This document shows, one piece after another, positions 1 through 64,000 of a stretch of DNA of 64,000 bases (the first letter of the stretch is position 1; each line of letters opens with the position of its first letter). The translations under genes were made by a program, and so were the position numbers. The notes under the pieces were generated by a model. It had not been told where the DNA came from and made no database searches. It was given only the letters and a program-made list of their open reading frames with translations. Source of the DNA: Mitsuaria chitosanitabida ATCC BAA-476 = NBRC 102408 (GTDB lineage: Bacteria > Pseudomonadota > Gammaproteobacteria > Burkholderiales > Burkholderiaceae_C); NCBI RefSeq assembly GCF_001598255.1, contig NZ_BCYP01000013.1:62001-126000 (forward strand). Direction: 5' to 3'.

Positions 1-50
1 CGCGCCCAGGCGGCCGCTCGGGCGTGCACGGGTCGAGGCCGCCGCGGCGC

Positions 51-587
51 TCATTCCTTCAACAGGTCGGCCAGGTCATCGGCGTGCTCTTCCTCCTCGG
101 CGAGCACTTCCTCGAGGATGCGTCGCGTGGTCGGATCCTTGTCGCCGATGAGCTGGATCATCTGCCGGTAGGCCTCGACGGCGATGCGCTCGGCGATCAG
201 GTTGGATCGCAGCATGCCCTTGAGGTCGGAGGTCTCGTCGTAGTCCGCGTGGCTGCGCTTGGTCAGCGAGTCCGGATTGAAGTCCGGGTCGCGGCCCAGC
301 TGCACGATGCGCTCGGCCAGCCGGTCCGCATGGGCGGACTCCTGGTTGGCGTGCTCGAGGAACTCCTCGGCGATGCGCGGCGACGACAGGCCGTGCGCGG
401 TGAAGTAATGGCGCTTGTAGCGCAGCACGCAGACGAGCTCGGTGGCGAGCGCGTCCTGCAGCAGTTGCACGACTTCGTCGCGCCACGGCCCGTAGCTGGG
501 CGTGACGGGACCGTCGTCGAGGTGCTGGCGCGCACGCTTCAAGGCTTGCTCGTCAAGCTTGAGGTGCTGGTGTTCGGGGGCGTTCAT
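51..587 (-). CDS. Ferritin-like (bacterioferritin/DPS-type) protein
   Basis: A 178-residue four-helix ferritin-like protein, probably a cytoplasmic di-iron protein for iron storage or oxidative-stress defence. Candidate ferroxidase ligands are spaced as in the family: E50 in the first long helix, E83 and H86 (NQESAH), E133 (AERIAVEAY), and E165/H168 in the acidic EEEEHAD segment. There is no signal peptide. The start is preceded by GAGGAG (revcomp of about 595-600), which supports the ATG at 587. It reads away from the DUF1328 gene on the same strand. The family is clear. Whether it is a bacterioferritin sensu stricto, with heme ligand, cannot be decided by eye. Confidence 0.85.
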   Translation of the reverse strand: MNAPEHQHLKLDEQALKRARQHLDDGPVTPSYGPWRDEVVQLLQDALATELVCVLRYKRHYFTAHGLSSPRIAEEFLEHANQESAHADRLAERIVQLGRDPDFNPDSLTKRSHADYDETSDLKGMLRSNLIAERIAVEAYRQMIQLIGDKDPTTRRILEEVLAEEEEHADDLADLLKE

Positions 588-644
588 GGCTGGCTCCTCT
601 GAAGGCGGATGGGATGCGGGCGGTCGGGCGAAGCAGGCGCGGCG

Positions 645-821
645 TCACTTGCGCAGCGCGTTCACGCCGGTGATGCCCAGCACCAGCAGGACCAGGAAGA
701 TGACCAGGAAGATCCCGAACAGGATCTTGGCGATGCCGGCCGCGCCCGCGGCGATGCCGGTGAATCCAAGCACGCCCGCCACCAGGGAGATGACGGCGAA
801 GATGAGAGCCCACTTCAACAT
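645..821 (-). CDS. DUF1328 small membrane protein (YtjA-like)
   Basis: A 58-residue protein made almost wholly of two hydrophobic helices: [20 protein letters not shown], then a glycine/alanine turn, then [19 protein letters not shown]. It ends in a short basic tail. This pattern is typical of DUF1328/YtjA peptides, which are often stress-induced and of unknown function. A strong ribosome site (GAAAGGAC, 6 nt before the ATG) supports the start at 821. It lies upstream of the ferritin-like gene on the same strand, so the two may share an envelope or oxidative stress response (inference). Confidence 0.8.
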
Positions 822-1080
822 GGCGATGTCCTTTCAGCGGTGGCCGCGACGCGGCGCTTGCAGCCACTGTAGAAGCGGCCCCTCGGCCCGGGGGATCAGC
901 GGGACCCACGTCGCGCTGTAGGACGGGACGCCGATGTCGGCGATCCCGGCTCGGGACGCGACGGCCTGCCGGACTCGTCCTACAGCCGGGGCCGGCGCGG
1001 TACGACAGACGCCGCGGCCGGCGTCGCCTAGTCTTCCCTCATCGCTGTTCTGCGGCGCCGCGCGCCGGAAAGGAATCGAG

Positions 1081-1635
1081 ATGACCCCGCTGAACAAGAC
1101 CCTGAACCGGACGCTGGGCGCGCTGCCCGGCACGACCCTGGTGACCGCCGGCGCGCTGCTGTCGGCCGTCATGATGGTGACCACGCCGGCCTTCGCCGCG
1201 AGCGGTGCCCGGGCCGACAAGTCGGACATCCAGGCGACCTACGAGAAGGAACGCGCCGACTGCATGGCGGGCCGCACGGCGGAGAGCCGCCAGACCTGTC
1301 TGAAGGAAGCCGGCGCCGCCCGGCAGGAAGCGCTGCGCGGCAACCTGCGCACCGCCAGCACGCAGGAGCTGGCCGACAACGCCATGCTGCGCTGCCAGCG
1401 CGTGCGCGAGGAGGACAGGGAAGACTGCCGCCTGATGGTCCAGGGTCAGGGGACGCGCGATGGCAGCGTCCGCAGCGGCGGCATCCTGACGCGCATCGAA
1501 CGCATGGTCGAGGAGAACCCGACCGCCGCCGGCGCGCCCGCCTCGGCACCGATGCCGCCCAGCGCGCCGCGCCGCGACGTGCCGCCGCCGCGCCAGCCCA
1601 AGGACGGCCCGCAGACGCGTCGAGCGCGCGGTTGA
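1081..1635 (+). CDS. Small secreted hypothetical protein
   Basis: A 184-residue product. I start at 1081 rather than at the longer in-frame 934 because AAGGAATCGAG sits directly before this ATG and a signal peptide then begins at the N-terminus: a hydrophobic stretch around residues 17-36 ending TPAFA-A. The mature part has paired cysteines (C-M-A-G-R..QTC and LRC..EDC) in a charged helical region with repeated E/R/D. The C-terminal tail is rich in proline and arginine (about residues 140-184). I do not recognise a family. It is probably periplasmic. Confidence 0.7.
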   Translation: MTPLNKTLNRTLGALPGTTLVTAGALLSAVMMVTTPAFAASGARADKSDIQATYEKERADCMAGRTAESRQTCLKEAGAARQEALRGNLRTASTQELADNAMLRCQRVREEDREDCRLMVQGQGTRDGSVRSGGILTRIERMVEENPTAAGAPASAPMPPSAPRRDVPPPRQPKDGPQTRRARG

Positions 1636-1714
1636 GCGCCGGTCGTGGGCCCGCCCCGCGGACGCGGCCGCCCCACCGGATCGACCTCCACCGAGCATCC
1701 CTGAGGAGATGGAC

Positions 1715-1921
1715 ATGGCGATGATGAAACGCATCCTTCCGCTGGCGCTGTCCAGCCTGGCCGGCTACGCGCTGTGGCAATGGCAGGCCCGCCGGACGGC
1801 GCAGCGGCTCAAGACGTCCCACGGCAAGCCCGAGGAGATGACGACCTGGGAAGGCGAGGGCGGCGCGTTGCATCGCACCGGCCCGCACATGGGCCCCGAG
1901 CCCGCCAAGCCCGGGCACTGA
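1715..1921 (+). CDS. Small hypothetical membrane-anchored protein
   Basis: A product of about 68 residues with one N-terminal hydrophobic segment (KRILPLALSSLAGYALWQW), a basic stop-transfer stretch (QARRTAQR) and a soluble tail rich in glycine and proline. The ATG at 1715 is chosen over that at 1709 because the GAGGAG ribosome site (1703-1708) is 6 nt from 1715 but directly abuts 1709. A strong hairpin terminator follows 20 bp after the stop, which supports a real transcript. No family recognised. Confidence 0.6.
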   Translation: MAMMKRILPLALSSLAGYALWQWQARRTAQRLKTSHGKPEEMTTWEGEGGALHRTGPHMGPEPAKPGH

Positions 1922-1941
1922 ACATCCGCTCGCCCAGACAG

Positions 1942-1976
1942 AACGGCCTGCCGCCCCGAGGGGACGGCAGGCCGTT
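1942..1976 (+). terminator. Intrinsic-type hairpin terminator
   Basis: A perfect 12-bp inverted repeat, AACGGCCTGCCG at 1942-1953 against CGGCAGGCCGTT at 1965-1976, with an 11-nt loop. It follows the small membrane-protein gene and lies before the convergent OmpA-type lipoprotein gene, so it may serve both strands. Confidence 0.7.
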
Positions 1977-2056
1977 GTCATGGGCGCGGCCCGGCTGCGC
2001 GAGGCCGCCGGGCGCCGTCAAGGACACCGGGAGGTGCCCCTGGCGGCGGATCGCTG

Positions 2057-2722
2057 TCAGCCGCCGCTGCCTTGCTGCGGCTCGCGCAGGAAGATCTCGA
2101 CGCGGCGGTTCTTCGCGCGGTTCTCGGCGGTGTCGTTGGACACCATCGGTTCGCGAGATCCGCGGCCGGCGACCTCGATGCGGTCCGAGCGGACGCCGCG
2201 ATCGGACAGGTAGTTGCGCACGCTCTCCGCGCGGCGCAGCGAGAGCGGATCGTTGATCGCGTCGGAGCCGGTGTTGTCGGTGTGGCCGATCACGCGGACC
2301 ACCGTCGGCGACGGGTTGCTGTTCAGGCCGTTGGCGAAGGCGTCCAGCACCGGGCGCAGCCGCGGCTCGAGCGTGGCGCTGTTCAGCGCGAAGGAAATGT
2401 CGCTCGGGACATCGAGCTTGAGCTGGTTGTCGGCGGTGCGGGTGACCTCGACGCCGGTGCCCTGGGTGGCTTGCTCCATGGCGCGGCGCTTGTCCTCCAT
2501 GTGGCGCGACCACACGTTGCCGGCCACCGCGCCGACCGCGCCGCCGATCAGCGCGCCGGTGCCGGCCTTGCCGCCGGTGGCGGAGCTGAGCACCGCGCCG
2601 GTGACCGCGCCGATGGCCGCGCCGCCGGCCGTGCCGCGTTGACGGTCATCCATGTTGGCGCAGCCCGCGAGCGCCGAGAGGGCGAGGGCGGCGAAGGCCA
2701 GACGAGGGTGTCGCAGTTGCAT
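2057..2722 (-). CDS. OmpA-family peptidoglycan-associated lipoprotein (YiaD-like)
   Basis: A 221-residue outer-membrane lipoprotein. The N-terminus has a lipobox (LSALAGC, lipidated Cys about residue 20), then a glycine-zipper region (repeated GGAAIGAVTGAV-type segments, about residues 30-75) typical of YiaD/OmpA-like lipoproteins. The C-terminal half is an OmpA domain, with VRVIGHTDNTGS, the LSLRRAESVRNYL helix, and NRRVEIFL as the peptidoglycan-binding R-x-V-E strand. The start at 2722 is supported by AGGAGA 7 nt upstream and by the position of the signal peptide; the longer in-frame extension has neither. It probably anchors the outer membrane to the cell wall. Confidence 0.88.
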   Translation of the reverse strand: MQLRHPRLAFAALALSALAGCANMDDRQRGTAGGAAIGAVTGAVLSSATGGKAGTGALIGGAVGAVAGNVWSRHMEDKRRAMEQATQGTGVEVTRTADNQLKLDVPSDISFALNSATLEPRLRPVLDAFANGLNSNPSPTVVRVIGHTDNTGSDAINDPLSLRRAESVRNYLSDRGVRSDRIEVAGRGSREPMVSNDTAENRAKNRRVEIFLREPQQGSGG

Positions 2723-2880
2723 GTCGTTTCTCCTGAATTCAATGAGACAGCCCGGGGGCGGAGCGGCTGTCCCGCCGCCCGGGACGCGATGAGTATCGCG
2801 CGGGATGGGCAAGCGCGACGCCTGTCTCCAGGTTCGGCCGCGCCGCCGCGATCCGGTCAACGTTCCTCTTGCGAGTCAGG

Positions 2881-2960
2881 ATGACCAATTCATTCTTGCT
2901 AGCCGTTGGTCATCCATGACATGAGTTTGCTATTCGAGAAGCCGACCTCGATTTCTAGCA
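2881..2960 (+). promoter_or_regulatory. Inverted repeat enclosing a TTGCTAG motif upstream of EAL-HDOD gene
   Basis: The divergent region between the OmpA-type lipoprotein gene and the EAL-HDOD gene is locally AT-rich. ATGACCAA (2881-2888) and TTGGTCAT (2906-2913) form a perfect 8-bp inverted repeat around TTGCTAG (2896-2902). A near copy, TTTGCTA, lies at about 2926-2932 and CTAGCA at 2955-2960. The same TTGCTAG core recurs at 10.0 and 10.5 kb beside the secretion and adhesin genes. An operator role is inference. Confidence 0.4.
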
Positions 2961-2984
2961 TCGATGCATCCTTCTGGAGATCGC

Positions 2985-4193
2985 ATGCAGCCCCTCGACG
3001 ACACCGGTCGCGCCTCCGTCAACGGCGCCCTCCCCACCGCACCGACCGGTGTCGCGCCCGCCGCGACCCACGCGCCTTCCGCGCGGGAACATGTCGGCTC
3101 CCACGTCCGCTACGCCCACCAGCCGATCGTCGATCGCGCCGGCAAGGTGGTGGCGACGGAACTGCTGTTCCGCTGGAACAGCCTGGACGGCGGCGTCGGG
3201 CCCGAGCTCGGCACCTACGCCACGGCCACGGTGCTGGCCAACGCGCTGCTGGACGGCGAGCTGCTGACCGGCTCCACCCCGGCCGAGCACCCCATCGGCG
3301 ACCTGCTGGTCAACATGGATGCCCGCACCTTGATGAGTCCGATCGCCGAGGCCATGACGCCCGACATCGGCGTCATCGAGCTCCTGGAAACCGTCACCCT
3401 GGACGCCGCCCTGACGGCCCGCATCCGCGATCTGCACCGCCGCGGCTACCGTTTCGCGCTGGACGACCTGGTCAGCCTGGACGACCCGCGCTGGACGCTG
3501 GCGCCGTGGGTGCAGTTCGCCAAGATCGACGTGCTCGGCCGCGACGCGGTCGAGCTGCAGGCGCTGATCCGCAAGGCGCATCAGCTCGGCATGGCGGTCA
3601 TCGCCGAGAAGGTCGAGGACGAGGCGGCGCTGCTGCAGCTCAAGCGCATGGGCGCCGACTACTTCCAGGGCTACGGCGTGGCCCGCCCGACCACCTGCGC
3701 CGTGCGCGCGCTGCCGGGCTGCGACAGCCGCGTGACCGGACAGCTCTACCTGCTGGCGCAGGCCGGGGTGGCCGAAGGCTCGCTGGCGCTGCTGGCCGGC
3801 CGGCATCCCGCGCTGGTGGCGCGACTGCTGCGGGTCCAGGCCATTCACGCGCCGCAGTACATGGCGGTGGCGGAATCGCTCTCGGATGTGATGGTGTCGC
3901 TGCCGCAACCGGTCCTGCTGGCCTGGTTGGCGATCTTCAACATCGCGGCCGTGCATGGACGCGATCGAGACCTCGCCACGCTGCTGCACGACCAGTTGTC
4001 CGAGACGCGGCTGAGCCTGCGACGGGACGGCGGCGTCCGCACACCGATGGATCTCGAGCGCCGCAGCTTCCAGGTCTGCACCCAGCTGCTGCGGATGCGA
4101 CTGCCGCGCCGCCACGACGGCGCCTTGCAAGCGCACCGTGGATCCTCGACGGTCGGCGCCGCGGGGCGTGCCCCGCTGAATGCCGCCGCGTGA
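2985..4193 (+). CDS. Degenerate EAL domain plus HDOD-like protein
   Basis: A 402-residue cytoplasmic signalling protein of the YuxH/CdgJ-like EAL-HDOD type. The start at 2985 follows CTGGAG by 5 nt; the ATG at 2964 lacks a ribosome site. The EAL domain (about residues 35-240) is recognisable but catalytically altered. ELLFRW replaces the E-A-L-x-R signature, IELLETV stands where ELTE is usual, LDDLVSLDDP where DDFGTGYSS is usual, and AEKVEDE where EGVE is usual; FQGYGVARP is kept. Residues 245-385 resemble the helical HDOD part. It is probably not an active c-di-GMP phosphodiesterase but a binding or protein-interaction module (inference). A paralogue lies at 13235. Confidence 0.8.
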   Translation: MQPLDDTGRASVNGALPTAPTGVAPAATHAPSAREHVGSHVRYAHQPIVDRAGKVVATELLFRWNSLDGGVGPELGTYATATVLANALLDGELLTGSTPAEHPIGDLLVNMDARTLMSPIAEAMTPDIGVIELLETVTLDAALTARIRDLHRRGYRFALDDLVSLDDPRWTLAPWVQFAKIDVLGRDAVELQALIRKAHQLGMAVIAEKVEDEAALLQLKRMGADYFQGYGVARPTTCAVRALPGCDSRVTGQLYLLAQAGVAEGSLALLAGRHPALVARLLRVQAIHAPQYMAVAESLSDVMVSLPQPVLLAWLAIFNIAAVHGRDRDLATLLHDQLSETRLSLRRDGGVRTPMDLERRSFQVCTQLLRMRLPRRHDGALQAHRGSSTVGAAGRAPLNAAA

Positions 4194-4236
4194 CGCGGCG
4201 ACCTCGGGGGCGCGGCTCGCGTGCTCCCGTTTCCCA

Positions 4237-4268
4237 GCACAAAGGCCGCCCGAGGGCGGCCTTTGTGC
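4237..4268. terminator. Bidirectional terminator hairpin
   Basis: A perfect 14-bp stem, GCACAAAGGCCGCC (4237-4250) with GGCGGCCTTTGTGC (4255-4268), closed by a CGAG loop. It lies between the convergent EAL-HDOD gene and the NarL-type regulator gene, ideally placed to end both transcripts. Confidence 0.85.
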
Positions 4269-4287
4269 AGTCCGTCTGGCGCGAGGG

Positions 4288-4953
4288 TCAGTCGTCGACC
4301 AGTCCGTGCATGCGGGCGACGCTGGTCGCCATGGCGCGGGAGTTGACGTTCAGCTTGCGGTAGATCGAGCGCAGGTGCTGGTTGACGGTGAAGCGCGAGA
4401 TGGAGAGGCGGTTGCCGATGTCCACGATGGGCAGGCCCTCGATCAGCAGATGCAGGACGCTCCATTCGCGTTGGCCGAGTCCGAGGTCCTTGAGCTTCTG
4501 GTCCTTGTTGACCTTGGGCTTGACGCCCGTTTCCAGGCTCTTCATCTCGGTCAGCACGACGCGCGACACCGCCGGGCTCAGCGGCGCATGGCCGTTGTGG
4601 GTGGCGATGATCTTGTCGATCAGGCTGGGCTGGATCTCTTCCTTCAGCAGGTAGCCCGAGGCGCCGGAGCGCAGGCTGCGCATCACGTGCTTGGTGTCGC
4701 CGAAGGTGCTGATCACGATGCTGTGCGCATCGGGGCACTTCTCCTTGATCAGCTTGAGCAGGTCGATGCCGTCGACGTCGGGCAGGCCCAGGTCGACCAG
4801 GTAGATGTCGGCGCGGTTGGCCAGGATGGCGGAGACCGACTCCCCGCGGTTGCGCCCGATGCCAACGATCTGGCAGGCGCTGCTCGCGGACACGACGTCG
4901 ATGAGGCGCTGGAGCACGGTGGCGTCGTCTTCGATGATGGTGACGGTGATCAT
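4288..4953 (-). CDS. NarL/FixJ-family response regulator
   Basis: A 221-residue regulator. The receiver domain has the acidic pair E8/D9-D10 (IIEDD), phospho-acceptor D54 (YLVDLGLPD) and K104 (GYLLKEE). The C-terminal LuxR-type helix-turn-helix covers about residues 160-215 (IVDIGNRLSISRFTVNQHLR). The start at 4953 is chosen because the receiver begins there and AGAGGGAAA precedes it; a longer in-frame extension encodes low-quality Arg/Pro-rich residues. It is the last gene in the same direction as the type I secretion operon. A HisKA_3-type kinase at the other side of the island (14355-16460) is the obvious candidate partner (inference). Confidence 0.88.
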   Translation of the reverse strand: MITVTIIEDDATVLQRLIDVVSASSACQIVGIGRNRGESVSAILANRADIYLVDLGLPDVDGIDLLKLIKEKCPDAHSIVISTFGDTKHVMRSLRSGASGYLLKEEIQPSLIDKIIATHNGHAPLSPAVSRVVLTEMKSLETGVKPKVNKDQKLKDLGLGQREWSVLHLLIEGLPIVDIGNRLSISRFTVNQHLRSIYRKLNVNSRAMATSVARMHGLVDD

Positions 4954-5131
4954 GGGTTTCCCTCTCTGAGCGAGTTGTTGTCGATGAAGGACCGGTGTCG
5001 GCGGTGGGCGTTGGGGGCGTCGGCGTTGAATGACGCGAGATCGGGATGGCAGTCGGGACGGGCGATTGTGGATCGTCAACCGGGGATCTGTCGCCGCCCC
5101 CCGGTGGAGGGGTGAGGCGACCGATTGACGC

Positions 5132-6286
5132 TCAGCGCTCGCCGAGCGACTCCGACAAGGTCTTGCGGACCGGCTTGAGCAGGTAGTCCAGCACGGTGTG
5201 CCGCCCGGTGATGATTTCCGCCGTGGCGGTCATCCCGGGTTGCACCACGATGCGGTCCGCCTTCTCGCCCTTGAAGCGCTTGCCGTCGAGCCGGATGTGG
5301 GTGCGGTAGTAGGGTTGCTCGCCCTGGGGCGTGCGCTCGGTCAGCGCGTCCGGGCTGACATAGGTCACGACGCCGGACAGGGCGCCGTAGATGCTGTAGT
5401 CGAAGGCGTCCAGCTTCACCGCGGCAGGCATGCCGGGCCGCACGAAGCCGATGTCCGCGGCCCGCAGGCGAGCCTCGATGATCAGCTCGTCGCCGCTGGG
5501 CAGCAGCTGCATGATCTCGTCGCCGGGCCGCAGCACGGCGCCGATGGTGGTCTGGGTGATCAGGTTGACCGTGCCGTCCACCGGGGCGCGCAGCTGGGTG
5601 TGCTCGAGATTCCCGTGGCGGTCGTTCAGGACCTGCTGGATGCTGGCCAGGTCCTCCTCGGTCTTGGCCAGCTCGGCCTGGGCGTCCTGCAGGAACTTGT
5701 TGCGACGCGTGGTCACCTGGCCGGCCGCCTCGTTGGCGGCGCGCTGCAGACGGAGGAACTCGGCGGCGCTGATGTCGCCGGCCTGACGCAGGGGCTCGTT
5801 GAGCTCCACCTCGCGCCGGGCGAGGTCGGCCGACTTCGTCAGCACCGCCAGGTCCTCCTGCAGCGCCGTGCGGCGGCGCTCGTAGAGGCGTTGCTGGAGG
5901 GTGTCGAAGGCGCTGGTGCCCGCGGGGCGGTACGGGGTGCCGAGCGTCTCGGCGCGCAGCCGCGCCAGGGCAGCGTTCAGGGCCGCGGACTTCTCGGAGG
6001 AGTCCGCCAGCGCCGCGCGTGCCTTGGTGTCGTCCAGCTGGACGAGCAGGTCGCCCTTGCGGACCGGGCCGCCCTCGTGCACGAACAGCTTCTCCACGAC
6101 GCCGCCGTCGGGCGCCTGGATCACCTGGGTGCGGGAGGAGGCCATGACCTTGCCGCCGGTGCGCGTGACCTGGTCGATCTCGGCCTGGGAGGCCCACCAC
6201 AGGCCGGCGCCGAGCGCCGCGACCACGGCGATCACCGTCCAGCGGATGCCGTGCTGGCTGTCGTGAGGGGTAGGGTTCGGTTTCAT
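5132..6286 (-). CDS. Type I secretion membrane fusion protein (HlyD/LapC type)
   Basis: A 384-residue periplasmic adaptor of a type I secretion system, linking the inner-membrane ABC exporter to the TolC-like channel. A single N-terminal membrane helix (about residues 15-33) is followed by the first half of the lipoyl/barrel-sandwich motif (VIQAPDGGVVEKLFVHEG), then a long alpha-helical hairpin (about residues 90-225, coiled-coil composition). The second lipoyl half follows (LRAPVDGTVN), then the beta-barrel and C-terminal domain (VQPGMTATAEI). It lies 36 bp downstream of the ABC gene on the same strand. Length and domain order match HlyD/LapC. Confidence 0.92.
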   Translation of the reverse strand: MKPNPTPHDSQHGIRWTVIAVVAALGAGLWWASQAEIDQVTRTGGKVMASSRTQVIQAPDGGVVEKLFVHEGGPVRKGDLLVQLDDTKARAALADSSEKSAALNAALARLRAETLGTPYRPAGTSAFDTLQQRLYERRRTALQEDLAVLTKSADLARREVELNEPLRQAGDISAAEFLRLQRAANEAAGQVTTRRNKFLQDAQAELAKTEEDLASIQQVLNDRHGNLEHTQLRAPVDGTVNLITQTTIGAVLRPGDEIMQLLPSGDELIIEARLRAADIGFVRPGMPAAVKLDAFDYSIYGALSGVVTYVSPDALTERTPQGEQPYYRTHIRLDGKRFKGEKADRIVVQPGMTATAEIITGRHTVLDYLLKPVRKTLSESLGER

Positions 6287-6322
6287 GGGATGACCTCGAT
6301 GTCTGGAAGTGGGACGGCGGAC

Positions 6323-8506
6323 TCAGGTGGCCGCGACCGGGGCGGGGCTGTCCTGACCGGACGCGGGCGATGCGGAGAGTTGGCCTTGCGGCGCGGCCGC
6401 GGCGGGAACGGGGCGCTGTTGCAGGCGCGCGAGCACGGTGTCGCGCGGACCGTCGGCCAGCACGCCCTGGGGCGAGAGCACGATCACGCGGTCGACCAGC
6501 GCCAGCAGGGACAGCCGGTGGGTGACCAGCAGCAGCGAGGTCTCGGGACGCAGCGCCTGCTTCATCAGCCGGACGGTGGCCTGCTCCAGGCCGTCGTCCA
6601 TGCCGGAGGTGGGTTCGTCGAGCAGCCAGACGCCGCGGTCCGCCAGCAGCAGCCGGGTGAGCGCGACCAGCTGGCGTTGACCGCCGGACAGGCCGCGGCC
6701 GCCCTCGGACAGCTTGCGGTCCAGGCCCAGCGGGTGCTGACCGATCAGCTGCCACAGGCCGGTCTGCCGGCAGGCGGCGAGCAGTTGCTCGTCGCTCAGC
6801 TCGGGCAGGCCGAAGAGCAGGTTCTCGCGCAGCGTGCCGGAGAACAGCCAGGGATGCTGCGGGCAGTAGGCCATCTTGGACGAGCGCCAGCCGGCGTGGA
6901 TCTGCTGCTGGTCGACACCGTCCAGGAAGACGGTGCCCGCGCTGGGCTTGGCCAGGCCGCAGGCCAGCGACAGCAGGGTCGTCTTGCCCGCGCCGATGGT
7001 GCCCAGGATGGCGACCTTTTCGCCGGGGCGCAGGTGCAGGTGGCCGATGCGCAGCGGATCGCGCTGGCCGGGGTAGCGGAACTCGACGTCCTCGAAGCGG
7101 ATGTCGCCGTGCAGGGCCTCGGGCACGACCGGGCGGGTCACCGCCTCGTTGTCGGTCTCGAGCTTGAAGATCGCGTCCAGCGCCGTCATCGACGCGCGCG
7201 CGCTGCCGATCTGCACCATCAGCGAGGGGATCGAGGCCAGCGGGGACAGCACGCGCCCGGACAGGATGGAGCAGGCCACGATGGCGCCCTGCGTGAGATG
7301 GCCGTCGATGGCCAGGGCCGCGCCGATGCAGATCAAGGCGACATAGCTGACCTGCTGCAGCGCCGCGGCGATGTAGCCGGTGGCGTCGGTCTCGTGCTTG
7401 AGGGCCAGGCTTTGCGTGGCGTTGGTCTCGGACAGGGCGGCCCAGCGCGTCTCGAAGCGCCAGCCCGCGCCCAGGCCCTTGATGGCCTCGGTGCCTTCGA
7501 TGGTCTCGACGAGCAGCCCGGTCTTGGCGTTGGCGCCGGCCAGGTTGCTGGCGGTCAGGCGCGCGATGCGCCGGGCCCGCAGCAGGCCGACCGACAGGGT
7601 CACCCCGAAGAGGGCGATCGCGGGCAGGGCCATCCAGGGACCGCCGACCGCGCCGATGACCAGCGCGAACAGCAGCGCCATCGGCATGTCGAAGAGCAGG
7701 AAGAGCGTGCTGGCCGACAGGATCCCGCGGATCGACTCGAAGCTCTGCACCTGGGAGGCCAGCGTGCCGACGGAGCCGGGGCGCTGGTCCAGCCGGACCG
7801 CGTTCAGCCGGGCCATCAGCGCCTTGGAGATGTCGATGTCCAGCCGCTTCAGGCGCGGCTCGAGCAGGCTGGCGCGGGCCATCTTGAGCAGGAACTCGAT
7901 CAGCACCGCCAGGCCGACGCCCAGGGTCAGCACCCAGAGGGTCTGGTAGCCCTGGTTGGGAATGACGCGGTCGTAGACCTGCATCGTGTAGAACGAGATC
8001 GCGATGCCGACCAGCGCCAGCACAAGCGACAGGCCCGCCGCTTCCATGAAGATCGGCCATTGGCGGCCCAGCCGGCCGAGCATCATCGACAGCGCGCTGC
8101 GGGAGCTGGCGGCGTCGAGACTGCCGTCGGCGACCGCGTGCAGGCAGGGCACGCCGTCCAGCACCAGCTCGCGACGGGCGCGGTCCGCGCCCACGCAGGA
8201 CCACAGGCCCTGCGCGTCACGCGCGGTGACGACCTGCCAGCCGTGTTCGGGGTGATGGCACAGCAGCGGGAGCGCGGCGAGCTGCGGACCGTCGAGGCGG
8301 ATGAAGCAGGTGCGTTCGTCGAGGGACTGCGCCAGGCGCGTGGCACCGGCGAGGTCGGCGGACACGGAGGTCGTGGCCAGCTGCTGGCGCGCGAACTCGA
8401 TGGGAACGGGCAGTCCCTTGAGGCGCAGCCAGTGGGTCAGCACGGTCGCGAGCGCATCGTCGGCCGGGGCGGTGGCGTCCGCTCGCTTGAGGAAGGGCCA
8501 TTTCAT
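6323..8506 (-). CDS. Type I secretion ABC transporter with C39-like domain (LapB/HlyB type)
   Basis: A 727-residue fused permease/ATPase driving export through the T1SS. Residues 1-135 form a C39-like domain without the catalytic cysteine (the first Cys is at 67), the type that docks rather than cleaves substrates. Membrane helices span about residues 150-430. The nucleotide-binding domain has Walker A GTIGAGKT (502-509), signature LSGGQ (606-610), Walker B WLLDEP (627-632) and H-loop VTHRLSLL. The gene lies between the TolC-like and HlyD genes on one strand with short gaps. The C39-like domain points to RTX-adhesin or Ig-repeat cargo rather than a double-glycine peptide. Confidence 0.93.
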   Translation of the reverse strand: MKWPFLKRADATAPADDALATVLTHWLRLKGLPVPIEFARQQLATTSVSADLAGATRLAQSLDERTCFIRLDGPQLAALPLLCHHPEHGWQVVTARDAQGLWSCVGADRARRELVLDGVPCLHAVADGSLDAASSRSALSMMLGRLGRQWPIFMEAAGLSLVLALVGIAISFYTMQVYDRVIPNQGYQTLWVLTLGVGLAVLIEFLLKMARASLLEPRLKRLDIDISKALMARLNAVRLDQRPGSVGTLASQVQSFESIRGILSASTLFLLFDMPMALLFALVIGAVGGPWMALPAIALFGVTLSVGLLRARRIARLTASNLAGANAKTGLLVETIEGTEAIKGLGAGWRFETRWAALSETNATQSLALKHETDATGYIAAALQQVSYVALICIGAALAIDGHLTQGAIVACSILSGRVLSPLASIPSLMVQIGSARASMTALDAIFKLETDNEAVTRPVVPEALHGDIRFEDVEFRYPGQRDPLRIGHLHLRPGEKVAILGTIGAGKTTLLSLACGLAKPSAGTVFLDGVDQQQIHAGWRSSKMAYCPQHPWLFSGTLRENLLFGLPELSDEQLLAACRQTGLWQLIGQHPLGLDRKLSEGGRGLSGGQRQLVALTRLLLADRGVWLLDEPTSGMDDGLEQATVRLMKQALRPETSLLLVTHRLSLLALVDRVIVLSPQGVLADGPRDTVLARLQQRPVPAAAAPQGQLSASPASGQDSPAPVAAT

Positions 8507-8557
8507 GAGGAGTACTCCAGTGAAGGATGGCGCGCGACGCGAGGCCGCGCGGGGTGG

Positions 8558-9934
8558 TCAGTCGCGCGCGCCTTGCGCGGTCAGCAGGTTCAGGCGGTAG
8601 AGGCCGGCGCGTTCCTCGATGGCGCCCTCGCGCAGGGCTTGGCGGGTGCCGTAGTTCTCGCGAACCATGTTCAGCAGGTCCAGCCAGGCGCGCTTGCCGG
8701 CGTCGAACTGCCGGCGGTAGGAGGCGAGGACCTCCTCGCTGGTCGCGGCCGTCAGCCGCGCGTTGCGCTGGGCCGCCACGGCGGCGGCGTAGCGCGTGTA
8801 CTCGAGCTGGTAGGCGGAGAACTGGTCCTGTTCGGTCGCGGCCACCGCGGCTTCCGCCGCGGCGATGCGGGAGCGTGCCGCGTCGACGCCGGCCAGCGCG
8901 CCCAGACCGCCGTTCAGGCCCGCCTGGATCACCAGCCCGACGCGGTGGTCGCGGTAGGCGCCGCTCTGGCTGTCCAGGCGCAGGCTCACCGTGGGGAGCA
9001 GGGAGGCCTTGGTCTTGGCCAGTTCGTCGCGAGCGAGGTCGACATTGGCGCGGGCGACCAGCATCTCGGGGGAGGTCTGGATGCGGGCGAGGACCTCGCC
9101 CAGTTCCGGCGGCGGGGGCATCGTGCCGTCGAGCAGGTCTCGCAGGCCGTCGTCGACCGGGCGCCGGGACTGGCGCTGCAGCACCTGACGGTGCAGTTGC
9201 TCCTCCAGCCGGGCCTGGGCCAGCTCGGCCTCGACGCCGCTCAGGCGCGAGGCCGCCAGCGCCGCGTCGGCGTTGGTCGCGACGCCCGCCTGATTGCGGC
9301 GACGGATCATGTCGAGCAGCGCGCGATGCGTGTCGCGCAGCTGTTCCAGGCTGTCGACGCGGCCGCGCGTCTTCACCCAGTCGGCCCAGGTCGAGACGAT
9401 CCTTGACCGCAGCAGACGCCGCGCGGACTGCAGGTCCTGCTCGCTGCTGCGCAGCGCGTTGCGGGCCGAGCTCAGGTTGGCGGTGAGCATGCCGCCCGTG
9501 TAGAGGGGCTGCTGCACGCGCAGCACGTTGACGTAGCGGCTGGTGCCGGTCGCCAGCTCGCGCGAGAAGCTCGGGGTCGGACCGAACTGCCACTTCGCGG
9601 CGGTGACGCCGCCTTCCGCGGCCGCGATGGCGGCCCGGGCACGCTCGATGGAGGGGTCCTCCGCCAGGGCCGAGCTCAGGAAGTCGTCCATGCGGCCGGC
9701 CCAGCGCGCCGTGGCGGCGTCGCGGTCGTCGTCGGGCGCCGGAACGGCCGTGGTGGAGGTTGTCGTGGAGGCGGGGATGGGATTGGTGGCGGGCGTCGGG
9801 GTTTCGTCCGCGGCGACGGCCTGAATGGGCAGACTCATCAGCACGACGGCGGCTGCGACGCAGGTTTGAATCCAGGGGCGGCTGATATGTGCCGGGTACC
9901 GGCCTTGAGGGGTGGAATTACGGGTCACGGTCAA
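8558..9934 (-). CDS. TolC-family outer membrane efflux protein of the T1SS
   Basis: A 458-residue outer-membrane channel. A signal peptide of about 42 residues (hydrophobic CVAAAVVLMSLPIQAVAA) is followed by a low-complexity Thr/Pro/Ala linker, then two repeated halves of long amphipathic helices characteristic of the TolC family (for example AAEGGVTAAKWQFGPTPSF in the first half and AKTKASLLPTVSLRLD in the second). It is the first gene of the operon running TolC-like, ABC, HlyD on the minus strand. Its promoter region (9935-10171) carries a perfect palindrome built on TTGCTAG. Confidence 0.9.
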   Translation of the reverse strand: MTVTRNSTPQGRYPAHISRPWIQTCVAAAVVLMSLPIQAVAADETPTPATNPIPASTTTSTTAVPAPDDDRDAATARWAGRMDDFLSSALAEDPSIERARAAIAAAEGGVTAAKWQFGPTPSFSRELATGTSRYVNVLRVQQPLYTGGMLTANLSSARNALRSSEQDLQSARRLLRSRIVSTWADWVKTRGRVDSLEQLRDTHRALLDMIRRRNQAGVATNADAALAASRLSGVEAELAQARLEEQLHRQVLQRQSRRPVDDGLRDLLDGTMPPPPELGEVLARIQTSPEMLVARANVDLARDELAKTKASLLPTVSLRLDSQSGAYRDHRVGLVIQAGLNGGLGALAGVDAARSRIAAAEAAVAATEQDQFSAYQLEYTRYAAAVAAQRNARLTAATSEEVLASYRRQFDAGKRAWLDLLNMVRENYGTRQALREGAIEERAGLYRLNLLTAQGARD

Positions 9935-9996
9935 CTCGCTTCAGTTGTTTCGCTTCGTGCCCAGTTTCGTTTCGCGCTCCAAAGGTTCACAAGCGC

Positions 9997-10074
9997 AACT
10001 ATTTGCTAGTTAGAACGGGCGGGTAGCCGCAAATGGCCGGTTTGTGGGGTTTGACTAGCAAACTCTTGCTAGTC
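9997..10074. promoter_or_regulatory. TTGCTAG palindromes in T1SS / copper-storage divergent promoter
   Basis: In the divergent space between the TolC-like gene and the Cys-rich gene, GACTAGCAA (10053-10061) and TTGCTAGTC (10066-10074) form a perfect 9-bp inverted repeat with a 4-nt spacer. A second site, AACTA-TTTGC-TAGTT, lies at 9997-10011 and contains TTGCTAG at 10003-10009. The region is markedly more AT-rich than its neighbours. The geometry suits a dimeric DNA-binding protein. Which protein is unknown; the island's NarL-type regulator is one candidate. Confidence 0.5.
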
Positions 10075-10171
10075 CTCAGCCAGCGGAATGGCGGTCTTTC
10101 CGCGCGAGGCCGCGGGTTTGGGAGGCATGGCGGTTGCCGTCCCCGGGGCTCCACCCTCAGAAGGAGTCCCC

Positions 10172-10531
10172 ATGTCCGACCCTGACGATCTGGCGCCTTG
10201 CCTCAAGGCCTGCGCCGAGGCCTTGCTGGCCACCCGTCAATGCGCGAATGCCTGCATCCGTTCGGGCGACCGCACGCTCGAGGCCTGCGCGCTGCTCGAC
10301 CTCGACTGCGCCGCGCTCTGCGAGGCCACGATCAGCGCGCTCTCGCTGCAGTCGCCGCATCACGGTGACTTCTGCGCCCTGTGCGCCCATCTGTGCCGGG
10401 CTTGCGCGCAGGAATGCGCGAAGCACCCGCATGCACATTGCAGGCGTTGCGCCGAGGCCTGCCTCGCTTGTGCCAAGGCCTGCGACCAGCACGCAGGCGA
10501 GCGTCACCCGCTGGGGACAGCGGTCGAATAG
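10172..10531 (+). CDS. Four-helix copper-storage-like Cys-rich protein (Csp/DUF326 type)
   Basis: A 119-residue cytoplasmic protein with 17 cysteines, mostly in C-x3-C and C-x2-C spacing along predicted helices (C10, C14, C24, C28, C39, C46, C50, C68, C71, C75, C78, C82, C90, C93, C97, C100, C104). This is the hallmark of four-helix-bundle copper-storage proteins, which fill the bundle core with Cu(I). No signal peptide is present, so it resembles the cytosolic Csp3 group. The start at 10172 is set by AGAAGGAG 7 nt upstream; upstream in-frame residues are not part of the fold. Its divergent partner is the T1SS operon, with TTGCTAG palindromes between. Confidence 0.85.
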   Translation: MSDPDDLAPCLKACAEALLATRQCANACIRSGDRTLEACALLDLDCAALCEATISALSLQSPHHGDFCALCAHLCRACAQECAKHPHAHCRRCAEACLACAKACDQHAGERHPLGTAVE

Positions 10532-10548
10532 TCAAAGTAGGCTAGTCG

Positions 10549-10555
10549 CTAGCAA
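10549..10555. promoter_or_regulatory. TTGCTAG motif copy (CTAGCAA)
   Basis: CTAGCAA at 10549-10555 is preceded by a second CTAG 8 bp upstream (GCTAGTCGCTAGC). It lies between the Cys-rich gene and the low-GC minus-strand ORF/adhesin gene. It is the same core as at 2896, 10003, 10055 and 10066. Functional role is inference. Confidence 0.3.
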
Positions 10556-10562
10556 AGGTTGA

Positions 10563-10817
10563 TCACTCTTCGGCGTTGATCAGCACATGGAGGTGGTCTT
10601 TCGTTCGAAATCCGATTTCTAGAATTTCCTCGTCATCCCGAAATTCAGTCGGGAATGGATTATTTCCTGCCTCATGCCGCCCGAATTTGGGAGGTATTGG
10701 TGATCGCGTGGGTGGTTTGTTTGGGTGATGGGTTTGAATATTCACGAGTTTCTTTCGTGAATATTGCTCGATCTCCGCATTCAATTCCCCATCCGTGAAT
10801 CGCCGAGGCAGAGCCAT
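10563..10817 (-). CDS. Orphan small ORF of low GC content
   Basis: An 84-codon ORF (MALPRRFTDGELNAEIEQYS at the start, ending HLHVLINAEE) whose codons are rich in A/T at the third position (AAT, ATT, CAA, GAA, CCA), unlike every neighbour. The protein is well-balanced, with acidic and aromatic residues and an EEILEIGF segment, not the Arg/Pro/Ala nonsense typical of shadow frames here. No good ribosome site is seen before the ATG at 10817; a further in-frame start exists at 10857. It is divergent from the adhesin gene if that gene starts at its GTG at 10842. I do not recognise the family. Signs point to recent acquisition. Confidence 0.45.
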   Translation of the reverse strand: MALPRRFTDGELNAEIEQYSRKKLVNIQTHHPNKPPTRSPIPPKFGRHEAGNNPFPTEFRDDEEILEIGFRTKDHLHVLINAEE

Positions 10818-10841
10818 CGGCAATTCGACGAGGAATCGGAC

Positions 10842-13199
10842 GTGAGACAGCAGCATCAGGCGGGCGCCACGGCGGCAGGGTTGCGGCCGCGCAGGAAGGG
10901 TGGAGGGGAGGCGGCGCCTCAGGATGAGGGCCCGAGCCCGAGCCCGAGCCCGAGCCCGGGTACGGGTACGGGTACGGGTGTAGCCACGACCGCAGACGCG
11001 GACGCGGATGGGGCCACGAACGCAAGCACCCGCACGATCGACGACGAGGGCCACGACGACGGTCTCGCTACCGTCATGCCGAGGGGCTCGGGTGTCGACC
11101 CGGATCCGGCCATGGTCGGCTGGTGGTCGGCCGAGGGCCTCGCGCTGGCCTTGCTGTCGAGCGGGAGCGCCGTGGCGCTCGGCGCGGGCACCGCGCATGC
11201 GGAGGCCGCGGCGAACCCGCCGGCGCTGGTTCCCCCGCCAGCGCCCACGCCGGCACCTGTGCCGGAGCAAGGTGGCGATCGCCAACCTGCTCCGCCGCCG
11301 GTCCTGCCGGACGATGCGGAAGCGGACTCCCGTCCGACCCCGGCACCGCCGCCCGATCCCGCGCCACCGGTCGTCGCCCCGCCGGACGAGCCGTCCCCGG
11401 CCCTCGATGTCGACCCTCCGGCAGCGGGGCGGCTGATCAGCCGGACGGCCTTGCTCGCCACGACCGGGCAGCAACAGGTCTTCCTGTCCACGGCCGGCGA
11501 GGAGCTCGGCGCGGACGTCCGCTTCGAGGTGTCACGCGACGGTGGCGCGACCTGGGCCACCACCGGCGCATCCCTGAACTCGCTGCTCGACGGCGACTAC
11601 CAGTTCCGCGCGCTCGTCACCGATGCCGCCGGCAACAGCAGCCACAGCGCGGCACAGACCCTGAACATCGACGCCACGCCGCCGCGCGTCGGAGCGATGC
11701 GGATCGAGCTCGGCACGGACACCGGCATCAGCGCCTTCGACCGCATCAGCCAGACGCGGGATGTCGATCTGAGCGCCGAGGCCAGCCCGGGAACGCTGTC
11801 GTTCGAGCATTCGATCGACGGCGGCCTGACGTGGTCGACGGTCGATCCGGCCGTGCGCGATCTGCCCGACGGCGATCATCTCTTCCGCGCCGTGCTCACG
11901 GACGCCTTCGGCCGCTCGGCGACGTCGGCGGCCGTGTCGGTCACCGTCGACACGCTGGCGCCCGCCATCGGCCGGCTCGATCTGGTGGCCCCGGGCGGGC
12001 AGGGCGATGCCACGTCCGGCTACGTCCTCAAGCAGGCGAGCTTCTCGTTCTCGCTGGACGGCGGCGCCGACACCGCGAGCTTCCATGAGGTGTCGACCAA
12101 CGGCGGGCTCGACTGGCTCCGCTGCGGCGCCTCGCCGGCCGGGCTGCTCGATGGCGACTACCTGTTTCGGGCCGGCGCTGTCGACGCCGCGGGCAACACG
12201 GCGCTCAGCAACGTCGTGGCGGTCCGCGTGGACACGCGCGAGGCGGTCGCGGGCAGCCTGCTGCTCACCGGCTTCGCCGACAGCGGGAGCGACGCGCTGG
12301 ATCGCGTCACGTCGATTGACCATTTCGTGCTGGCCTTGACAGGCACCGCGGCGAGCGCGGTCTCCACCGGATTCCAGGTGACACGCAGCGGCACTCAGAC
12401 ATGGGTCGATACCAGCGCCGCGCAGAGCGCGCTCAGCGACGGCAACTGGCAGTACCGAGGCGCGGTCGTCGACGCGGACGGCAGCACCCACTACACCCGC
12501 GCGATCACCGTCCGGATCGATACCGCGCCCCCGACCGCCGTCAAGCTGAGCGTCGCGGACCTCGATGACACGGGGGGCAACGCCACCGACGGCATCACCC
12601 GGGACAACACCTTCCGGCTGCAGATCGGCGGCGGGGCCGGGCGCTCGTCCGTGGCCTACGAGAACTCCACGAACGGCGGCCGGACCTGGCAGGCCTGCGG
12701 CGACACCTTGAACGATCTGGCCGATGGGAGCTATCTGTTCCGGGCCTGGGCGATCGACGCTGCGGGCAATCGCGACTCGAGCGCCTCGCGGGCGATCACG
12801 ATCGACACCAGCGCCCCCGCGCCGGGGCATCTGGTCCTCGAGGACTTCGAGGACACCGGCCTGGCGGCGGATCTCTCGACCACCGACGCGAGCTTCAGCC
12901 TGGCACTCGCCGGTCAGGACGCCGGAGCGACCGTGCTGTTCGAGCGCTCGGACGACGCCGGTGTGAACTGGTTCGCCACCGCGACCGCGCAGAGGGATCT
13001 CGCCCCGGGTTCGCACCACTACCGCGCGACGGTCAGCGACCTGGCGGGCAACACCGCCACGACCGGCGTGATCGAGGTCCGCATCGACGCGCCGGACCCC
13101 TTGTCCGCCGGGCTCGCCCGCGACGTCTGGCTGCCACGCGACCCCGGCCTGACCGCGATCGGCGCGGCGATCGCGGGCGGCGCACCGCTGGCGGTCTGA
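10842..13199 (+). CDS. Ig-like repeat surface protein, probable T1SS cargo
   Basis: A 785-residue protein using the GTG at 10842, which follows AGGAA by 6 nt; an alternative ATG at 10764 would add 26 residues antisense to another ORF. Residues 1-90 are basic, then (SP)n/(GT)n low-complexity. About 95-125 is one hydrophobic segment (WWSAEGLALALLSSGSAVAL), then a Pro-rich linker. From about residue 210 six Ig-like repeats follow, each ending in a motif like DGDYQFRALVTDAAGN followed by I/V-D-T-x-x-P. The C-terminus is short and hydrophobic, with no RTX nonapeptides. Position beside a T1SS with a C39-like ABC protein suggests it is exported and held on the surface (inference). Confidence 0.75.
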   Translation: MRQQHQAGATAAGLRPRRKGGGEAAPQDEGPSPSPSPSPGTGTGTGVATTADADADGATNASTRTIDDEGHDDGLATVMPRGSGVDPDPAMVGWWSAEGLALALLSSGSAVALGAGTAHAEAAANPPALVPPPAPTPAPVPEQGGDRQPAPPPVLPDDAEADSRPTPAPPPDPAPPVVAPPDEPSPALDVDPPAAGRLISRTALLATTGQQQVFLSTAGEELGADVRFEVSRDGGATWATTGASLNSLLDGDYQFRALVTDAAGNSSHSAAQTLNIDATPPRVGAMRIELGTDTGISAFDRISQTRDVDLSAEASPGTLSFEHSIDGGLTWSTVDPAVRDLPDGDHLFRAVLTDAFGRSATSAAVSVTVDTLAPAIGRLDLVAPGGQGDATSGYVLKQASFSFSLDGGADTASFHEVSTNGGLDWLRCGASPAGLLDGDYLFRAGAVDAAGNTALSNVVAVRVDTREAVAGSLLLTGFADSGSDALDRVTSIDHFVLALTGTAASAVSTGFQVTRSGTQTWVDTSAAQSALSDGNWQYRGAVVDADGSTHYTRAITVRIDTAPPTAVKLSVADLDDTGGNATDGITRDNTFRLQIGGGAGRSSVAYENSTNGGRTWQACGDTLNDLADGSYLFRAWAIDAAGNRDSSASRAITIDTSAPAPGHLVLEDFEDTGLAADLSTTDASFSLALAGQDAGATVLFERSDDAGVNWFATATAQRDLAPGSHHYRATVSDLAGNTATTGVIEVRIDAPDPLSAGLARDVWLPRDPGLTAIGAAIAGGAPLAV
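10931..10980 (+). repeat. Hexanucleotide repeats in adhesin N-terminus
   Basis: Tandem CCCGAG units (from 10931) pass directly into TACGGG/GTACGG units (to about 10980), encoding Ser-Pro and Gly-Thr runs. The unit is a multiple of three, so changes in copy number would alter linker length without a frameshift. Confidence 0.8.
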
Positions 13200-13234
13200 G
13201 CGTCCCGACCCGGCCCCTATTCCTGGAGATCGAC

Positions 13235-14380
13235 ATGAACTTCCTCGACATCTGCCCCCTGGATCGCCCGGTGCGATCGCCCGCGGCCACGCCCGCCGCC
13301 CCCGTCATCCTGGCCGCTCCGGCACGCGCGAGCGACGAGGACCGGCTCACCGCTCGACCTGACTCCGGCGGTCTGGTCCGCTTCGCCGCGCAGGAGATCG
13401 CCGATGCGGACGGGCGCATCGTCGGGCACGACCTGCTGTTCCGATGGAACGCGGCCATGCAGCCCGACGCGCTGGTGCCCGGCGAGTTCCTGACCAGCGC
13501 GTTGCTGGCCAACGCGCTGATCGATGCCGGCGTCGCGGGCCAGACCCCCTCGGGCCGGCTGTTCATCCCGATGGATGAGCCGACCCTGATGGGGCCGCTG
13601 GCCGATCTCGTGACCCCGACGCTGGGCGTGATCGAGCTGACCGACGCGGTGGCGGTCGACACCGCCGTGCTGATGCGCGTGGCGCAACTGCGCGCGCGCG
13701 GGCAACGCTTCAGCATCGACGGGCTGCGTCACCTCGACGACCCTCGCTGGTTGCTGGCGCCCTATGCGGACGTCCTCAAGCTCGATCTCGTGGCGACCCG
13801 ACCCGCGCAGCTCGCGCCGATCGTCGCGCGCGCGGTCGACGCGGGGCTCGAGGTGATCGGCAAGCGCGTCGAATCCATGGCCGGCTACCAGCGTCTGAGG
13901 GAACTCGGCGTGACGCAGTGCCAGGGCCGATTCATCTCGCCGCCGCAGGACGTCTCCGTGCCGGCGCTGCCGGGCTGCGATGCCGCGGTGCTGCTCAGGG
14001 CGCGACGCCTGCTCGCGGATCGCGCCGACACCGAGGCGATCGCCGCGGAGCTGTCGACCGATCCGGCGATCGTGATGCGCCTGCTGATCGTGGCCGGGCG
14101 CCAGTGCACCGTCCCGCCGCAGGATCCGCCGACGCTGGCCGCCTTGCTGGCGGACTGGCCGCCCGCCTTGCTGGGCGGCTGGATCCGGGTCTGGCTCTCG
14201 GCCTGCTGCCACGGGCATGGCGCGGCCTGGGTCCGCTCGGTGCGCGGCGAGGTCGCGCGGTATCAGCGCCGGCTCGGCGACGCGGCCTCCGGCGCCGAGG
14301 CGCGAGGCAGCCTCTGGCAGGTCCAGCGCCGCCTCTGCAGCCCGAAGCACTACCTCAAGACGCGGCGCTACGGGGGCTGA
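13235..14380 (+). CDS. Degenerate EAL plus HDOD-like protein (paralogue)
   Basis: A 381-residue paralogue of the protein at 2985-4193, sharing layout and phrases (LLFRWN, LTSALLANALID, LDDPRW-LLAPY, ALPGCDA). The catalytic EAL signatures are even more eroded: DLLFRW for E-A-L-x-R, FIPMDEPTLM for the Asn motif, IDGLRHLDDP for DDFGTGY, GKRVES for EGVE, and CQGRFISPP for QGYLFGRP. It is thus almost surely not a phosphodiesterase. The start follows CTGGAG by 5 nt, the same leader as the paralogue. It is 35 bp downstream of the adhesin gene, so probably co-transcribed. Its 3' end overlaps the convergent histidine kinase gene by 26 bp. Confidence 0.8.
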   Translation: MNFLDICPLDRPVRSPAATPAAPVILAAPARASDEDRLTARPDSGGLVRFAAQEIADADGRIVGHDLLFRWNAAMQPDALVPGEFLTSALLANALIDAGVAGQTPSGRLFIPMDEPTLMGPLADLVTPTLGVIELTDAVAVDTAVLMRVAQLRARGQRFSIDGLRHLDDPRWLLAPYADVLKLDLVATRPAQLAPIVARAVDAGLEVIGKRVESMAGYQRLRELGVTQCQGRFISPPQDVSVPALPGCDAAVLLRARRLLADRADTEAIAAELSTDPAIVMRLLIVAGRQCTVPPQDPPTLAALLADWPPALLGGWIRVWLSACCHGHGAAWVRSVRGEVARYQRRLGDAASGAEARGSLWQVQRRLCSPKHYLKTRRYGG

Positions 14381-16460
14381 AGGTCCCCGGCGCCGGGGCC
14401 AGCGGCAGGACCACCGTCGTGAGCGCGCCGTGGTCGCCGCGCTCGAAGCGGAAGCTCGCGCCCATCGCCTGGGCCCGCTCGCGCATGTTGGTCAGCCCGT
14501 GCCCGGTCGATGTCCCGAACGCCGGACGGATCCCGGAGGCCAGATTCGCCGCCGCGTCGCCGTTGTCGGACACGGTGAGCGTGAGGCTGGTGTCCTCCTG
14601 CGTGAGCGAGATCCTCAGCCGCGAGGCCCGCGCGTACTTGAGCGTGTTGGCGACGCTTTCCTCGACGATGCGCAGCAGGTCCTTCGACCGCTCGCCCAGC
14701 AGCACGAACTCGCCGCCGCCCGCGATGTCGTACTCGACCTGGAAGTCCGGCGCGCTGAGCATCGAATCCAGGTTCATGCAGTAGTCGAAGAGGATGTCCT
14801 GGATCTCGCGATGCTCGGTGGTGTCGGTCTCGCTGATCACATCCCGCACGCCCTGCAGCATGCCCAGCAGGTTGCGCTCCAGCTGCTGGGGCTCCACGCG
14901 CCCCTCGCGCAGGCTGAAGATGGTCGTGATCAGCCGCGAGCCGATGCCGTCGTGCAGCACGTTGTAGATGCGCTCGCGCTCGTCCTGCGCGGCCTCGCGA
15001 CGTTCCAGATCGCGCTGGCGGTCGTAGCTGACGGCGAGCTCCATCTCGCGCCGGCGCAGCGATTCGGCCAGGATGCGGTTGGCCTCCCGCACGTGCTCGA
15101 CGCTGACCCGGTACTTGGCCAGGTGCACGCGCGCCATCACGATCAGCAGCGGCGGCAGCGCCAGGTGGGTCAGGTAGATGGGGGCGGTCAGCAGGCGCGT
15201 CAGGTTCCACGGGCCGTCGTGGGCCGGCCAGGGGATCAGCTGCATCAGCACGTTGTAGTCGTGCAGGATCAGCAGGCCCGCGAGCAGCACGGTCACCAGC
15301 AGCAGCAGGCCGTCGCCGCTGCGGGTGCGCCAGACATGCAGCGCCAGTTGCGCGACCGCCCAGGCCTGGAAGGGCAGCAGCGCCCAGATCCAGAACATGT
15401 CCAGATTCCACTCGAGCAGCTGACCGGCGAAGGGCCAGATCGTCGCCGCCACGGCGGAGACGACGAACAGCGCGACGAGCGCGCGCCGCGTCAGCGGCCG
15501 GTCGATGTAGCGCAGGATGAACTGCACCAGCAGCACGTTCAGCCCGCCGGCGCTCAGGTAGAAGGTCCACAGCCACAGGGTCCGCCAGGCCGCCGGCATG
15601 TAGACCCACAGCGACAGCGTGCAGGCCAGGGCCCAGGTCAGCGCCGCCGCGCCGAGCAGGGCGAACACCTTGTCATGCCGGTTGGCCAGCCAGACGCCGA
15701 TCATGAACAGGCCCGCCAGGAAGCAGAAGGCCTTGGAGGCATGGGCCAGCGCCACGCCCAGGAAGTCGATGGTCTCGGCGACGTAGCCGGCCTCCTCGGA
15801 GCGGCCCACATAGATCGGCGCGAGGGTGAAGTAGGGCTCCCAGCTGCTGACCTCGACGGTGACGATGTTGGGGCCGTCGCGGCGCAGCAGTTTGCGGGGC
15901 AACTCCGCCACCAGCGGGCGGAACCACATGAAGCGGGCGTCCGGGGTGGACTGGGCGTAGCCGTCCAGCCAGACCCCGTTGAGCCATACGCTGGCGCCGT
16001 TGATCGACTGGGTGATCACCAGGCTCTTGGAGGGACGCAGGCCGTCGCCGTCGCGGACGGGGTCGTGGATGTCGTCCGGCGTGATGAAGGGGCCGAGGTC
16101 GATCTGGTAGCGGAGCGTGTGCAGCGTCCGGTCCCCGTCGGTGCGGATGAAGGCCGGCAGCGTGAGGCGGGCGTTCGACTGGATCAGTCGCCCGGTCATC
16201 CGAGGCGCCCTCGGGTCGCCCGGCGTGGCCTCGCGCATCTCGAAACCGGTCACCTCGGACACGGCCGAGACCCGGCCGCCGTGGCGCTCCATCGCCCACA
16301 GGCCCAGCAGCGCGGCCGCGACCAGCCCCAGCAGCAGCAGGGTCGGCCGGATCAGCGCGACCAGCGAGGTCGGCGACCACGGGGGCGGTCGATCCGCCGG
16401 GACGCGCTCATGCGCGGCATCGCCGGGGTCGCCCGCATCGGTGACGAGGGTCTGCGCCAT
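14355..16460 (-). CDS. Membrane sensor histidine kinase (HisKA_3, 7TM-type sensor)
   Basis: A 701-residue kinase. An N-terminal membrane anchor (about residues 30-55) is followed by a periplasmic beta-rich region (to about 235), seven or so closely spaced membrane helices (about 240-440, like 7TMR-DISM sensors), a coiled coil, and a HisKA_3 dimerisation domain with H503 (YNVLHDGIGSRL). The HATPase domain has N-box VEESVANTLKYA, G1 VSDNGD and GHGLTNMRERA. The start at 16460 has GGAGG 5 nt upstream. HisKA_3 kinases pair with NarL-type regulators; the regulator at 4288-4953 in the same island is the likely partner (inference). Confidence 0.88.
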   Translation of the reverse strand: MAQTLVTDAGDPGDAAHERVPADRPPPWSPTSLVALIRPTLLLLGLVAAALLGLWAMERHGGRVSAVSEVTGFEMREATPGDPRAPRMTGRLIQSNARLTLPAFIRTDGDRTLHTLRYQIDLGPFITPDDIHDPVRDGDGLRPSKSLVITQSINGASVWLNGVWLDGYAQSTPDARFMWFRPLVAELPRKLLRRDGPNIVTVEVSSWEPYFTLAPIYVGRSEEAGYVAETIDFLGVALAHASKAFCFLAGLFMIGVWLANRHDKVFALLGAAALTWALACTLSLWVYMPAAWRTLWLWTFYLSAGGLNVLLVQFILRYIDRPLTRRALVALFVVSAVAATIWPFAGQLLEWNLDMFWIWALLPFQAWAVAQLALHVWRTRSGDGLLLLVTVLLAGLLILHDYNVLMQLIPWPAHDGPWNLTRLLTAPIYLTHLALPPLLIVMARVHLAKYRVSVEHVREANRILAESLRRREMELAVSYDRQRDLERREAAQDERERIYNVLHDGIGSRLITTIFSLREGRVEPQQLERNLLGMLQGVRDVISETDTTEHREIQDILFDYCMNLDSMLSAPDFQVEYDIAGGGEFVLLGERSKDLLRIVEESVANTLKYARASRLRISLTQEDTSLTLTVSDNGDAAANLASGIRPAFGTSTGHGLTNMRERAQAMGASFRFERGDHGALTTVVLPLAPAPGTFSPRSAAS

Positions 16461-16524
16461 GGTCTCCTCCCTGGAGATCGTCCGGCCGCTGTGGTTGATC
16501 TGCTGGGCGGCCGCGACGCGAGCG

Positions 16525-16755
16525 TCAATGTAGCGCGAGGTTGAGCTGGTCCACCACCTCGGCCCAGTCGGCGTCCTGCAACAGCATGTCACGCAGGGCC
16601 CGGGACTGCTCCGGGGTCCAGAACGGCGCGTCGGCGACGGCGACATCGCCCGCCAGTGGCCGGTGGCGCTGGATGAAGGCCCGGATGTCGGCCTCCCCGG
16701 AGGGCAGGCCCAGTTGCGCGAAGAGTTCGGCGAAGGGGTGAACCGTGGATTCCAT
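16525..16755 (-). CDS. DUF2789 family protein
   Basis: A 76-residue protein (begins MESTVHPFAELFAQLGLPSG) matching the DUF2789 pattern: an F-x-x-L-F-x-Q-L-G-L-P start, then I-x-x-F-I-x-x-H-R-P, then A-PFWTPEQ-x-x-L-R-x-x-L-x-x-D-A-D-W. Function unknown. AAGGAG 6 nt before the ATG at 16755 supports the start. It is 64 bp upstream of the kinase gene on the same strand, so it may be co-transcribed with it. Confidence 0.8.
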   Translation of the reverse strand: MESTVHPFAELFAQLGLPSGEADIRAFIQRHRPLAGDVAVADAPFWTPEQSRALRDMLLQDADWAEVVDQLNLALH

Positions 16756-16893
16756 GTGACAACTCCTTGATCGATGAGGGGGCGCTCTCGCCCTTGCGGG
16801 GGACGAAGCGCACGACCCGTCGAAGGCTAACATCGCCGCCTCAAGCCTGCGGGATCGACAGGCGCGTGCAGGGCAATCGCGAGGGAGGTCGCA

Positions 16894-17673
16894 GTGGACA
16901 GCGCGAGATCGGCGCAGGGGAATGGACGCGGCGTGCCGCACCTGTCGGTCGACGGGGCGGCCCTGCGGCATTTCCACATCTGCGCGTTCTTCAACAGCCG
17001 CGAGGAAGAGGCGCAGGTGCTGGGGCCGTTCTATCGCGAGGCCTTCCGTCGGGGGGAACGCAACCTGCACCTGATGGCGCCCGGCGCCCTGGCGGCGCAC
17101 CGGGCCGCGCTCGCGGCGACGGGCATGGACGTGGCGGCCTGCGAGGCCTGCGGCCAGTTGGCCCTGGCGACCTGGCCGGTCGAGGACGGCCGGCCGCGTT
17201 TCGACGCGGAGGCCTGGCTGGAGGTGCTGGCGCGGGCGGCGGATCACCCGACGCCGCGGGAGCGGCCTCCGATCGACGATGCCCATGAACGCCATGCGCT
17301 CGCGGGGGCCGGCCAGCGCCTCGTGGCCCGCATGGACGCGGCGCTCGACGCCGGCGCGGATCCCATCGACCTGCTGATCTACGAGGCTCGCCTGAACGGC
17401 TTGGTGGACGGGCGTCAGTTGCCCACGATCTGCGTCTACGACCTGGCCCGGCTGGATGGCGCGACGATGATGGACCTGCTGCGCACGCACCCACTGACGC
17501 TCATCGGCGGGGTGCTGCGCGAGAATCCCTTCTTCACGCCGCCGGCCGAGATGTTGCGCGAGCTGTCCGCCCGCCGCGTCAGCGGTCGGCGGCGCGGCCT
17601 GCCGGCTCCGGGTGCCGTCCCGGCGCAGTCCTCGAACCTTCCCAATCGCGTGTCGGCCCGGCCGGCGCGCTGA
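16894..17673 (+). CDS. MEDS-domain sensory protein
   Basis: A 259-residue soluble protein starting at a GTG with GGGAGG 6 nt upstream. Residues 25-210 fit the MEDS (methanogen/methylotroph DcmR sensory) domain: HFHICAFFNSREEEAQVLGP, then RNLHLMAP, ATWPVEDGRPRFD, LIYEARLN and TICVYDLARL. The C-terminal tail is a disordered Arg/Pro stretch. MEDS domains are thought to sense small organic signals and are often linked to kinases. Here the hybrid kinase gene starts 10 bp after its stop, so the two very likely work in one pathway. It lacks a kinase or HTH of its own. Confidence 0.8.
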   Translation: MDSARSAQGNGRGVPHLSVDGAALRHFHICAFFNSREEEAQVLGPFYREAFRRGERNLHLMAPGALAAHRAALAATGMDVAACEACGQLALATWPVEDGRPRFDAEAWLEVLARAADHPTPRERPPIDDAHERHALAGAGQRLVARMDAALDAGADPIDLLIYEARLNGLVDGRQLPTICVYDLARLDGATMMDLLRTHPLTLIGGVLRENPFFTPPAEMLRELSARRVSGRRRGLPAPGAVPAQSSNLPNRVSARPAR

Positions 17674-17683
17674 GCCATCGACG

Positions 17684-19288
17684 ATGTCCCGAGAAAGAGA
17701 GCCGTCCGCCGCCGACCAGGCGCTGCGCGACCTGATGGGCCTGCTGGCGCTGCCCGCGCTGTGGGTGGGCCGCGACGCGGCCACCGTGCTGCAGCTGACC
17801 ACCGAGGCCGTGAACCGCATCGTCGGCACGGCCGTGTGCCTGGTGCACGCGCCGCTGGTGCCGGACGCCATGCCCAGCACCTTGCTGCACCTGGGCGGTG
17901 TGCGCATCGGCCACGAGGCCTGGACCGACTTCATCCAGACCTGCCGCCAGATGCCGGACTCGGCGGAGACCGCGCTGCCGCTGGAGTCGCCGATGGGCAC
18001 GCTGCGCGTCGTGCGGCTCTACCTGGGCCCGGCGGGTCGGGCCGGCAGCCTGTGGTTCGGGTCCTCGCGCCCGGACTTCCCCTCCCAGCACCAGAGCGCC
18101 TTCATGCGCGCCGCGGCGACCCTGGCCGCCACGGGCCTGCACGCCGCGCGGCTGGACCATGAGCGCGAGCGCGCCGCCAGCGCCAAGGACGAGTTCCTGG
18201 CCATGCTGGGCCATGAACTGCGCAATCCGCTGGCGCCGATCTCGACCGCCTTGCACCTGATCCGTTTGCAGACCGGCGGCCTGTCGCGCGAGCACGAGAT
18301 CATCGAGCGCCAAGTCGGCCATCTGTCCAAGCTGGTCGACGACCTGCTGGACATCACGCGCATCACGCGCGGCAAGATCGAGCTGGCGCGCGAGCCGGTG
18401 GACGTGCAGGTCCTGCTCACCGAGGCGATCGAGAGCGTCAGCCCGCTGCTGGAGGAGCGCAATCACCTGCTGCAGGTCCATTGCGACGTCGGGCCGGAGT
18501 TGCGCCTGGTGGGCGATCGGGCGCGCTTGCGTCAGGTGGTGGTCAATCTGCTGAGCAACGCGGCCAAGTACACGCCGACCAATGGCGAGATCCGCGTGTC
18601 CGCGCAGGCCGAGGGCGAATCGCTGGTGATCGAGGTCGAGGACAACGGCGCCGGCATCGACGCCGCGATGCTGCCGCGCGTGTTCGAGCTCTTCGAGCAG
18701 GGGTCGACCACGCTGGAGCGCTCCAAGGGCGGCCTGGGCATCGGCCTGGCGATCGTCAAGCAGCTGGTCGAGATGCATCACGGCCAGGTCGCGGTGCACA
18801 GCGCCGGCGCGGGGCAGGGCGCGCGCTTCCGCATCATGCTGCCGGCCGAGCTGCAGCAGGTCGCGCCGGTGCCCGACCCGGCCGTGCCCGCGCTGGACAC
18901 GCTGCCGCCCGCCCAGGGCCGCGTGCTGGTGGTCGACGACAACCGCGACGCGGCCGAGACCCTGGGGCTGGCGCTGCGCTATTCCGGCTACGACGTGGTG
19001 ACGACGACCTTGCCGCAGGAGGCGCTGGACCGGGTCCGCGCGACCCCGTTCGACGCGGCGGTGCTGGACATCGGCATGCCGGTGATCGACGGGTACGAAC
19101 TGGCCGCGCTGATCCGGCGCGAGCTCGGTGTCGACGCGCCACGGCTGATCGCGCTGACCGGTTACGGGCAGGCCTCGGACCGTGCCAAGGCGCTGTCCAG
19201 CGGCTTCGACGAGCACATGGTCAAGCCCATCGACCTGGACCAGCTGGCCCGCACGCTGGAACGACTCATCCGCATAGAGGCCAGATGA
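17684..19288 (+). CDS. Hybrid histidine kinase with C-terminal receiver
   Basis: A 534-residue cytoplasmic hybrid kinase. An N-terminal GAF-like region (about residues 15-150) is followed by HisKA with H177 (LGHELRNPLAPI), HATPase (N-box VVNLLSNAAKYT, G1 VEDNGAGID, G2 GGLGIGLAIV) and a receiver with acidic DDN, D462 (VLDIGMPVIDG) and a conserved Lys (MVKPID). The start at 17684 is 10 bp after the MEDS gene stop, so the genes are probably one operon. No membrane helix is seen, so the input is likely intracellular or delivered by the MEDS protein (inference). Confidence 0.88.
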   Translation: MSREREPSAADQALRDLMGLLALPALWVGRDAATVLQLTTEAVNRIVGTAVCLVHAPLVPDAMPSTLLHLGGVRIGHEAWTDFIQTCRQMPDSAETALPLESPMGTLRVVRLYLGPAGRAGSLWFGSSRPDFPSQHQSAFMRAAATLAATGLHAARLDHERERAASAKDEFLAMLGHELRNPLAPISTALHLIRLQTGGLSREHEIIERQVGHLSKLVDDLLDITRITRGKIELAREPVDVQVLLTEAIESVSPLLEERNHLLQVHCDVGPELRLVGDRARLRQVVVNLLSNAAKYTPTNGEIRVSAQAEGESLVIEVEDNGAGIDAAMLPRVFELFEQGSTTLERSKGGLGIGLAIVKQLVEMHHGQVAVHSAGAGQGARFRIMLPAELQQVAPVPDPAVPALDTLPPAQGRVLVVDDNRDAAETLGLALRYSGYDVVTTTLPQEALDRVRATPFDAAVLDIGMPVIDGYELAALIRRELGVDAPRLIALTGYGQASDRAKALSSGFDEHMVKPIDLDQLARTLERLIRIEAR

Positions 19289-19338
19289 CCGCCGGTCCCC
19301 GGGAGGTGCGCGGATTCATTTCATAGAATCTGACCCCG

Positions 19339-20151
19339 ATGACCGCAACGCCAGGCACTTCCCCGACCGCGCCCGTTCCCTCGCACATCGCGATCCTGGA
19401 CGACGAGCCCGACATCACCCAGCTGCTGGCCGGGTATCTGGGCTCGCACGGCTTCCGCACGACGCAGCTGCACAGCGGGCGCGCGCTGATGGCGCTGATG
19501 ACGGCGGACACGCCCGACCTGGTGCTGCTGGACCTGGGCCTGCCGGGCGAGGACGGCTTCGTCATCGCCCGCCAGCTGCGCGAGCACTGGCGCTGCGGCC
19601 TGGTCATCGTCACCGGCCGCGGCGACGCGGTCGACAAGGTCGTCGGCCTGGAGGTCGGTGCCGATGACTACGTGACCAAGCCCTTCGACCTGCGCGAGCT
19701 CGTCGCCCGCGTGAAGGCCGTGCTGCGGCGTCTGGCGCCCGAGCCCGGTGCCGCCGCCCCCGCGCCCGCGCTGGTCGCGTCGCCGGCCCCGGTCGACGCG
19801 GTGCACGACCTTTCCGCTGGCCGCGAGTGCCTGCACTTCGAGGGCTGGACCGTCGACGTCGCGGCGCGGCGCGTGGTCGGGCCGGATGGCGTCGAGGTCG
19901 CCCTGACCACCGGCGAGTTCGACCTGCTGCTCACCTTCCTGCAGCACCCGGGCCGGGTGCTGTCGCGCGACTTCCTGCTGGAGCAGACCCGCGGCCGCGA
20001 GTCCGCGCCCTTCGACCGCACGATCGACGTGCAGGTCGGGCGGCTGCGCCGCAAGCTCGGCGCCGAGCAGGGCGAGGGTCTCTGGATCAAGTCGGTGCGG
20101 GGCGCCGGCTACCTTTTCGTGCCGAGGGTGACCTCGACGCTGTCGGTCTGA
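19339..20151 (+). CDS. OmpR/PhoB-family response regulator
   Basis: A 270-residue regulator. The receiver (residues 15-135) has the acidic DDE, D65 (LLDLGLPGEDG) and Lys in VTKPFD. A 35-residue Ala/Pro linker follows, then a winged-helix effector domain (about 165-265; LTTGEFDLLLTFLQHPGRVL, TIDVQVGRLRRKLG, IKSVRGAGYLF). It lies 50 bp after the hybrid kinase gene and 7 bp before the second hybrid kinase gene, so three signalling genes form a cluster. No clear ribosome site precedes the ATG. Confidence 0.9.
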   Translation: MTATPGTSPTAPVPSHIAILDDEPDITQLLAGYLGSHGFRTTQLHSGRALMALMTADTPDLVLLDLGLPGEDGFVIARQLREHWRCGLVIVTGRGDAVDKVVGLEVGADDYVTKPFDLRELVARVKAVLRRLAPEPGAAAPAPALVASPAPVDAVHDLSAGRECLHFEGWTVDVAARRVVGPDGVEVALTTGEFDLLLTFLQHPGRVLSRDFLLEQTRGRESAPFDRTIDVQVGRLRRKLGAEQGEGLWIKSVRGAGYLFVPRVTSTLSV

Positions 20152-20158
20152 GGTCCGC

Positions 20159-22306
20159 ATGAGCGCGCCGAACTGGCCCCCGGGCATCGACGATGCCGCC
20201 ATCTTCCGCGCGCTGTTCGCGGCTTCGCCCGACGGGCTGGTGCTGGTCGACGACGCCGGCGTGATCCGCCTGGCCAATCCCACCGCGGAGCAACTGCTGG
20301 GCTATTCGCGCGAGGAACTGGTCGGCGCGTCGATCGAGATGCTGGTGCCGGACAGCATCCGGCCCCGTCACGCGCAGTACCGCGAGGCCTACGGCAGGGC
20401 GCCGCGCTCGCGCCCGATGGGCGGCACGACGATGGACCTGGTGGCGCGCCGCAAGGACGGCTCGGAGACCATGGTCGAGATCGCGCTCAGTCCGCTGCAG
20501 CCGCTGGGGCTGCCCTATGTGATGGCGTCCATCCGCGGCGTGGCCGAGTACCCGCGCGTGCGGCAGGCACTGCAGCGCGCCCGTTACAGCGAGCACCTGG
20601 CCCAGCTGGGCCGCATCGCGGTCGATTCGCTCGACCCGCAGGAGGTGCTGCGGCAGGTGCCGTCCATCGCCGCGCAGGCGCTGGAGGCGGACCTGGCGAT
20701 CGTGTTCCTGCTCGACGCCGGCCGGACCACCCTGCGCGTGGTTGGCGGCGTCGGTCTGCTGGACGAGGAGCCCGTCGGCACGCTGGTGCCGGGCAGCCCG
20801 GACACGCCGCAGGGCTTCGTGCTGGCGCAAGGGCGGCCGGTGGTGGTCGAGGACTACGGCACCGAGTCGCGCTTCGTCGTCCCCGAGGCCTATCGCCGCG
20901 CGGGGCTGGTGTCGGCGCTGTCGGTGCCCTTGTCGGACCGCGGCCGGCCGGTTGGCACGCTGGCGGTGCGCTCGCGCCAGCCCAAGCGCTTCGGCGACGC
21001 GGAACTGCGCTTCCTGGAATCGGTCGCCAACCTGCTCGGCACCTGCCTGCAGCGCGCGCAGACCGAGGAGGCGCTGCACCACTCCCAGCGGCTGGAGACG
21101 GTGGGGCAACTGACCGGCGGCATCGCGCACGACTTCAACAATCTGCTCACGGTGATCCAGGGCAACCTGCAGGTGCTCGCGGACCTGCCCGCGGTTGCCG
21201 GCGACAGCTTCGCGCCGCAGATGGTGGCCGCGGCGACGCGCGCCTCCCGGCGCGGCGCGGAGCTGACGGGCAAGCTGCTGGCGTTCTCGCGCCGGCAGAT
21301 GCTGCAACCGGCGAGCGTGGATGTCGGCGCGATGATCCGCTCGCTGGCCGACATGCTGCGGCGCACGCTCGACCAGCGCATCCGCATCCGCATCGAGGTC
21401 GCGGCCGATTGCCCCGATGTCCTCGCCGATCCGGCCCAGCTGGAATCGGCGCTGCTCAACATCGCGATCAACGCGCGCGACGCGATGCCCGAAGGCGGCA
21501 CGCTGGACTTCGAGGCGGCGCCGCTGGCGGCGATCCCGCCCGAGCTGGGGCGGGAGCTGGAGGAGGATGAACGGGCCGCCGCGGATCCTTCCCTGCCCGG
21601 CGCGACGCGCTACGTGCGCATCGCCATCAGCGACAGCGGCAGCGGCATGTCGGACGAGGTCAAGGAGCGGGCCTTCGAGCCCTTCTTCACGACCAAGCAG
21701 ACCGGGCGCGGGACCGGTCTGGGCCTGAGCACGGTCTATGGTTTCGCGCGTCAGTCGCGCGGCGCGGTGGGCATCGACAGCGTGTCCGGTCGAGGCACGA
21801 CCTTGACGCTGATCCTGCCGCAGCCGCCTCGGGCGCCGGTCGCCGCCGAGGTCGCCGAGCCCCAGGCCGACGCCTTGACCGCCGGCCTGCGGGTGCTGCT
21901 GGTGGAGGACGATGCGGAAGTGCGCGCGGTCGCGCGGCGATTCCTGTCGGACCTGCGCTGCGTGGTCGTCGCCTGCGCCAGCGGCGAGGAGGCCCTGCGC
22001 TACCTCGAGGAGGTCGCGGCGCGGGCCGAGCACGGGGAGCGCGAGGGCGCCGACTCGGCCGCCAATGCCGAAGGCCTGCCGCATCTGCTGCTCAGCGACA
22101 TCGCGCTGGGCGCGGGCATGCGCGGGACCGAGCTCGCGCAGCGGGTGCATCAGGGCTGGCCGGAGATCGCGGTGCTGCTGATGTCGGGCTTCTCGGTGGA
22201 GCTGCTGGCCAGCGGGCCGGAAGCGGCGCTGGGCTGGGAGCTGCTGCCCAAGCCCTACACGCGGGCCGACCTGGCGCGCGCGATCGGGAAGGTGCTCGCG
22301 CGCTGA
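20159..22306 (+). CDS. PAS-GAF hybrid histidine kinase with receiver
   Basis: A 715-residue soluble hybrid kinase. A PAS domain (about residues 14-125; LVDDAGVIRLANPTAEQLLG) is followed by a GAF domain (about 150-300; LSVPLSDRGRPVGTLAV), HisKA with H324 (GGIAHDFNNLL), HATPase (N-box LLNIAINARDAM, ISDSGSGM, GTGLGLSTVYG) and a receiver with LLVEDDAEV, D647 (LLSDIALG) and LPKPY. No membrane segments. PAS plus GAF in the cytoplasm suggests sensing of redox state, gas or small ligands. The gene is followed by the convergent Crp/Fnr regulator gene. Confidence 0.9.
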   Translation: MSAPNWPPGIDDAAIFRALFAASPDGLVLVDDAGVIRLANPTAEQLLGYSREELVGASIEMLVPDSIRPRHAQYREAYGRAPRSRPMGGTTMDLVARRKDGSETMVEIALSPLQPLGLPYVMASIRGVAEYPRVRQALQRARYSEHLAQLGRIAVDSLDPQEVLRQVPSIAAQALEADLAIVFLLDAGRTTLRVVGGVGLLDEEPVGTLVPGSPDTPQGFVLAQGRPVVVEDYGTESRFVVPEAYRRAGLVSALSVPLSDRGRPVGTLAVRSRQPKRFGDAELRFLESVANLLGTCLQRAQTEEALHHSQRLETVGQLTGGIAHDFNNLLTVIQGNLQVLADLPAVAGDSFAPQMVAAATRASRRGAELTGKLLAFSRRQMLQPASVDVGAMIRSLADMLRRTLDQRIRIRIEVAADCPDVLADPAQLESALLNIAINARDAMPEGGTLDFEAAPLAAIPPELGRELEEDERAAADPSLPGATRYVRIAISDSGSGMSDEVKERAFEPFFTTKQTGRGTGLGLSTVYGFARQSRGAVGIDSVSGRGTTLTLILPQPPRAPVAAEVAEPQADALTAGLRVLLVEDDAEVRAVARRFLSDLRCVVVACASGEEALRYLEEVAARAEHGEREGADSAANAEGLPHLLLSDIALGAGMRGTELAQRVHQGWPEIAVLLMSGFSVELLASGPEAALGWELLPKPYTRADLARAIGKVLAR

Positions 22307-22331
22307 GCGGGACGCGCGTCCCGCGGTCCGC

Positions 22332-23264
22332 TCATTGCACCGGGAGGTGGTCGTCGTCGGACATGGAGCCGCCGATCACGAAGTCCTCCAGCCGGGCCAG
22401 GCTCGGGATCGAGATCTGGCGGCGGCCCCGCTCGCCGAAGCGGATCAGGCCCAGGCGGCTCAGCTTGGACAGGCAGCGGCTGACGGTTTCCAGCGTCATG
22501 CCCAGGTAGTTGCCCAGGTCGGCGCGGGTCATGCGCAGGGTCAGCTCGTCGGCGCGCAGGCCGCGCTGGTTCATGCTGCGGGCCCAGCTGCACAGGAAGG
22601 CCGCCACGCGCGCCAGCGAGGCCAGCGTGCAGACCGACATCAGGGACTGGCGCTCATGGACGATCTCGGCGCTCATCGCCTCGTGCACGACGGCCATCAG
22701 CTCGGGGTGGCGGGCGCAGGCGGCGGTCAGAGTGTCGTAGGGGATCACCGAGATGTTGCCGGTGTCCATGGCCACGGCGTCGCAGGGATGACGGCCGTTG
22801 CCGATGCCGCTGAAGCCCAGCCAGTCGCCGCGGAACTTCAGGCTCACGATCTGCTCGCGGCCATCCAGGCTGCGGCTCACCAGCTTGAAGGCGCCGGCAT
22901 TGATCAGGTAGACGGTGTTGAAGGGTTGGGCGGCGCGGAAGATCACGTCGCCGGCGCGCACGACCTTGGCGGTCGGCTGGACCAGGTCGCGGATGATGTG
23001 CATCACTTCGAGCATGCGCTGCTGGGGGTCACGCGGCGCGCCGCGGGTGTAGCTGGAGGGGAGCTCGTGGACGGGCGTCGGGCCGATGTGCAGCAGGTCC
23101 GGCGGGATCAGGCCGGCGACGTCGGTCGGACGCTGGAGGCCGGCCTTGACGGACAGGGCGCCGGACGGGGCGGACGCAATGCGCGGGCGGCCGGCCGGGG
23201 CATTGCGCAGTCGATCGCGGGGCAGGTCGTTGGAAACCGGGGCGGAGGCGATGGCGCTGTGCAT
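22332..23264 (-). CDS. Crp/Fnr-family transcriptional regulator lacking the Fnr cysteine cluster
   Basis: A 310-residue regulator. A long N-terminal extension (about 80 residues, Pro/Ala/Arg-rich) is followed by a cyclic-nucleotide-binding fold (AGDVIFRAAQPFNTVYLINAGAFKLV, LKFRGDWLGFSGIGNGRHPCDAVA), a long dimer helix, and a Crp-type HTH (MTRADLGNYLGMTLETVSRCLSKL). The recognition helix E-T-V-S-R is that of Fnr/FixK-type proteins that read TTGAT-N4-ATCAA. The N-terminal cysteines needed for an iron-sulfur cluster are absent, so oxygen sensing by a cluster is unlikely. A matching box lies at 23435-23448, upstream of the divergent gene. Confidence 0.88.
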   Translation of the reverse strand: MHSAIASAPVSNDLPRDRLRNAPAGRPRIASAPSGALSVKAGLQRPTDVAGLIPPDLLHIGPTPVHELPSSYTRGAPRDPQQRMLEVMHIIRDLVQPTAKVVRAGDVIFRAAQPFNTVYLINAGAFKLVSRSLDGREQIVSLKFRGDWLGFSGIGNGRHPCDAVAMDTGNISVIPYDTLTAACARHPELMAVVHEAMSAEIVHERQSLMSVCTLASLARVAAFLCSWARSMNQRGLRADELTLRMTRADLGNYLGMTLETVSRCLSKLSRLGLIRFGERGRRQISIPSLARLEDFVIGGSMSDDDHLPVQ

Positions 23265-23434
23265 GGTGGGTCTCGTCGTTGAAAGGTTGATCGAATCCTA
23301 GGAATCGCCCGCAAATGCAGCGCCAATCCTTGACATCGGTCGGCAACAGTCGGTGAACCCTTGGTGACGGTTCAGTAACGAGCCCTCGACTTGCACAGAT
23401 CGCGTCCGCCGTGGCGGTGCTCCCGGCGCGAGGC

Positions 23435-23448
23435 TTGACATGGATCAA
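23435..23448 (+). promoter_or_regulatory. FNR/FixK-type box with class II promoter geometry
   Basis: TTGAC-ATGG-ATCAA differs from the FNR consensus TTGAT-N4-ATCAA at one base. A possible -10 element, TAGTCT, lies at 23470-23475, which puts the box centre about 41 bp before the expected transcription start, the standard class II activator position. The box is 39 bp before the ATG at 23488, so the transcript would have almost no leader. Confidence 0.6.
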
Positions 23449-23487
23449 CCCCGGACAACGCGAAGCCACTAGTCTGCGACGCTCATC

Positions 23488-23940
23488 ATGATGTCCGCCG
23501 CTCCCTCGCCGATGCCCCAACCGAAGTTCCCTCCGGCACCACCGCCTCAACCCCCAGCACGGCCGCCCGCGCCGGCGCCCTGGACGCGGGCGGCGCCGCT
23601 GCGCGGGATCTCGCTGGGGTTGGTGTGCGCGGACGCGGAGGCCCCCGCCGCTCGGTTGTTCCGCGACGCGGCGCAGGACCTGGGCGCGCAGGTGACGGTG
23701 CTGGACCCCGCGCGGATCACGGGCGGGGGGGCGCTGGACAGTGTGGGGCGCTTGCTGGGGCGGCTCTACGGGGCGATCGAATGCCAGGGGCTGGCGCCCG
23801 CGCTGGTGCGCGCGCTGTCCGAGGCGACGCCCGTGCCCGTCTTCGACGGACTCGCCGCGGCCGGCGCGACCTCGTCGGTGCTGGAGCGGGACCGGCAACT
23901 GCGAGCGGTGCAGACGGCGCTGCTGGCCGCCTTGCGCTGA
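23488..23940 (+). CDS. Miniature transcarbamylase-like protein (OTCase N-domain fragment)
   Basis: A 150-residue protein: a Pro-rich N-terminal stretch (residues 1-35), then a segment that parallels the carbamoyl-phosphate domain of ornithine transcarbamylase. LRGISLGLVCAD matches L-x-G-K-x-x-A-L-I-F-E, AAQDLGAQVTVLDP matches the A-x-x-x-GA-x-VT-x-L-x-P strand, LGRLYGAIECQG matches LGRMYDGIQYRG, and VPVFDGLA matches VPVWNGLT. The carbamoyl-phosphate loop S-T-R-T-R and H-P-T-Q are absent, and the ornithine-binding half is missing, so catalysis is not expected. The start is uncertain (ATG 23488, 23491 or 23512); none has a clear ribosome site. An FNR-type box precedes it. Confidence 0.6.
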   Translation: MMSAAPSPMPQPKFPPAPPPQPPARPPAPAPWTRAAPLRGISLGLVCADAEAPAARLFRDAAQDLGAQVTVLDPARITGGGALDSVGRLLGRLYGAIECQGLAPALVRALSEATPVPVFDGLAAAGATSSVLERDRQLRAVQTALLAALR

Positions 23941-23944
23941 GGAC

Positions 23945-23975
23945 GTCCGGAGGCGCCAGGCGGCGCGCTCCGGAC
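23945..23975. terminator. Hairpin terminator between convergent genes
   Basis: GTCCGGAGGCGCC (23945-23957) pairs with GGCGC-G-CTCCGGAC (23962-23975), with one bulged G and a 4-nt loop. It sits in the 43-bp gap between the mini-transcarbamylase gene and the convergent DUF4142 gene, so it may end both transcripts. Confidence 0.65.
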
Positions 23976-23983
23976 CCGTGTCC

Positions 23984-24577
23984 TCACTTCTTCTTGTCGG
24001 CGGCCCGGGTGGTCTTCTCCAGGGCCTGCGCGTCCTGCAAATGCTGCTGCAACGTCGGCAGCATCTTGACGGCCCAGGCCTTGACGTCGGCGTCCTTGGC
24101 GTCCGTGGAGGCCTTGGTGAAGAGCTTCACCGCGTCCTTGTGGGCGCTGACCTGGCCCTCGGCGTAATGGTGGTCGAAGCTGGTCCCGTCGCGTTGCTCC
24201 AGGACCTTGAGCTTGCCCTTCTGCATCATCGACGCGTCGGCGGGGAGCTTCACGCCCTTGGCCACGGCCAGCGACTGCAGGTCGGAGTCGGCCTGCTTGT
24301 GCTGATCGATCATCTTCTGCGCGAAGGACTTGACGTCCGCGCTGCTGCCCTTGGTGACGGCGATGTTGGCGGCATTGATCTCGGCGAAATTGGCCTCGGC
24401 GGCGTCCTTCAGGAAGCTGCTGTCCGCGTGCGCGACCTTGGCCCCGGAGGCCGGCGTGGCCGCGGGCATGGTGGCCTGGGCCGAGGCGGCGCCAGCGGCG
24501 AGACAGCCGCCGACGGCCAGGACGATCGCGGCGAGGGCGGGCGCGCGACGGACGCGCGAGGAGGTGTTGACGGTCAT
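23984..24577 (-). CDS. DUF4142 periplasmic protein
   Basis: A 197-residue exported protein with a signal peptide (about 33 residues, ending AASAQA). The DUF4142 ferritin-like helical domain follows: SSFLKDAAEANFAEINAANIA, VKSFAQKMIDQHKQADSDL, FDHHYAEGQVSAHKDAVKLF, and a final helix LPTLQQHLQDAQAL. The conserved His/Asp pairs are typical of the family. Members are periplasmic, linked to envelope stress in some species, with unsettled biochemistry. The C-terminus is a Lys-rich tail. Confidence 0.85.
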   Translation of the reverse strand: MTVNTSSRVRRAPALAAIVLAVGGCLAAGAASAQATMPAATPASGAKVAHADSSFLKDAAEANFAEINAANIAVTKGSSADVKSFAQKMIDQHKQADSDLQSLAVAKGVKLPADASMMQKGKLKVLEQRDGTSFDHHYAEGQVSAHKDAVKLFTKASTDAKDADVKAWAVKMLPTLQQHLQDAQALEKTTRAADKKK

Positions 24578-24652
24578 GAAGGCACTCCGTGAAGTGGGTG
24601 ATGCCTCCTGGTCAGCAATCGCGGTGCCCGCGTCCCGCCGGGCCGTCGCGCC

Positions 24653-25744
24653 TCAGGTCCTGGGCAGGGCCTTGTACTGGACGCCGACCTCCGTCAGCGC
24701 GCCCGACCCCGCCAGCAGACTGCTGAAGTGCGGATCCGAGGCAAGGCGCCCGGTGAACCACGCATAGCGCTGCACGTCCGCGCGACCCTCGCAGAGGGCG
24801 ACCATCTCGGCCATCTGCGCCTTCTGCTTGGCGGCGGTGTCGATCTGCGCGCCATCGTTCTGCGCATGCCAGTTCGCCATCTCGGTGACCCAGAAGGGCT
24901 TGCCATACTTCTTGAGCCGATCGAGCTGATCACCCAGCCCGTAGTCGTACCAGTGGAAACCGAGCGCGTCGATCTGCGGATCGCGGCCGCCATTGGCGTT
25001 GCGATAGGCGGCGAGGAAGGCGTCCATCCACACGACCGGATCGCTGTAGCCCGGCATCGTGCCCCAGGTGATCTGCGGCCCGACGAGCTTCACGCCGGTC
25101 TGGCGCGCGACGTCCTCGTAGCGCGGCCACTGCGCGGCGGCGGTGGCCGGATCGATGTTGGCCTGGTCGACGAGGTTGGGCTCGTTGAGCAGCAGCAGCG
25201 CGGTGACGGTCGGCCGGGCCTTGAGCGCGGCGACGACCTGCGCGGTGTCGAAGCTGAAGTTCCACAGCATCGGGACATGGGTCATGGCGCCAGCGATGGT
25301 GGGATCGGCACGGACCGTGGCGGCCGGGTCCAGCGCCCAGTTGAACCACCAGCCCACCGGCCCCGCGAGCGCGTCGAAGTCCGCCTTGTCGCGCAGGTCG
25401 TAGGCGACGCCACGCTTGAGCGTGACGGTCGGTGGCGCCGGGGTGGGCGAGGGCGCGGGGCTCGGGGAGGGGCTGGGCGAGGGACTCGGCGACGGGCTGG
25501 GAGACGGGCTGGGAGACGGGCTGGGAGACGGGCTGGGAGACGGGCTGGGCGAGGGTCCCGCGGCCGGCGCGGCGGGCGAGCCCGCGCTGTCGCCGCCGCA
25601 GGCGCCGAGCGTCACGCTCAACACGCCGGCCCCGGCGAAGGCGAGCAGGCGACGCCGATCCACGTCGGGCGGCGGCGGCGCGGTCAGCGCGTCGGGGTCG
25701 AGGAGCATCGGGGGAACGGGCGGCTTGGGCATGGTGAACTTCAC
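24653..25744 (-). CDS. Glycoside hydrolase family 128-like lipoprotein
   Basis: A 363-residue lipoprotein from the GTG at 25744 (an in-frame ATG at 25732 is an alternative). An N-terminal Pro-rich stretch with DRRRLLAFAGAG leads to a lipobox LGAC, giving a lipidated Cys at about residue 49. A long (Ser-Pro)n linker follows (about 65-110), then a TIM-barrel Asl1-like/GH128 catalytic domain (about 113-360). Likely acid/base and nucleophile glutamates lie in LLLLNEPN and FWVTEMANWH, with GFHWYDY between. GH128 enzymes cut beta-1,3-glucans, so fungal or algal wall degradation is a plausible role (inference). The gene follows an AT-rich palindromic upstream region. Confidence 0.8.
   Translation of the reverse strand: MKFTMPKPPVPPMLLDPDALTAPPPPDVDRRRLLAFAGAGVLSVTLGACGGDSAGSPAAPAAGPSPSPSPSPSPSPSPSPSPSPSPSPSPSPSPSPAPSPTPAPPTVTLKRGVAYDLRDKADFDALAGPVGWWFNWALDPAATVRADPTIAGAMTHVPMLWNFSFDTAQVVAALKARPTVTALLLLNEPNLVDQANIDPATAAAQWPRYEDVARQTGVKLVGPQITWGTMPGYSDPVVWMDAFLAAYRNANGGRDPQIDALGFHWYDYGLGDQLDRLKKYGKPFWVTEMANWHAQNDGAQIDTAAKQKAQMAEMVALCEGRADVQRYAWFTGRLASDPHFSSLLAGSGALTEVGVQYKALPRT
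25491..25550 (-). repeat. 12-bp tandem repeat coding for Ser-Pro linker
   Basis: Five copies of GACGGGCTGGGA (the last ends in C) lie at 25491-25550 within a longer degenerate Ser-Pro coding run. The unit is a multiple of three, so slippage would change the length of the lipoprotein linker, not the frame. Confidence 0.85.
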
Positions 25745-25825
25745 GACGATGAGGCTGTCCCCGGAATGGGGGTCAGGTCTTGCGGCGCGGAGTATGGGTG
25801 CGGTGGCCTACAAATGTCCGGGGAT

Positions 25826-25941
25826 GAAACATATCGTTAATGTTTCTGACGCCTGCGTTCAAGAATGACAGCGGCCCCTCGGGAAAGCCCCGAAGACGCC
25901 GGGGTCCGTGTAGCGGTGCGCTCCCCTTGACAACCTTGTCA
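25826..25941. promoter_or_regulatory. Two inverted repeats in divergent promoter of GH128-like and MFS genes
   Basis: GAAACAT (25826-25832) and ATGTTTC (25840-25846) form a perfect 7-bp inverted repeat with a 7-nt AT-rich spacer, in a genome where such composition is rare. Further on, TGACA (25928-25932) and TGTCA (25937-25941) form a 5-bp inverted repeat with a 4-nt spacer, overlapping a TTGACA that could be a -35 element. They lie in the 299-bp gap between the divergent GH128-like and MFS genes. No other gene is evident here. Confidence 0.4.
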
Positions 25942-26043
25942 GACTGCCGGGCGACAGGCGGCTCGATCGGCGGTTTCGCGCGCGGTACGGCGCCTACAGT
26001 CACGCCAGCTTCACGCGATTCCCGCAGCTCACGCCGTCCGACG

Positions 26044-27264
26044 ATGTCCGCCACGCCCACCCCCACCGACGCTTTCCCGGCCCCGACGCCGCGCCGCCTG
26101 CTCGCGGCCGCCTGGGCCCTGCGCATCCAGTTCTTCGTCTCGGGCGCGCTGTTCGCGACCTGGGGCGTGCACGTCCCCACGGTGAAGGCGCATTACGGCA
26201 TCGGCGAGCAGGCGCTGGCCCTGGCGATGCTGGCCTCCGGCGTCGGCGCGCTGCTGGCGCTGACGCAGGCGGGGCGCGTCATCGGGCGCTTCGGGCCGCG
26301 TGGCGTGGCGGGCCTGACCGGCCTGGTCTGCGCGAGCGGCGTCTCGCTGCTGCTGACCCCGTCGGTGTACGGGGGCCTGGTTGGCATCCTGCTGCTCTTC
26401 GGCGCGACGGCCAGCCTCTTCGATGTCGCCATCAACGCCGAGGCCACCGAGATCGAGCACCTCGCCGGCCGTCCGCTGATGAGCGGCTTCCATGCGATGT
26501 TCAGCCTGGGTGGCATGGTCGGCGCCGGCGTGGGCAGCCTGCTGCCGCTGCTGGGCTGGACACCGGGCACCCACCTCGCGACCGCCTGCGGCGTCGCCGT
26601 GCTGCTGATCCTGGGCGCCTGCGCCGCGATGCTGAAGATGCGCGCCGCCGGCGGGGAGAAGCAGCCCATGAGCCTGCCGCGCGGCGTGCTCGCGCTGATC
26701 GGGACGCTGGCCGCGCTGGGCCTGATCGCCGAGGGCGCGATGTACGACTGGAGCGTCCTGTTCATGAAGCAGGAGCGCGGCAGCTCCGCCAGCGTCTCGG
26801 CGCTGGGTTACGCGAGCTTCAGCCTGGCGATGGCGCTGGGCCGCTTCGCCGGGGACTGGGTGCGGGCGCGCGTGGCGCCGGTGCCGCTGATGGTGGCCAG
26901 CGGGCTGATGGCGGCCTCGGGCATGGCCCTGGCGCTGCTGGTGCCCGTCGAGCAGGCCGGTCTGCTCGGCTTCGCGCTGGTCGGGCTGGGCCTGTCCAAC
27001 GTCGTGCCGGTGCTGTTCAGCGCCGCGGCCAAGGTCCCGGGCGTCAGCGCCGCCCACGGCATCGCGGCCGTGTCCTCGCTGGGCTACCTCGGGATGATGG
27101 CGGGACCGCCGCTGATCGGCATGGTCGCGGAACACTCGTCGCTGACCGCGGGCCTGGCCTGCGTGGTGGTCTTCGCGGTCTTCATGGCGCTGAGCGCGGG
27201 GCGGGCGCTCGGCGGCGCCCGGGCGCCGGGATCGACCGAGGGCGGCGTCGGCGCGACGTCCTGA
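26044..27264 (+). CDS. MFS transporter (YbjJ-like)
   Basis: A 406-residue inner-membrane carrier with about 12 hydrophobic helices, using the ATG at 26044; the in-frame upstream extension has no hydrophobic or coding character. Recognisable features are WALRIQFFVSGALFATWGVHVP in helix 1, FDVAINAEATEIEH and LMSGFHAMFSLGGMVGA in the middle, and GLSNVVPVLFSAAAKVPG near the end. All are typical of the YbjJ-type MFS branch. Substrate unknown. Two inverted repeats lie in its upstream region. Confidence 0.82.
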   Translation: MSATPTPTDAFPAPTPRRLLAAAWALRIQFFVSGALFATWGVHVPTVKAHYGIGEQALALAMLASGVGALLALTQAGRVIGRFGPRGVAGLTGLVCASGVSLLLTPSVYGGLVGILLLFGATASLFDVAINAEATEIEHLAGRPLMSGFHAMFSLGGMVGAGVGSLLPLLGWTPGTHLATACGVAVLLILGACAAMLKMRAAGGEKQPMSLPRGVLALIGTLAALGLIAEGAMYDWSVLFMKQERGSSASVSALGYASFSLAMALGRFAGDWVRARVAPVPLMVASGLMAASGMALALLVPVEQAGLLGFALVGLGLSNVVPVLFSAAAKVPGVSAAHGIAAVSSLGYLGMMAGPPLIGMVAEHSSLTAGLACVVVFAVFMALSAGRALGGARAPGSTEGGVGATS

Positions 27265-27482
27265 GCCGCGCGGCGAGCGGCGCTCGCGGCCCGGCGCATC
27301 GCGTAGGGCATCGCCTGACACCGGGATGCGGCGATGTCCTCGGCGGGCATCGGGCGTTGCCGTCGTGCCGGGCTACGGGCCGGTCCGTACAGTACGTTCC
27401 TGACAGCGGTATTCGAGCTCCGCTGTTCATGCTTCTCTCTCGCATGGTCCGCCTCTCTCCCTCTGCGGGCGGACGAATTTTC

Positions 27483-27515
27483 GGCCCTGGTCGTGAGACC
27501 GGGGCCTTTCTTTTT
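27483..27515 (+). terminator. Rho-independent terminator with U-tract, orphan
   Basis: GGCCCTGGTC (27483-27492) pairs with GACCGGGGCC (27497-27506), one G-T pair and a GTGA tetraloop, followed by TTTCTTTTT (27507-27515). It points along the plus strand but is 220 bp beyond the MFS gene stop and converges on the HD-GYP/LuxR gene. It could end a long MFS transcript or an unannotated small RNA starting in 27300-27480. Confidence 0.75.
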
Positions 27516-27522
27516 GCCGCGC

Positions 27523-29193
27523 TCAGACCGGCAGCAGCCCCAGCGTCATGGCCTTGAGCGTGGCCGCGGCGCGTGTGCTGCAGCCCAGCTTGCGGAAGGC
27601 GCTCTCCAGATGCGTGCGCACGGTGCTCGGGCTGATGCCCAGCTCCCGCGCGGCCTCCTTGTTGCTGTCGCCGATGGCGATCCGGGCGAGCACCTCGGCC
27701 TCGCGCGCCGACAGCGCGATCGCGTCGCCCGCCGTGCCCGGCGCGGCTGCGGTGCTGGCCGCGGTCGACGCGGTCCTCGGGATCGCGCCGCACAGCGCCT
27801 CCACCGCCTCGACATCCAGACGACCCGCCCGCGCCTCGGCGCGCAGCGTGGCGCGCGCGGCCTCGAGCGTGGCGGCCGGCCGGCCGGGGCGCGCGGTCCT
27901 CAGCGTCACCCAGCATGCCGCCGCGATCAGCACGCGCGCCGGCCTCGGAATCGCCGCGCCCGCCACGCCGCGGAAGGCGCCGGAGCCATCCAGCCGTTCG
28001 TCGACATAGGACGCCAGCTCGGCCTCCGCGGTGAGCGCGCTGAGCCGCCGCGCCGCGCGTCCGGTCCAGTACGGCATCAGCCTCAGCCGCTCGCGATCGG
28101 CCTCGCCGAGGCGCCGTCCCTCGTTCCACAGCGCATTGGGCACCGACGCGCGCCCGATGCCATGCAGCAGACCGGCGCGATGCAGCCGCGCCTGGTCGGC
28201 CGCATCGAGGCCCAGCGCCGCGCCCGTCGCGCGGGCCGCCTCGGCGACGCGGCGCGACAGACCGGTCATCCAGGGCAGCTTCAGGTCGATGACGTCGGCG
28301 ACCAGCGCGAGCGGCGTCTCGAGCGTCGCGAGCGATGCGCCGATGGCCGAGCGTCGAGTGCTGTCGTGCGCCGCTCCGCTGGCCGGGTCCCCGAAATCAT
28401 GGCGCGATGCGTAGACGGCCGCGTCGACGGCCGCGTCGAGCGCGAGCGCGTCCCGCTCGTGTGCGCCGTCGTCGAGCGCCGCCAGCCACGAGGCCGCGTG
28501 CGCGATGACCAGGTCCACCAGCGTCCGCGGATAGCGTGCGTCGGCGCGCTCCGCGATCTGCCGCAGCGCGGCCGTCAGGCCGTGCGCGCGCGAGAAGATC
28601 TCCAGGTCGCCCGCGAGCGCCACGTGATACACGGCCGCCGGCACCTGGTCGCCCCGCAGACCGGCCGGCGCGCCCAGACCGTTCCAGTTCTCGAAGACAT
28701 GGCGCAGCGCGAGCTCGACCGAGGCCGGCAGGCCCAGCATGCGGGCGATCTCGCCGGCGACCTCGCAATGGATCAGGGCCATCTCGCCGACGCCGGCCGC
28801 GAAGGCGGCGGCCTGCGCGGCGGAGGCGGTCGTGAGCATGGCGTCGCGGCCGCGGACGTCGTCGCCGAGCAGGGTGGAGAACTCCGGCGCGTTGGCCGTG
28901 CAACCCGACCAGCGCAGCAGCGCGACGCAGGCCGCCTCGTCGATCGAGGCACGGTCGGCCCCGGCCGTTCCCGCGAGGCGGGCCGCCAGCCAGGCGGTGC
29001 GCGCGGAGTGGTCGACGGGCTGGCCCATGCTCAGGTCGCCGACGAAGGCGAGGGCGCGGATCGCGTCCAGCACGGGCACGCGGGCCGCGGGATCGTCCGG
29101 CTCGGCGGCGGAGCGGGGATCGCGGGTGGCGGCGTCGGCCGAGCCCGCGAGGGCGGCCGAGGCGGGGAGGGTGGGGGACGTCGGATCGGTCAT
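27523..29193 (-). CDS. Tandem degenerate HD-GYP protein with LuxR-type HTH
   Basis: A 556-residue regulator. It has two HD-GYP-like modules and a C-terminal LuxR helix-turn-helix (IALSAREAEVLARIAIGDSN through ISPSTVRTHLESAFRKLG). Module 1 (about residues 40-240) keeps VDHSARTAWLA, IHCEVAGEIA and a GYP-like NWNGLGAPAGL. Module 2 (about 310-440) has LLHGIGRASVPNALW, where the HD Asp is Gly, and YVDERLDGSG where HHERLDGSG is usual. The metal-binding residues are broken, so phosphodiesterase activity is doubtful; it may instead be a c-di-GMP or ligand-responsive transcription factor (inference). Confidence 0.75.
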   Translation of the reverse strand: MTDPTSPTLPASAALAGSADAATRDPRSAAEPDDPAARVPVLDAIRALAFVGDLSMGQPVDHSARTAWLAARLAGTAGADRASIDEAACVALLRWSGCTANAPEFSTLLGDDVRGRDAMLTTASAAQAAAFAAGVGEMALIHCEVAGEIARMLGLPASVELALRHVFENWNGLGAPAGLRGDQVPAAVYHVALAGDLEIFSRAHGLTAALRQIAERADARYPRTLVDLVIAHAASWLAALDDGAHERDALALDAAVDAAVYASRHDFGDPASGAAHDSTRRSAIGASLATLETPLALVADVIDLKLPWMTGLSRRVAEAARATGAALGLDAADQARLHRAGLLHGIGRASVPNALWNEGRRLGEADRERLRLMPYWTGRAARRLSALTAEAELASYVDERLDGSGAFRGVAGAAIPRPARVLIAAACWVTLRTARPGRPAATLEAARATLRAEARAGRLDVEAVEALCGAIPRTASTAASTAAAPGTAGDAIALSAREAEVLARIAIGDSNKEAARELGISPSTVRTHLESAFRKLGCSTRAAATLKAMTLGLLPV

Positions 29194-29254
29194 GAAGGTC
29201 GGCGCCTCGCGCGGGCGCCGACCCCTGCCGACGCCCGCGCGCGCGGCGCGGACC

Positions 29255-30049
29255 TTACTTCGATTGACGGACCGCGTCCAGGATCACCGCGGCGACGGCC
29301 TCGGGATGCGATTGCTGCGGCACGTGGCTGCTGTCCAGCTCGGTGACGCGCGCGCCGATGCGCTTGGCCATCGCGGCCTGCTGCGCCGGCAGGATCATGT
29401 GGTCGGCCCGGGTCAGCAGGTACCAGGAGGGCTTGCCCTTCCAGGCGGTCGTGGACACGGGCTGCTCGAAAGCCTTGGCCTGGATCGGACCTTGCGTGGC
29501 CGCCATCACCGCGGTCGCGGACGCCGGCAGGTCCTGGGCGAAGTGGTCGCGCATGCCCTCGTCGGTCAGACGCAGGAAGCCCTGGGCGTCGGCTTTCAGA
29601 TGGGTCAGCCCGGGCGGCGTCGGGAAGCCCTTGCCCTGGTCGGCGGTCGACTGGCCCTGGTCCGGCGCGAAAGCCGCGACGTAGACCAGCGAGGCGACCT
29701 TGTCCGAGCTGCCGGCCTCGGTGATCACCGTGCCGCCCCAGGAGTGGCCCACCAGCACGACCTTGCCGGGCTGGTCGTCGATGGCGCGGCGCGCGGCGGC
29801 GACGTCGTCCGCCAGCGAGCTCAGCGGGTTCTGCACGGCGACGACCTTCAGGCCTTCGCGCTGCAGCAGCGGGATGACCTTGGCCCAGTCGGAGCCGTCG
29901 GCGAAGGCGCCGTGGACGATGACGACGGTGGGCGACGCGGCGGTGGTCTTCGCGGGCTCGGCCGCCCGCGCGGCGGAGGAGGCGCCCAGCGAGGCGGCGA
30001 AGGCCGTGGCCGCGGCGGCGGCGATCAGGAGGCGGCGGGCGGTGTTCAT
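29255..30049 (-). CDS. Exported alpha/beta hydrolase
   Basis: A 264-residue secreted hydrolase. I use the ATG near 30049 because a signal peptide (LLIAAAAATAFAASLGASSAARA) then lies at the N-terminus; a GTG 12 codons upstream is less likely. Alpha/beta fold features: oxyanion region VVIVHGAFADGSDW, nucleophile elbow GHSWGG (Ser), acidic ADHMILPAQQ and a final His (SSHVPQQSHPEAV). It resembles the salicylate-esterase/EstC-like branch of small hydrolases. Substrate unknown. It stands alone, downstream of a gene-free stretch. Confidence 0.82.
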   Translation of the reverse strand: MNTARRLLIAAAAATAFAASLGASSAARAAEPAKTTAASPTVVIVHGAFADGSDWAKVIPLLQREGLKVVAVQNPLSSLADDVAAARRAIDDQPGKVVLVGHSWGGTVITEAGSSDKVASLVYVAAFAPDQGQSTADQGKGFPTPPGLTHLKADAQGFLRLTDEGMRDHFAQDLPASATAVMAATQGPIQAKAFEQPVSTTAWKGKPSWYLLTRADHMILPAQQAAMAKRIGARVTELDSSHVPQQSHPEAVAAVILDAVRQSK

Positions 30050-30085
30050 GAGGGGGCTCCGGGGTGGTTGGTGGAAGGCCTCCAC

Positions 30086-30650
30086 TGTCGCGAAACGCCG
30101 CGATCGGCGGTATCGGACGAATGTCCGAGGCGGCGCCTGCCCCGTGGTTCACGTCGGGTACCGCGCCATCGGGAGTTGCCCGAGGTGCGCAACAGTCCGG
30201 GGCCGGTCCGGCGACCCGGCGACGTCATTCCCGCTTGGACATGACGCCCGGGGGCGGTCCGCCGCCACGGTGCGCGCGGCGGCATCGACGCGGGCCGTCA
30301 CCGGGTGCCAGGTCTTGCCGCCGACCGCGCAACCGGGCGTTTGCGCGGGTTTGCGGCGCGTTTGCGCGGGCCACGCGACGGGAACCGGGGACGTGGTGAA
30401 GCAAATCCCTCCTTCGTGAAATCCCTGTGAAGCCGCGGCCCGGGCTAGGGAAATCGCTCCCCCCGCACCGAGGGGGAACTGCTCCTTTGGCCCCTGTAAA
30501 GGCCTGTGAAGTACGTCACACAATCGGCGCGCCCCAGTGGCCGGTTTCCCCCGAGCCGGTCGCGAGGAATCGCAGGCGAGGCCCGCATCACGGGCCCGGT
30601 CTGTTCAAGGTCTGGTGGACATCCCACCGCATTCGCAGAAGGACGCAGCA
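30086..30650. other. Gene-free region upstream of PEP-CTERM gene with 13-bp direct repeats
   Basis: No convincing gene in this 565-bp stretch. It contains two copies of GCGTTTGCGCGGG (30337-30349 and 30358-30370), 21 bp apart or two helical turns, on the same face. A CCCCC/GGGGG hairpin (about 30458-30473) lies further on. It presumably holds the promoters for the alpha/beta hydrolase (minus) and the PEP-CTERM gene (plus). No clear -35/-10 or sigma-54 element could be fixed by eye. Confidence 0.45.
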
Positions 30651-31313
30651 ATGTTCAAGAAAACCATCACGGCCCTGGCGCTGATCGGTGCGTTTGCCTC
30701 CGCGCAGGCCGCCGCCCAGATCGGGCCGAACTACGCCGAGGGATTCGATCTCCAACCCGGCAAGAGCGCCCAGCAGGTGCTGACCGGCAAGGGCTGGCTG
30801 ATCTATGACAGCACCCCGCTGGGCCTGACCCACGCCTGGGGACAGGGCTCCAGCGCCGACTACGGCATCGACGGCCAGGCCGGCGGCGCCAACAGCTTCC
30901 TGACCTCCGACTACAACAACACCGTCGCCGGCGGCTCGCTGTCGTCCTGGCTGCTCTCGCCGGTGTTCACGGCGTCCTACAGCTTCGACGTGAGCTTCTG
31001 GCTGCGCGGCATCCTGGCCGACGGCTACAGCGACAGCGTGACCTTCGGCTTCGTGAACGCCGCGGGCGACCTGAACAGCTTCGTGGCCGCCGACACCGTC
31101 GTGGCGGGCGGCGACTGGACCAAGTACACCGTCTCCTTCCTGGCCAAGGACATCCCGGCCGGTGTGCGCTTCGCCATCGGCTACATCGGCAGCGCCGACT
31201 CGTCCAACGCCGTGGCCATCGATTCCTTCGCCAGCGTGCCCGAGCCCTCGAGCTGGGCCCTGGCCGGTGTCAGCCTGCTGGGCCTGCTGGCCGCGCGACG
31301 CCGTCGCGCCTGA
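30651..31313 (+). CDS. PEP-CTERM sorting-domain protein
   Basis: A 220-residue exported protein. Signal peptide (FKKTITALALIGAFASAQAAA), a beta-rich choice-of-anchor-type domain (about residues 25-190, with SSWLLSPVF and SFDVSFWLRG), and a C-terminal PEP-CTERM tag: VPEPSSW, a 15-residue hydrophobic segment, then RRRRA. Such tags are cut by exosortase and mark proteins for the outer surface or exopolysaccharide matrix. The start at 30651 follows AGAAGGA. It heads a three-gene set with the secreted protein and metalloprotease downstream. Confidence 0.9.
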   Translation: MFKKTITALALIGAFASAQAAAQIGPNYAEGFDLQPGKSAQQVLTGKGWLIYDSTPLGLTHAWGQGSSADYGIDGQAGGANSFLTSDYNNTVAGGSLSSWLLSPVFTASYSFDVSFWLRGILADGYSDSVTFGFVNAAGDLNSFVAADTVVAGGDWTKYTVSFLAKDIPAGVRFAIGYIGSADSSNAVAIDSFASVPEPSSWALAGVSLLGLLAARRRRA

Positions 31314-31422
31314 TTGCCCGGACGCCGCGGCGCCTACCCGGTGCCGACGGCGGGGACCGGGCCGCGCGCGGCGCCGGACTCCCCCATCCATCGAGTCATC
31401 CCTTCGAGCAAGGATCACGAAC

Positions 31423-31854
31423 ATGATCACCCGTATCACCCTGGGTCTGGCGGTCGCCATGGCCCTGCCGATGGCGGCGCAGGCGCAGGACGCCGGCGTG
31501 CTGCCCGTGGGCGCTGCCGAGACCGCGCCGACCGAAGCCCTGGTCGTCGTGCGCGACACCGTCACCGGCAAGCTGCGTCCGGCCACCGCCGACGAGCACG
31601 CCGCGCTGGCCGCGTTGCCGGTCAACGCCAAGATGCGCGTGGCCGGCCGGGCCGCCGCCATCACCCCGCAACGCAAGCTGCACAGCAGCGGCGCGGTGGG
31701 CGTGCGCGTCACCGAGGACATGATGAGCCACTCCGTCATGGTGCGCGGCGCCGACGGCAAGCTGGAGGAGGTCTGCTTCTCCAGCAAGGAGGAGGCCGAG
31801 GCCTTCGTCAAGAGCGGCGCCACCATCGCCAAAGCCACCCTGCCCACGGAGTAA
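31423..31854 (+). CDS. Post-PEP-CTERM-1-type small secreted protein
   Basis: A 143-residue secreted protein: signal peptide (ITLGLAVAMALPMAAQAQ), then a compact domain (VVVRDTVTGKLRPATADEHAAL, then KMRVAGRAA, VRVTEDMMSHSVMVRGADGK). The pattern is like proteins annotated as post-PEP-CTERM-1, which I recall as regularly encoded next to PEP-CTERM genes; I am less sure of this name than of the neighbourhood. The start at 31423 follows AAGGATCACGA. It sits 3 bp before the metalloprotease gene, so the two are surely co-transcribed. Confidence 0.7.
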   Translation: MITRITLGLAVAMALPMAAQAQDAGVLPVGAAETAPTEALVVVRDTVTGKLRPATADEHAALAALPVNAKMRVAGRAAAITPQRKLHSSGAVGVRVTEDMMSHSVMVRGADGKLEEVCFSSKEEAEAFVKSGATIAKATLPTE

Positions 31855-31857
31855 GCG

Positions 31858-33357
31858 ATGCTGAAGACCTTCAAGAAGAACGCGCTGCGCGCGGCCGTGC
31901 TGGCCACCCTGTGCGGCGTCGGCGTGGCGCAGGCCGCCACCATCGTCATCACCAGCCGCGACAAGCCGGGCGTGGGCTTCAACGACCCGACGCCGGTCGA
32001 TCCCGTCGGCGGCAACCCCGGCCGCACGCTGGGCGAGCAGCGCATGTACGTGTACCGCTACGTCGCGGACATCTGGGAGAAGTCGCTCGACACGCCGATC
32101 ACGATCACCGTGAATGCCGGCTGGGAGGCGCTGACCTGCCAGGCCAACTCCGCCGTGCTGGGCAGCGCCAGCCCCTGGAACTACTGGCACGACTTCCCCA
32201 ACGCGATTCCGGGCACCTGGTACCCGCAGGCCCTGGCCAACAAGCTGGCCGGCGTGAACCTGACGGACGGCATCCCCGACGACGGCACCGGCTACGGCAA
32301 CGTCGACATCCGCACCCAGTTCAACATCAACCTGGGCAACACGGGCTGCCTGACCGGCTCGCCCTTCTACCTCGGCCTGGACGGGAACGCGGGCAACGGC
32401 GTGAACTTCGTCGAGACCCTGCTGCATGAGCTGGGCCACGGCCTGGGCTTCACCGTGCTGTCGGTCTATATCGGCAGCACGTCCGGCGCGGTGGGCTTCC
32501 GGCTCAACGCCGACGGCTCCGCCTACGTGCGCGACGGCGGCCTGCCCAGCGTCTGGGAGCAGTACATGTTCGACAACACGGCCGGCAAGAGCTGGCTGAA
32601 CATGAGCAGCGCCGAGCGCAAGGTGTCCGCGACCAACAACCTGGGTCTGGCCTGGACCGGTCCGAACGCGGTGGCCGCGGCCTCGATCCTGGCGGGCACG
32701 CCCTCGCTGACGGTGAACTCGGCGGCTCCCGGCTACTCCGGCACTTACAACTACGGCGCGGCCTCCTTCGGTCCGGCGGTGTATTCGACCGAGCTGTCGC
32801 TGGGGGCCCTGTCCACGGTCAAGGCCAACGCCGCCGGGCAGGGCTGCGCGGCCCTGGACGCGGCGGACACGGCGGCGGTCAAGGGCAAGGTCGCGATCAT
32901 CGATCGCGGCGTCTGCGGCTTCGCCGTCAAGGCCAAGAACGCGCAGGACGCGGGCGCGGTGGGCGTGATCATCGCCAACAACGCGGCCGGCGCGGCCCCG
33001 GGCCTGGGTGGCTCGGACCCGACGGTGGTCATCCCGACCGTGAGCGTGTCGCAGGACGACGGCGTGAAGCTGCGCGCGGCGATCACCGCGTCCATCCCGT
33101 ACGCCCCGCGCGGCAAGGTGGGCACGGCGTCCTCGGCGCTGATCGTGGACCTGTCGCGCCGCCTGGGCGCTGACGCCAAGGGCCGTCCGCTGCTGTACAC
33201 GCCCAGCGTGCTGGCGGTGGGCTCGTCCGTGTCGCACTGGGATGTGTCGGCCTTCCCGAACCTGCTGATGGAACCCAACATCAACGCGGATCTGACGACC
33301 ATCCTGGTCCCGCCCAAGGACATCACCAAGCCGCTGCTGAAGGACCTGGGCTGGTGA
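31858..33357 (+). CDS. Secreted zinc metalloprotease with inserted PA domain
   Basis: A 499-residue exported protein with a signal peptide (to about residue 27). The catalytic part carries HELGHGLGF (about residues 190-198), a zinc-binding HExGHxxGF motif. A protease-associated (PA) domain is inserted at about 325-425 ([46 protein letters not shown]). [17 protein letters not shown] near the C-terminus resembles the S-H-W-x4-x-x-x-L-M-x-P segment of metzincin-like proteases and may supply the third ligand. It does not itself carry a PEP-CTERM tag. The pairing with the upstream protein and a PEP-CTERM gene suggests a surface or matrix processing role (inference). Confidence 0.85.
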
Positions 33358-33442
33358 GTCCGGACGCCTGAGGCGCGCGGATCGGCCCCGGCCGGTCCGC
33401 GCCGACGCCTGCCGCCGACGTCCCCGGATGTCGGCGCCCCGT

Positions 33443-33470
33443 GAAGCCCGGTACGAAAGTGCCGGGCTTC
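33443..33470 (+). terminator. Terminator hairpin with GAAA tetraloop
   Basis: GAAGCCCGGTAC (33443-33454) pairs with GTGCCGGGCTTC (33459-33470), a 12-bp stem including one G-T pair, closed by GAAA and followed by TTGCTT. It ends the PEP-CTERM/metalloprotease transcript about 90 bp after the stop. Confidence 0.85.
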
Positions 33471-33661
33471 TTGCTTGCCGGGGTCGGTGCCGACCCGGCG
33501 ACCTCCTTGGAGGCCGGGCTGGCTGTCCTCGCGCCGGATCCCGGTTGGGCGAATGCCGCCCGGATGGGGCCCCGTTGCGTCTTCAAACAGGAAGGGTGCC
33601 GGAGTGGCTGATAATCGCGACCCCCGGGGACCCCGGATCCTGGTTTTTTACTGGAAGACTG

Positions 33662-33937
33662 ATGAACAAGAGTGAACTGATCGAAGGCATCGCCACCAAG
33701 GCGGGCACCACCCGTACCGTCGCCGCCGCCGCCCTGGACGCGACCCTGGAAACCATCACCGAAGCGCTGGCCGCTGGCGACCAGATCGCCCTGGTGGGCT
33801 TCGGCACCTTCAAGGTGAGCGAGCGCGCCGCCCGCACCGGCAAGAACCCCGCCACCGGCGAAGCGCTGGACATCCCGGCCTCGAAGGTCGCGAAGTTCAC
33901 GGCCGGCAAGGCCCTGAAGGACGCCGTGAACAAGTAA
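33662..33937 (+). CDS. HU-family DNA-binding protein
   Basis: A 91-residue nucleoid protein. The standard HU/IHF fold is visible: N-terminal helix [15 protein letters not shown], the helix [13 protein letters not shown], the beta-arm region [19 protein letters not shown] and the C-terminal helix [20 protein letters not shown] and the R-T-G-K-N-P arm tip are intact. The start at 33662 gives the family's exact length and follows GGAAG; the longer frame is not protein-like. Flanked on both sides by strong hairpins, so monocistronic. Confidence 0.93.
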
Positions 33938-33980
33938 GCCTCCCGGCTTCGCTTCACGTCCCGCCGGCTGGCGGGGAACG

Positions 33981-34010
33981 ACGCCCGCGATGCGCTGCAT
34001 CGGCGGGCGT
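33981..34010. terminator. Hairpin terminator between HU and crotonase genes
   Basis: ACGCCCG-CGATGC (33981-33993) pairs with GCATCG-G-CGGGCGT (33997-34010), 13 bp with one bulged G and a GCT loop. It lies between convergent genes and probably serves both. Confidence 0.7.
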
Positions 34011-34024
34011 TGTCGTTTCCGGGC

Positions 34025-34858
34025 TCAGCCCTCGCGGAAGAACTTCAGCGCGGCCAGGTCCGGGAAGGCCGTCGGCCGCTTGCCCTGCGCGGCCGCGAAG
34101 GCCTCCATCAGGTTCCTGTTCTGCCAGATCGCGGCCTGCAGCCAGCCCATCTGCTGCAGGCTGTCCTTGACGCCGTGGTCGCGCGCGTAATGGATCGCCT
34201 GCTTGCTGCCCCAGATCGCCACCGGCGGTTTCTGCGCGATCTCGCGCGCGCACTGCAGCGCGGCCTCGACGCAGGCGGCCTGGCTGTCGAAGACCTCGTT
34301 GACCAGGCCCACGGCCTGCGCCCGCGCGGCCGGCATGCGGCGACCGGTGTAGGCCAGCTCCTTCACCACGCCCAGCGGGATCAGCTTGGGCAGGCGCTGC
34401 AGCGTGCCCAGGTCGGCCGTCATGCCGATGTTGATCTCCTGGATGCAGAAGAAGGACGCGCTCTCGGCGTAGCGGATGTCGCAGGCGGCGACCAGGTCCA
34501 CCGCGCCGCCGATGCAGCCGCCCTGGATCGCGGCGATGGTCGGCACGCGCAGGTCGTCCAGGCGGTTGAAGGCCTGCTGCATGTCGGCCAGCAGGTCGAC
34601 GATGGCCGCGCGGCCCTCGGCGCTGCGGTCGTCCAGCTGGATGCCGCCGTTCTTGAAGACGTCCAGCGACATCCCCGCGCTGAAGTGCTTGCCCGTCGAC
34701 GAGATCACCAGCGCCCGCAGCGTGGGGCTGCGATGCAGCTGCTCGAGGACGGTCTCCAGCTCGCGCCACAGCTGCGGCGACATGGTGTTCATCTCGTCGG
34801 GCCGGTTCAGCACCAGGTGCGCGACGCCGGCGTCCTCGGTCAGGCTCAGGCATTCCAT
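34025..34858 (-). CDS. Enoyl-CoA hydratase/isomerase, dienoyl-CoA isomerase-like
   Basis: A 277-residue crotonase-fold enzyme. The start at 34858 has GGAG 6 nt upstream (the ATG at 34870 lacks a clear site). Oxyanion-hole segments are SSTGKHFSAGMSL and AIQGGCIGGAVDL. The active-site loop IQEINIGMTADLGTLQRLPK keeps the Glu and Asp spaced as in delta-3,5-delta-2,4-dienoyl-CoA isomerases rather than the Glu pair of hydratases, so isomerisation in unsaturated fatty acid oxidation is the best guess. No other beta-oxidation genes adjoin it. Confidence 0.82.
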   Translation of the reverse strand: MECLSLTEDAGVAHLVLNRPDEMNTMSPQLWRELETVLEQLHRSPTLRALVISSTGKHFSAGMSLDVFKNGGIQLDDRSAEGRAAIVDLLADMQQAFNRLDDLRVPTIAAIQGGCIGGAVDLVAACDIRYAESASFFCIQEINIGMTADLGTLQRLPKLIPLGVVKELAYTGRRMPAARAQAVGLVNEVFDSQAACVEAALQCAREIAQKPPVAIWGSKQAIHYARDHGVKDSLQQMGWLQAAIWQNRNLMEAFAAAQGKRPTAFPDLAALKFFREG

Positions 34859-35024
34859 GCGGGTCTCCATCTGCTTGTGATGACCGGCGATGCTAGTGCG
34901 TGCGCCGCCGCGGGGGGGTCCGGAAGGCGTCACCGGCCGCGCTTTGGAGTGGGCGCTCCAAAGCGCGAGGGCCCTCCCGGCCTGCCCGCCGCATGGGCGC
35001 CCGATCCGTCCGATCCGGCGCGGA

Positions 35025-36218
35025 TCAGGCGCCGAGCAGATCCTCGGCCGGACCGAAGAACTCGTAGCGCAGTTGGTCGCCCGGGATGCCCAAGGCCCGG
35101 CCGCTGCGCAGGACCGCGCGCATGAACGGCTTGGGGCCGAGGCAGTAGAGGTCGACGTCGCGGTCCGCCGGCAACTGGCGGGCGAGCAGCTCGTCGCCGA
35201 TCAGGCCGACGGCATGCGGGGCGTCGCCATCGCGCGGCGCGTCGTAGATGTAAAAGGCGTCGACGTTGTCGTGCGCGGCCGCCAGCGCGTCCACCCGTTC
35301 CCGGAAGGCATGCACGCCGCCGTGCCGGGCCGCGTGGATGAAGCGGATCGGTCGGCCGCTGGGCGCCGCCGACTCCAGCATCGCCATCGCCGGCGTGATG
35401 CCGACGCCGCCGGTCACCAGCACCAGCGGCCGCCGGGCCTGGGCGTCGAGGGTGAACGCCCCGGCCGGCGGCTGGATCTCGATCGTGTCGCCGACCTGGA
35501 CCTGGTCGTGCATCCAGTTGGACACGCGGCCGCCGTCCTCGCGCTTGATGCTCACGCGGTACCAGGGCTTGCCCGGCGCGTCCGACAGCGAGTAGTTCCG
35601 GCGCACCGTCCGACCGTCGATGCGCAGCACCAGGGTCAGGTATTGCCCGGGCACGAAGGGGGCCAGCGGCCGACCGTCGACCGGCTCCAGGTAGAAGGAG
35701 GTGATCAGCTCGCTCTCGCGCGCCTTGCGGGCGATGCGGACCTGGCGCTGGCCGCGCCAGCCGCCGGGCTGCGCGGCGGTGGCGGCGTAGGCCTGTTCCT
35801 CGGCGTCGATCAGCAACTGGGCCAGGGCGCCATAGGCCTTGCCCCAGGCGTCGAGGATGGCGTCGGTGGCGATCTCCGCGCCCAGCACCTCCCGGATCGC
35901 GCGCAGCAGGCATTGGCCGACGATGGGGTAATGCTCGGGCTGCACGCCCAGGGCGACGTGCTTCTGGATGATGCGGGGCAGGGCGCCGGCCAGGGCTTCG
36001 AGCCGGTCGATGTGGCTGGCGTAGGCCAGCACCGCGCCGGCCAGCGCGCGGGCTTGCGTGCCTTCGGCCTGGTGGGCCTCGTTGAAGAAGGCCTTGAGCT
36101 CGGGATGCTCGCTGAGCATCAGGCCGTAGAAGTGGCGGGTGATGTCCTCGCCGCGGGCTTTCAGCACGGGGACGGTGGCCTGGATCAGGGTGATGGTCTC
36201 GGGAGAGAACTGGGACAC
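35025..36218 (-). CDS. hmp: Flavohemoprotein, nitric oxide dioxygenase
   Basis: A 397-residue enzyme converting NO and O2 to nitrate with NAD(P)H. The globin domain (1-140) has the B10 Tyr in RHFYGLML and proximal His in IIQKHVALG. The ferredoxin-reductase domain has FAD motif RRNYSLSDAPG and NAD motif VLVTGGVGITPAMAML, and ends LRYEFFGP. The gene is divergent from norR. A sigma-54-like promoter (36254-36271, minus strand) and four NorR-like boxes lie upstream, so it is probably induced by NO through NorR. Length and domain order are standard. Confidence 0.95.
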   Translation of the reverse strand: MSQFSPETITLIQATVPVLKARGEDITRHFYGLMLSEHPELKAFFNEAHQAEGTQARALAGAVLAYASHIDRLEALAGALPRIIQKHVALGVQPEHYPIVGQCLLRAIREVLGAEIATDAILDAWGKAYGALAQLLIDAEEQAYAATAAQPGGWRGQRQVRIARKARESELITSFYLEPVDGRPLAPFVPGQYLTLVLRIDGRTVRRNYSLSDAPGKPWYRVSIKREDGGRVSNWMHDQVQVGDTIEIQPPAGAFTLDAQARRPLVLVTGGVGITPAMAMLESAAPSGRPIRFIHAARHGGVHAFRERVDALAAAHDNVDAFYIYDAPRDGDAPHAVGLIGDELLARQLPADRDVDLYCLGPKPFMRAVLRSGRALGIPGDQLRYEFFGPAEDLLGA

Positions 36219-36253
36219 GTGAGCTCCGAGGTGTCGTTGGGATGACCCGATCT

Positions 36254-36271
36254 ACACAGGATTCGTGCCAA
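36254..36271 (-). promoter_or_regulatory. Sigma-54-like promoter of hmp
   Basis: Read on the minus strand the bases are TTGGCACGAATCCTGTGT. The GG and GT are separated by 10 nt as in the -24/-12 element (TGGCACG-N4-TTGC); the -12 GC is GT here. It is 35 bp upstream of the hmp start and 57 bp from the nearest NorR-like box, a normal arrangement for an enhancer-bound sigma-54 activator. Confidence 0.6.
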
Positions 36272-36327
36272 GCGCGGAACGGTCACCGTCGGATTGCAAG
36301 CCATTGATTCATATGGCGGCTGTTCAT

Positions 36328-36401
36328 CTCGAGATGACCACATGGGTCGAATTGACCGAGAATCGCGGCCGGTCCGAATGACAACATCAGGTCGAAATGA
36401 C
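36328..36401. promoter_or_regulatory. Four NorR-like boxes between hmp and norR
   Basis: Four 11-bp sites close to the NorR core GTCA-N3-TGAC: CTCGAGATGAC (36328-36338), GTCGAATTGAC (36346-36356), GTCCGAATGAC (36372-36382) and GTCGAAATGAC (36391-36401). The best three share GTC-N5-GAC. The last overlaps the norR start codon (36397), which suggests NorR also controls its own translation or transcription. Three enhancer sites are usual in E. coli norVW; the count here is higher. Confidence 0.65.
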
Positions 36402-37998
36402 ACCCGAATCCCGCTATCGCCAGCTGCTGGCGGCCGTGCGCCGTCTGGTGCCCTGCGACGCCGTGGCGCTGCTGAGGCTGTTGCCCGAGGAGCGCGCCGA
36501 GGTGTTGCAGCCGGTCGCGGTGGACGGCCTGTCGGAGGAGGCGCTCGGGCGCCGCTTCCCGGCGGCGGCGCATCCGCGGCTGGCGCGCCTGCTGGCCAGC
36601 GGCGTGGGCCTGCGCTTCTCGGCGGACATGGGCTTGCCGGATCCGTATGACGGGCTGCTCGCGAACCAGCAGACGCTGGAGGCGGTGCACGACTGCATGG
36701 GCGCGCCCTTGCGGCACGAGGGCCGCGTCTGGGGCCTGCTGACGCTCGATGCGCTGGATCCGCGCGCCTTCGACGCGGTCGGTCCGGCGCAGCTCGCGGC
36801 GGCGGTGCAGATGCTGGAGGCCGGCATCGCCGCCGAGGAGACCATCGTCCAGCTGGCGCAACGGGCGCGGCAGGAGGCGCTCGCCCGCGATCGCCGGCCG
36901 GGTGGCGCCCCGCGCGAGCTGCTCGGCCGCAGCGCGGCCATGAACCGGCTGCGCCAGGAGATCGACACGGTGGCCGCCTCGGACCTGACGGTGCTGATCC
37001 TGGGCGAGACCGGCGTCGGCAAGGAGCTGGTGGCGGAGCGGATCCACGCGCGCTCGTCGCGGCGGGAGCGGCCGCTGGTGCAGATCAACTGCGCGGCGCT
37101 GCCCGAGACCTTGGCCGACAGCGAGCTCTTCGGCCACAAGCGCGGTGCCTTCACCGGCGCGGTGGCGGATCGCATCGGCAAGTTCGAACTCGCCGACGGC
37201 GGCACGCTGCTGCTGGACGAGGTCGGCGAGCTGCCCCCGGCGGTGCAGGCCAAGCTGCTGCGCGTGCTCCAGAGCGGCGACGTGCAGCGGCCCGGCAGCG
37301 ACCGTGTGCAGCGCGTCGACGTGCGGGTGCTGGCGGCGACCAACCGCGATCTGAGGCAGGAGGTCGCGCGCGGCCGCTTCCGCGCGGACCTGTATCACCG
37401 GCTGTCCGTCTATCCGCTGCAGGTGCCGCCGCTGCGCGAGCGCGGCCGCGACGTGCTGGCGCTCGCGGGCGGCTTCCTGGAGGAGAACCAGCATCGCCTC
37501 GGCGCGCGCAACCTGAGGCTGTCACCGGCCGCGTCGCGGGCCTTGCTCGGCCACGACTGGCCGGGGAACGTGCGCGAGCTCGAGCACCTGATCAGCCGCG
37601 CCGCGCTGCGCGCGCTGGCGTCGGCGGGGAAGGGCGGTCGCTGGGTGGCGATCGAGCCCGAGCACCTGGGCTTGGGCGAGTCCCCTGTGCCTGCCGAGTC
37701 CACCGCGCCTGCCGAGTCCACCGAGTCCACCGCAACAGCCGAGTCCGGCGCAACAGCCGGGCCGGGCCGAGCCTGGGTGGCGGAGGCCCAGGCAAGTCCT
37801 GGCCCCGATCGGCCGTTGGCGCCAGCGCGCTTCGACGGCTTGGGGCTGCGCGAGGCCACGGAGCGATTCCAGCGGGAGTGGATCGTCGCCGCGATCCGGC
37901 GCCATGGCGGTTCCATGGCCGCCGCGGCGCGGGAGGCGGGCATGGACCGCAGCAACTTCCTGCGACTGGCGAGACGCCTGGGCGTTCCCGACGCCTGA
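36397..37998 (+). CDS. norR: NorR-type nitric oxide-responsive sigma-54 activator
   Basis: A 533-residue activator. An N-terminal GAF domain (about residues 1-165; the NO-sensing non-heme iron site in known NorR) is followed by a AAA+ domain (about 175-420) with Walker A GETGVGKE, the sigma-54 contact loop GAFTGA, Walker B LLLDEVGELP and R-finger region. A low-complexity Thr/Ser/Ala/Pro linker (about 430-470) precedes a C-terminal Fis-type HTH (GSMAAAAREAGMDRSNFLRL). The gene is divergent from hmp and the boxes between match its expected recognition sequence. Confidence 0.92.
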   Translation: MTPESRYRQLLAAVRRLVPCDAVALLRLLPEERAEVLQPVAVDGLSEEALGRRFPAAAHPRLARLLASGVGLRFSADMGLPDPYDGLLANQQTLEAVHDCMGAPLRHEGRVWGLLTLDALDPRAFDAVGPAQLAAAVQMLEAGIAAEETIVQLAQRARQEALARDRRPGGAPRELLGRSAAMNRLRQEIDTVAASDLTVLILGETGVGKELVAERIHARSSRRERPLVQINCAALPETLADSELFGHKRGAFTGAVADRIGKFELADGGTLLLDEVGELPPAVQAKLLRVLQSGDVQRPGSDRVQRVDVRVLAATNRDLRQEVARGRFRADLYHRLSVYPLQVPPLRERGRDVLALAGGFLEENQHRLGARNLRLSPAASRALLGHDWPGNVRELEHLISRAALRALASAGKGGRWVAIEPEHLGLGESPVPAESTAPAESTESTATAESGATAGPGRAWVAEAQASPGPDRPLAPARFDGLGLREATERFQREWIVAAIRRHGGSMAAAAREAGMDRSNFLRLARRLGVPDA

Positions 37999-38029
37999 GG
38001 CCGGAACACCGATTGCCGCTCCCGCGGCG

Positions 38030-39451
38030 ATGTCCCGCACCCACGATCTCGCGCACCGGCTCGACCGGCTCCCCTGGTCCCGCTGGCACTGGCGGGTGGT
38101 GCTCGCGCTCGGCGTGGCCTGGGTGCTGGACGGGCTGGAGGTCACGCTGGTCGGCTCCGTGGGCGCGGTCCTGGAACGCGCCGACACGCTCGCGCTGACC
38201 GCCGTCCAGGTGGGCTGGGCCGGCTCGCTGTACCTGGCGGGCGCCATCCTCGGCGCGCTGGTCTTCGGGCGCCTCACCGACCGGCTCGGCCGCAAGAAGC
38301 TCTTCATGGTGACGCTGGCCGTGTACGCGGTCGCCACGCTGGCGACCGCCTTCTCGACGAGCTTCGCCTTCTTCGCCGTGTGCCGATTCGTCACCGGCCT
38401 GGGCATCGGTGGCGAGTACGCCGCCATCAACTCCGCCATCGACGAGCTGATCCCCGCCCGCGTGCGCGGCCGCGTGAACCTGGCCGTCAACGGCAGCTTC
38501 TGGATCGGCGCGGCGCTCGGCGCCGGGTCCTCGCTGATCCTGCTGAACCCGGCCGTCCTCGGTCCGGTGCAGGGCTGGCGCGTGGGCTTCGCGATGGGCG
38601 CGCTGCTGGCCATGGCCCTGGTGCTCGTGCGTCGCCACGTCCCCGAGAGCCCGCGCTGGCTGCTGCTCCACGGCCGCGACGAGGAGGCGAGGCGCATCGT
38701 CGCCGACATCGAGGCCCAGGTCGTCGCGCAGCACGGGCCGCTGCCGCCGCTGGATCCCGCCGCGCGCCATGAGCGACGCGACACCGTGCCCACGATGCGC
38801 GAGGTGCTGCACGTCCTGCTGCGCCGCTATCGCGTCCGCAGTGGTGTCGCGCTCGCGCTGATGCTCGCGCAGGCCTTCTTCTACAACGCGATCTTCTTCA
38901 CCTACGCGCTGGTGCTCACGCGTTTCTACGGCGTGCCCGAGTACCGCGTCGCGCTCTACATCTTCCCTTTCGCGCTCGGCAACGTGCTGGGGCCCTGGCT
39001 GCTGGGCCCGCTCTTCGATCGGGTGGGCCGGCGCCGCATGATCGCGCTGACCTATGGCCTGGCGGGCATCGGCCTGGCGGCGACGGGCGTGGCCTTCGTC
39101 GCCGGGATGCTCGACGCGCGCTCGCAGGCGCTGTGCTGGTCGGTGGTGTTCTTCTTCGCCTCGGCCGCGGCGAGCTCCGCCTATCTCACCGTCAGCGAGG
39201 TCTTCCCGCTGGAGATGCGCGCCATGGCCATCGCGCTGTTCTATGCGGTCGGCACGGGGGCGGGCGGCTTCGCCGCGCCCTTGCTCTTCGGCTGGTTGAT
39301 CGGCAGCGGCGACCGGGGCGCCGTCGCCGCCGGCTATGCCTTGGGCGCCGGGCTGGTGATCGTGGCGGGGCTGCTCGCGCTGCGTTTCGGTGTCGACGCC
39401 GAAGGCCGGTCGCTGGAGGACATCGCCCCGTCGATGACGCCCCGCGGCTGA
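38030..39451 (+). CDS. MFS transporter, metabolite:H+ symporter type
   Basis: A 473-residue carrier of 12 membrane helices. The start at 38030 is where the protein-like sequence begins (DLAHRLDRLPWSRWHWRVV); the longer frame runs through norR in another register. Both MFS signatures are present: GRLTDRLGRKKLF between helices 2 and 3, and GPLFDRVGRRRM in the second half. RFVTGLGIGGEYAAINSAIDE and VPESPRWLLLHGRDEEA mark the sugar-porter/aromatic-acid side of the family. Substrate unknown. It lies 31 bp after norR and could be co-transcribed, but is not an obvious part of NO metabolism. Confidence 0.85.
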   Translation: MSRTHDLAHRLDRLPWSRWHWRVVLALGVAWVLDGLEVTLVGSVGAVLERADTLALTAVQVGWAGSLYLAGAILGALVFGRLTDRLGRKKLFMVTLAVYAVATLATAFSTSFAFFAVCRFVTGLGIGGEYAAINSAIDELIPARVRGRVNLAVNGSFWIGAALGAGSSLILLNPAVLGPVQGWRVGFAMGALLAMALVLVRRHVPESPRWLLLHGRDEEARRIVADIEAQVVAQHGPLPPLDPAARHERRDTVPTMREVLHVLLRRYRVRSGVALALMLAQAFFYNAIFFTYALVLTRFYGVPEYRVALYIFPFALGNVLGPWLLGPLFDRVGRRRMIALTYGLAGIGLAATGVAFVAGMLDARSQALCWSVVFFFASAAASSAYLTVSEVFPLEMRAMAIALFYAVGTGAGGFAAPLLFGWLIGSGDRGAVAAGYALGAGLVIVAGLLALRFGVDAEGRSLEDIAPSMTPRG

Positions 39452-39640
39452 TCGTCGCAGTCCCGTGCCGCCCGGCCGAACCGCGCGGTCGCGAGTCCGA
39501 GGGCGCCGGGGCGCGGCCGATCGCGGATGTGTCGAATCGGCCGTCGTCCATGACGGTCTGGTGTCGGAACGGTCACGTTGTTTGACGAAGGTCGACTCCT
39601 GGCGCCCACCGGAGGGGGTGTGACAGCTTCCCGTCAGCCC

Positions 39641-39658
39641 CCCTTCATGTCCCCTTCA
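39641..39658 (+). promoter_or_regulatory. OmpR-family-type direct repeat upstream of arnT
   Basis: CCCTTCA at 39641-39647 is repeated at 39652-39658, an 11-bp period in the same orientation, as expected for tandem binding by OmpR/PmrA-family regulators. It lies about 90-105 bp before the arnT start region. The sequence itself is not the enteric PmrA box. Confidence 0.35.
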
Positions 39659-39745
39659 GCTACATGGCGACCATGCGAGGGGAGACGACCGATTCATGGC
39701 GTTTTCGCGGCATTGTCATTACGCTCGTCACAACTCGTGCGAACA

Positions 39746-41563
39746 ATGCCGCGCGTCGAAGTCGTTGCCGGCTCCCCGATGGCGGGGCCGGTCATTGAGG
39801 GGGAAGGCCTTCTGTTGAACGATCACGCTCGCATCGCCGCCGGCCATGAGGGGCCGCGGAGTCACGCTTCGGCGCCCGCGGCGCCGCGCGTCCTCGGCTT
39901 GTCGGTCGGGGCGCTGGTCCTGATCGCGCTGGGGGTCCTGCTCTGGTTCCTGACGCTGGATGCCCGCCATCTGCTGGCCAGCGACGAGGGCCGCTATGCC
40001 GAGATCGCCCGAGAGATGCTGGTCTCCGGCGACTGGATCACCCCGCGCTACAACGACGTTCTCTACTTCGAGAAGCCGCCGCTGCACATGTGGATGACGG
40101 CGCTCTCGTACGAGCTCTTCGGCGTCGGCGAGTGGCAGACCCGTCTCTGGGGCGCCTGCTGCGGCCTGATCGGCCTGGGCGCGATGGTGCTGGCCGCGCG
40201 CCGCTGGTGGGGCTCCCGCGTCGCCGCCTGGACCGGCCTGATCCTGGCCGCCACGCCCAACTGGTACCTCGGCGGCCACTTCAACTCGCTGGACATCAGC
40301 GTCTCCGCCGCGCTCGCCGTGACGCTGGCCGCGACCCTGATCGCGCAGCACCCGCAGGCCGGTGTCCCGGCCCGGCGCCGGTGGATGCTGCTGGCCTGGA
40401 CCGGCATGGCCGCCGCGGTGCTGGCCAAGGGCCTGATCGGCCTGGCGCTGCCGGGCCTGGTGCTGGTCGTCTACAGCGTCGCCACGCGCGACTGGCGGCT
40501 CTGGGCGCGCCTGCACCTGCTGCCGGGCGTCGCCCTGTTCCTGGTGCTGGTCGTGCCCTGGTTCTGGGCCATCGGCACCCGTCATCCCGAGTTCAACCAC
40601 TTCTTCTTCATCCACGAGCATCTGCAGCGCTACACCTCCACGGTGCACCGGCGCGACGCGCCGCCGTGGTACTTCGTCCCGCAGTTCCTGGCCGGCTTCC
40701 TGCCTTGGCTGGGCCTGATCCCCGGCATGTGGCGGGCCGCCCGCGACGAGCGGGCAACACCTGGCACCCCGGTCCCGTTCCGGCCCGCGCGCCTGGTCGG
40801 GATCTGGGCCGTGGCGATCTTCCTGTTCTTCAGCGCCTCCTCGTCCAAGCTGCCGGGCTACCTGCTGCCGGTCATGCCCGCGGTGGCGCTGCTGGCGGCG
40901 ATCGCGCTGGAGCGACTCCCGTCGCGGTCCTGGGCCCGCTGGATGTGGACGATGCTGGCGCTCTTCGCGCTGGTGGCCGTGCTGTCGCCCTTCGCCGGCA
41001 AGCTGGGCAAGGCGCCGGGCCCGCGGGCGCTGTTCGCGGCCTACGGGCACTGGGTGCTCGCGGCCAGCCTGCTGATGGCGCTGGGCGCGGCGGCGGCGCT
41101 GTGGCTGCGCCGCGTCGGCCGCGAGGGCACCGGCCGGGTCGCCTACGCGGTCGGCATCTACCTGGGCCTGACCGTGGCGCTGCTGGGGCACGAGACCTTC
41201 GGCCGGCCCGCCTCAGGCGTCGACCTGGTGCCCGCGATCGAGCGCGTGCTGCGGCCCGACATGCCGCTGTACGGCGTGAAGCGCCTGGATCACACCTTGC
41301 CCTTCTATCTGCGCCATCCGCTGACCATGGTCGCGGAGCCCGACGAGCTCGAATTCGGTGTCGGCCAGGAGCCGCGACGCTGGCTGCCGACGATGGCCGC
41401 CTTCGACGAGCGCTGGCGCACCGGCCCCCGCGCGCTGGCGCTGATGACGCCCGAGACCCGCGATGAGCTGAAAGCGGCCGGCCTGCCGATGTGGCCCGTC
41501 GCCGAGGACGCGCGCCGTGTCGTCGTCGCCAACTTCCCGACCGCGCCCGCCGCGGCCCCCTGA
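39746..41563 (+). CDS. arnT: 4-amino-4-deoxy-L-arabinose lipid A transferase
   Basis: A glycosyltransferase of the GT83 type moving L-Ara4N from undecaprenyl phosphate to lipid A on the periplasmic face. Features: membrane helix 1 followed by the periplasmic-loop motif SDEGRYAEIAREM with its key acidic residues, YFEKPPLHMW, then about a dozen membrane helices and FSASSSKLPGYLLPVMPA. Start uncertain: ATG 39746 (605 residues) is the nominal start; a TTG at 39815 with AAGG 7 nt upstream would place the first helix nearer the N-terminus. It heads the arn operon, unlike the enteric order. Confidence 0.88.
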   Translation: MPRVEVVAGSPMAGPVIEGEGLLLNDHARIAAGHEGPRSHASAPAAPRVLGLSVGALVLIALGVLLWFLTLDARHLLASDEGRYAEIAREMLVSGDWITPRYNDVLYFEKPPLHMWMTALSYELFGVGEWQTRLWGACCGLIGLGAMVLAARRWWGSRVAAWTGLILAATPNWYLGGHFNSLDISVSAALAVTLAATLIAQHPQAGVPARRRWMLLAWTGMAAAVLAKGLIGLALPGLVLVVYSVATRDWRLWARLHLLPGVALFLVLVVPWFWAIGTRHPEFNHFFFIHEHLQRYTSTVHRRDAPPWYFVPQFLAGFLPWLGLIPGMWRAARDERATPGTPVPFRPARLVGIWAVAIFLFFSASSSKLPGYLLPVMPAVALLAAIALERLPSRSWARWMWTMLALFALVAVLSPFAGKLGKAPGPRALFAAYGHWVLAASLLMALGAAAALWLRRVGREGTGRVAYAVGIYLGLTVALLGHETFGRPASGVDLVPAIERVLRPDMPLYGVKRLDHTLPFYLRHPLTMVAEPDELEFGVGQEPRRWLPTMAAFDERWRTGPRALALMTPETRDELKAAGLPMWPVAEDARRVVVANFPTAPAAAP

Positions 41564-41614
41564 CCGTCGGCCCCGTCGCCCCCCGATTCGCCGAACCGAG
41601 ATCGTCCCGACCCG

Positions 41615-41986
41615 ATGACCCCATCGACCTTCGCCCTCATCCTCACCGGCGTGCTGCTCAATGCCGGCGCGCAGCTGCTGCTCAAGGCCGGCGTGACGCC
41701 GCTGGGCAGCCTCAGCCTGGATCTGGCCCATCTGCCGGCCACGCTGCTGCGGGTGGCCGGGCAATGGCCCATCGTCGCGGGCCTGGGCTGCTACGTGGTC
41801 AGCGTCGTCGTCTGGATCATCGGGCTGTCGCGGGTGGATGTGTCGGTCGCCTATCCGATGCTGTCGCTGGGCTACGTGGTGAACGCGCTGGCGGCGGCCG
41901 CGCTGTTCGGCGAGGTCCTGAGCCCCGGCCGCTGGATCGGCATGGCGCTGATCCTGGCCGGCGTCGCCGTGATGTACCGGAGCTGA
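41615..41986 (+). CDS. SMR-family flippase subunit (ArnE/ArnF-like)
   Basis: A 123-residue protein of four membrane helices, the EamA/SMR size. LNAGAQLLLKAG in helix 1 and SVAYPMLSLGYVVNALAAAALFGE are characteristic of ArnE/ArnF, which move undecaprenyl-phosphate-L-Ara4N across the inner membrane. Enteric bacteria use two such subunits; only one is encoded here, so it may act as a homodimer (inference). It lies 51 bp after arnT and 32 bp before arnB. Confidence 0.82.
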   Translation: MTPSTFALILTGVLLNAGAQLLLKAGVTPLGSLSLDLAHLPATLLRVAGQWPIVAGLGCYVVSVVVWIIGLSRVDVSVAYPMLSLGYVVNALAAAALFGEVLSPGRWIGMALILAGVAVMYRS

Positions 41987-42018
41987 TCCAGGCTCGCCGA
42001 CCCGCAGGACCCGACCCC

Positions 42019-43191
42019 ATGACCGAGCCCTTCCTTCCCTTCACCCGGCCCGACATCGACGAGGCGACCATCGCCGCCGTCGGCGAGGTGCTGCGCTCCG
42101 GCTGGATCACCACCGGCCCGAAGTCGCAGGCCTTCGAGGCGCGGCTGTCCGAGTTCTTCGGCGGTCGCCCGGTGCGCTGCTTCTCCAACGGCACGGCCAC
42201 GCTCGAGGTGGCGCTGCGCGTCGCCGGCATCGGCCCCGGCGACGAGGTCATCACCACGCCGCTGACCTGGGTCGCGACGGCCAACGTCATCGTCGCGGTC
42301 GGCGCGACGCCGGTCTTCGTCGACGTGGACCCGGTGACCCGCAACCTGGACCTCGACGCCGTCGAGGCCGCCATCACGCCGCGCACCCGCGCCGTGATCC
42401 CCGTCCACCTGACCGGCCTGCCGGTCGACATGGACCGCCTCTACGCCATCGCCAAGCGCCATGCGCTGCGCATCGTCGAGGACGCCGCCCAGGCCATCGA
42501 TTCGCGCTGGATCGGTGCCGGCGACACCGGCGAGGGCCGCCGCATCGGCGCCTTCGGCGATCTGGTGAGCTTCAGCTTCCAGGCCAACAAGAACCTCACC
42601 TGCGCCGAAGGCGGCTGCCTGGTGCTCAACACGCCGGAGGAGGCCCGTCACGCCGAGCGTCTGCGCCTGCAGGGCATCGTGCGCAGCGGCTTCGACGGGC
42701 TGGAGATGAGCGAGCCCGGCGGCAAGTCCAACCTCAGCGACGTGCACGCCGTCATCGGCCTGAGCCAGATGGACCGCCTGCCCGCGATCACCGCGCGGCG
42801 CGCCGTGCTGGCGCAACGCTACCTGGACCGCCTGAAGGCGAGCGGCATCGAGGCGCTGGGCGTCGAGCTGCCGCCCGCGCTGGCGACCACCGGCGCCATC
42901 ACCAACTGGCACATGTTCCAGGTGGTGCTGCCGGCCGATCGCATCGACGGCGGCCGCGCGGCGGTGATGAGCCTGCTCAAGGACGCCGGCATCGGCGCGG
43001 GCGTGCATTACCCCGCCGTGCATCTGCTGGACTTCTATCGCCGTCGGGGCTGGCGCGAGGGCCAACTGCCGGTGGCGGAGCGCATCGGCCGCGGCACCCT
43101 GACGCTGCCGCTGTTCCCCGCGATGTCCGACGAGGACGTCGACCGTGTCTGCCAACAACTCGAGCGCGCATGCCGTCTCCTGCTCACCTGA
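42019..43191 (+). CDS. arnB: UDP-4-amino-4-deoxy-L-arabinose aminotransferase
   Basis: A 390-residue PLP enzyme making UDP-L-Ara4N from UDP-Ara4O and glutamate. Sugar-aminotransferase (DegT/DnrJ) signatures: FSNGTATLEVALRVAGIG for PLP-phosphate binding, EDAAQAI, the Lys in SFQANKNLTCAEGG for the Schiff base, and GGKSNLSDVHAVIGLSQ. The start at 42019 gives the normal N-terminus FLPFTRPDIDEATIAAV. Its 3' end overlaps arnC by 22 bp, showing translational coupling. Confidence 0.92.
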   Translation: MTEPFLPFTRPDIDEATIAAVGEVLRSGWITTGPKSQAFEARLSEFFGGRPVRCFSNGTATLEVALRVAGIGPGDEVITTPLTWVATANVIVAVGATPVFVDVDPVTRNLDLDAVEAAITPRTRAVIPVHLTGLPVDMDRLYAIAKRHALRIVEDAAQAIDSRWIGAGDTGEGRRIGAFGDLVSFSFQANKNLTCAEGGCLVLNTPEEARHAERLRLQGIVRSGFDGLEMSEPGGKSNLSDVHAVIGLSQMDRLPAITARRAVLAQRYLDRLKASGIEALGVELPPALATTGAITNWHMFQVVLPADRIDGGRAAVMSLLKDAGIGAGVHYPAVHLLDFYRRRGWREGQLPVAERIGRGTLTLPLFPAMSDEDVDRVCQQLERACRLLLT

Positions 43192-44243
43192 CCCCCGCGG
43201 CCACCGCGCCGGCGCTGTCCATCCTGATCCCCGTCTACAACGAGGAGGGCGTGCTGGACGCGCTCTTCGCGCGCCTGTATCCGGTGCTCGACGCGATGGG
43301 CGAGCCCTACGAGATCATCTTCATCAACGACGGCAGCCGTGACCGCTCCGTCCCCATGCTGCGCGAGCAGTTCCAGCGCCGGCCCGACGTGACGCGGGTG
43401 GTGCTGTTCAACGGGAACTTCGGCCAGCACATGGCGCTGATGGCGGGCTTCGAGCATGCCCGCGGCGAGATCACCATCACGCTGGACGCCGACCTGCAGA
43501 ACCCGCCGGAGGAGATCCCGCGCCTGGTCGCCGCGATCCGCGAGGGGCACGACTATGTGGGCACGGTGCGCCGCCAGCGTCACGACACCGCCTTCCGGCG
43601 CGTGTCCTCGCGCCTGATGAACCGCCTGCGCGAGCGCATCACCCGCATCGAGATGACCGACCAGGGCTGCATGCTGCGCGCCTATGACCGCGCGCTGGTG
43701 GACACGCTCAACGCCTGCCAGGAGGTCAACACCTTCGTGCCGGCGCTGGCCTACACCTTCGCCGCGTCGCCGACCGAGATCGAGGTCAGCCATGAGGAGC
43801 GCCACGCGGGCGAGTCCAAGTACTCGATCTACAAGCTGCTGCGCCTGAACTTCGACCTGGTGACGGGCTTCTCCATCGTGCCGCTGCAGTGGTTCTCGCT
43901 GCTGGGCACGGCGCTGTCGGCGGCCTCGGGCTCGCTGTTCCTGCTGCTGGTGATCCGGCGTTTCCTGTTCGGCGCGGAAGTGGAGGGCGTGTTCACGCTC
44001 TTCGCGCTGCTGTTCTTCCTCGTGGGCATCGTGCTCTTCGGCATCGGCCTGATGGGCGAGTACGTCGGCCGCATCCAGCAGGAGGTGCGCCGCCGGCCGC
44101 GCTACCGCGTCAGCGCGGTGCTGCAGGCCGCCCCGGACAGCGGCCCCGTGTTCACCGACGGCGCTCGCGCGGCCGCTCCGGCGGACACCGCTGGCGCGCT
44201 GGGGGCCAGCGCCGTCGCCGGTGCCAAGGAGATCACCTCGTGA
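43170..44243 (+). CDS. arnC: Undecaprenyl-phosphate Ara4-formamido transferase
   Basis: A 357-residue GT2 enzyme at the cytoplasmic face of the inner membrane, transferring formylated L-Ara4N to undecaprenyl phosphate. GT-A fold start ALSILIPVYNEEGVL, catalytic IFINDGSRD, DADLQNPPEEIPR and the loop EERHAGESKYSIYKLL are all present. Two C-terminal membrane helices (about residues 230-310). Its C-terminal tail is extended by an Ala/Pro region (about 320-357). It overlaps arnB and, by the TGA in GTGA, the formyltransferase gene. Confidence 0.92.
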   Translation: MPSPAHLTPAATAPALSILIPVYNEEGVLDALFARLYPVLDAMGEPYEIIFINDGSRDRSVPMLREQFQRRPDVTRVVLFNGNFGQHMALMAGFEHARGEITITLDADLQNPPEEIPRLVAAIREGHDYVGTVRRQRHDTAFRRVSSRLMNRLRERITRIEMTDQGCMLRAYDRALVDTLNACQEVNTFVPALAYTFAASPTEIEVSHEERHAGESKYSIYKLLRLNFDLVTGFSIVPLQWFSLLGTALSAASGSLFLLLVIRRFLFGAEVEGVFTLFALLFFLVGIVLFGIGLMGEYVGRIQQEVRRRPRYRVSAVLQAAPDSGPVFTDGARAAAPADTAGALGASAVAGAKEITS

Positions 44244-45154
44244 GGGCCGTCGTCTTCGCCTATTCCAACGTCGGCGACCGCTGCCTGCGCGTGCTGCAGG
44301 CCGGCGGCGTGGACGTCGCGCTGGTGGTCACCCACCGCGATCATCCCGGCGAGAAGCTCTGGTTCGCCCGCGTGGCCGACACCGCCGACGAGCTCGGCAT
44401 CCCGCGGCTCTACGGCGACGATCCGCAGGATCCGGCGCTGGCCGAGGCCGTGGCCGCCGCGAAGCCGGACGTGATCTTCTCGTTCTACTTCCGCTCGATG
44501 CTGCCGGCGTCGCTGCTGTCGCTGGCGCCAGGCGGCGCCTACAACATGCATGGGTCGCTGCTGCCCAAGTTCCGCGGCCGCGCGCCGACCAACTGGGCGG
44601 TGCTGCACGGCGCGACCGAGACCGGCGCGACCCTGCACCTGATGGTCGACAAGCCCGACGCGGGCGACATCGTCGACCAGCAGGCCGTGCCCATCCTGCC
44701 GCGTGACGACGCGCGCCAGGTCTTCGACAAGGTCTGCGTCGCGGCCGAGATCACGCTGTGGCGCGTGCTGCCGGCCCTGATCGCCGGCCGCCCGCCGCGC
44801 CGCGCCAATCCGCTGGCCGACGGCAGCTACTACGGCGGCCGCAAGCCGGAGGACGGACGCATCCACTGGGATCGTCCCGCCGTCGAGATCGATCGCCTGG
44901 TCCGTGCCGTCGCCCCACCGTATCCGGGCGCCTTCGTCGAGATCGACGGTCGCCGGCTGATCGTCGCCCGCGCGCGGCCCTGGGTCGACGCGCCGCTCCC
45001 CCACGACACGACGCCCGGCCTGCGCCTGATCGACGGCGAGCCCGCCGCGATCTGCGGCGACGGCCAGGCGCTGCGCGTGCTCGAGGTGATCGAGCTCGGC
45101 GAGCCCCTCGATGCCGAGGCCCTGCGCGCCCTGTGCGCCGGGGCCGCGCGCTGA
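44240..45154 (+). CDS. UDP-L-Ara4N formyltransferase (ArnA N-domain as separate protein)
   Basis: A 304-residue enzyme matching the formyltransferase half of enteric ArnA. The GTG at 44240, with AAGGAG 8 nt upstream and overlapping the arnC stop, is the start. AVVFAYSNVGDRCLRVL opens the Rossmann-like N-lobe, and YNMHGSLLPKFRGRAPTNW holds the catalytic Asn and His, with the Asp in DAGDIVDQ. Here the decarboxylase half is a separate downstream gene, so enteric ArnA is split into two polypeptides. Confidence 0.9.
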   Translation: MRAVVFAYSNVGDRCLRVLQAGGVDVALVVTHRDHPGEKLWFARVADTADELGIPRLYGDDPQDPALAEAVAAAKPDVIFSFYFRSMLPASLLSLAPGGAYNMHGSLLPKFRGRAPTNWAVLHGATETGATLHLMVDKPDAGDIVDQQAVPILPRDDARQVFDKVCVAAEITLWRVLPALIAGRPPRRANPLADGSYYGGRKPEDGRIHWDRPAVEIDRLVRAVAPPYPGAFVEIDGRRLIVARARPWVDAPLPHDTTPGLRLIDGEPAAICGDGQALRVLEVIELGEPLDAEALRALCAGAAR

Positions 45155-45245
45155 AGCCTGTCCGTTTCCGTTCTTCCTGTTCCCTGAGCTCACACGGGGC
45201 TTCCCACGAGGCCCCGACCGATCCCTCCAGACGAGAGTCGACCCC

Positions 45246-46307
45246 ATGAAGTCCCCCAAGAAAGTCCTCATCCTCGGTGTCAACGGCTTCATCGGCCACC
45301 ACCTGACGCGCCGCATCCTGGACACCACCCCGTGGGAGGTCTACGGGATGGACATGTCCTCCAGCCGGCTGGGCGACATGATCGATCACCCGCGCATGCA
45401 CTTCTTCGAAGGCGACATCACCATCAACCGCGAATGGATCGAGTACCACGTGCGCAAGTGCGACGTGATCCTGCCGCTGGTGGCGATCGCCACGCCCGCG
45501 ACCTACGTGCGCGAGCCGCTGCGCGTCTTCGAGCTCGACTTCGAGGCCAACCTGCCCATCGTCCGCTCGGCGGTGAAGTACAAGAAGCACCTGGTCTTCC
45601 CGTCGACCTCCGAGGTCTACGGCATGTGCGCCGACACCGAGTTCGATCCCGAGAACTCGCCGCTGGTCTACGGCCCGATCAACAAGCCGCGCTGGATCTA
45701 TGCCTGCAGCAAGCAGCTGATGGACCGCGTGATCCACGCCTACGGCCAGGAACAGGGGCTGAACTACAGCCTGTTCCGCCCGTTCAACTGGATCGGCGCG
45801 GGGCTGGATTCGATCTTCGAGACCAAGGAAGGCAGCTCGCGCGTGGTGACCCAGTTCCTGGGTCAGATCGTGCGCGGCGAGTCCATCCAGCTGGTCGACG
45901 GCGGCCTGCAGAAGCGCGCCTTCGCGGACATCTCCGACGGCGTCGACGCGCTGGTGCGCATCATCGCGAACGAGGGCGGCACGGCGAGCGGCCGCATCTT
46001 CAACGTCGGCAACCCGGACAACGTGCTGTCGGTGCGCGAGCTGGCCGAGCGCATGCTCGCCATCGCGGCCGAGTACCCCGAGTACGCCGAGGTGGCGCGC
46101 GGCGTGAAGCTGGTGGAGACGACCTCGGCCAACTTCTACGGCAACGGCTATCAGGACGTGCAGGCGCGTCAGCCCGACATCCGCATCACCCGCGAGGTGC
46201 TGGGCTGGGAGCCGCGCGTGGACGTGGACGCCTCGCTGCGCCGCATCTTCGAGTCCTACCGCGGCATCGTGGAACAGGCCCGCGGCCTGGTCGAGGCCGC
46301 GGCGTGA
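45246..46307 (+). CDS. UDP-glucuronate decarboxylase (ArnA C-domain as separate protein)
   Basis: A 353-residue short-chain-dehydrogenase-type enzyme oxidising and decarboxylating UDP-glucuronate to UDP-Ara4O. NAD motif LILGVNGFIGHHL, catalytic FPSTSEVYGM (with Ser and Glu) and YACSKQLMDR (Tyr-x3-Lys), plus QKRAFADISDGVDAL with the Arg that aids decarboxylation. The start at 45246 gives the standard N-terminus. It follows the formyltransferase gene after 91 bp. The nucleotide-sugar supplier ugd is not in the window. Confidence 0.9.
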   Translation: MKSPKKVLILGVNGFIGHHLTRRILDTTPWEVYGMDMSSSRLGDMIDHPRMHFFEGDITINREWIEYHVRKCDVILPLVAIATPATYVREPLRVFELDFEANLPIVRSAVKYKKHLVFPSTSEVYGMCADTEFDPENSPLVYGPINKPRWIYACSKQLMDRVIHAYGQEQGLNYSLFRPFNWIGAGLDSIFETKEGSSRVVTQFLGQIVRGESIQLVDGGLQKRAFADISDGVDALVRIIANEGGTASGRIFNVGNPDNVLSVRELAERMLAIAAEYPEYAEVARGVKLVETTSANFYGNGYQDVQARQPDIRITREVLGWEPRVDVDASLRRIFESYRGIVEQARGLVEAAA

Positions 46308-46366
46308 CGAGCCGCTCGATGGGCGACCTTGTCGGTCCGATTCGCGGTGACGAGGCGCGCTGAAGC

Positions 46367-47260
46367 ATGGCTCGCATCGCGCTGAAGGTCGACGTCGACA
46401 CGCTGAGAGGCACCGTCGAAGGCGTTCCGCGCCTGATGGAGATCCTGCGGCGGCACCGGGTCTCGGCCACCTTCCTGTTCAGCCTCGGCCCGGACCACAC
46501 GGGCTGGGCGCTGAAGCGGGTGTTCCGCCCCGGCTTCCTGACCAAGGTCTCGCGGACCTCGGTGGTCCGGCATTACGGGCTGCGGACGCTGATGTACGGC
46601 GTGCTGCTGCCGGCGCCCGACATCGGCCGCCGCGCCGCCGAGCCCATGCGGGCCTGCGCCGCGGCGGGGCACGAGTGCGGCCTGCACGCCTGGGACCACG
46701 TGCTGTGGCATGACCAGGTCCGCCACCGCGACGAGGCCTGGACGCGCCGTCAGATGGGGCTCGCCTACGACCGCTTCGGCGAGGTCTTCGGCCGCGCGCC
46801 GAGCACCCACGGCGCGGCGGGCTGGCAGATCAACGACGCCGCCTGGCGCCAGATCGACGACTGGGGCATGGCCTATGCGTCCGACGGGCGCGGGCGCGAG
46901 GCCTTCCATCCGATGGTGAATGGGCAGCGGCTGCGGCACGTGCAGATGCCGACCTCGCTGCCGACCTTCGACGAGCTGATCGGTCTGGACGGCGTCGAGG
47001 AGCAGACCGTGGACCGCGCGCTGCTGGCGCGCACCGAGTCGGACCAGGATCAGGTCTTCACGCTGCATGCGGAGCTGGAAGGGGGCGAGCTCGCGCCCGT
47101 CTTCGACCGGCTGCTGGCCGGCTGGAAGGCGCAAGGGCACGTGCTCGGAACGATGCGCGACCACCACGACGCGCTGCCGGCGATCGGCACCGCCGCGGCG
47201 CCCCTGCACTGGGGCACGGTGCCCGGCCGCAGCGGCGAGCTGGCGCTCAGCGCGGCCTGA
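46367..47260 (+). CDS. arnD: Undecaprenyl-P-Ara4FN deformylase
   Basis: A 297-residue polysaccharide-deacetylase-fold enzyme that removes the formyl group before transport. Metal-binding and catalytic motifs: ALKVDVDTLRGTVEGVPRL (D in the first motif), HECGLHAWDHVLWHD (H-x-x-x-H type), FGRAPSTHGAAGWQ, and MRDHHDALPAIG near the end. Usual length for ArnD. It is the last recognisable arn gene; the order arnT-flippase-B-C-A(N)-A(C)-D differs from enteric BCADTEF. Confidence 0.92.
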   Translation: MARIALKVDVDTLRGTVEGVPRLMEILRRHRVSATFLFSLGPDHTGWALKRVFRPGFLTKVSRTSVVRHYGLRTLMYGVLLPAPDIGRRAAEPMRACAAAGHECGLHAWDHVLWHDQVRHRDEAWTRRQMGLAYDRFGEVFGRAPSTHGAAGWQINDAAWRQIDDWGMAYASDGRGREAFHPMVNGQRLRHVQMPTSLPTFDELIGLDGVEEQTVDRALLARTESDQDQVFTLHAELEGGELAPVFDRLLAGWKAQGHVLGTMRDHHDALPAIGTAAAPLHWGTVPGRSGELALSAA

Positions 47261-47355
47261 GCGGGCCGCGCGCGGGCCGGGACGGTCGATGACGACCGCG
47301 ACCCGCTGACGCCGGTGATCGAGATGGATCGGAGTCAAACGACGAGGAGCCCCGC

Positions 47356-48173
<818 letters not shown>

Positions 48174-48177
<4 letters not shown>

Positions 48178-48389
48178 GGCTGCTCATCGACGTGATCCGC
48201 GAGCTGTTCAGCATGTTCTGGGCGGACGCGGGCCTGTGCCTGGGCGCGCTGGTGGTCGTCGCGATCGCCGGCGGCGGCCTGTGGTCGGGGCTGCTGCCCG
48301 CGGGCGCGGCGCTGGGGCTGCTGGTCGTCGGCACCGTCCTCACGCTGCTCGCGAGCGTGTGGACGGCGGCGCGTGCGCGTCAGCGCTGA
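48174..48389 (+). CDS. Small two-helix membrane protein
   Basis: A 71-residue protein (MRLLIDVIRELFSMFWADAG at its start) with two hydrophobic helices (about residues 18-40 and 42-62) and a basic C-terminal end. Its ATG overlaps the stop of the COG4280-like gene (ATGA), so the two are translationally coupled and probably work together. Family not recognised. Confidence 0.7.
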
Positions 48390-48565
48390 TCGCGAGTGCG
48401 GCCCCCCGCACGGGCGCACGGGGCCCGGACGCAGCGGCGAGCTGGTTGCATCTGGTGATGTTTGAGCGCACTTCGGGGGCTGTCAGAGGCGCGCGGCAGG
48501 CGTAGCCTGTACGGGCCAAACGGTGGGCCCGTCGTCCAGGCAGGGCCGCCTGACAAGGAGATCTC

Positions 48566-49759
48566 ATGAAGCTCCCCCACGCATGGGTCGCGGCCGTCGC
48601 GGTCGCCTCCGTCCTCTCGCTCTCCGCCTGCGGCGGAGGTGCCGGCGGCGATGGCTCGATGGCCACCGCCAGCGGCATGGGCACCCTCGGCCTCTCGCTG
48701 ACGGACGCACCGAGCTGCGGCTTCGACCACGTGAACGTGGCCATCCAGAAGATCCGGGTCAACCAGAGCGCCACGGCGGCGGACACCGACGCCGGCTGGA
48801 CCGACCTCACGTTCACCACGCCCAAGCGCGTGGACCTGCTCACGCTGACCAACGGCGTGCTCAGCACGCTCGGCCAGATCCCGCTTCAGGCCGGCCACTA
48901 TTCGCAGTTGAGGCTGGTGCTCGCGGCCAACGACAGCGCGAACCCGCTGCTGAACTCGATCGTTCCGACCGGCGGCAGCGAGGTCGCGCTCGACACGCCC
49001 AGCGCGGTGCAGAGCGGCGTGAAGCTCAACGCCGACATCACCATCGCCGCCAATCAGCTCGCCGACTTCGTGCTCGACTTCGACGCCTGCAAATCGGTGG
49101 TGACGGCGGGCCACTCCGGCAAGTACCTGCTCAAGCCGGTCGTCGCGGTGACGCCCAACTTCATCTCGGGCGTGAGCGGCTTCGTCGACGCGACCCTGGC
49201 CAACGGCGCGACCTCGGTGTCGATCCAGCAGGGCGGGGTGGTCGTGAAGGCGACGGTTCCGGACTCGACAGGCAAGTTCCTGTTGCAACCGGTCGCGCCG
49301 GGCAGCTATGACCTCGTCATCACCGCACCCGGGCGCGCCACCGACGTGATCACCGGATTGACGGTGACCGCGTCGACGGTGACCTTGCTCAACAGCGCCT
49401 CGAGCGCGGTGACGCTGGGGGTCTCGTCCAGCGCCACGGTGGCCGGGACGGTGACGACCGGTGCGACGCCGATCGACGCCGCCGTACGCGCGACGCAGAC
49501 GCTGTCCAACGGCGACAGGATCGAGGTCGCCACCCGCGGTGTCGACGCGGCCACCGGCGCCTACAGCATGGTCTTGCCCGTGGGCGCCACCATGGTCGCG
49601 GCCTACATGGCGCCGCAGGGCTTGCTCGGCTTCGGCGCGGACGCGAGCGCGACGGCGAAGTACGGCCTCGAGGCGAGCTCCGGCGGCAGCACCAAGACAG
49701 CGGGACCGCTGACGCTGAGCGCGGGCGTCACGACCACGACCAACTTCAGCTTCCCCTGA
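48566..49759 (+). CDS. DUF4382 lipoprotein
   Basis: A 397-residue lipoprotein: signal peptide with lipobox LSAC (Cys about residue 22), then the DUF4382 domain (about 38-190; LGLSLTDAPSCGFDHVNVAIQK, VDLLTL, GHYSQLRLVL) and a C-terminal part with beta-rich carboxypeptidase-regulatory-like repeats (KFLLQPVAPGSYDLVITAPGR). It ends in a beta strand. AAGGAG precedes the start. Function unknown; surface-exposed or periplasmic. Confidence 0.82.
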   Translation: MKLPHAWVAAVAVASVLSLSACGGGAGGDGSMATASGMGTLGLSLTDAPSCGFDHVNVAIQKIRVNQSATAADTDAGWTDLTFTTPKRVDLLTLTNGVLSTLGQIPLQAGHYSQLRLVLAANDSANPLLNSIVPTGGSEVALDTPSAVQSGVKLNADITIAANQLADFVLDFDACKSVVTAGHSGKYLLKPVVAVTPNFISGVSGFVDATLANGATSVSIQQGGVVVKATVPDSTGKFLLQPVAPGSYDLVITAPGRATDVITGLTVTASTVTLLNSASSAVTLGVSSSATVAGTVTTGATPIDAAVRATQTLSNGDRIEVATRGVDAATGAYSMVLPVGATMVAAYMAPQGLLGFGADASATAKYGLEASSGGSTKTAGPLTLSAGVTTTTNFSFP

Positions 49760-49829
49760 GCGACGCCCGCGCCAGAGGCGGCCGAGCGTGATGGCGCCGC
49801 ACGCGGCGCGCCCCGCGATCAAGTGTCGG

Positions 49830-50396
49830 TCACGCCCGACCCGGCTTGCGTCGCGCGGTGAAGCCCAGCGCGCCCAGGCCCAGCGCGGCGAGCAGGAACG
49901 ATGCCGGCTCCGGCACGGCGCTGATCGCGAGCTGGACGGAGGCGTTGAGCGGCTGGGGATGGCTCCACAGGTAGCTCAGGCCCTGGTTCAGATTGCCTTG
50001 ATCGCTGATCAGGCTGATCTGCGCCAGACCGGCCTGCAAGGTGTCGAAGTGCAGCGTGCCGAGCAGCAGCGAGGCCTGGCCGTTGTTGGCGACACCCGGG
50101 AAGCTCGATGCGCCGAAGGTGCCGGCGCCCAGCCAGGGGCTGTCGTCGTCCCAGCCCGCGGCCGGCGTGAAACGGCCGAAGGACAGCAGCGCGCTGTCGT
50201 AGCTCAGCCGGAAGCCGAAGGAGAGCAGTTGCTCGTTCGCCGCCAGGCCCGCGAACGGGTCCGTGAGCTGGATCAGCAGGTCCACGCCTTCGCCCGCCTT
50301 CGCCGGGGCCGACGGGGTCAGGGTGACGGTCGAGGCCTGCGCGGCCAGGGACGAGAGCGCCAGCAGCGTGGCGGCCATCAGGGGTTTGAGGCTCAT
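49830..50396 (-). CDS. Cohesin-like PEP-CTERM protein
   Basis: A 188-residue exported protein. A signal peptide (LMAATLLALSSLAAQA) is followed by a domain of about 135 residues with the cohesin-type pattern: TVTLTPSAPAKAGEGVDLLI, a GFRLSYDSALLSFGRF strand pair like the cohesin G-F-x-x-x-Y-D-x-x-x-L, and LLGTLHFDTL. Then comes a PEP-CTERM tag (AVPEPASF, hydrophobic stretch, ARRKPGRA). It begins 8 bp after the stop of a phospholipase C gene whose protein ends in a dockerin. The simplest reading is a surface receptor for that enzyme (inference). The domain could instead be a generic Ig-like fold. Confidence 0.75.
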   Translation of the reverse strand: MSLKPLMAATLLALSSLAAQASTVTLTPSAPAKAGEGVDLLIQLTDPFAGLAANEQLLSFGFRLSYDSALLSFGRFTPAAGWDDDSPWLGAGTFGASSFPGVANNGQASLLLGTLHFDTLQAGLAQISLISDQGNLNQGLSYLWSHPQPLNASVQLAISAVPEPASFLLAALGLGALGFTARRKPGRA

Positions 50397-50404
50397 GTCG
50401 GTTC

Positions 50405-53026
50405 TCACAGGGTGCTGAAGAGCTGGTACCAGACGCGGTAGTCCGCCTGGGTGATGCACTTGTCGCCGTCCATGTCGGCTAGCGGCTCGAAGCGCGCGTC
50501 GCCGGAGCAGCTGCCGATCGCGTTGCGCAGCGTGTCGCGGTCCGCCGCGGTGATCGCGCCGTCGCCATTCACGTCGCCGTTCTTGCGAATGCGGACGGAC
50601 AGGCGCGGCGCGGCCTCGCCGTAGCCGTCGTTCAGGAACAGGCCCAGGAAGTAGTCGCCCTCCGGCTGACCCGCCAGCGAGAACACCTGCGATCCCGCCG
50701 GGCTCGCGACGTAGTTCCATTTGAGCGAGCCCGGACCGCCGGGCGTCATGCCGACGCGGTACAGGCCGATCCAGTTCGTCGTGCCGGACGGCAGGCCGGT
50801 CCAGCTCAGCGACACACCGCCACCGAGGCGGACGCGGTCGACGTCGGCCTTGAAGCTGGCTGTCGGCTGCGTCGGCGGCAGCACCGGCGGCGCGTTCCAG
50901 GTCACCTGGCCCAGGCCGTTGAGCACCGGGTCGGTAAAGTCGAGGCCCGCGCCTTCGACATGGCCTGCCAGGCGGCGCCAGAAGGCGCTGTCGCCGTCGA
51001 CGGTGACGACCAGGTCGTACCAGCCGTAGCTCGCGGTCACCGCGCGCACGTGATCGCGGCTCGAGCCCGCCGGGACGTCGATGGTGACCACCGTCCGGTC
51101 GCCGTAGGCGTTGTCGGTGACACGGAAGCGCATGGGCTGCGTGCTGGCGTTGCGCAGCGTCAGCGTGAGGCTGGCGCTGGCGGGCTGTTCCTTCAGCGAG
51201 GCGGCGGCCAGACGACCGATGCCGTCGAAGCTCATGCGGAACTCGCGCAAGAAGCCGTTGTCGCCCTGGACCGCCAGCTGCATCGCGGCGCCGGACCAGT
51301 TCCAGACTTCCTGATCGATGCGCTTGCCCGGCTCCACCGTGTAGTGCCACGGGCCGTCGGTGCGCAGCGTCGAGTAGACGATGTAGGCGGCCGTCGTCGA
51401 TCCCTCGTTGCCGAAGCTCAGCGCGAACTGGCGCGCGTTCGTGGCGGCGATGCCGTCCACGGTCGAGCGGTAGGGCAGAGGCGCGGCCCGGCGCGGCACG
51501 CCGGTGGCGGCCTTCTCCTGGCGCGGCAGGCTCTGCACCGTCGGCGGCAGGGCGTCCTTGGAGCCCCAGCCCTTGAAGTACACCGCGCTGGTCGGCACGC
51601 CGGACGGGAAGGCGGCATCGCCGGACTTGAAGTCGAAGGCGCTGGTCATGTCGCCGCAGACGGCGCGGCGCCACGGCGAGATGCCGTTGCACTGCACGCT
51701 GGCGCGCGGGTAGCCCAGGCTCACCAGCCACTCCTCGGTGAAGCGGATCAGCGAGGTGTGGTCGAACAGTTGCGAGCAGACGCGGCCGCCCTTGCTCCAG
51801 GGCGAGATCACCATCGTCGGCACGCGCGGGCCCAGGCCGATGGGTTGACCGCCGGCGATCTCGCCTTGCGTCGCGTTGGCCAGGGTCGTGCGGCCGCGGT
51901 CCGCACTCAGCGGCGCCATGACCGAGGGCATGTGGTCGAAGAAGCCGTCGTTCTCGTCGTAGGTCAGGATCAGCGCGGTCTTGGACCAGACCTCGGGCGA
52001 CGCCACCAGCGCCTGCAGCAGGCGCGCGGTGAAGTTCTCGCCGGCGTTGGGCGTGGCGTCGGGGTGCTCGCAGTACTCGGACGGGGCGCAGATGTAGGAC
52101 ACGCGCGGCAGCTGTCCGCCGCGCACGTCGGCGGCGAACTGGTCGATCAGCCACTGGCCCGTCGTGCCCGGCGCGTTGGCCTGCGTCGATCCCGCCGCCA
52201 GCGCGCGACCGCGGCGGTACAGGGAGGAGGCGGGGGTCAGCTTCTGGCCGTTGGCGTCGACGCGGAAGTTCTTGAAGTACTGGAGGTAGTTGTCGCCGTA
52301 GTTGTCCCACTCCTGGTAGACCTTCCAGCTCACGCCGGCCGACTCCAGGACCTCGGCGTAGGTGGGCCACTCGTTGCCCTTGCCGGCCGGGTTGTCATTG
52401 GCGATGTCGCCGTTGTAGACCCCGTTGGTGACGTTGTAGAGCTTGGCGTCGGCGATGCCCGTCATCACGCCGTTGCTGTTGCCGCTCAACGCGTAGAAGC
52501 GGTTGGGATCGGTGGGGCCGAAGATCGAGCAGTGGTACGCGTCGCAGACGGTGAACGCGTCGGCGAGGGCGTAATAGAAGGGCAGGTCGGTGCGGTCGAA
52601 GTAGCCCATCGAGCGGGCGGACTTCTTCGGGACCCAGACGTTCCAGTCCTTCCAGGCGGTCTCGGTGCCCTTCCAGCTGTGGTCCAGGCCGACGCGCAGC
52701 GCGTTGGTGTTGCGCGTGTCGAAGTGGTAAGGCAGGACTTGCGAGCCCAGCGCCGTGCCCGGCTGCATCCACACCGGCTGACCGCTGGGCAGCGCGATCG
52801 GGCGCGGATCGCTGTAGCCGCGCACGCCGGACAGCGTGCCGAAATAGTGGTCGAAGCTGCGGTTCTCCTGCATCAGGATGACCACGTGCTCGATGTCCGC
52901 CAGCGTGCCGGTGGCGTTGTTGGCCGGGGTGGCGAGCGCGCGCCGGAGGGTCTGCGCGAAGGCGTGGCTGCTGGCCATGCCGGCGACGGCGGCGGTCAGG
53001 AAAGTCCGACGAGATGTCGTGCTCAT
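50405..53026 (-). CDS. Tat-exported phospholipase C with C-terminal dockerin
   Basis: An 873-residue enzyme. Twin-arginine signal (SRRTFLTAAVAG), then the phosphoesterase domain of bacterial non-haemolytic phospholipase C: HVVILMQENRSFDHYFGTL with catalytic residues, FGPTDPNRFYALSGN, LILTYDENDGFFDHM, and VPTMVISPWSKGG. C-terminal beta domains (about 530-790) follow, as in PLCs. The last 60 residues form a dockerin-type repeat: loop GDVNGDGAITAAD and loop DMDGDKCITQAD, two F-hand calcium sites. A dockerin on a phospholipase C is unusual. The gene is upstream of a cohesin-like PEP-CTERM gene with only 8 bp between. Confidence 0.9.
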   Translation of the reverse strand: MSTTSRRTFLTAAVAGMASSHAFAQTLRRALATPANNATGTLADIEHVVILMQENRSFDHYFGTLSGVRGYSDPRPIALPSGQPVWMQPGTALGSQVLPYHFDTRNTNALRVGLDHSWKGTETAWKDWNVWVPKKSARSMGYFDRTDLPFYYALADAFTVCDAYHCSIFGPTDPNRFYALSGNSNGVMTGIADAKLYNVTNGVYNGDIANDNPAGKGNEWPTYAEVLESAGVSWKVYQEWDNYGDNYLQYFKNFRVDANGQKLTPASSLYRRGRALAAGSTQANAPGTTGQWLIDQFAADVRGGQLPRVSYICAPSEYCEHPDATPNAGENFTARLLQALVASPEVWSKTALILTYDENDGFFDHMPSVMAPLSADRGRTTLANATQGEIAGGQPIGLGPRVPTMVISPWSKGGRVCSQLFDHTSLIRFTEEWLVSLGYPRASVQCNGISPWRRAVCGDMTSAFDFKSGDAAFPSGVPTSAVYFKGWGSKDALPPTVQSLPRQEKAATGVPRRAAPLPYRSTVDGIAATNARQFALSFGNEGSTTAAYIVYSTLRTDGPWHYTVEPGKRIDQEVWNWSGAAMQLAVQGDNGFLREFRMSFDGIGRLAAASLKEQPASASLTLTLRNASTQPMRFRVTDNAYGDRTVVTIDVPAGSSRDHVRAVTASYGWYDLVVTVDGDSAFWRRLAGHVEGAGLDFTDPVLNGLGQVTWNAPPVLPPTQPTASFKADVDRVRLGGGVSLSWTGLPSGTTNWIGLYRVGMTPGGPGSLKWNYVASPAGSQVFSLAGQPEGDYFLGLFLNDGYGEAAPRLSVRIRKNGDVNGDGAITAADRDTLRNAIGSCSGDARFEPLADMDGDKCITQADYRVWYQLFSTL

Positions 53027-53253
53027 GAAGCTTCACCTGGGGAGGTCGTGAAGCGCGTGATTTTTTTGGCGCAGGAAGTCAGCGCCGTGAAGGATCGATG
53101 TCGAGCGGTAACGCTTCGTTGGCGGCGTGCGATTGGGAGACGGCGGTCTCCGGCCCCTTCAGGCCCAGGCCCCGCGGTCGGGTGAGCCGCAGCGAGGGCG
53201 CAGCGCCGGGCATAGGGTGTCGGACGCCGGTCCGAGGCGCCCCGGGCCCAGGG

Positions 53254-54165
53254 TCAGGACTTGCGCAGGAAGGCGTCGATCTCGCGTGCGATGAGCTGGG
53301 GCTGCTCGTGCACGATCCAATGCGTGGCGCCGGGGACCTTCAGGACCTCGAGGTCCGGCACGTAGTCCTCCAGGCCGTCGAGCAGCCCCGGCAGCAGGGC
53401 GGTGTCGTCCAGCGCCCAGAACACCAGCGTCGGCACGTCCACCGTGAGGCGCTCGCGCGGGAGCACGGGGATGACGTCGACGGTCTGGCCCGGCAGCGGC
53501 GGCTTGAGCGGCGTGACGCGGTAGAGGTTGCAGGCGCCGGTGAGCCCCTGGTCCCAGACCTCGCGATAGCGCTGCTTGAGGTCCTCGGTGAGCCAGCCGA
53601 AGCCGTCCGCGCCGGCCTTCATGCGGGTGAAGAAGGGCCACAGGCGCTGGTAGTCGTCGGCGGCCAGCAGCGCCTCGGCATCGGGCCGGGCGAGGAAGTT
53701 CATGTAGGCGCTGGCCTCGCGCTGGACCTCGCTCTCGCGCAGCTCCCGCGACAGCGTGCCCGCGTGCGGCGAGTTGAGGATCACCAGGCGGCCGGTCTGC
53801 GCCGGGAAGGCGTTCGCGAAGCCCCAGGCGAAGGCGCCGCCCCAGTCGTGCGCCACCAGCGCGGCCATGCGGCTGTCGGCCCGCTCGGTGGCGACGAGCT
53901 GCTGGATGTCCTGCACCAGCAGCTGAGGCTTGTAGGCAGCGACCTCGGTCGGGGCGCTGGACCGCTCGAAGCCGCGCAGGTTGGGCGCGACGCAGCGGTA
54001 GCCGCCATGCGCGGGGTCGGCGAAGTAGGTGAGGAGCTCGTCCCAGATGAAGGCGGCTTCGGGGAAGCCGTGGAGGAACACGATCAGCGGCCGCCCCGGC
54101 TCGCCGGCGGCGCGGCAGCTCAGGGTGATGCCGTTGGGCAGCGGGCGCTGGAAGGTCTCGATCAT
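53254..54165 (-). CDS. Alpha/beta hydrolase, epoxide hydrolase-like
   Basis: A 303-residue cytoplasmic hydrolase. Oxyanion segment FLHGFPEAAFIWDE (HGFP), nucleophile Asp in AHDWGGAF, a cap domain, and GATHWIVHEQP with the catalytic His, and an acidic VFWALDDTAL. An Asp nucleophile in H-D-W-G-G plus HGFP is the epoxide hydrolase/dehalogenase pattern. The start at 54165 is preceded by no strong site, but the upstream extension is not protein-like. It is followed on the same strand by the related hydrolase at 54353, transcribed toward it. Confidence 0.82.
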   Translation of the reverse strand: MIETFQRPLPNGITLSCRAAGEPGRPLIVFLHGFPEAAFIWDELLTYFADPAHGGYRCVAPNLRGFERSSAPTEVAAYKPQLLVQDIQQLVATERADSRMAALVAHDWGGAFAWGFANAFPAQTGRLVILNSPHAGTLSRELRESEVQREASAYMNFLARPDAEALLAADDYQRLWPFFTRMKAGADGFGWLTEDLKQRYREVWDQGLTGACNLYRVTPLKPPLPGQTVDVIPVLPRERLTVDVPTLVFWALDDTALLPGLLDGLEDYVPDLEVLKVPGATHWIVHEQPQLIAREIDAFLRKS

Positions 54166-54352
54166 GGGCGGCTCCGGGGCTTTGGCGCGACAGGGGGCCG
54201 GCCAGTGTCGCCCCGACACGGCAAGGACTCAGTCACGTGTCGGACACCGGCCGCGAACGCGAGCGGGGATCGGCCCCACGCCCAGGCCCAGGCTGTGGCG
54301 TGCCGTGCCAGGCCTGGCTCACGTCTGGCGCGCCAGGCGTGGCCCGTAGGGC

Positions 54353-55294
54353 TCAGCGGGAAGGTGGCGCGTCGAGGAAGTCGCGCACGGCGGGAATCAC
54401 TTCCGCCGGTCGCTCCTCCAGCACCCAGTGGCCCGACCCCGGGATCACCACGCCGATCACGTCGTCGGCGACCTCCCGCATGATCTCGGCCATCCGGGGG
54501 CCATAGGACCGGCCGCCGCCGACGGCCAGCACCGGCATCGTCAGCCGACCCCGGGCCTGCAGCGCGCGGTTGTCGATCACGTCCTGGTCGAAGGCCTTGA
54601 ACTGCTCGAAGGCCGCGTGCATCGCGCCGGGCCGGGCGTAGAGCTCGGCGTAGTGCTCCCGCGCGGCCTCGGGATAGCGATTGCCGGGCGCCGCGAGCTC
54701 ATTCCAGAAGCGATCCAGGTAGATGCGCTCCCGGCCGGCGACGAGCCGCTCCGCGTCCGCGCCCCAGAACGACCAGTGCCAGACGGCGTGCCGCCGGGCG
54801 ATCTCGTCCCAGGGGCCGATGCCGGGCAGCGGCGCGTCGATGAGCGCGAAGCGGCTGACGCGCGCCGGGTGGCTCGCCGCGAAGGCGTAGCCGACCATGT
54901 TGCCGATGTCGTGCGTCACCAGGGCGACCTGCCGGATCCCGAGCGCATCCAGCAGCCGCGCCAGATCCCGCGCCTGGGTCAGCTTGTCGTAGCCGCCGGC
55001 GGGTCGGGAGGACAGCCCCATGCCGCGCAGGTCGGGGACGATCACGCGGTGATGACGCGCCAGCTCGGCGGCCAGAGGCGCCCACATGTCGCCGGTCTCG
55101 CCGAAGCCGTGCAGCAGCACCACGGCCTCGCCGCTGCCGCCGATCCGGACATGGGTGCTGAGCTCGCCGGTGTCGATGTCGCGGACGCTGAAGTCGGCGG
55201 GGAAGGGCGGGAAGCCGGGTTCCGCGGCGACGCTGGCGGACGCCAGCGTGAGCGCCAGCAGGGCGGCGGAAAGTCGGGCGACCGGGTGCGACAT
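54353..55294 (-). CDS. Exported alpha/beta hydrolase
   Basis: A 313-residue secreted hydrolase. GGAGG 5 nt before the ATG at 55294 and a signal peptide (LSAALLALTLASASVAA) set the start. Motifs: LLHGFGETGDMW, PDLRGMGLSSRP, THDIGNMVG with an Asp nucleophile position, and PGSGHWVLEERPAE with the His. It is like epoxide hydrolase/dehalogenase-type proteins, with a HD-I-G elbow. A pair with the hydrolase at 53254, separated by about 190 bp. Substrate unknown. Confidence 0.82.
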   Translation of the reverse strand: MSHPVARLSAALLALTLASASVAAEPGFPPFPADFSVRDIDTGELSTHVRIGGSGEAVVLLHGFGETGDMWAPLAAELARHHRVIVPDLRGMGLSSRPAGGYDKLTQARDLARLLDALGIRQVALVTHDIGNMVGYAFAASHPARVSRFALIDAPLPGIGPWDEIARRHAVWHWSFWGADAERLVAGRERIYLDRFWNELAAPGNRYPEAAREHYAELYARPGAMHAAFEQFKAFDQDVIDNRALQARGRLTMPVLAVGGGRSYGPRMAEIMREVADDVIGVVIPGSGHWVLEERPAEVIPAVRDFLDAPPSR

Positions 55295-55448
55295 GGGGCC
55301 TCCAGCAGGGCGTTGGAACGGCGAGTGTCCCGCGTGGCCGGTCGTCGCGCATTGCTCGAAAGAGCAGTCGCCTCGTCGGCCTTCATCGAGTGGGCGGAGC
55401 CGGCGTCGGGCTCGACAGTGCGGCGTTCTCACCCCGAGGAGCCATCCC

Positions 55449-56750
55449 ATGTCACCGATCGCCACCGTCCGCCGTCTGCTGCAAGGCGCACTGTCACCGT
55501 CCACCCGATCACCGTCGGGGCGTCCCCGGCGCGCCGTGGGGCTCGCGGTCCTGGGCTTCGGCCTGGTGGCCTCGTCGGCGATGGCCGCGACCGTGAAGTC
55601 GGCGGGCGCCATGACCTTCATCGACGCCGACACCCTGGTCGTGGCCGATTGGCGCGGCGGCCAGCTGCACGCGATCACGCTGCCCGCGGTGCCGGCGGGC
55701 GCGCCGGGCTACTTCAATCTGAGGAACGTGTCTGCCTCGATCGCCCGCGCGCTGCGCGTCGACGAGCGCCGGCTGCGCTTCGAGGACATGGCCGTGCGCC
55801 CCGGCAGCGAGACCGCGTACATCACGCTGTCCATGGGGCAGGGCGCGGGCACGCCCAAGCCGGCGCTCGTCGCCGTCGACACGAGCGGCCAGGTGAGGGT
55901 GGTCGACCTCGCGCGCGCGCCGCATGTGTCGGTGCCGCTCGGCCAGATCCCCGGGCCCGACAAGCACCTGTGGCGCGACACGCCGATGGCCGCCTACACG
56001 GTGACCGACATGGCCTACCGCGACGGCAAGCTCTACGTGGCCGGGCTGTCCAACGCGAGCTTCGCCTCCGCGCTGCGCGTCTTCGACTATCCGTTCAAGG
56101 CCGAGGCCGCCGTCGCGAGCATCGAGATGTACCACCCGGTCCACAACCAGATCGAGACCCGCGCGCCGATCCGCAAGATGGTGATCGCGGACCTCAACGG
56201 CGTGCCGACGCTGGTGGCGGCCTTCACCTGCTCGCCGCTGGTGACCATTCCGCTGAAGGATCTGAAGGACGGCGCGCACATCGCGGCCAAGACCATCGCC
56301 GAGTTCGGCTGGGGCAGCGCGCCGGTGGGCATGGTGCAGTTCGACGCCGGCCAAGGGCCGATGGTGCTGCTGACGCATTCGCACAAGTCGGCCGACCTGA
56401 TGGCCGTCACCGACATCGCTGACGCCTCCACCCAGCCCGGCGTGACGACGCCCATCAAGTGGCCGACCGAGCCGACGCTGGGGCTGAAGTCCATCTACGT
56501 GCCGCTGGCCGGCGTGGCCAAGCTGGACAACCAGGATGCCAATCTGCTGGCCGCGCTGCGCCGCAACGAGGCGACGGGCGCGATGGAGCTGGTGTCCATG
56601 CGCAAGGGGCTGTTACTGAGGCTGAGCGACTTCGTCAACGAGTACGACTTCGCGGACTTCCGCTACGAGCCGAAAGATGCGTGGCGCGACGCGCACCGCA
56701 TGCTGCGGACCGACGAGGGGTATGCGGACCTGGCTCCGCCGAAGCCATGA
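55449..56750 (+). CDS. Secreted protein of unknown function, propeller-like
   Basis: A 433-residue exported protein with a signal peptide (about 46 residues, ending SSAMA). The mature part is beta-rich with repeated segments (TLVVADWRGGQLHAITL, FEDMAVRPGSETAYITLS, YRDGKLYVAGL, NGVPTLVAAFTCSPL), suggesting a beta-propeller. GAGGAG precedes the ATG at 55449. It overlaps the next gene by ATGA, so they are coupled. I do not recognise a function. Confidence 0.7.
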   Translation: MSPIATVRRLLQGALSPSTRSPSGRPRRAVGLAVLGFGLVASSAMAATVKSAGAMTFIDADTLVVADWRGGQLHAITLPAVPAGAPGYFNLRNVSASIARALRVDERRLRFEDMAVRPGSETAYITLSMGQGAGTPKPALVAVDTSGQVRVVDLARAPHVSVPLGQIPGPDKHLWRDTPMAAYTVTDMAYRDGKLYVAGLSNASFASALRVFDYPFKAEAAVASIEMYHPVHNQIETRAPIRKMVIADLNGVPTLVAAFTCSPLVTIPLKDLKDGAHIAAKTIAEFGWGSAPVGMVQFDAGQGPMVLLTHSHKSADLMAVTDIADASTQPGVTTPIKWPTEPTLGLKSIYVPLAGVAKLDNQDANLLAALRRNEATGAMELVSMRKGLLLRLSDFVNEYDFADFRYEPKDAWRDAHRMLRTDEGYADLAPPKP

Positions 56751-57598
56751 AACGCGGTGGGATGAGGGTCGCGGCAGTCGCGGGGCTCGCCTTGATGCTG
56801 GGAGCGACTGCGACTGCGACTGCGACTGCGGCCGAGGCTGCCACTGCGCGTGCAGCAGTGGCTGGAGCTGGCGCTGGCGCTGGAGCCGACATCGTGGCAC
56901 CGGTCGAGATCCATCCGGCGGGCGCGACGATTCCCGAGAACCTGCTGCGCATCGAGCTGCGCTTCGGGTGGCCTCAACCGATGCCGTTCGACGTGCGGCG
57001 GCTGACGCTGCTCGACGCGTCGGACCGGGAGATCCCTGGCGCTCTGCTGGACCTGACCCTGCCCAGCGCGGACGGGCGCCGGCTGACGGTGCTGATGGAC
57101 CCGGGACGGATCAAGCAGGGCGTCGGTCCGAACCTCGATGCCGGCCGCGCGCTGCGGGCCGGAGACACGGTGCGGCTCCGCGTGGACGGATTCGGCGGCC
57201 ATCAGCCGTCGGTGGTCAAGACCTGGCACGTCACACCGGCGGTGACGACGCGGCTCGACACCGCTCGATGGCGCATGACCGCACCGCGCGCCGGCAGCCG
57301 GGAGCCGCTGCTCGTGGATCTGCAGGCGCCGATCAGCTCGACCGGCGAAGCCTTGATCGCGGTGCGGGACGCAAGCGGTCGGCGCGTCGAGGGACGGACC
57401 TCCTTGGGCCACGGCGACACGCAATGGCGGTTCACACCGGACCGGCCGTGGCGAAAGAGCGCCTACGAGCTGGTCACGCATCCGGATCTGGAAGACCCCG
57501 CTGGCAACCGCAGCTGCGCGGCCTTCGAGCAACGGCGTGCGAGCGAGGTCCGCTGCGACTCGGCCGCGCGGGCGCCCCGTCCGCTGACGCCGCGGTGA
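56747..57598 (+). CDS. Secreted Ig-like protein of unknown function
   Basis: A 283-residue exported protein. The signal peptide is followed by an Ala/Thr/Gly-rich stretch (four GCGACT units). The body has beta-strand segments (LRIELRFGWPQPMPFDVRRL, GRRLTVLMDPGRIKQGV, AGDTVRLRVDGFGG, TQWRFTPDRPWRKSAYEL) resembling SbsA/Ig-like or CopC-like domains. Its ATG overlaps the stop of the propeller-like gene. Family uncertain. The two appear to be a linked secreted pair. Confidence 0.6.
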   Translation: MKRGGMRVAAVAGLALMLGATATATATAAEAATARAAVAGAGAGAGADIVAPVEIHPAGATIPENLLRIELRFGWPQPMPFDVRRLTLLDASDREIPGALLDLTLPSADGRRLTVLMDPGRIKQGVGPNLDAGRALRAGDTVRLRVDGFGGHQPSVVKTWHVTPAVTTRLDTARWRMTAPRAGSREPLLVDLQAPISSTGEALIAVRDASGRRVEGRTSLGHGDTQWRFTPDRPWRKSAYELVTHPDLEDPAGNRSCAAFEQRRASEVRCDSAARAPRPLTPR

Positions 57599-57638
57599 CG
57601 ACGCGCCCATGGCCCCGTACCGGCGGGCCACGCCGAGA

Positions 57639-59876
57639 TCAGGCGAAGTCGACGTGCTTGCCGAAGGGCATCTCGCGGAGCCGGACCCCAGTGGCCGCGA
57701 AGATCGCGTTGGCCAGCGCCGGCGCGGCCGGGGGCACCGGGGGCTCCCCGGCCCCACGCACCTTGCTGCCGCGCTCCAACCCGCGCACGACGATCTCCGG
57801 GCATTGATGCAGCCCCATGCCCTGGTAGGCGTGGAAATTGGATTGCTGCGCACGACCGTCCGCGTAGGTGATCTCGCAGTTCATGGCATGCCCCAATCCC
57901 CAGATGACGCCGCCCTTGACCTGGTTGTCGAAGTTGACCGGGTCGACGACCTTGCCGACATCCAGCGCGACCCAGACCTTGACGATCCTGAGCCCGCGCG
58001 GCGTCCGCTCGACCTCGACCACCTGCGCGCACGGCACGCCGAAGGACTCGACGAACGCCACCCCGCGGCCGCGCCCCTTCTCCGGCCTCGCGCCCTGCCA
58101 GGCCGACATCTCGCCGACAGCCTCCAGGACGCCGCGCGCGACCGGTTCACGTGTCAATCGCAAGCGCTCCAGCAGCGGATCGGCACCGGCGGCATGGATC
58201 AGCTCGTCCAGGAAGCCATCGGCGAAGAAGCCCGCGGACGAGGCGCCGACGGAGCGCCATGAGCTGGTCGGCGCGAGCTCCGGCACACGGTAGGCGCGCA
58301 TCCGGAAATGCGGCAGCGCATAGGGGAGATTCCAGGCGCCAGCGGCGATCTGGCCATCCGGGCCGGGGACCGACTGTCCGACGCGGCCCATCTGCGAGGC
58401 GCTGGCCGACACGGACGCGATGTCGAGCGACAGCGCGTCGACCTGTCCGTCCTTCACGCGGCCGCGCGCGCGGCTCATGCTGATCTGGCGCGGAAAGTCC
58501 TGCGCGAAGTCCTCTTCCCGGCTGAAGGTCAGCTGGATGGGCACGCCCGGCATCTGCCGCGCGATCTCGGCGGCCAGCGTGATGTTCTCGAACTCGAGTC
58601 GATGACCGAAGCTGCCGCCGCAGTACTGGTTGTGCAGATGGACGGCCTCGACCGGGAGCCCCGTGATCTTCGCGACCTTCTCCTGGGCGAAGCGAGGGGC
58701 CTGTGAGCTGACCCAGACATCGACGCGGTCCGGCTTCATCTGGACGACCGCGGACAGCGGCTCCAGCGGCGCGTGCGCGAGATAGGGCGCCTTGTAGGTC
58801 GCGCTGAGCGCCGAGGCGTCCAGCGCGGCATCGACGTCGCCGTCGTTCCGCCACTGCTTGTCGAGCCGCTCCGGCACGAAGGACTCGGCCACGGCGCGCC
58901 AGTGGTCGGCCTGTTCGGCGGGGTAGGGGGCCGGGCCCCAGTCGGCCTTGATGGCCAGCGCGGCCTGGAAGGCGCGCCAGGTGTTGTCGGCGATGACCGC
59001 GACACCGTGGGTCACCGGCACGATCTGCTTCACGCCACGCATCGCCTTGGCGTCGGTGGCGTCGTAGGAGAGGACGGGCCCGCGACGCGGGTTCAGCTTC
59101 ACCGCGGCGTGCAGCATCCCGTCCAGCCGAAGATCGATGCCGAACTTCAGCGCGCCCGTCGACTTCGGGACGATGTCCAGGCGCGGCATGGGCCGCCCGA
59201 TCAGCTTCCACTCGGACGGGTCTCGCAAGCGCGGGTCCTGAACCGGCGCGATGCGGCCGGCGTCCTGGGCGAGGGCGGTGTACGCGATCCTCCGGCCGTC
59301 GGGCAGGACCACCGCCCCGTGATCCGTCTTGAGCTGGGCGACGGGAATGCCGGTCTGCCTGGCGGCGGCGGCCTTCAGCGTCTCCCTGGCCACCGCGCCC
59401 GCCAGGCGCAGCTTGTGGAAGCTGTCCGGCACGCTGCTGGAGCCACCGGTGATCTGGAGCCCCATCACCTTGAACAGCGCACCCATCACCCCGCGTACGG
59501 CCTCCGCCGAGGTGCCGGTGTCGGTCGAGAGGAACGGGGCCTGCTCCTCGGCGATGGCGGTGTTGAAGTAGGCCGCGCTCGGCGGCCCGGTCTCGACGGT
59601 GAACTGTCCCCAGGCCAGGTCCATCTCCTCGGCGATCAGGGCGGCCTGCATGGACCGCGCGCCCTGGCCCAGGTCAGTGTGCGGCGCGATCAGCGTGACA
59701 CCGGTACGGTCGACCTTGACCCAGGGATTGAAGATCGCGCTGCCGTCCGGCGCGCCGTCGAGCAGCGGATTGGCGGGCGTTCGACGGACCAGATAGGTGC
59801 CGAAGACCACGCCGCCCGCGATGGCCGCCGAGCCCACGAGGAACGCGCGACGCGCGATACGACCCGCGCGGCTCAC
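57639..59876 (-). CDS. Molybdenum hydroxylase large subunit (IorB-like, xanthine oxidase family)
   Basis: A 745-residue molybdopterin subunit of an aldehyde/isoquinoline oxidoreductase. The N-terminus has a Tat-like motif (ARRAFLVGS), so a membrane or periplasmic site is likely. Molybdopterin-binding features: [30 protein letters not shown] and [18 protein letters not shown]. Active-site Glu lies in [19 protein letters not shown], as in xanthine-oxidase relatives. The 2Fe-2S subunit is encoded upstream with a 4-bp ATGA overlap. A cytochrome c partner, common in IorAB operons, is not seen. Substrate unknown. Confidence 0.88.
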
Positions 59877-60337
59877 GTCGCCGCTCCGGAGAGGAGGCGC
59901 GAGGCGGCCTTCACCGCCTCACGGATCCGGGGATAGGTGCCGCAGCGGCACAGGTTGGCCGACATGGCCGAATCGATGTCGGCATCGGACGGGGACGGAT
60001 TGGCCGCGAGCAAGGCCGCGGCGGTCATGATCTGCCCCGACTGGCAGTAGCCGCATTGCGCCACCTGATGCTCGATCCAGGCGCGCTGGACGACGTGGAG
60101 CGCGCCCGGCGCGCCCAATCCCTCGATGGTCGTCACGGTACCCTGGACCTGGCCCACGGGCAGGGAGCAGGCACGGACAGGGACGCCGTCGATGTGGACC
60201 GTGCAGGCGCCGCAGACGGCGATGCCGCAACCGTACTTGGGGCCGGTGATGTCGAGCTCGTCGCGCAGGACCCAGAGCAAGGGCATCTCGGGTTCGACGT
60301 CCAGCTCGTGGTCCTTGCCGTTCACGTTGAGTCGCAT
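59873..60337 (-). CDS. Molybdenum hydroxylase [2Fe-2S] subunit (IorA-like)
   Basis: A 154-residue iron-sulfur subunit. The plant-type ferredoxin cluster cysteines are in [17 protein letters not shown] then RAC, and the second helical cluster in CGYCQSGQ and [11 protein letters not shown]. The start at 60337 has AAGGAG 5 nt upstream; the longer frame is not conserved-looking. It feeds electrons from the large subunit encoded next. Confidence 0.92.
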
Positions 60338-60575
60338 GAGGTTCTCCTTGCCCCGGACTCTAAGCCCAGCGATCGCGAACCGTGGTTTCCGGACAGTCAA
60401 GCCGAGTCAGGACCCGCATCCTCTCCCTTGTGGAAGCCACCCCCACGCTCCGCCGGCTCACCCCTAGATCGCACGTTGAGGGCGTCGATCCCGCCGCATA
60501 AGTTGGCACTCGAGCGACGCGCGGTGCCCGGATCCCTCGGGCCATTCGCTGGCATCGCTTGCAAGGGAGACTGCA

Positions 60576-61772
60576 ATGAATGAGACCAAAGTTGGCCTGG
60601 CCAATCCGTATGCCGTCGCGGAACTCGCGCTCGGCCGCAGCGTGCGATGGAAGGCGATCGCCGACCGCGATGCCTTCGTCAAGAAGACGCTCGGGGCCTC
60701 CGTCGAGGAGCTGTCCGCGCCCGTCGCCGGCAACCTCCTCGTGAGCGGCCTGGCCGACACCCAGGGCGCGCTCGCGGGCCTCCAGGAGATGAAGACGGAA
60801 CAGCGGGTCAAGGCCGTCGGCCAGCTCGCCAAGGCCGGCCCCATGCAGGCCATGCTCACGAAGTTGTCGCCCGATGCGCTGTCGCGCGTGGTGGGCGCGC
60901 TTGCCGGCGGTGACAAGTCGCCCCAGGCCGGGAAGGGGCCCGAAGCCCCGGGCTACACGCCTCCCGGCGCCGTCTGGGCCGACCCGGGTGATTTCTTCGA
61001 GGAGGCCGCCGAGTACTTCGACCCCGTCCAGGGCGCGCTCGGCGATTGCTACCTGATTTCCGCGCTGTCGGCGGTCGCGTGGTCGCGTCCCTACCTGATC
61101 ATGCAGCGCACCCGGGCCACCGGCGCCGCGACCACCGCCTTCGTCGATCGCATCGACTTCTATTCCGGCGGCCTCAAGACCATGGAGGTCTCCGAGCGGG
61201 TCCCGCTCGTCAACAGCACCAACGCCTGGATCTACGCCCGGTCCTCCGAGGCCGGCGAGATCTGGCCCGCGGTCTACGAGAAGGCCTTCGCCAAGTGGAA
61301 GACCAACGACACCACCGACGAGCCCAACTACGGGCCGATCGCCGGCGGCTGGCCGGTTCAGGCCACGACGGAGCTGACGAACCTCACGGGCGTCACCAAG
61401 ACCTGCTCGGCGCTCAGCGAGGACGACATCTGGACCGCCGTTCGCTCCAACTGCCTCTCGTACCGCACCTTCAATCCGATGACCGCGTGGACCTTCTGCC
61501 AGACGCCGTCACCGGTGGACTACGGCGGCACCGGCATCGTCGGCTATCACGCGTACACCATCCTGGGCTGGGCTTACGTCAACAACACCAAGTACATCGT
61601 GCTGCGCAACCCGTGGGGTTACAACGGCGCCGTCATCAACAGCCTGCCCGGGAACTGGGCCGCTTACGACCAGAGCTTCTGGCGCTCCGTGCCCCTGAAC
61701 GCCGGGGGGGTGTTCGCCATTCCGGCGGCCACCTTCAAGAAGTACTACTGGCAGTTCGGCTGGGCGAGCTGA
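60576..61772 (+). CDS. Calpain-family (C2) cysteine protease
   Basis: A 398-residue protein. Residues 1-135 are a helical N-terminal region with a GAxxP-rich linker. The papain-like calpain core has the complete triad: C158 in GALGDCYLISALSA, H325 in IVGYHAYTILGW and N345 in LRNPWG. These are the classic calpain contexts (Q-G-x-L-G-D-C, G-H-A-Y, R-N-P-W-G). No signal peptide or calcium-binding C2L domain is seen. The N-terminal part may be a pro- or targeting region. Bacterial calpains are uncommon. A perfect hairpin terminator follows at once. Confidence 0.88.
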   Translation: MNETKVGLANPYAVAELALGRSVRWKAIADRDAFVKKTLGASVEELSAPVAGNLLVSGLADTQGALAGLQEMKTEQRVKAVGQLAKAGPMQAMLTKLSPDALSRVVGALAGGDKSPQAGKGPEAPGYTPPGAVWADPGDFFEEAAEYFDPVQGALGDCYLISALSAVAWSRPYLIMQRTRATGAATTAFVDRIDFYSGGLKTMEVSERVPLVNSTNAWIYARSSEAGEIWPAVYEKAFAKWKTNDTTDEPNYGPIAGGWPVQATTELTNLTGVTKTCSALSEDDIWTAVRSNCLSYRTFNPMTAWTFCQTPSPVDYGGTGIVGYHAYTILGWAYVNNTKYIVLRNPWGYNGAVINSLPGNWAAYDQSFWRSVPLNAGGVFAIPAATFKKYYWQFGWAS

Positions 61773-61776
61773 AATG

Positions 61777-61817
61777 AAGTCCGGGCCAGTCGCTGTGAGG
61801 CGAACTGGCCCGGACTT
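61777..61817 (+). terminator. Terminator hairpin after calpain gene
   Basis: AAGTCCGGGCCAGT (61777-61790) pairs perfectly with ACTGGCCCGGACTT (61804-61817), a 14-bp stem and 13-nt loop followed by ATTCG. It begins 4 bp after the calpain stop codon. Confidence 0.85.
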
Positions 61818-61902
61818 ATTCGGGGGAGGGCCTACGACGTCGCCGGGCGCGCAATCACCATCGACGTGCTCTTCGAGTCTTGGGGTCCGACAAGCCCAAG
61901 CA

Positions 61903-62871
61903 TCAATGAGTCGCCGCCGCCTCGTAATTCACCGGGACCCACTCGAACGTATCGGCGACCCGTCGAAAGTGGCCGACGCCGGGGAATGAGAGGTGCGCCG
62001 CGGCGATGAGGTAGCGGTTCTCGGCGGCGGACTTCAGCACACTGGATCGCGAGACGCGCGCCGCGGCGCCATCGGTGTCGTACTTCACCGTGACGTCCGG
62101 ATGCGGCAGCTGCAAGGCCGCGACATGAATCAGGTCGCCGATCACCAGCAGCGTCTGGTCCTGACTCGTGATCGCGTAGCTCAGATGGCCTGGCGTATGC
62201 CCAGGCGACGTGACCGCCGCGATGCCATCCCCGATGGGCCCCGCGCCCGTGATGACCTGGAGCCGTCCCGCCGCCTTGTAGGGCGCGATCGACGCCACGG
62301 CCGCATCGAAGAAGCTGGCGAGGAACGCCGGCGCCCGGGCCTTGGCGGCACTTGAGCTCCAGTAGTCGACATCGACCTTGGAAGCGCGAACCACCGCATT
62401 GGGAAACACCGCCCGGCCGTTGCTCGCGAGACCGCCCACGTGATCCTTGTGCAGATGCGTGATCAGCACCAGGTCCACCTGTTCAGGCGAGTACCCGGCG
62501 GCCTTGATCTGCTGGACGACCTGCCCGCAGCAGTCGCCGTACAGGGCGCCCGCGCCCGCATCCACCAGGATCAGCTTCTTGCCCGTGTTGATCAGGAAGG
62601 CGTTGATCGATCCGACAGGCGGCTTGCCGAGAAAGTCATGCTCGAGCGCCTGGTCGATCTGCGCCTCGCTGGCCCCCACCATGACGGAGTCGACAGGGAA
62701 GGGATGGGTCCCGTCCGACAGCGCCGTGACGTCCAACTGGCCGACCTTGAATCGATAGAAGCCCGGGGGCGGGACCGTCGATACGTCAGCCGCGGCCATG
62801 GCTGTGCTGCAGGCGAGGGCGGCCAGCAGTGATGCGGCCAGGCGTCGGGCGAAGGGAGTGGCGAGATGCAT
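61903..62871 (-). CDS. Secreted metallo-beta-lactamase-fold hydrolase
   Basis: A 322-residue exported enzyme. A signal peptide (residues 1-27, ending CSTAMA) sets the start at 62871, with GGAAGCG upstream. Zinc-ligand motif THLHKDHVGG (H-x-H-x-D-H), a further His in SPGHTPGHLSYA, Asp in VIGDLIH, and a final His in AAHLSFPGVGH. This is the pattern of MBL-fold lactonases and related hydrolases. Substrate unknown; a lactonase or quorum-signal role is only one option. It is convergent with the calpain gene. Confidence 0.86.
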   Translation of the reverse strand: MHLATPFARRLAASLLAALACSTAMAAADVSTVPPPGFYRFKVGQLDVTALSDGTHPFPVDSVMVGASEAQIDQALEHDFLGKPPVGSINAFLINTGKKLILVDAGAGALYGDCCGQVVQQIKAAGYSPEQVDLVLITHLHKDHVGGLASNGRAVFPNAVVRASKVDVDYWSSSAAKARAPAFLASFFDAAVASIAPYKAAGRLQVITGAGPIGDGIAAVTSPGHTPGHLSYAITSQDQTLLVIGDLIHVAALQLPHPDVTVKYDTDGAAARVSRSSVLKSAAENRYLIAAAHLSFPGVGHFRRVADTFEWVPVNYEAAATH

Positions 62872-63216
62872 GAACGCTTCCGGAGCGGGGTGGAGCGAGA
62901 GATCGTGGCCGGACCGGCTGGGCAGGAACAGCCCCAAAGGGATGAAGGAGCGGCCTACCGAGGGGGCCGACCGTCTCGCCCTGTCTGACCACGCGCCCGG
63001 CATCCCGGCGCGCATCGTCGCGACGGCGGGTTGGGAATCTCTCCATTTCGGACTAGGTCTTTCTGATGAGCGGCGGCACTCTCCCCTTGGACATTCGCGC
63101 CCCGAGGAAGCTGCGGACACTTTCGGTCTACGTCGCCAAGCTCCCCCGACCACCGTCGCCCGCCGCGCGCTCGATCGCTCATCCGCCGGATCGCACGAGG
63201 CATCGGCGCGCCTTCA
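62872..63216. other. Divergent intergenic region without evident gene
   Basis: A 345-bp stretch between the divergent MBL-fold hydrolase and propeller-sensor genes. A locally AT-richer patch (about 63030-63070) may hold promoters, but I could fix no convincing -35/-10 pair, operator or small gene. Confidence 0.4.
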
Positions 63217-64000
63217 ATGAACTGCCTGACCCTCAAGCTTCCTGCTGCCACTTCGCCTCGGCGATTCGTGGCGTGGCGGCCATGGCGGTGGCTGGCGCCG
63301 CGACTCCTTGCGATCTGGTGGCTCGCCGCGGGAGCGGCGCCCATGCCCCCCGCGCTGGCGGAGTTCAAGCACGAGTCGTGGGCCATTGAACGGGGCGCGC
63401 CGAGCCGAATCAACTCGATCACCCAGACCAGAGATGGCTTCCTGTGGATCGGAAGCGTCGAAGGGCTGTTCCAGTTCGACGGCGTGAGCTTCGAGCCCAT
63501 CCGCATGGGCGGGGCCTCCCCGCAGCGGCTGGTGGTCTCCAGCCTTCAGGCCGCGCGGGCCGGCGATCTCTGGGTCGGATTGGCGCGAGGGCGGGGCGTG
63601 GCCGTCTACCGCGATGGCCGGCTGGACGACGCGCGAATGCCGCATCCCTCGCGCGAGGTCACCGACATCGAGGAGGACGCCGAGGGCGGCGTCTGGGTGG
63701 CGCGCGGGGGCCGCAGCACGCAGGTGCTGGCGCGGTTCTTTCAAGGCCACTGGCAGGAGTTCGGACCCGAGAGTGGCCTGCCCGAGCAGCCCGCCTGGAA
63801 CTTGCACGTCGCGCGCGACGGGACGATCTGGGTCGTGCTCTCCCACGCCTTGGCCTATCGACGCCCGGGCGAGCCGCGTTTCCAGTTGAGCGGGGAGGGC
63901 GTCGGACCTCGCGCGAGCCTGACCGAGGACGCCGCGGGCCACCTCTGGATCTCCGATGCCAAGGGCATGCGGATGGTCGGCGGAGCGATGGAAGGTCTGC
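63217..64000 (+). CDS. Two-component-regulator-propeller sensor, truncated by window end
   Basis: The 5' part of a large gene, open to the last base. The protein begins with a basic, hydrophobic signal/anchor region (LLAIWWLAAGAAPMPPALA), then repeated propeller segments: FLWIGSVEGLFQFDG, LWVGLARGRGVAVYRDG, VWVARGGRS, IWVVLSHALAYRR and LWISDAKG. Each L/I/V-W-I/V-G-type blade is typical of two-component regulator propeller domains, which form the periplasmic sensor of large histidine kinases or GGDEF proteins. The output domain lies outside the window. The start at 63217 lacks a clear ribosome site. Confidence 0.8.
   Translation, partial: MNCLTLKLPAATSPRRFVAWRPWRWLAPRLLAIWWLAAGAAPMPPALAEFKHESWAIERGAPSRINSITQTRDGFLWIGSVEGLFQFDGVSFEPIRMGGASPQRLVVSSLQAARAGDLWVGLARGRGVAVYRDGRLDDARMPHPSREVTDIEEDAEGGVWVARGGRSTQVLARFFQGHWQEFGPESGLPEQPAWNLHVARDGTIWVVLSHALAYRRPGEPRFQLSGEGVGPRASLTEDAAGHLWISDAKGMRMVGGAMEGL

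Follow-up and report, generated by a model that had tools for sequence, protein, structure and literature searches.

A candidate cohesin–dockerin cassette pairing a phospholipase C with a PEP-CTERM protein in Mitsuaria chitosanitabida

In cellulosomes, cohesin–dockerin pairs (types I-III) join a cohesin fold to a double-loop dockerin at the enzyme C-terminus, with multi-cohesin scaffoldins and several dockerin-bearing enzymes. A type I dockerin contains two 12-residue calcium loops, with Asp or Asn at positions 1, 3 and 5 and Asp at position 12, and a helix after each loop. Cohesin and dockerin modules are reportedly not confined to cellulosomes but spread across all domains of life, and a cohesin–dockerin complex is reported for the glycosidases of Clostridium perfringens, which are non-cellulosomal hydrolases. 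The roles of non-cellulosomal modules are called unknown in PMC5244752, which cites Peer 2009, and PMC2386152 deferred to future studies the question of whether Saccharophagus dockerins bind the cohesin-like modules of that organism.

The locus described here lies in a window of 64,000 nucleotides, which is the whole stretch of DNA that was analysed. It shares with cellulosomal systems the (predicted) cohesin fold and the double-loop dockerin at the enzyme C-terminus, but it has a single cohesin per receptor and no scaffoldin repeats, its cargo is not cellulases, its receptor carries an exosortase tag, and the partner genes adjoin in pairs. With one Pfam dockerin, no Pfam cohesin and no relative of the window cohesin besides itself found in the genome, and with a single cohesin domain in the receptor, it does not have the make-up of a cellulosome. 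Unlike for other modules outside cellulosomes, a partner, a gene arrangement and an anchoring route can be named here. The C. perfringens cohesin modules (2jh2, 2vo8, 2w1n) are among the best structural matches, but there the cohesin is part of an enzyme, whereas here a small, sorted Gram-negative protein carries it. As in the PEP-CTERM/exosortase sorting outlined in PMC1569441, a tag and exosortases are present; different from that outline, the tagged protein probably serves a partner enzyme as its receptor. The family NF041540 (GC-type dockerin domain-anchored protein) shares the idea of a dockerin anchoring a protein, but the window enzyme gives no match to it at E<=1.

The first gene of the pair (50405..53026, minus strand) encodes an 873-aa phosphocholine-specific phospholipase C (PLC) with a C-terminal dockerin, matched by PF04185, PF05506, PF00404 and the equivalog TIGR03396 (732 bits against a cut-off of 580), the last over the whole catalytic part. 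Its twin-arginine (Tat-like) signal region, MSTTSRRTFLTAAVAGMASS (52955..53026, minus strand, end approximate), was read by eye against the Tat consensus. A beta-domain (about residues 724-815; 50582..50857, minus strand) links the PLC core to the dockerin; it has AF2 strands of good confidence and, in alignment A7, is common to PLC and phosphatase-type relatives. The type I dockerin (50408..50578, minus strand; alignments A2 and A7) holds both 12-residue loops (DVNGDGAITAAD and DMDGDKCITQAD), and its cysteines C840 and C857 form a conserved pair. Dockerin_1 (PF00404) matches residues 817-863 with 26.3 bits against a cut-off of 22.9, and in the genome-wide search (31.6 bits) this PLC was the sole match in the genome. 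In the AF2 model of beta-domain plus dockerin, the beta strands are confident and the dockerin part is poor, its helices at 111-121 and 144-155 falling in blocks with a mean pLDDT of 43-56. An 8-bp gap (50397..50404, minus strand) separates this gene from the downstream PEP-CTERM gene (49830..50396, minus strand), and a promoter/terminator scan gave no result, with no terminator-like site in 49600-53400. The original prediction of a dockerin-ended PLC adjoining an exported PEP-CTERM protein is confirmed, including the ORFs, strand, coordinates and gap, the identity of the large protein as a PLC, its two complete F-hand loops, and the Dockerin_1 match that had been proposed as a check.

The downstream product, of 188 aa, starts with a Sec-type signal peptide, MSLKPLMAATLLALSSLAAQA (approximately 50334..50396, minus strand, by-eye reading), and ends in the PEP-CTERM exosortase sorting tag that had been predicted for it (49845..49919, minus strand; PF07589 at residues 160-184, 31.5 bits against a cut-off of 20.7); the genome, with two exosortases, thus holds both motif and exosortase. 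The cohesin-type strand pattern had been a guess for this protein. The proposed search with Pfam Cohesin (PF00963) gave no match, and Pfam and NCBIfam scans of the protein yielded the tag only, but the predicted fold agrees with the guess: the AF2 model of the mature domain (49917..50336, minus strand; 12-sequence input) is a nine-stranded sandwich (pLDDT 95.5, pTM 0.89), and its best 36 PDB chains in Foldseek are all cohesins or cohesin-containing. The top match is 2vo8 (TM 0.72/0.74), most others lying at 0.5-0.6 with 9-17% identity. A first profile comparison contained the signal peptide and tag and was hence repeated with trimmed domains; the trimmed profile of the window-type domain then matched 12 neighbouring-type cohesins at 96.1% (E 3.3e-9), against 0.1-0.3% for two other PEP-CTERM families that served as controls. 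A common signal peptide and tag was thereby rejected as the source of the cohesin likeness. A PDB sequence search with a profile of 6 window-type cohesins found nothing, and a profile built from 32 partner proteins reached PDB cohesins (best 2.7e-14). On the structural model, the 188-aa protein is predicted to have a cohesin fold.

It is proposed, with fair confidence, that the two genes form a minimal one-enzyme/one-receptor cohesin–dockerin cassette in which a secreted enzyme is tethered by a protein that an exosortase sorts. The calcium loading, the binding, the place on the surface, the route of secretion and the benefit are inferred as follows. The PLC would fold inside the cell, exit by Tat, and probably cross the outer membrane via a type II secretion system, secretins of which are present in the genome. 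The receptor would exit by Sec, and an exosortase would handle its PEP-CTERM tag, leading to placement in the exopolysaccharide matrix or on the surface of the cell. Once loaded with calcium, the dockerin of the PLC may then plug into the cohesin domain of the receptor, so that the PLC would be kept at the cell or matrix and not diffuse away.

In the named genomes, a dockerin-ended gene stands directly upstream of a cohesin-like gene in all 11 true loci (12 in the locus search, minus L144, left out as false), their dockerins being read from the printed protein tails since the automatic loop counter was too strict. The same arrangement is present in Eleftheria terrae, where RefSeq names the receptor copy as a PEP-CTERM protein only. 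The enzyme itself is exchanged: L133, L134, L136, L137, L143 and L154 encode PLCs by Pfam, and in five of the 11 loci, L131 (= L138) and L139-L142, the enzyme is phosphatase-type by Pfam (purple-acid-phosphatase/Metallophos proteins). Despite these different enzymes, the beta-domain, dockerin and cohesin are common to both sets of loci. Among 10 related enzymes scanned, Dockerin_1 was above the cut-off in two, below it in two and absent at E<=0.001 in six; because it misses most of them, the dockerins of the related enzymes rest on alignment A7. The fold and the linkage were two points on which the docking interpretation could have failed, through a receptor of another fold or through genes unlinked in relatives; both came out in its favour, and the interpretation is supported.

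An alternative is that the two genes adjoin through co-regulation (e.g., under phosphate limitation), PLC and PEP-CTERM protein taking part in one response with no contact between them. Such an arrangement would fit the finding that a non-cohesin PEP-CTERM gene lies within 2.5 kb of a dockerin-less PLC copy in 28 of 60 stretches around other members of the PLC family, including L185 in the same genome. These 60 stretches represent part of the copies listed; the sole regex matches in L157, L158, L180 and L198 were judged noise and not counted, and the PLC frame motif found none in L167, L168, L180, L187, L194 and L203. Since PEP-CTERM genes accompany so many dockerin-less PLCs, PLC/PEP-CTERM adjacency alone proves little, and the weight of the case is on the cohesin/dockerin match. 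A cohesin was not detected by HMM in any of the 60 stretches, which rejects the idea that such a neighbour comes with every PLC in the family, nor did tblastn detect a window-type dockerin in them (best E 0.20), in contrast to the window's own TIGR03396 protein. Against co-regulation, the cohesin HMM is silent around dockerin-less PLCs, yet quite different enzymes that do have a dockerin have cohesin-like neighbours. Furthermore, L213 and L214 fall inside the dockerin-PLC clade and retain the beta-domain but lack both the dockerin and a nearby cohesin, a joint absence that also argues against it (the clade grouping left out L135 and L154, where the motif was missed, and L137 was not entered). 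Dockerin and cohesin types also co-vary, as described below, and co-regulation without contact is considered unlikely, although it is the strongest of the alternatives.

Pairs of this kind extend further than the original prediction had it, to many unrelated enzymes. A survey of 299 genomes of the family gave 70 PF00404 rows, or 68 loci after removal of the window and of another row for the same locus; 27 of these, in which the module is not C-terminal, were set aside by eye (long frames with an internal module, 140-860-aa frames with the module inside common sequence, and L089, where it is N-terminal). Among the remaining 41 C-terminal dockerin genes, 31 are accompanied within the fetched +-5 kb by a tagged, cohesin-like gene, directly adjacent in 23 cases (18 downstream, 5 upstream) and with one gene between in 8; for the other 10, two of them at contig ends, no cohesin-like neighbour was found in the fetched +-5 kb. 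Pfam Cohesin matches 20 of the 31 partners at E<=0.01, leaving 11 short of it, and 22 at E<=1, and PEP-CTERM is found in 30, compared with about 0.9% of genes at large; the survey HMM had been built with 27 of these partners, which therefore match it by construction. The paired dockerin genes span about a dozen enzyme types. A single duplicated locus as the source of the linkage was rejected after a recount by enzyme cluster, in which 12 of 18 clusters were paired with the window's cluster left out (L127 and L082 are still separate in the binomial counts of 9 and 12 of 18). Given this linkage across the family and the conservation of the pair in relatives, the pairing is not due to chance. Over 12 enzyme clusters, similarity between dockerins goes with similarity between cohesins (Pearson 0.82, permutation p 5e-5), although co-inherited neighbours can co-vary without binding; for this clustering L127 was joined to L082 by hand, and the window PLC and phosphatase clusters merge at a looser threshold, probably via common beta-domain residues.

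The dockerin might instead bind some other cohesin, with the adjacent receptor mainly binding matrix or other cargo and not being the chief partner. The description of non-cellulosomal cohesin roles as unknown, in PMC5244752, leaves room for such a role, but the genome contains neither a Pfam cohesin nor a second relative of the window cohesin (one match, itself), a search in which a diverged one could be missed; this second alternative is judged improbable. A reading of the dockerin-like end as an Efh-type module or a stabiliser that binds calcium, with no cohesin partner, is very improbable, since the low AF2 confidence of the dockerin part and the 10 of 41 C-terminal dockerins with no cohesin-like neighbour found stand against a Pfam dockerin match above the cut-off and linkage to a cohesin-fold gene in all 11 named loci.

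If the tethering cassette is real, it would give some PEP-CTERM proteins a cargo-holding role, supply surface display in Gram-negatives with binding pairs that are already made, and reveal a subfamily of cohesins overlooked by the Pfam model. As the genome names the partner, the question of role becomes a two-protein test.

More broadly, and with confidence somewhat above even, the Burkholderiales, together with some few relatives of the same class, may use plug-in surface display, in which private pairs of several matched classes let an exosortase-sorted cohesin hold the dockerin enzyme encoded alongside. The docking pair would move as one piece from enzyme to enzyme, with different sorting tags (PEP, VPAP-like, VPLPA-like). 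The pattern is thin beyond the family, with a direct cassette at 2 of 29 Pfam cohesin rows (369 class genomes); this thinness and the failure of Dockerin_1 in most window-type relatives lower the confidence both in the cassette reading and in this broader one. L150, a relative outside the family, just reaches the NF041540 cut-off (29.5 against 29), and an exosortase was found in 33 of the 34 other genomes searched.

Two adjacent minus-strand open reading frames encode a phosphocholine-specific phospholipase C (PLC) with a C-terminal dockerin (50405-53026, 873 aa) and, after a gap of 8 bp, a PEP-CTERM protein with a predicted cohesin fold (49830-50396, 188 aa). Both genes proved to be as described in the original prediction: the larger protein exceeds the cut-off of the phosphocholine-specific PLC model (732 vs. 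580 bits) and matches PF04185 and PF05506, and its residues 817-863 match Dockerin_1 above cut-off (26.3 vs. 22.9 bits), a match unique in the genome. The 188-aa protein scores 31.5 bits for its PEP-CTERM tag, over a cut-off of 20.7, and, as judged by eye, has a signal peptide. The genome holds 23 PEP-CTERM matches, two exosortases and two type II secretins exceeding cut-off. The convergent downstream neighbour (48566-49759) is DUF4382 lipoprotein-like, and a carboxypeptidase-regulatory-like stretch in it scores under the cut-off for that model; a membrane-protein-like ORF (47356-48177) shows a long Ala/Thr alternating stretch, which in other frames becomes Arg/Pro-rich low complexity.

The predicted cohesin identity of the 188-aa protein was borne out by predicted fold and by profile, but not by Pfam Cohesin, which gave no match. 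A structure model based on 12 sequences (the window protein and 11 relatives) has nine strands (pLDDT 95.5, pTM 0.89), and the best 36 PDB chains in its ranking are cohesin modules or cohesin-containing scaffoldin chains, the first non-cohesin being YcnI at rank 37. By TM-score, the model comes nearest to 2vo8, a module from Clostridium perfringens (0.72/0.74), and the other cohesin matches lie mostly at TM 0.5-0.6 with 9-17% identity. After removal of signal peptide and tag, the window-type profile matched one built from 12 neighbouring-type cohesins (96.1%, E 3.3e-9), vs. 0.1-0.3% for two unrelated families of PEP-CTERM proteins encoded next to other PLCs. A profile of six window-type proteins alone found no cohesin in the PDB; one of 32 paired proteins did (best E 2.7e-14). 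By its predicted fold, the partner protein is a cohesin.

Conservation of the gene pair in relatives was confirmed. A pattern-based scan of 84,980 species (one genome each) returned 12 loci, 11 of them real: a Rubrivivax MAG, Roseateles chitinivorans, R. noduli, R. aquatilis, a Rhodoferax MAG, Paucibacter sp., Methyloversatilis thermotolerans, Burkholderiales bacterium C2, Parazoarcus communis, a Methyloversatilis discipulorum MAG and Inhella proteolytica. At all 11, the directly upstream same-strand gene ends in a dockerin-like tail, read by eye; Eleftheria terrae is an additional case, for which RefSeq names only a phospholipase C and a PEP-CTERM protein. The scan and family sets of loci overlap (L135=L095, L138=L131, L140=L132, L143=L129). 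The upstream enzyme is a PLC by Pfam at L133, L134, L136, L137, L143 and L154, and the L135 enzyme gives a 91% alignment to the window PLC; at L138 and L139-L142, Pfam places it in purple acid phosphatase/Metallophos. The window-type beta-domain, dockerin and cohesin are common to both kinds, so the docking pair can stay while the enzyme changes. Pfam Dockerin_1 is a poor witness for window-type dockerins (in ten related enzymes: two over cut-off, two under, six absent at E<=0.001), and since it mostly fails there, these dockerins rest on an alignment of beta-domain and dockerin. The dockerin part has 11 invariant columns in the second repeat (133-154) and six in the first (101-122). Cys 840 and Cys 857 are conserved across the alignment and missing together in L137, which suggests a disulfide between them.

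Among 299 Burkholderiaceae_C genomes, Dockerin_1 occurs in 54 (70 rows), and in 41 of the 68 loci fetched it lies at the C-terminus. A cohesin-like tagged gene was present within the fetched +-5 kb at 31 of these 41 loci, directly downstream in 18, directly upstream in five and one gene away in eight (three same-strand, five divergent); at the other ten, two of them at contig ends, no partner was found in that range. As 27 of the 31 partners were built into the cohesin HMM, they match it by construction; the remaining four (L075, L078, L084, L101) were picked up at E 1.3e-9 to 2e-6. Independently of this HMM, Pfam Cohesin matched 20/31 at E<=0.01 and 22/31 at E<=1, and PEP-CTERM matched 30/31. 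Conversely, of 49 Pfam cohesin rows in these genomes, 17 have a dockerin row <=4 kb away on their contig and two more share a frame with a dockerin, the others being mostly in long frames with no dockerin nearby. Paired enzymes include a C25 peptidase, a reprolysin-like metallopeptidase, GH10, an M20 peptidase, a metallo-beta-lactamase fold, a metallophosphoesterase, a glucose/sorbosone dehydrogenase and an IgGFc-binding-domain protein; clusters L068, L075 and L101 gave no catalytic Pfam match. The pairing is a recurrent arrangement independent of the enzyme. At L075, L078 and L084, three genes stand in a row, the dockerin gene last, and the cohesin-PEP segment runs ~100 residues beyond the tag; at L089 (G183:C1:2868587-2878739), the gene for a cohesin-like PEP-CTERM protein comes before one whose product has a dockerin-like module near its N-terminus.

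PLCs without a dockerin served as control. TIGR03396 matched in 62 of the 299 genomes, and in 60 stretches around PLC copies without Pfam dockerin (a subset of such copies), the cohesin HMM gave no match at E<=10. A non-cohesin PEP-CTERM gene lies <=2.5 kb away in 28 of the 60 (L166, L170, L172-L175, L178, L179, L181-L185, L188-L190, L192, L196, L197, L200-L202, L205-L210). Two recurrent kinds of such neighbour, not cohesin-like, end in '..MDDFTFTxAVPEP..' and '..DNDGYADNLxF..VPEP..'. The window genome's other PLC copy (L185, G000:C42:6952-14078) lacks a dockerin and adjoins a PEP-CTERM gene, and a third match (G000:C22:88768-90186) covers model positions 2-497 only, just below cut-off. In a midpoint-rooted PLC tree, for which the program warned of long branches, L213 and L214 (one genus) fall inside the dockerin-PLC clade (eight rows, support 100/100), beside L129 (99/94). 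Both keep the beta-domain and stop before the dockerin, and neither cohesin nor dockerin was found in their fetched stretches; a single loss of both together would explain this most simply.

In 23 pair-bearing genomes, PEP-CTERM matches add up to 1,175 over about 129.2 Mb; counting one gene per kb, they make up ~0.9% of genes. At this base rate, the chance of 18/41 directly downstream is about 3e-26; with the window's enzyme cluster left out, it is about 2e-14 for 9/18 clusters directly downstream and about 2e-9 for 12/18 within 10 kb, assuming random placement and independent clusters, with partners taken by regex and the base rate by Pfam. Across 12 enzyme clusters, the mean similarity of the dockerins is correlated with that of the cohesins (Pearson 0.82, permutation p 5e-5; Spearman 0.55, p 1.5e-4), as it is across the 11 other than the window's (Pearson 0.83, p 1e-4). 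The two modules travel and diverge together, which is not by itself proof of binding. It is natural to infer that the PLC dockerin binds its partner and tethers the enzyme. Dockerin anchoring is not new as an idea, because NCBIfam already has a GC-type dockerin 'domain-anchored protein' model that likewise treats the dockerin as an anchor. Full-text searches of an open-access library, in which most subscription papers are absent, gave no report of PEP-CTERM cohesins paired with dockerins; the one paper there to mention both exosortase and dockerin is on archaea. A passage of PMC5244752 states cohesin/dockerin function beyond the cellulosome as not known, and one of PMC2386152 leaves dockerin binding in Saccharophagus open.

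Across 369 gammaproteobacterial genomes, Pfam cohesin occurs in 21 and dockerin in 42. Among the 29 cohesin rows are two, in G582 and G614, where the cohesin gene immediately follows a dockerin gene and its product ends in a VPLPA-like tag (20.6 and 16.7, under the NCBIfam cut-off of 25.35); in a few others, the cohesin is close to a dockerin or shares its frame in other arrangements. Exosortase is present in 33 of 34 genomes searched, including four without the window-type pair (G127, G218, G028, G154), the exception being G582 (85% complete). Back in the 299 genomes of the family, some Pfam cohesins lie in frames of ~800-1,060 residues and have no dockerin row in their vicinity (e.g., G239:C38, G145:C11, G028:C95), a different use of the cohesin. 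Dockerin_1 matches inside the common sequence '..ADGIGPWKRYI..DVNGDGKINDADA..' (L105, L106, L112, L114, L117, L118, L121, L122, L125, L126, L128) look like a calcium-loop insertion in an enzyme rather than a docking module. Dockerin-like modules also occur within giant frames of about 7,500-14,800 residues (L065, L073, L077, L083, L085, L088, L092), and a single 7,160-residue frame (G069:C176) has both dockerin and cohesin matches.
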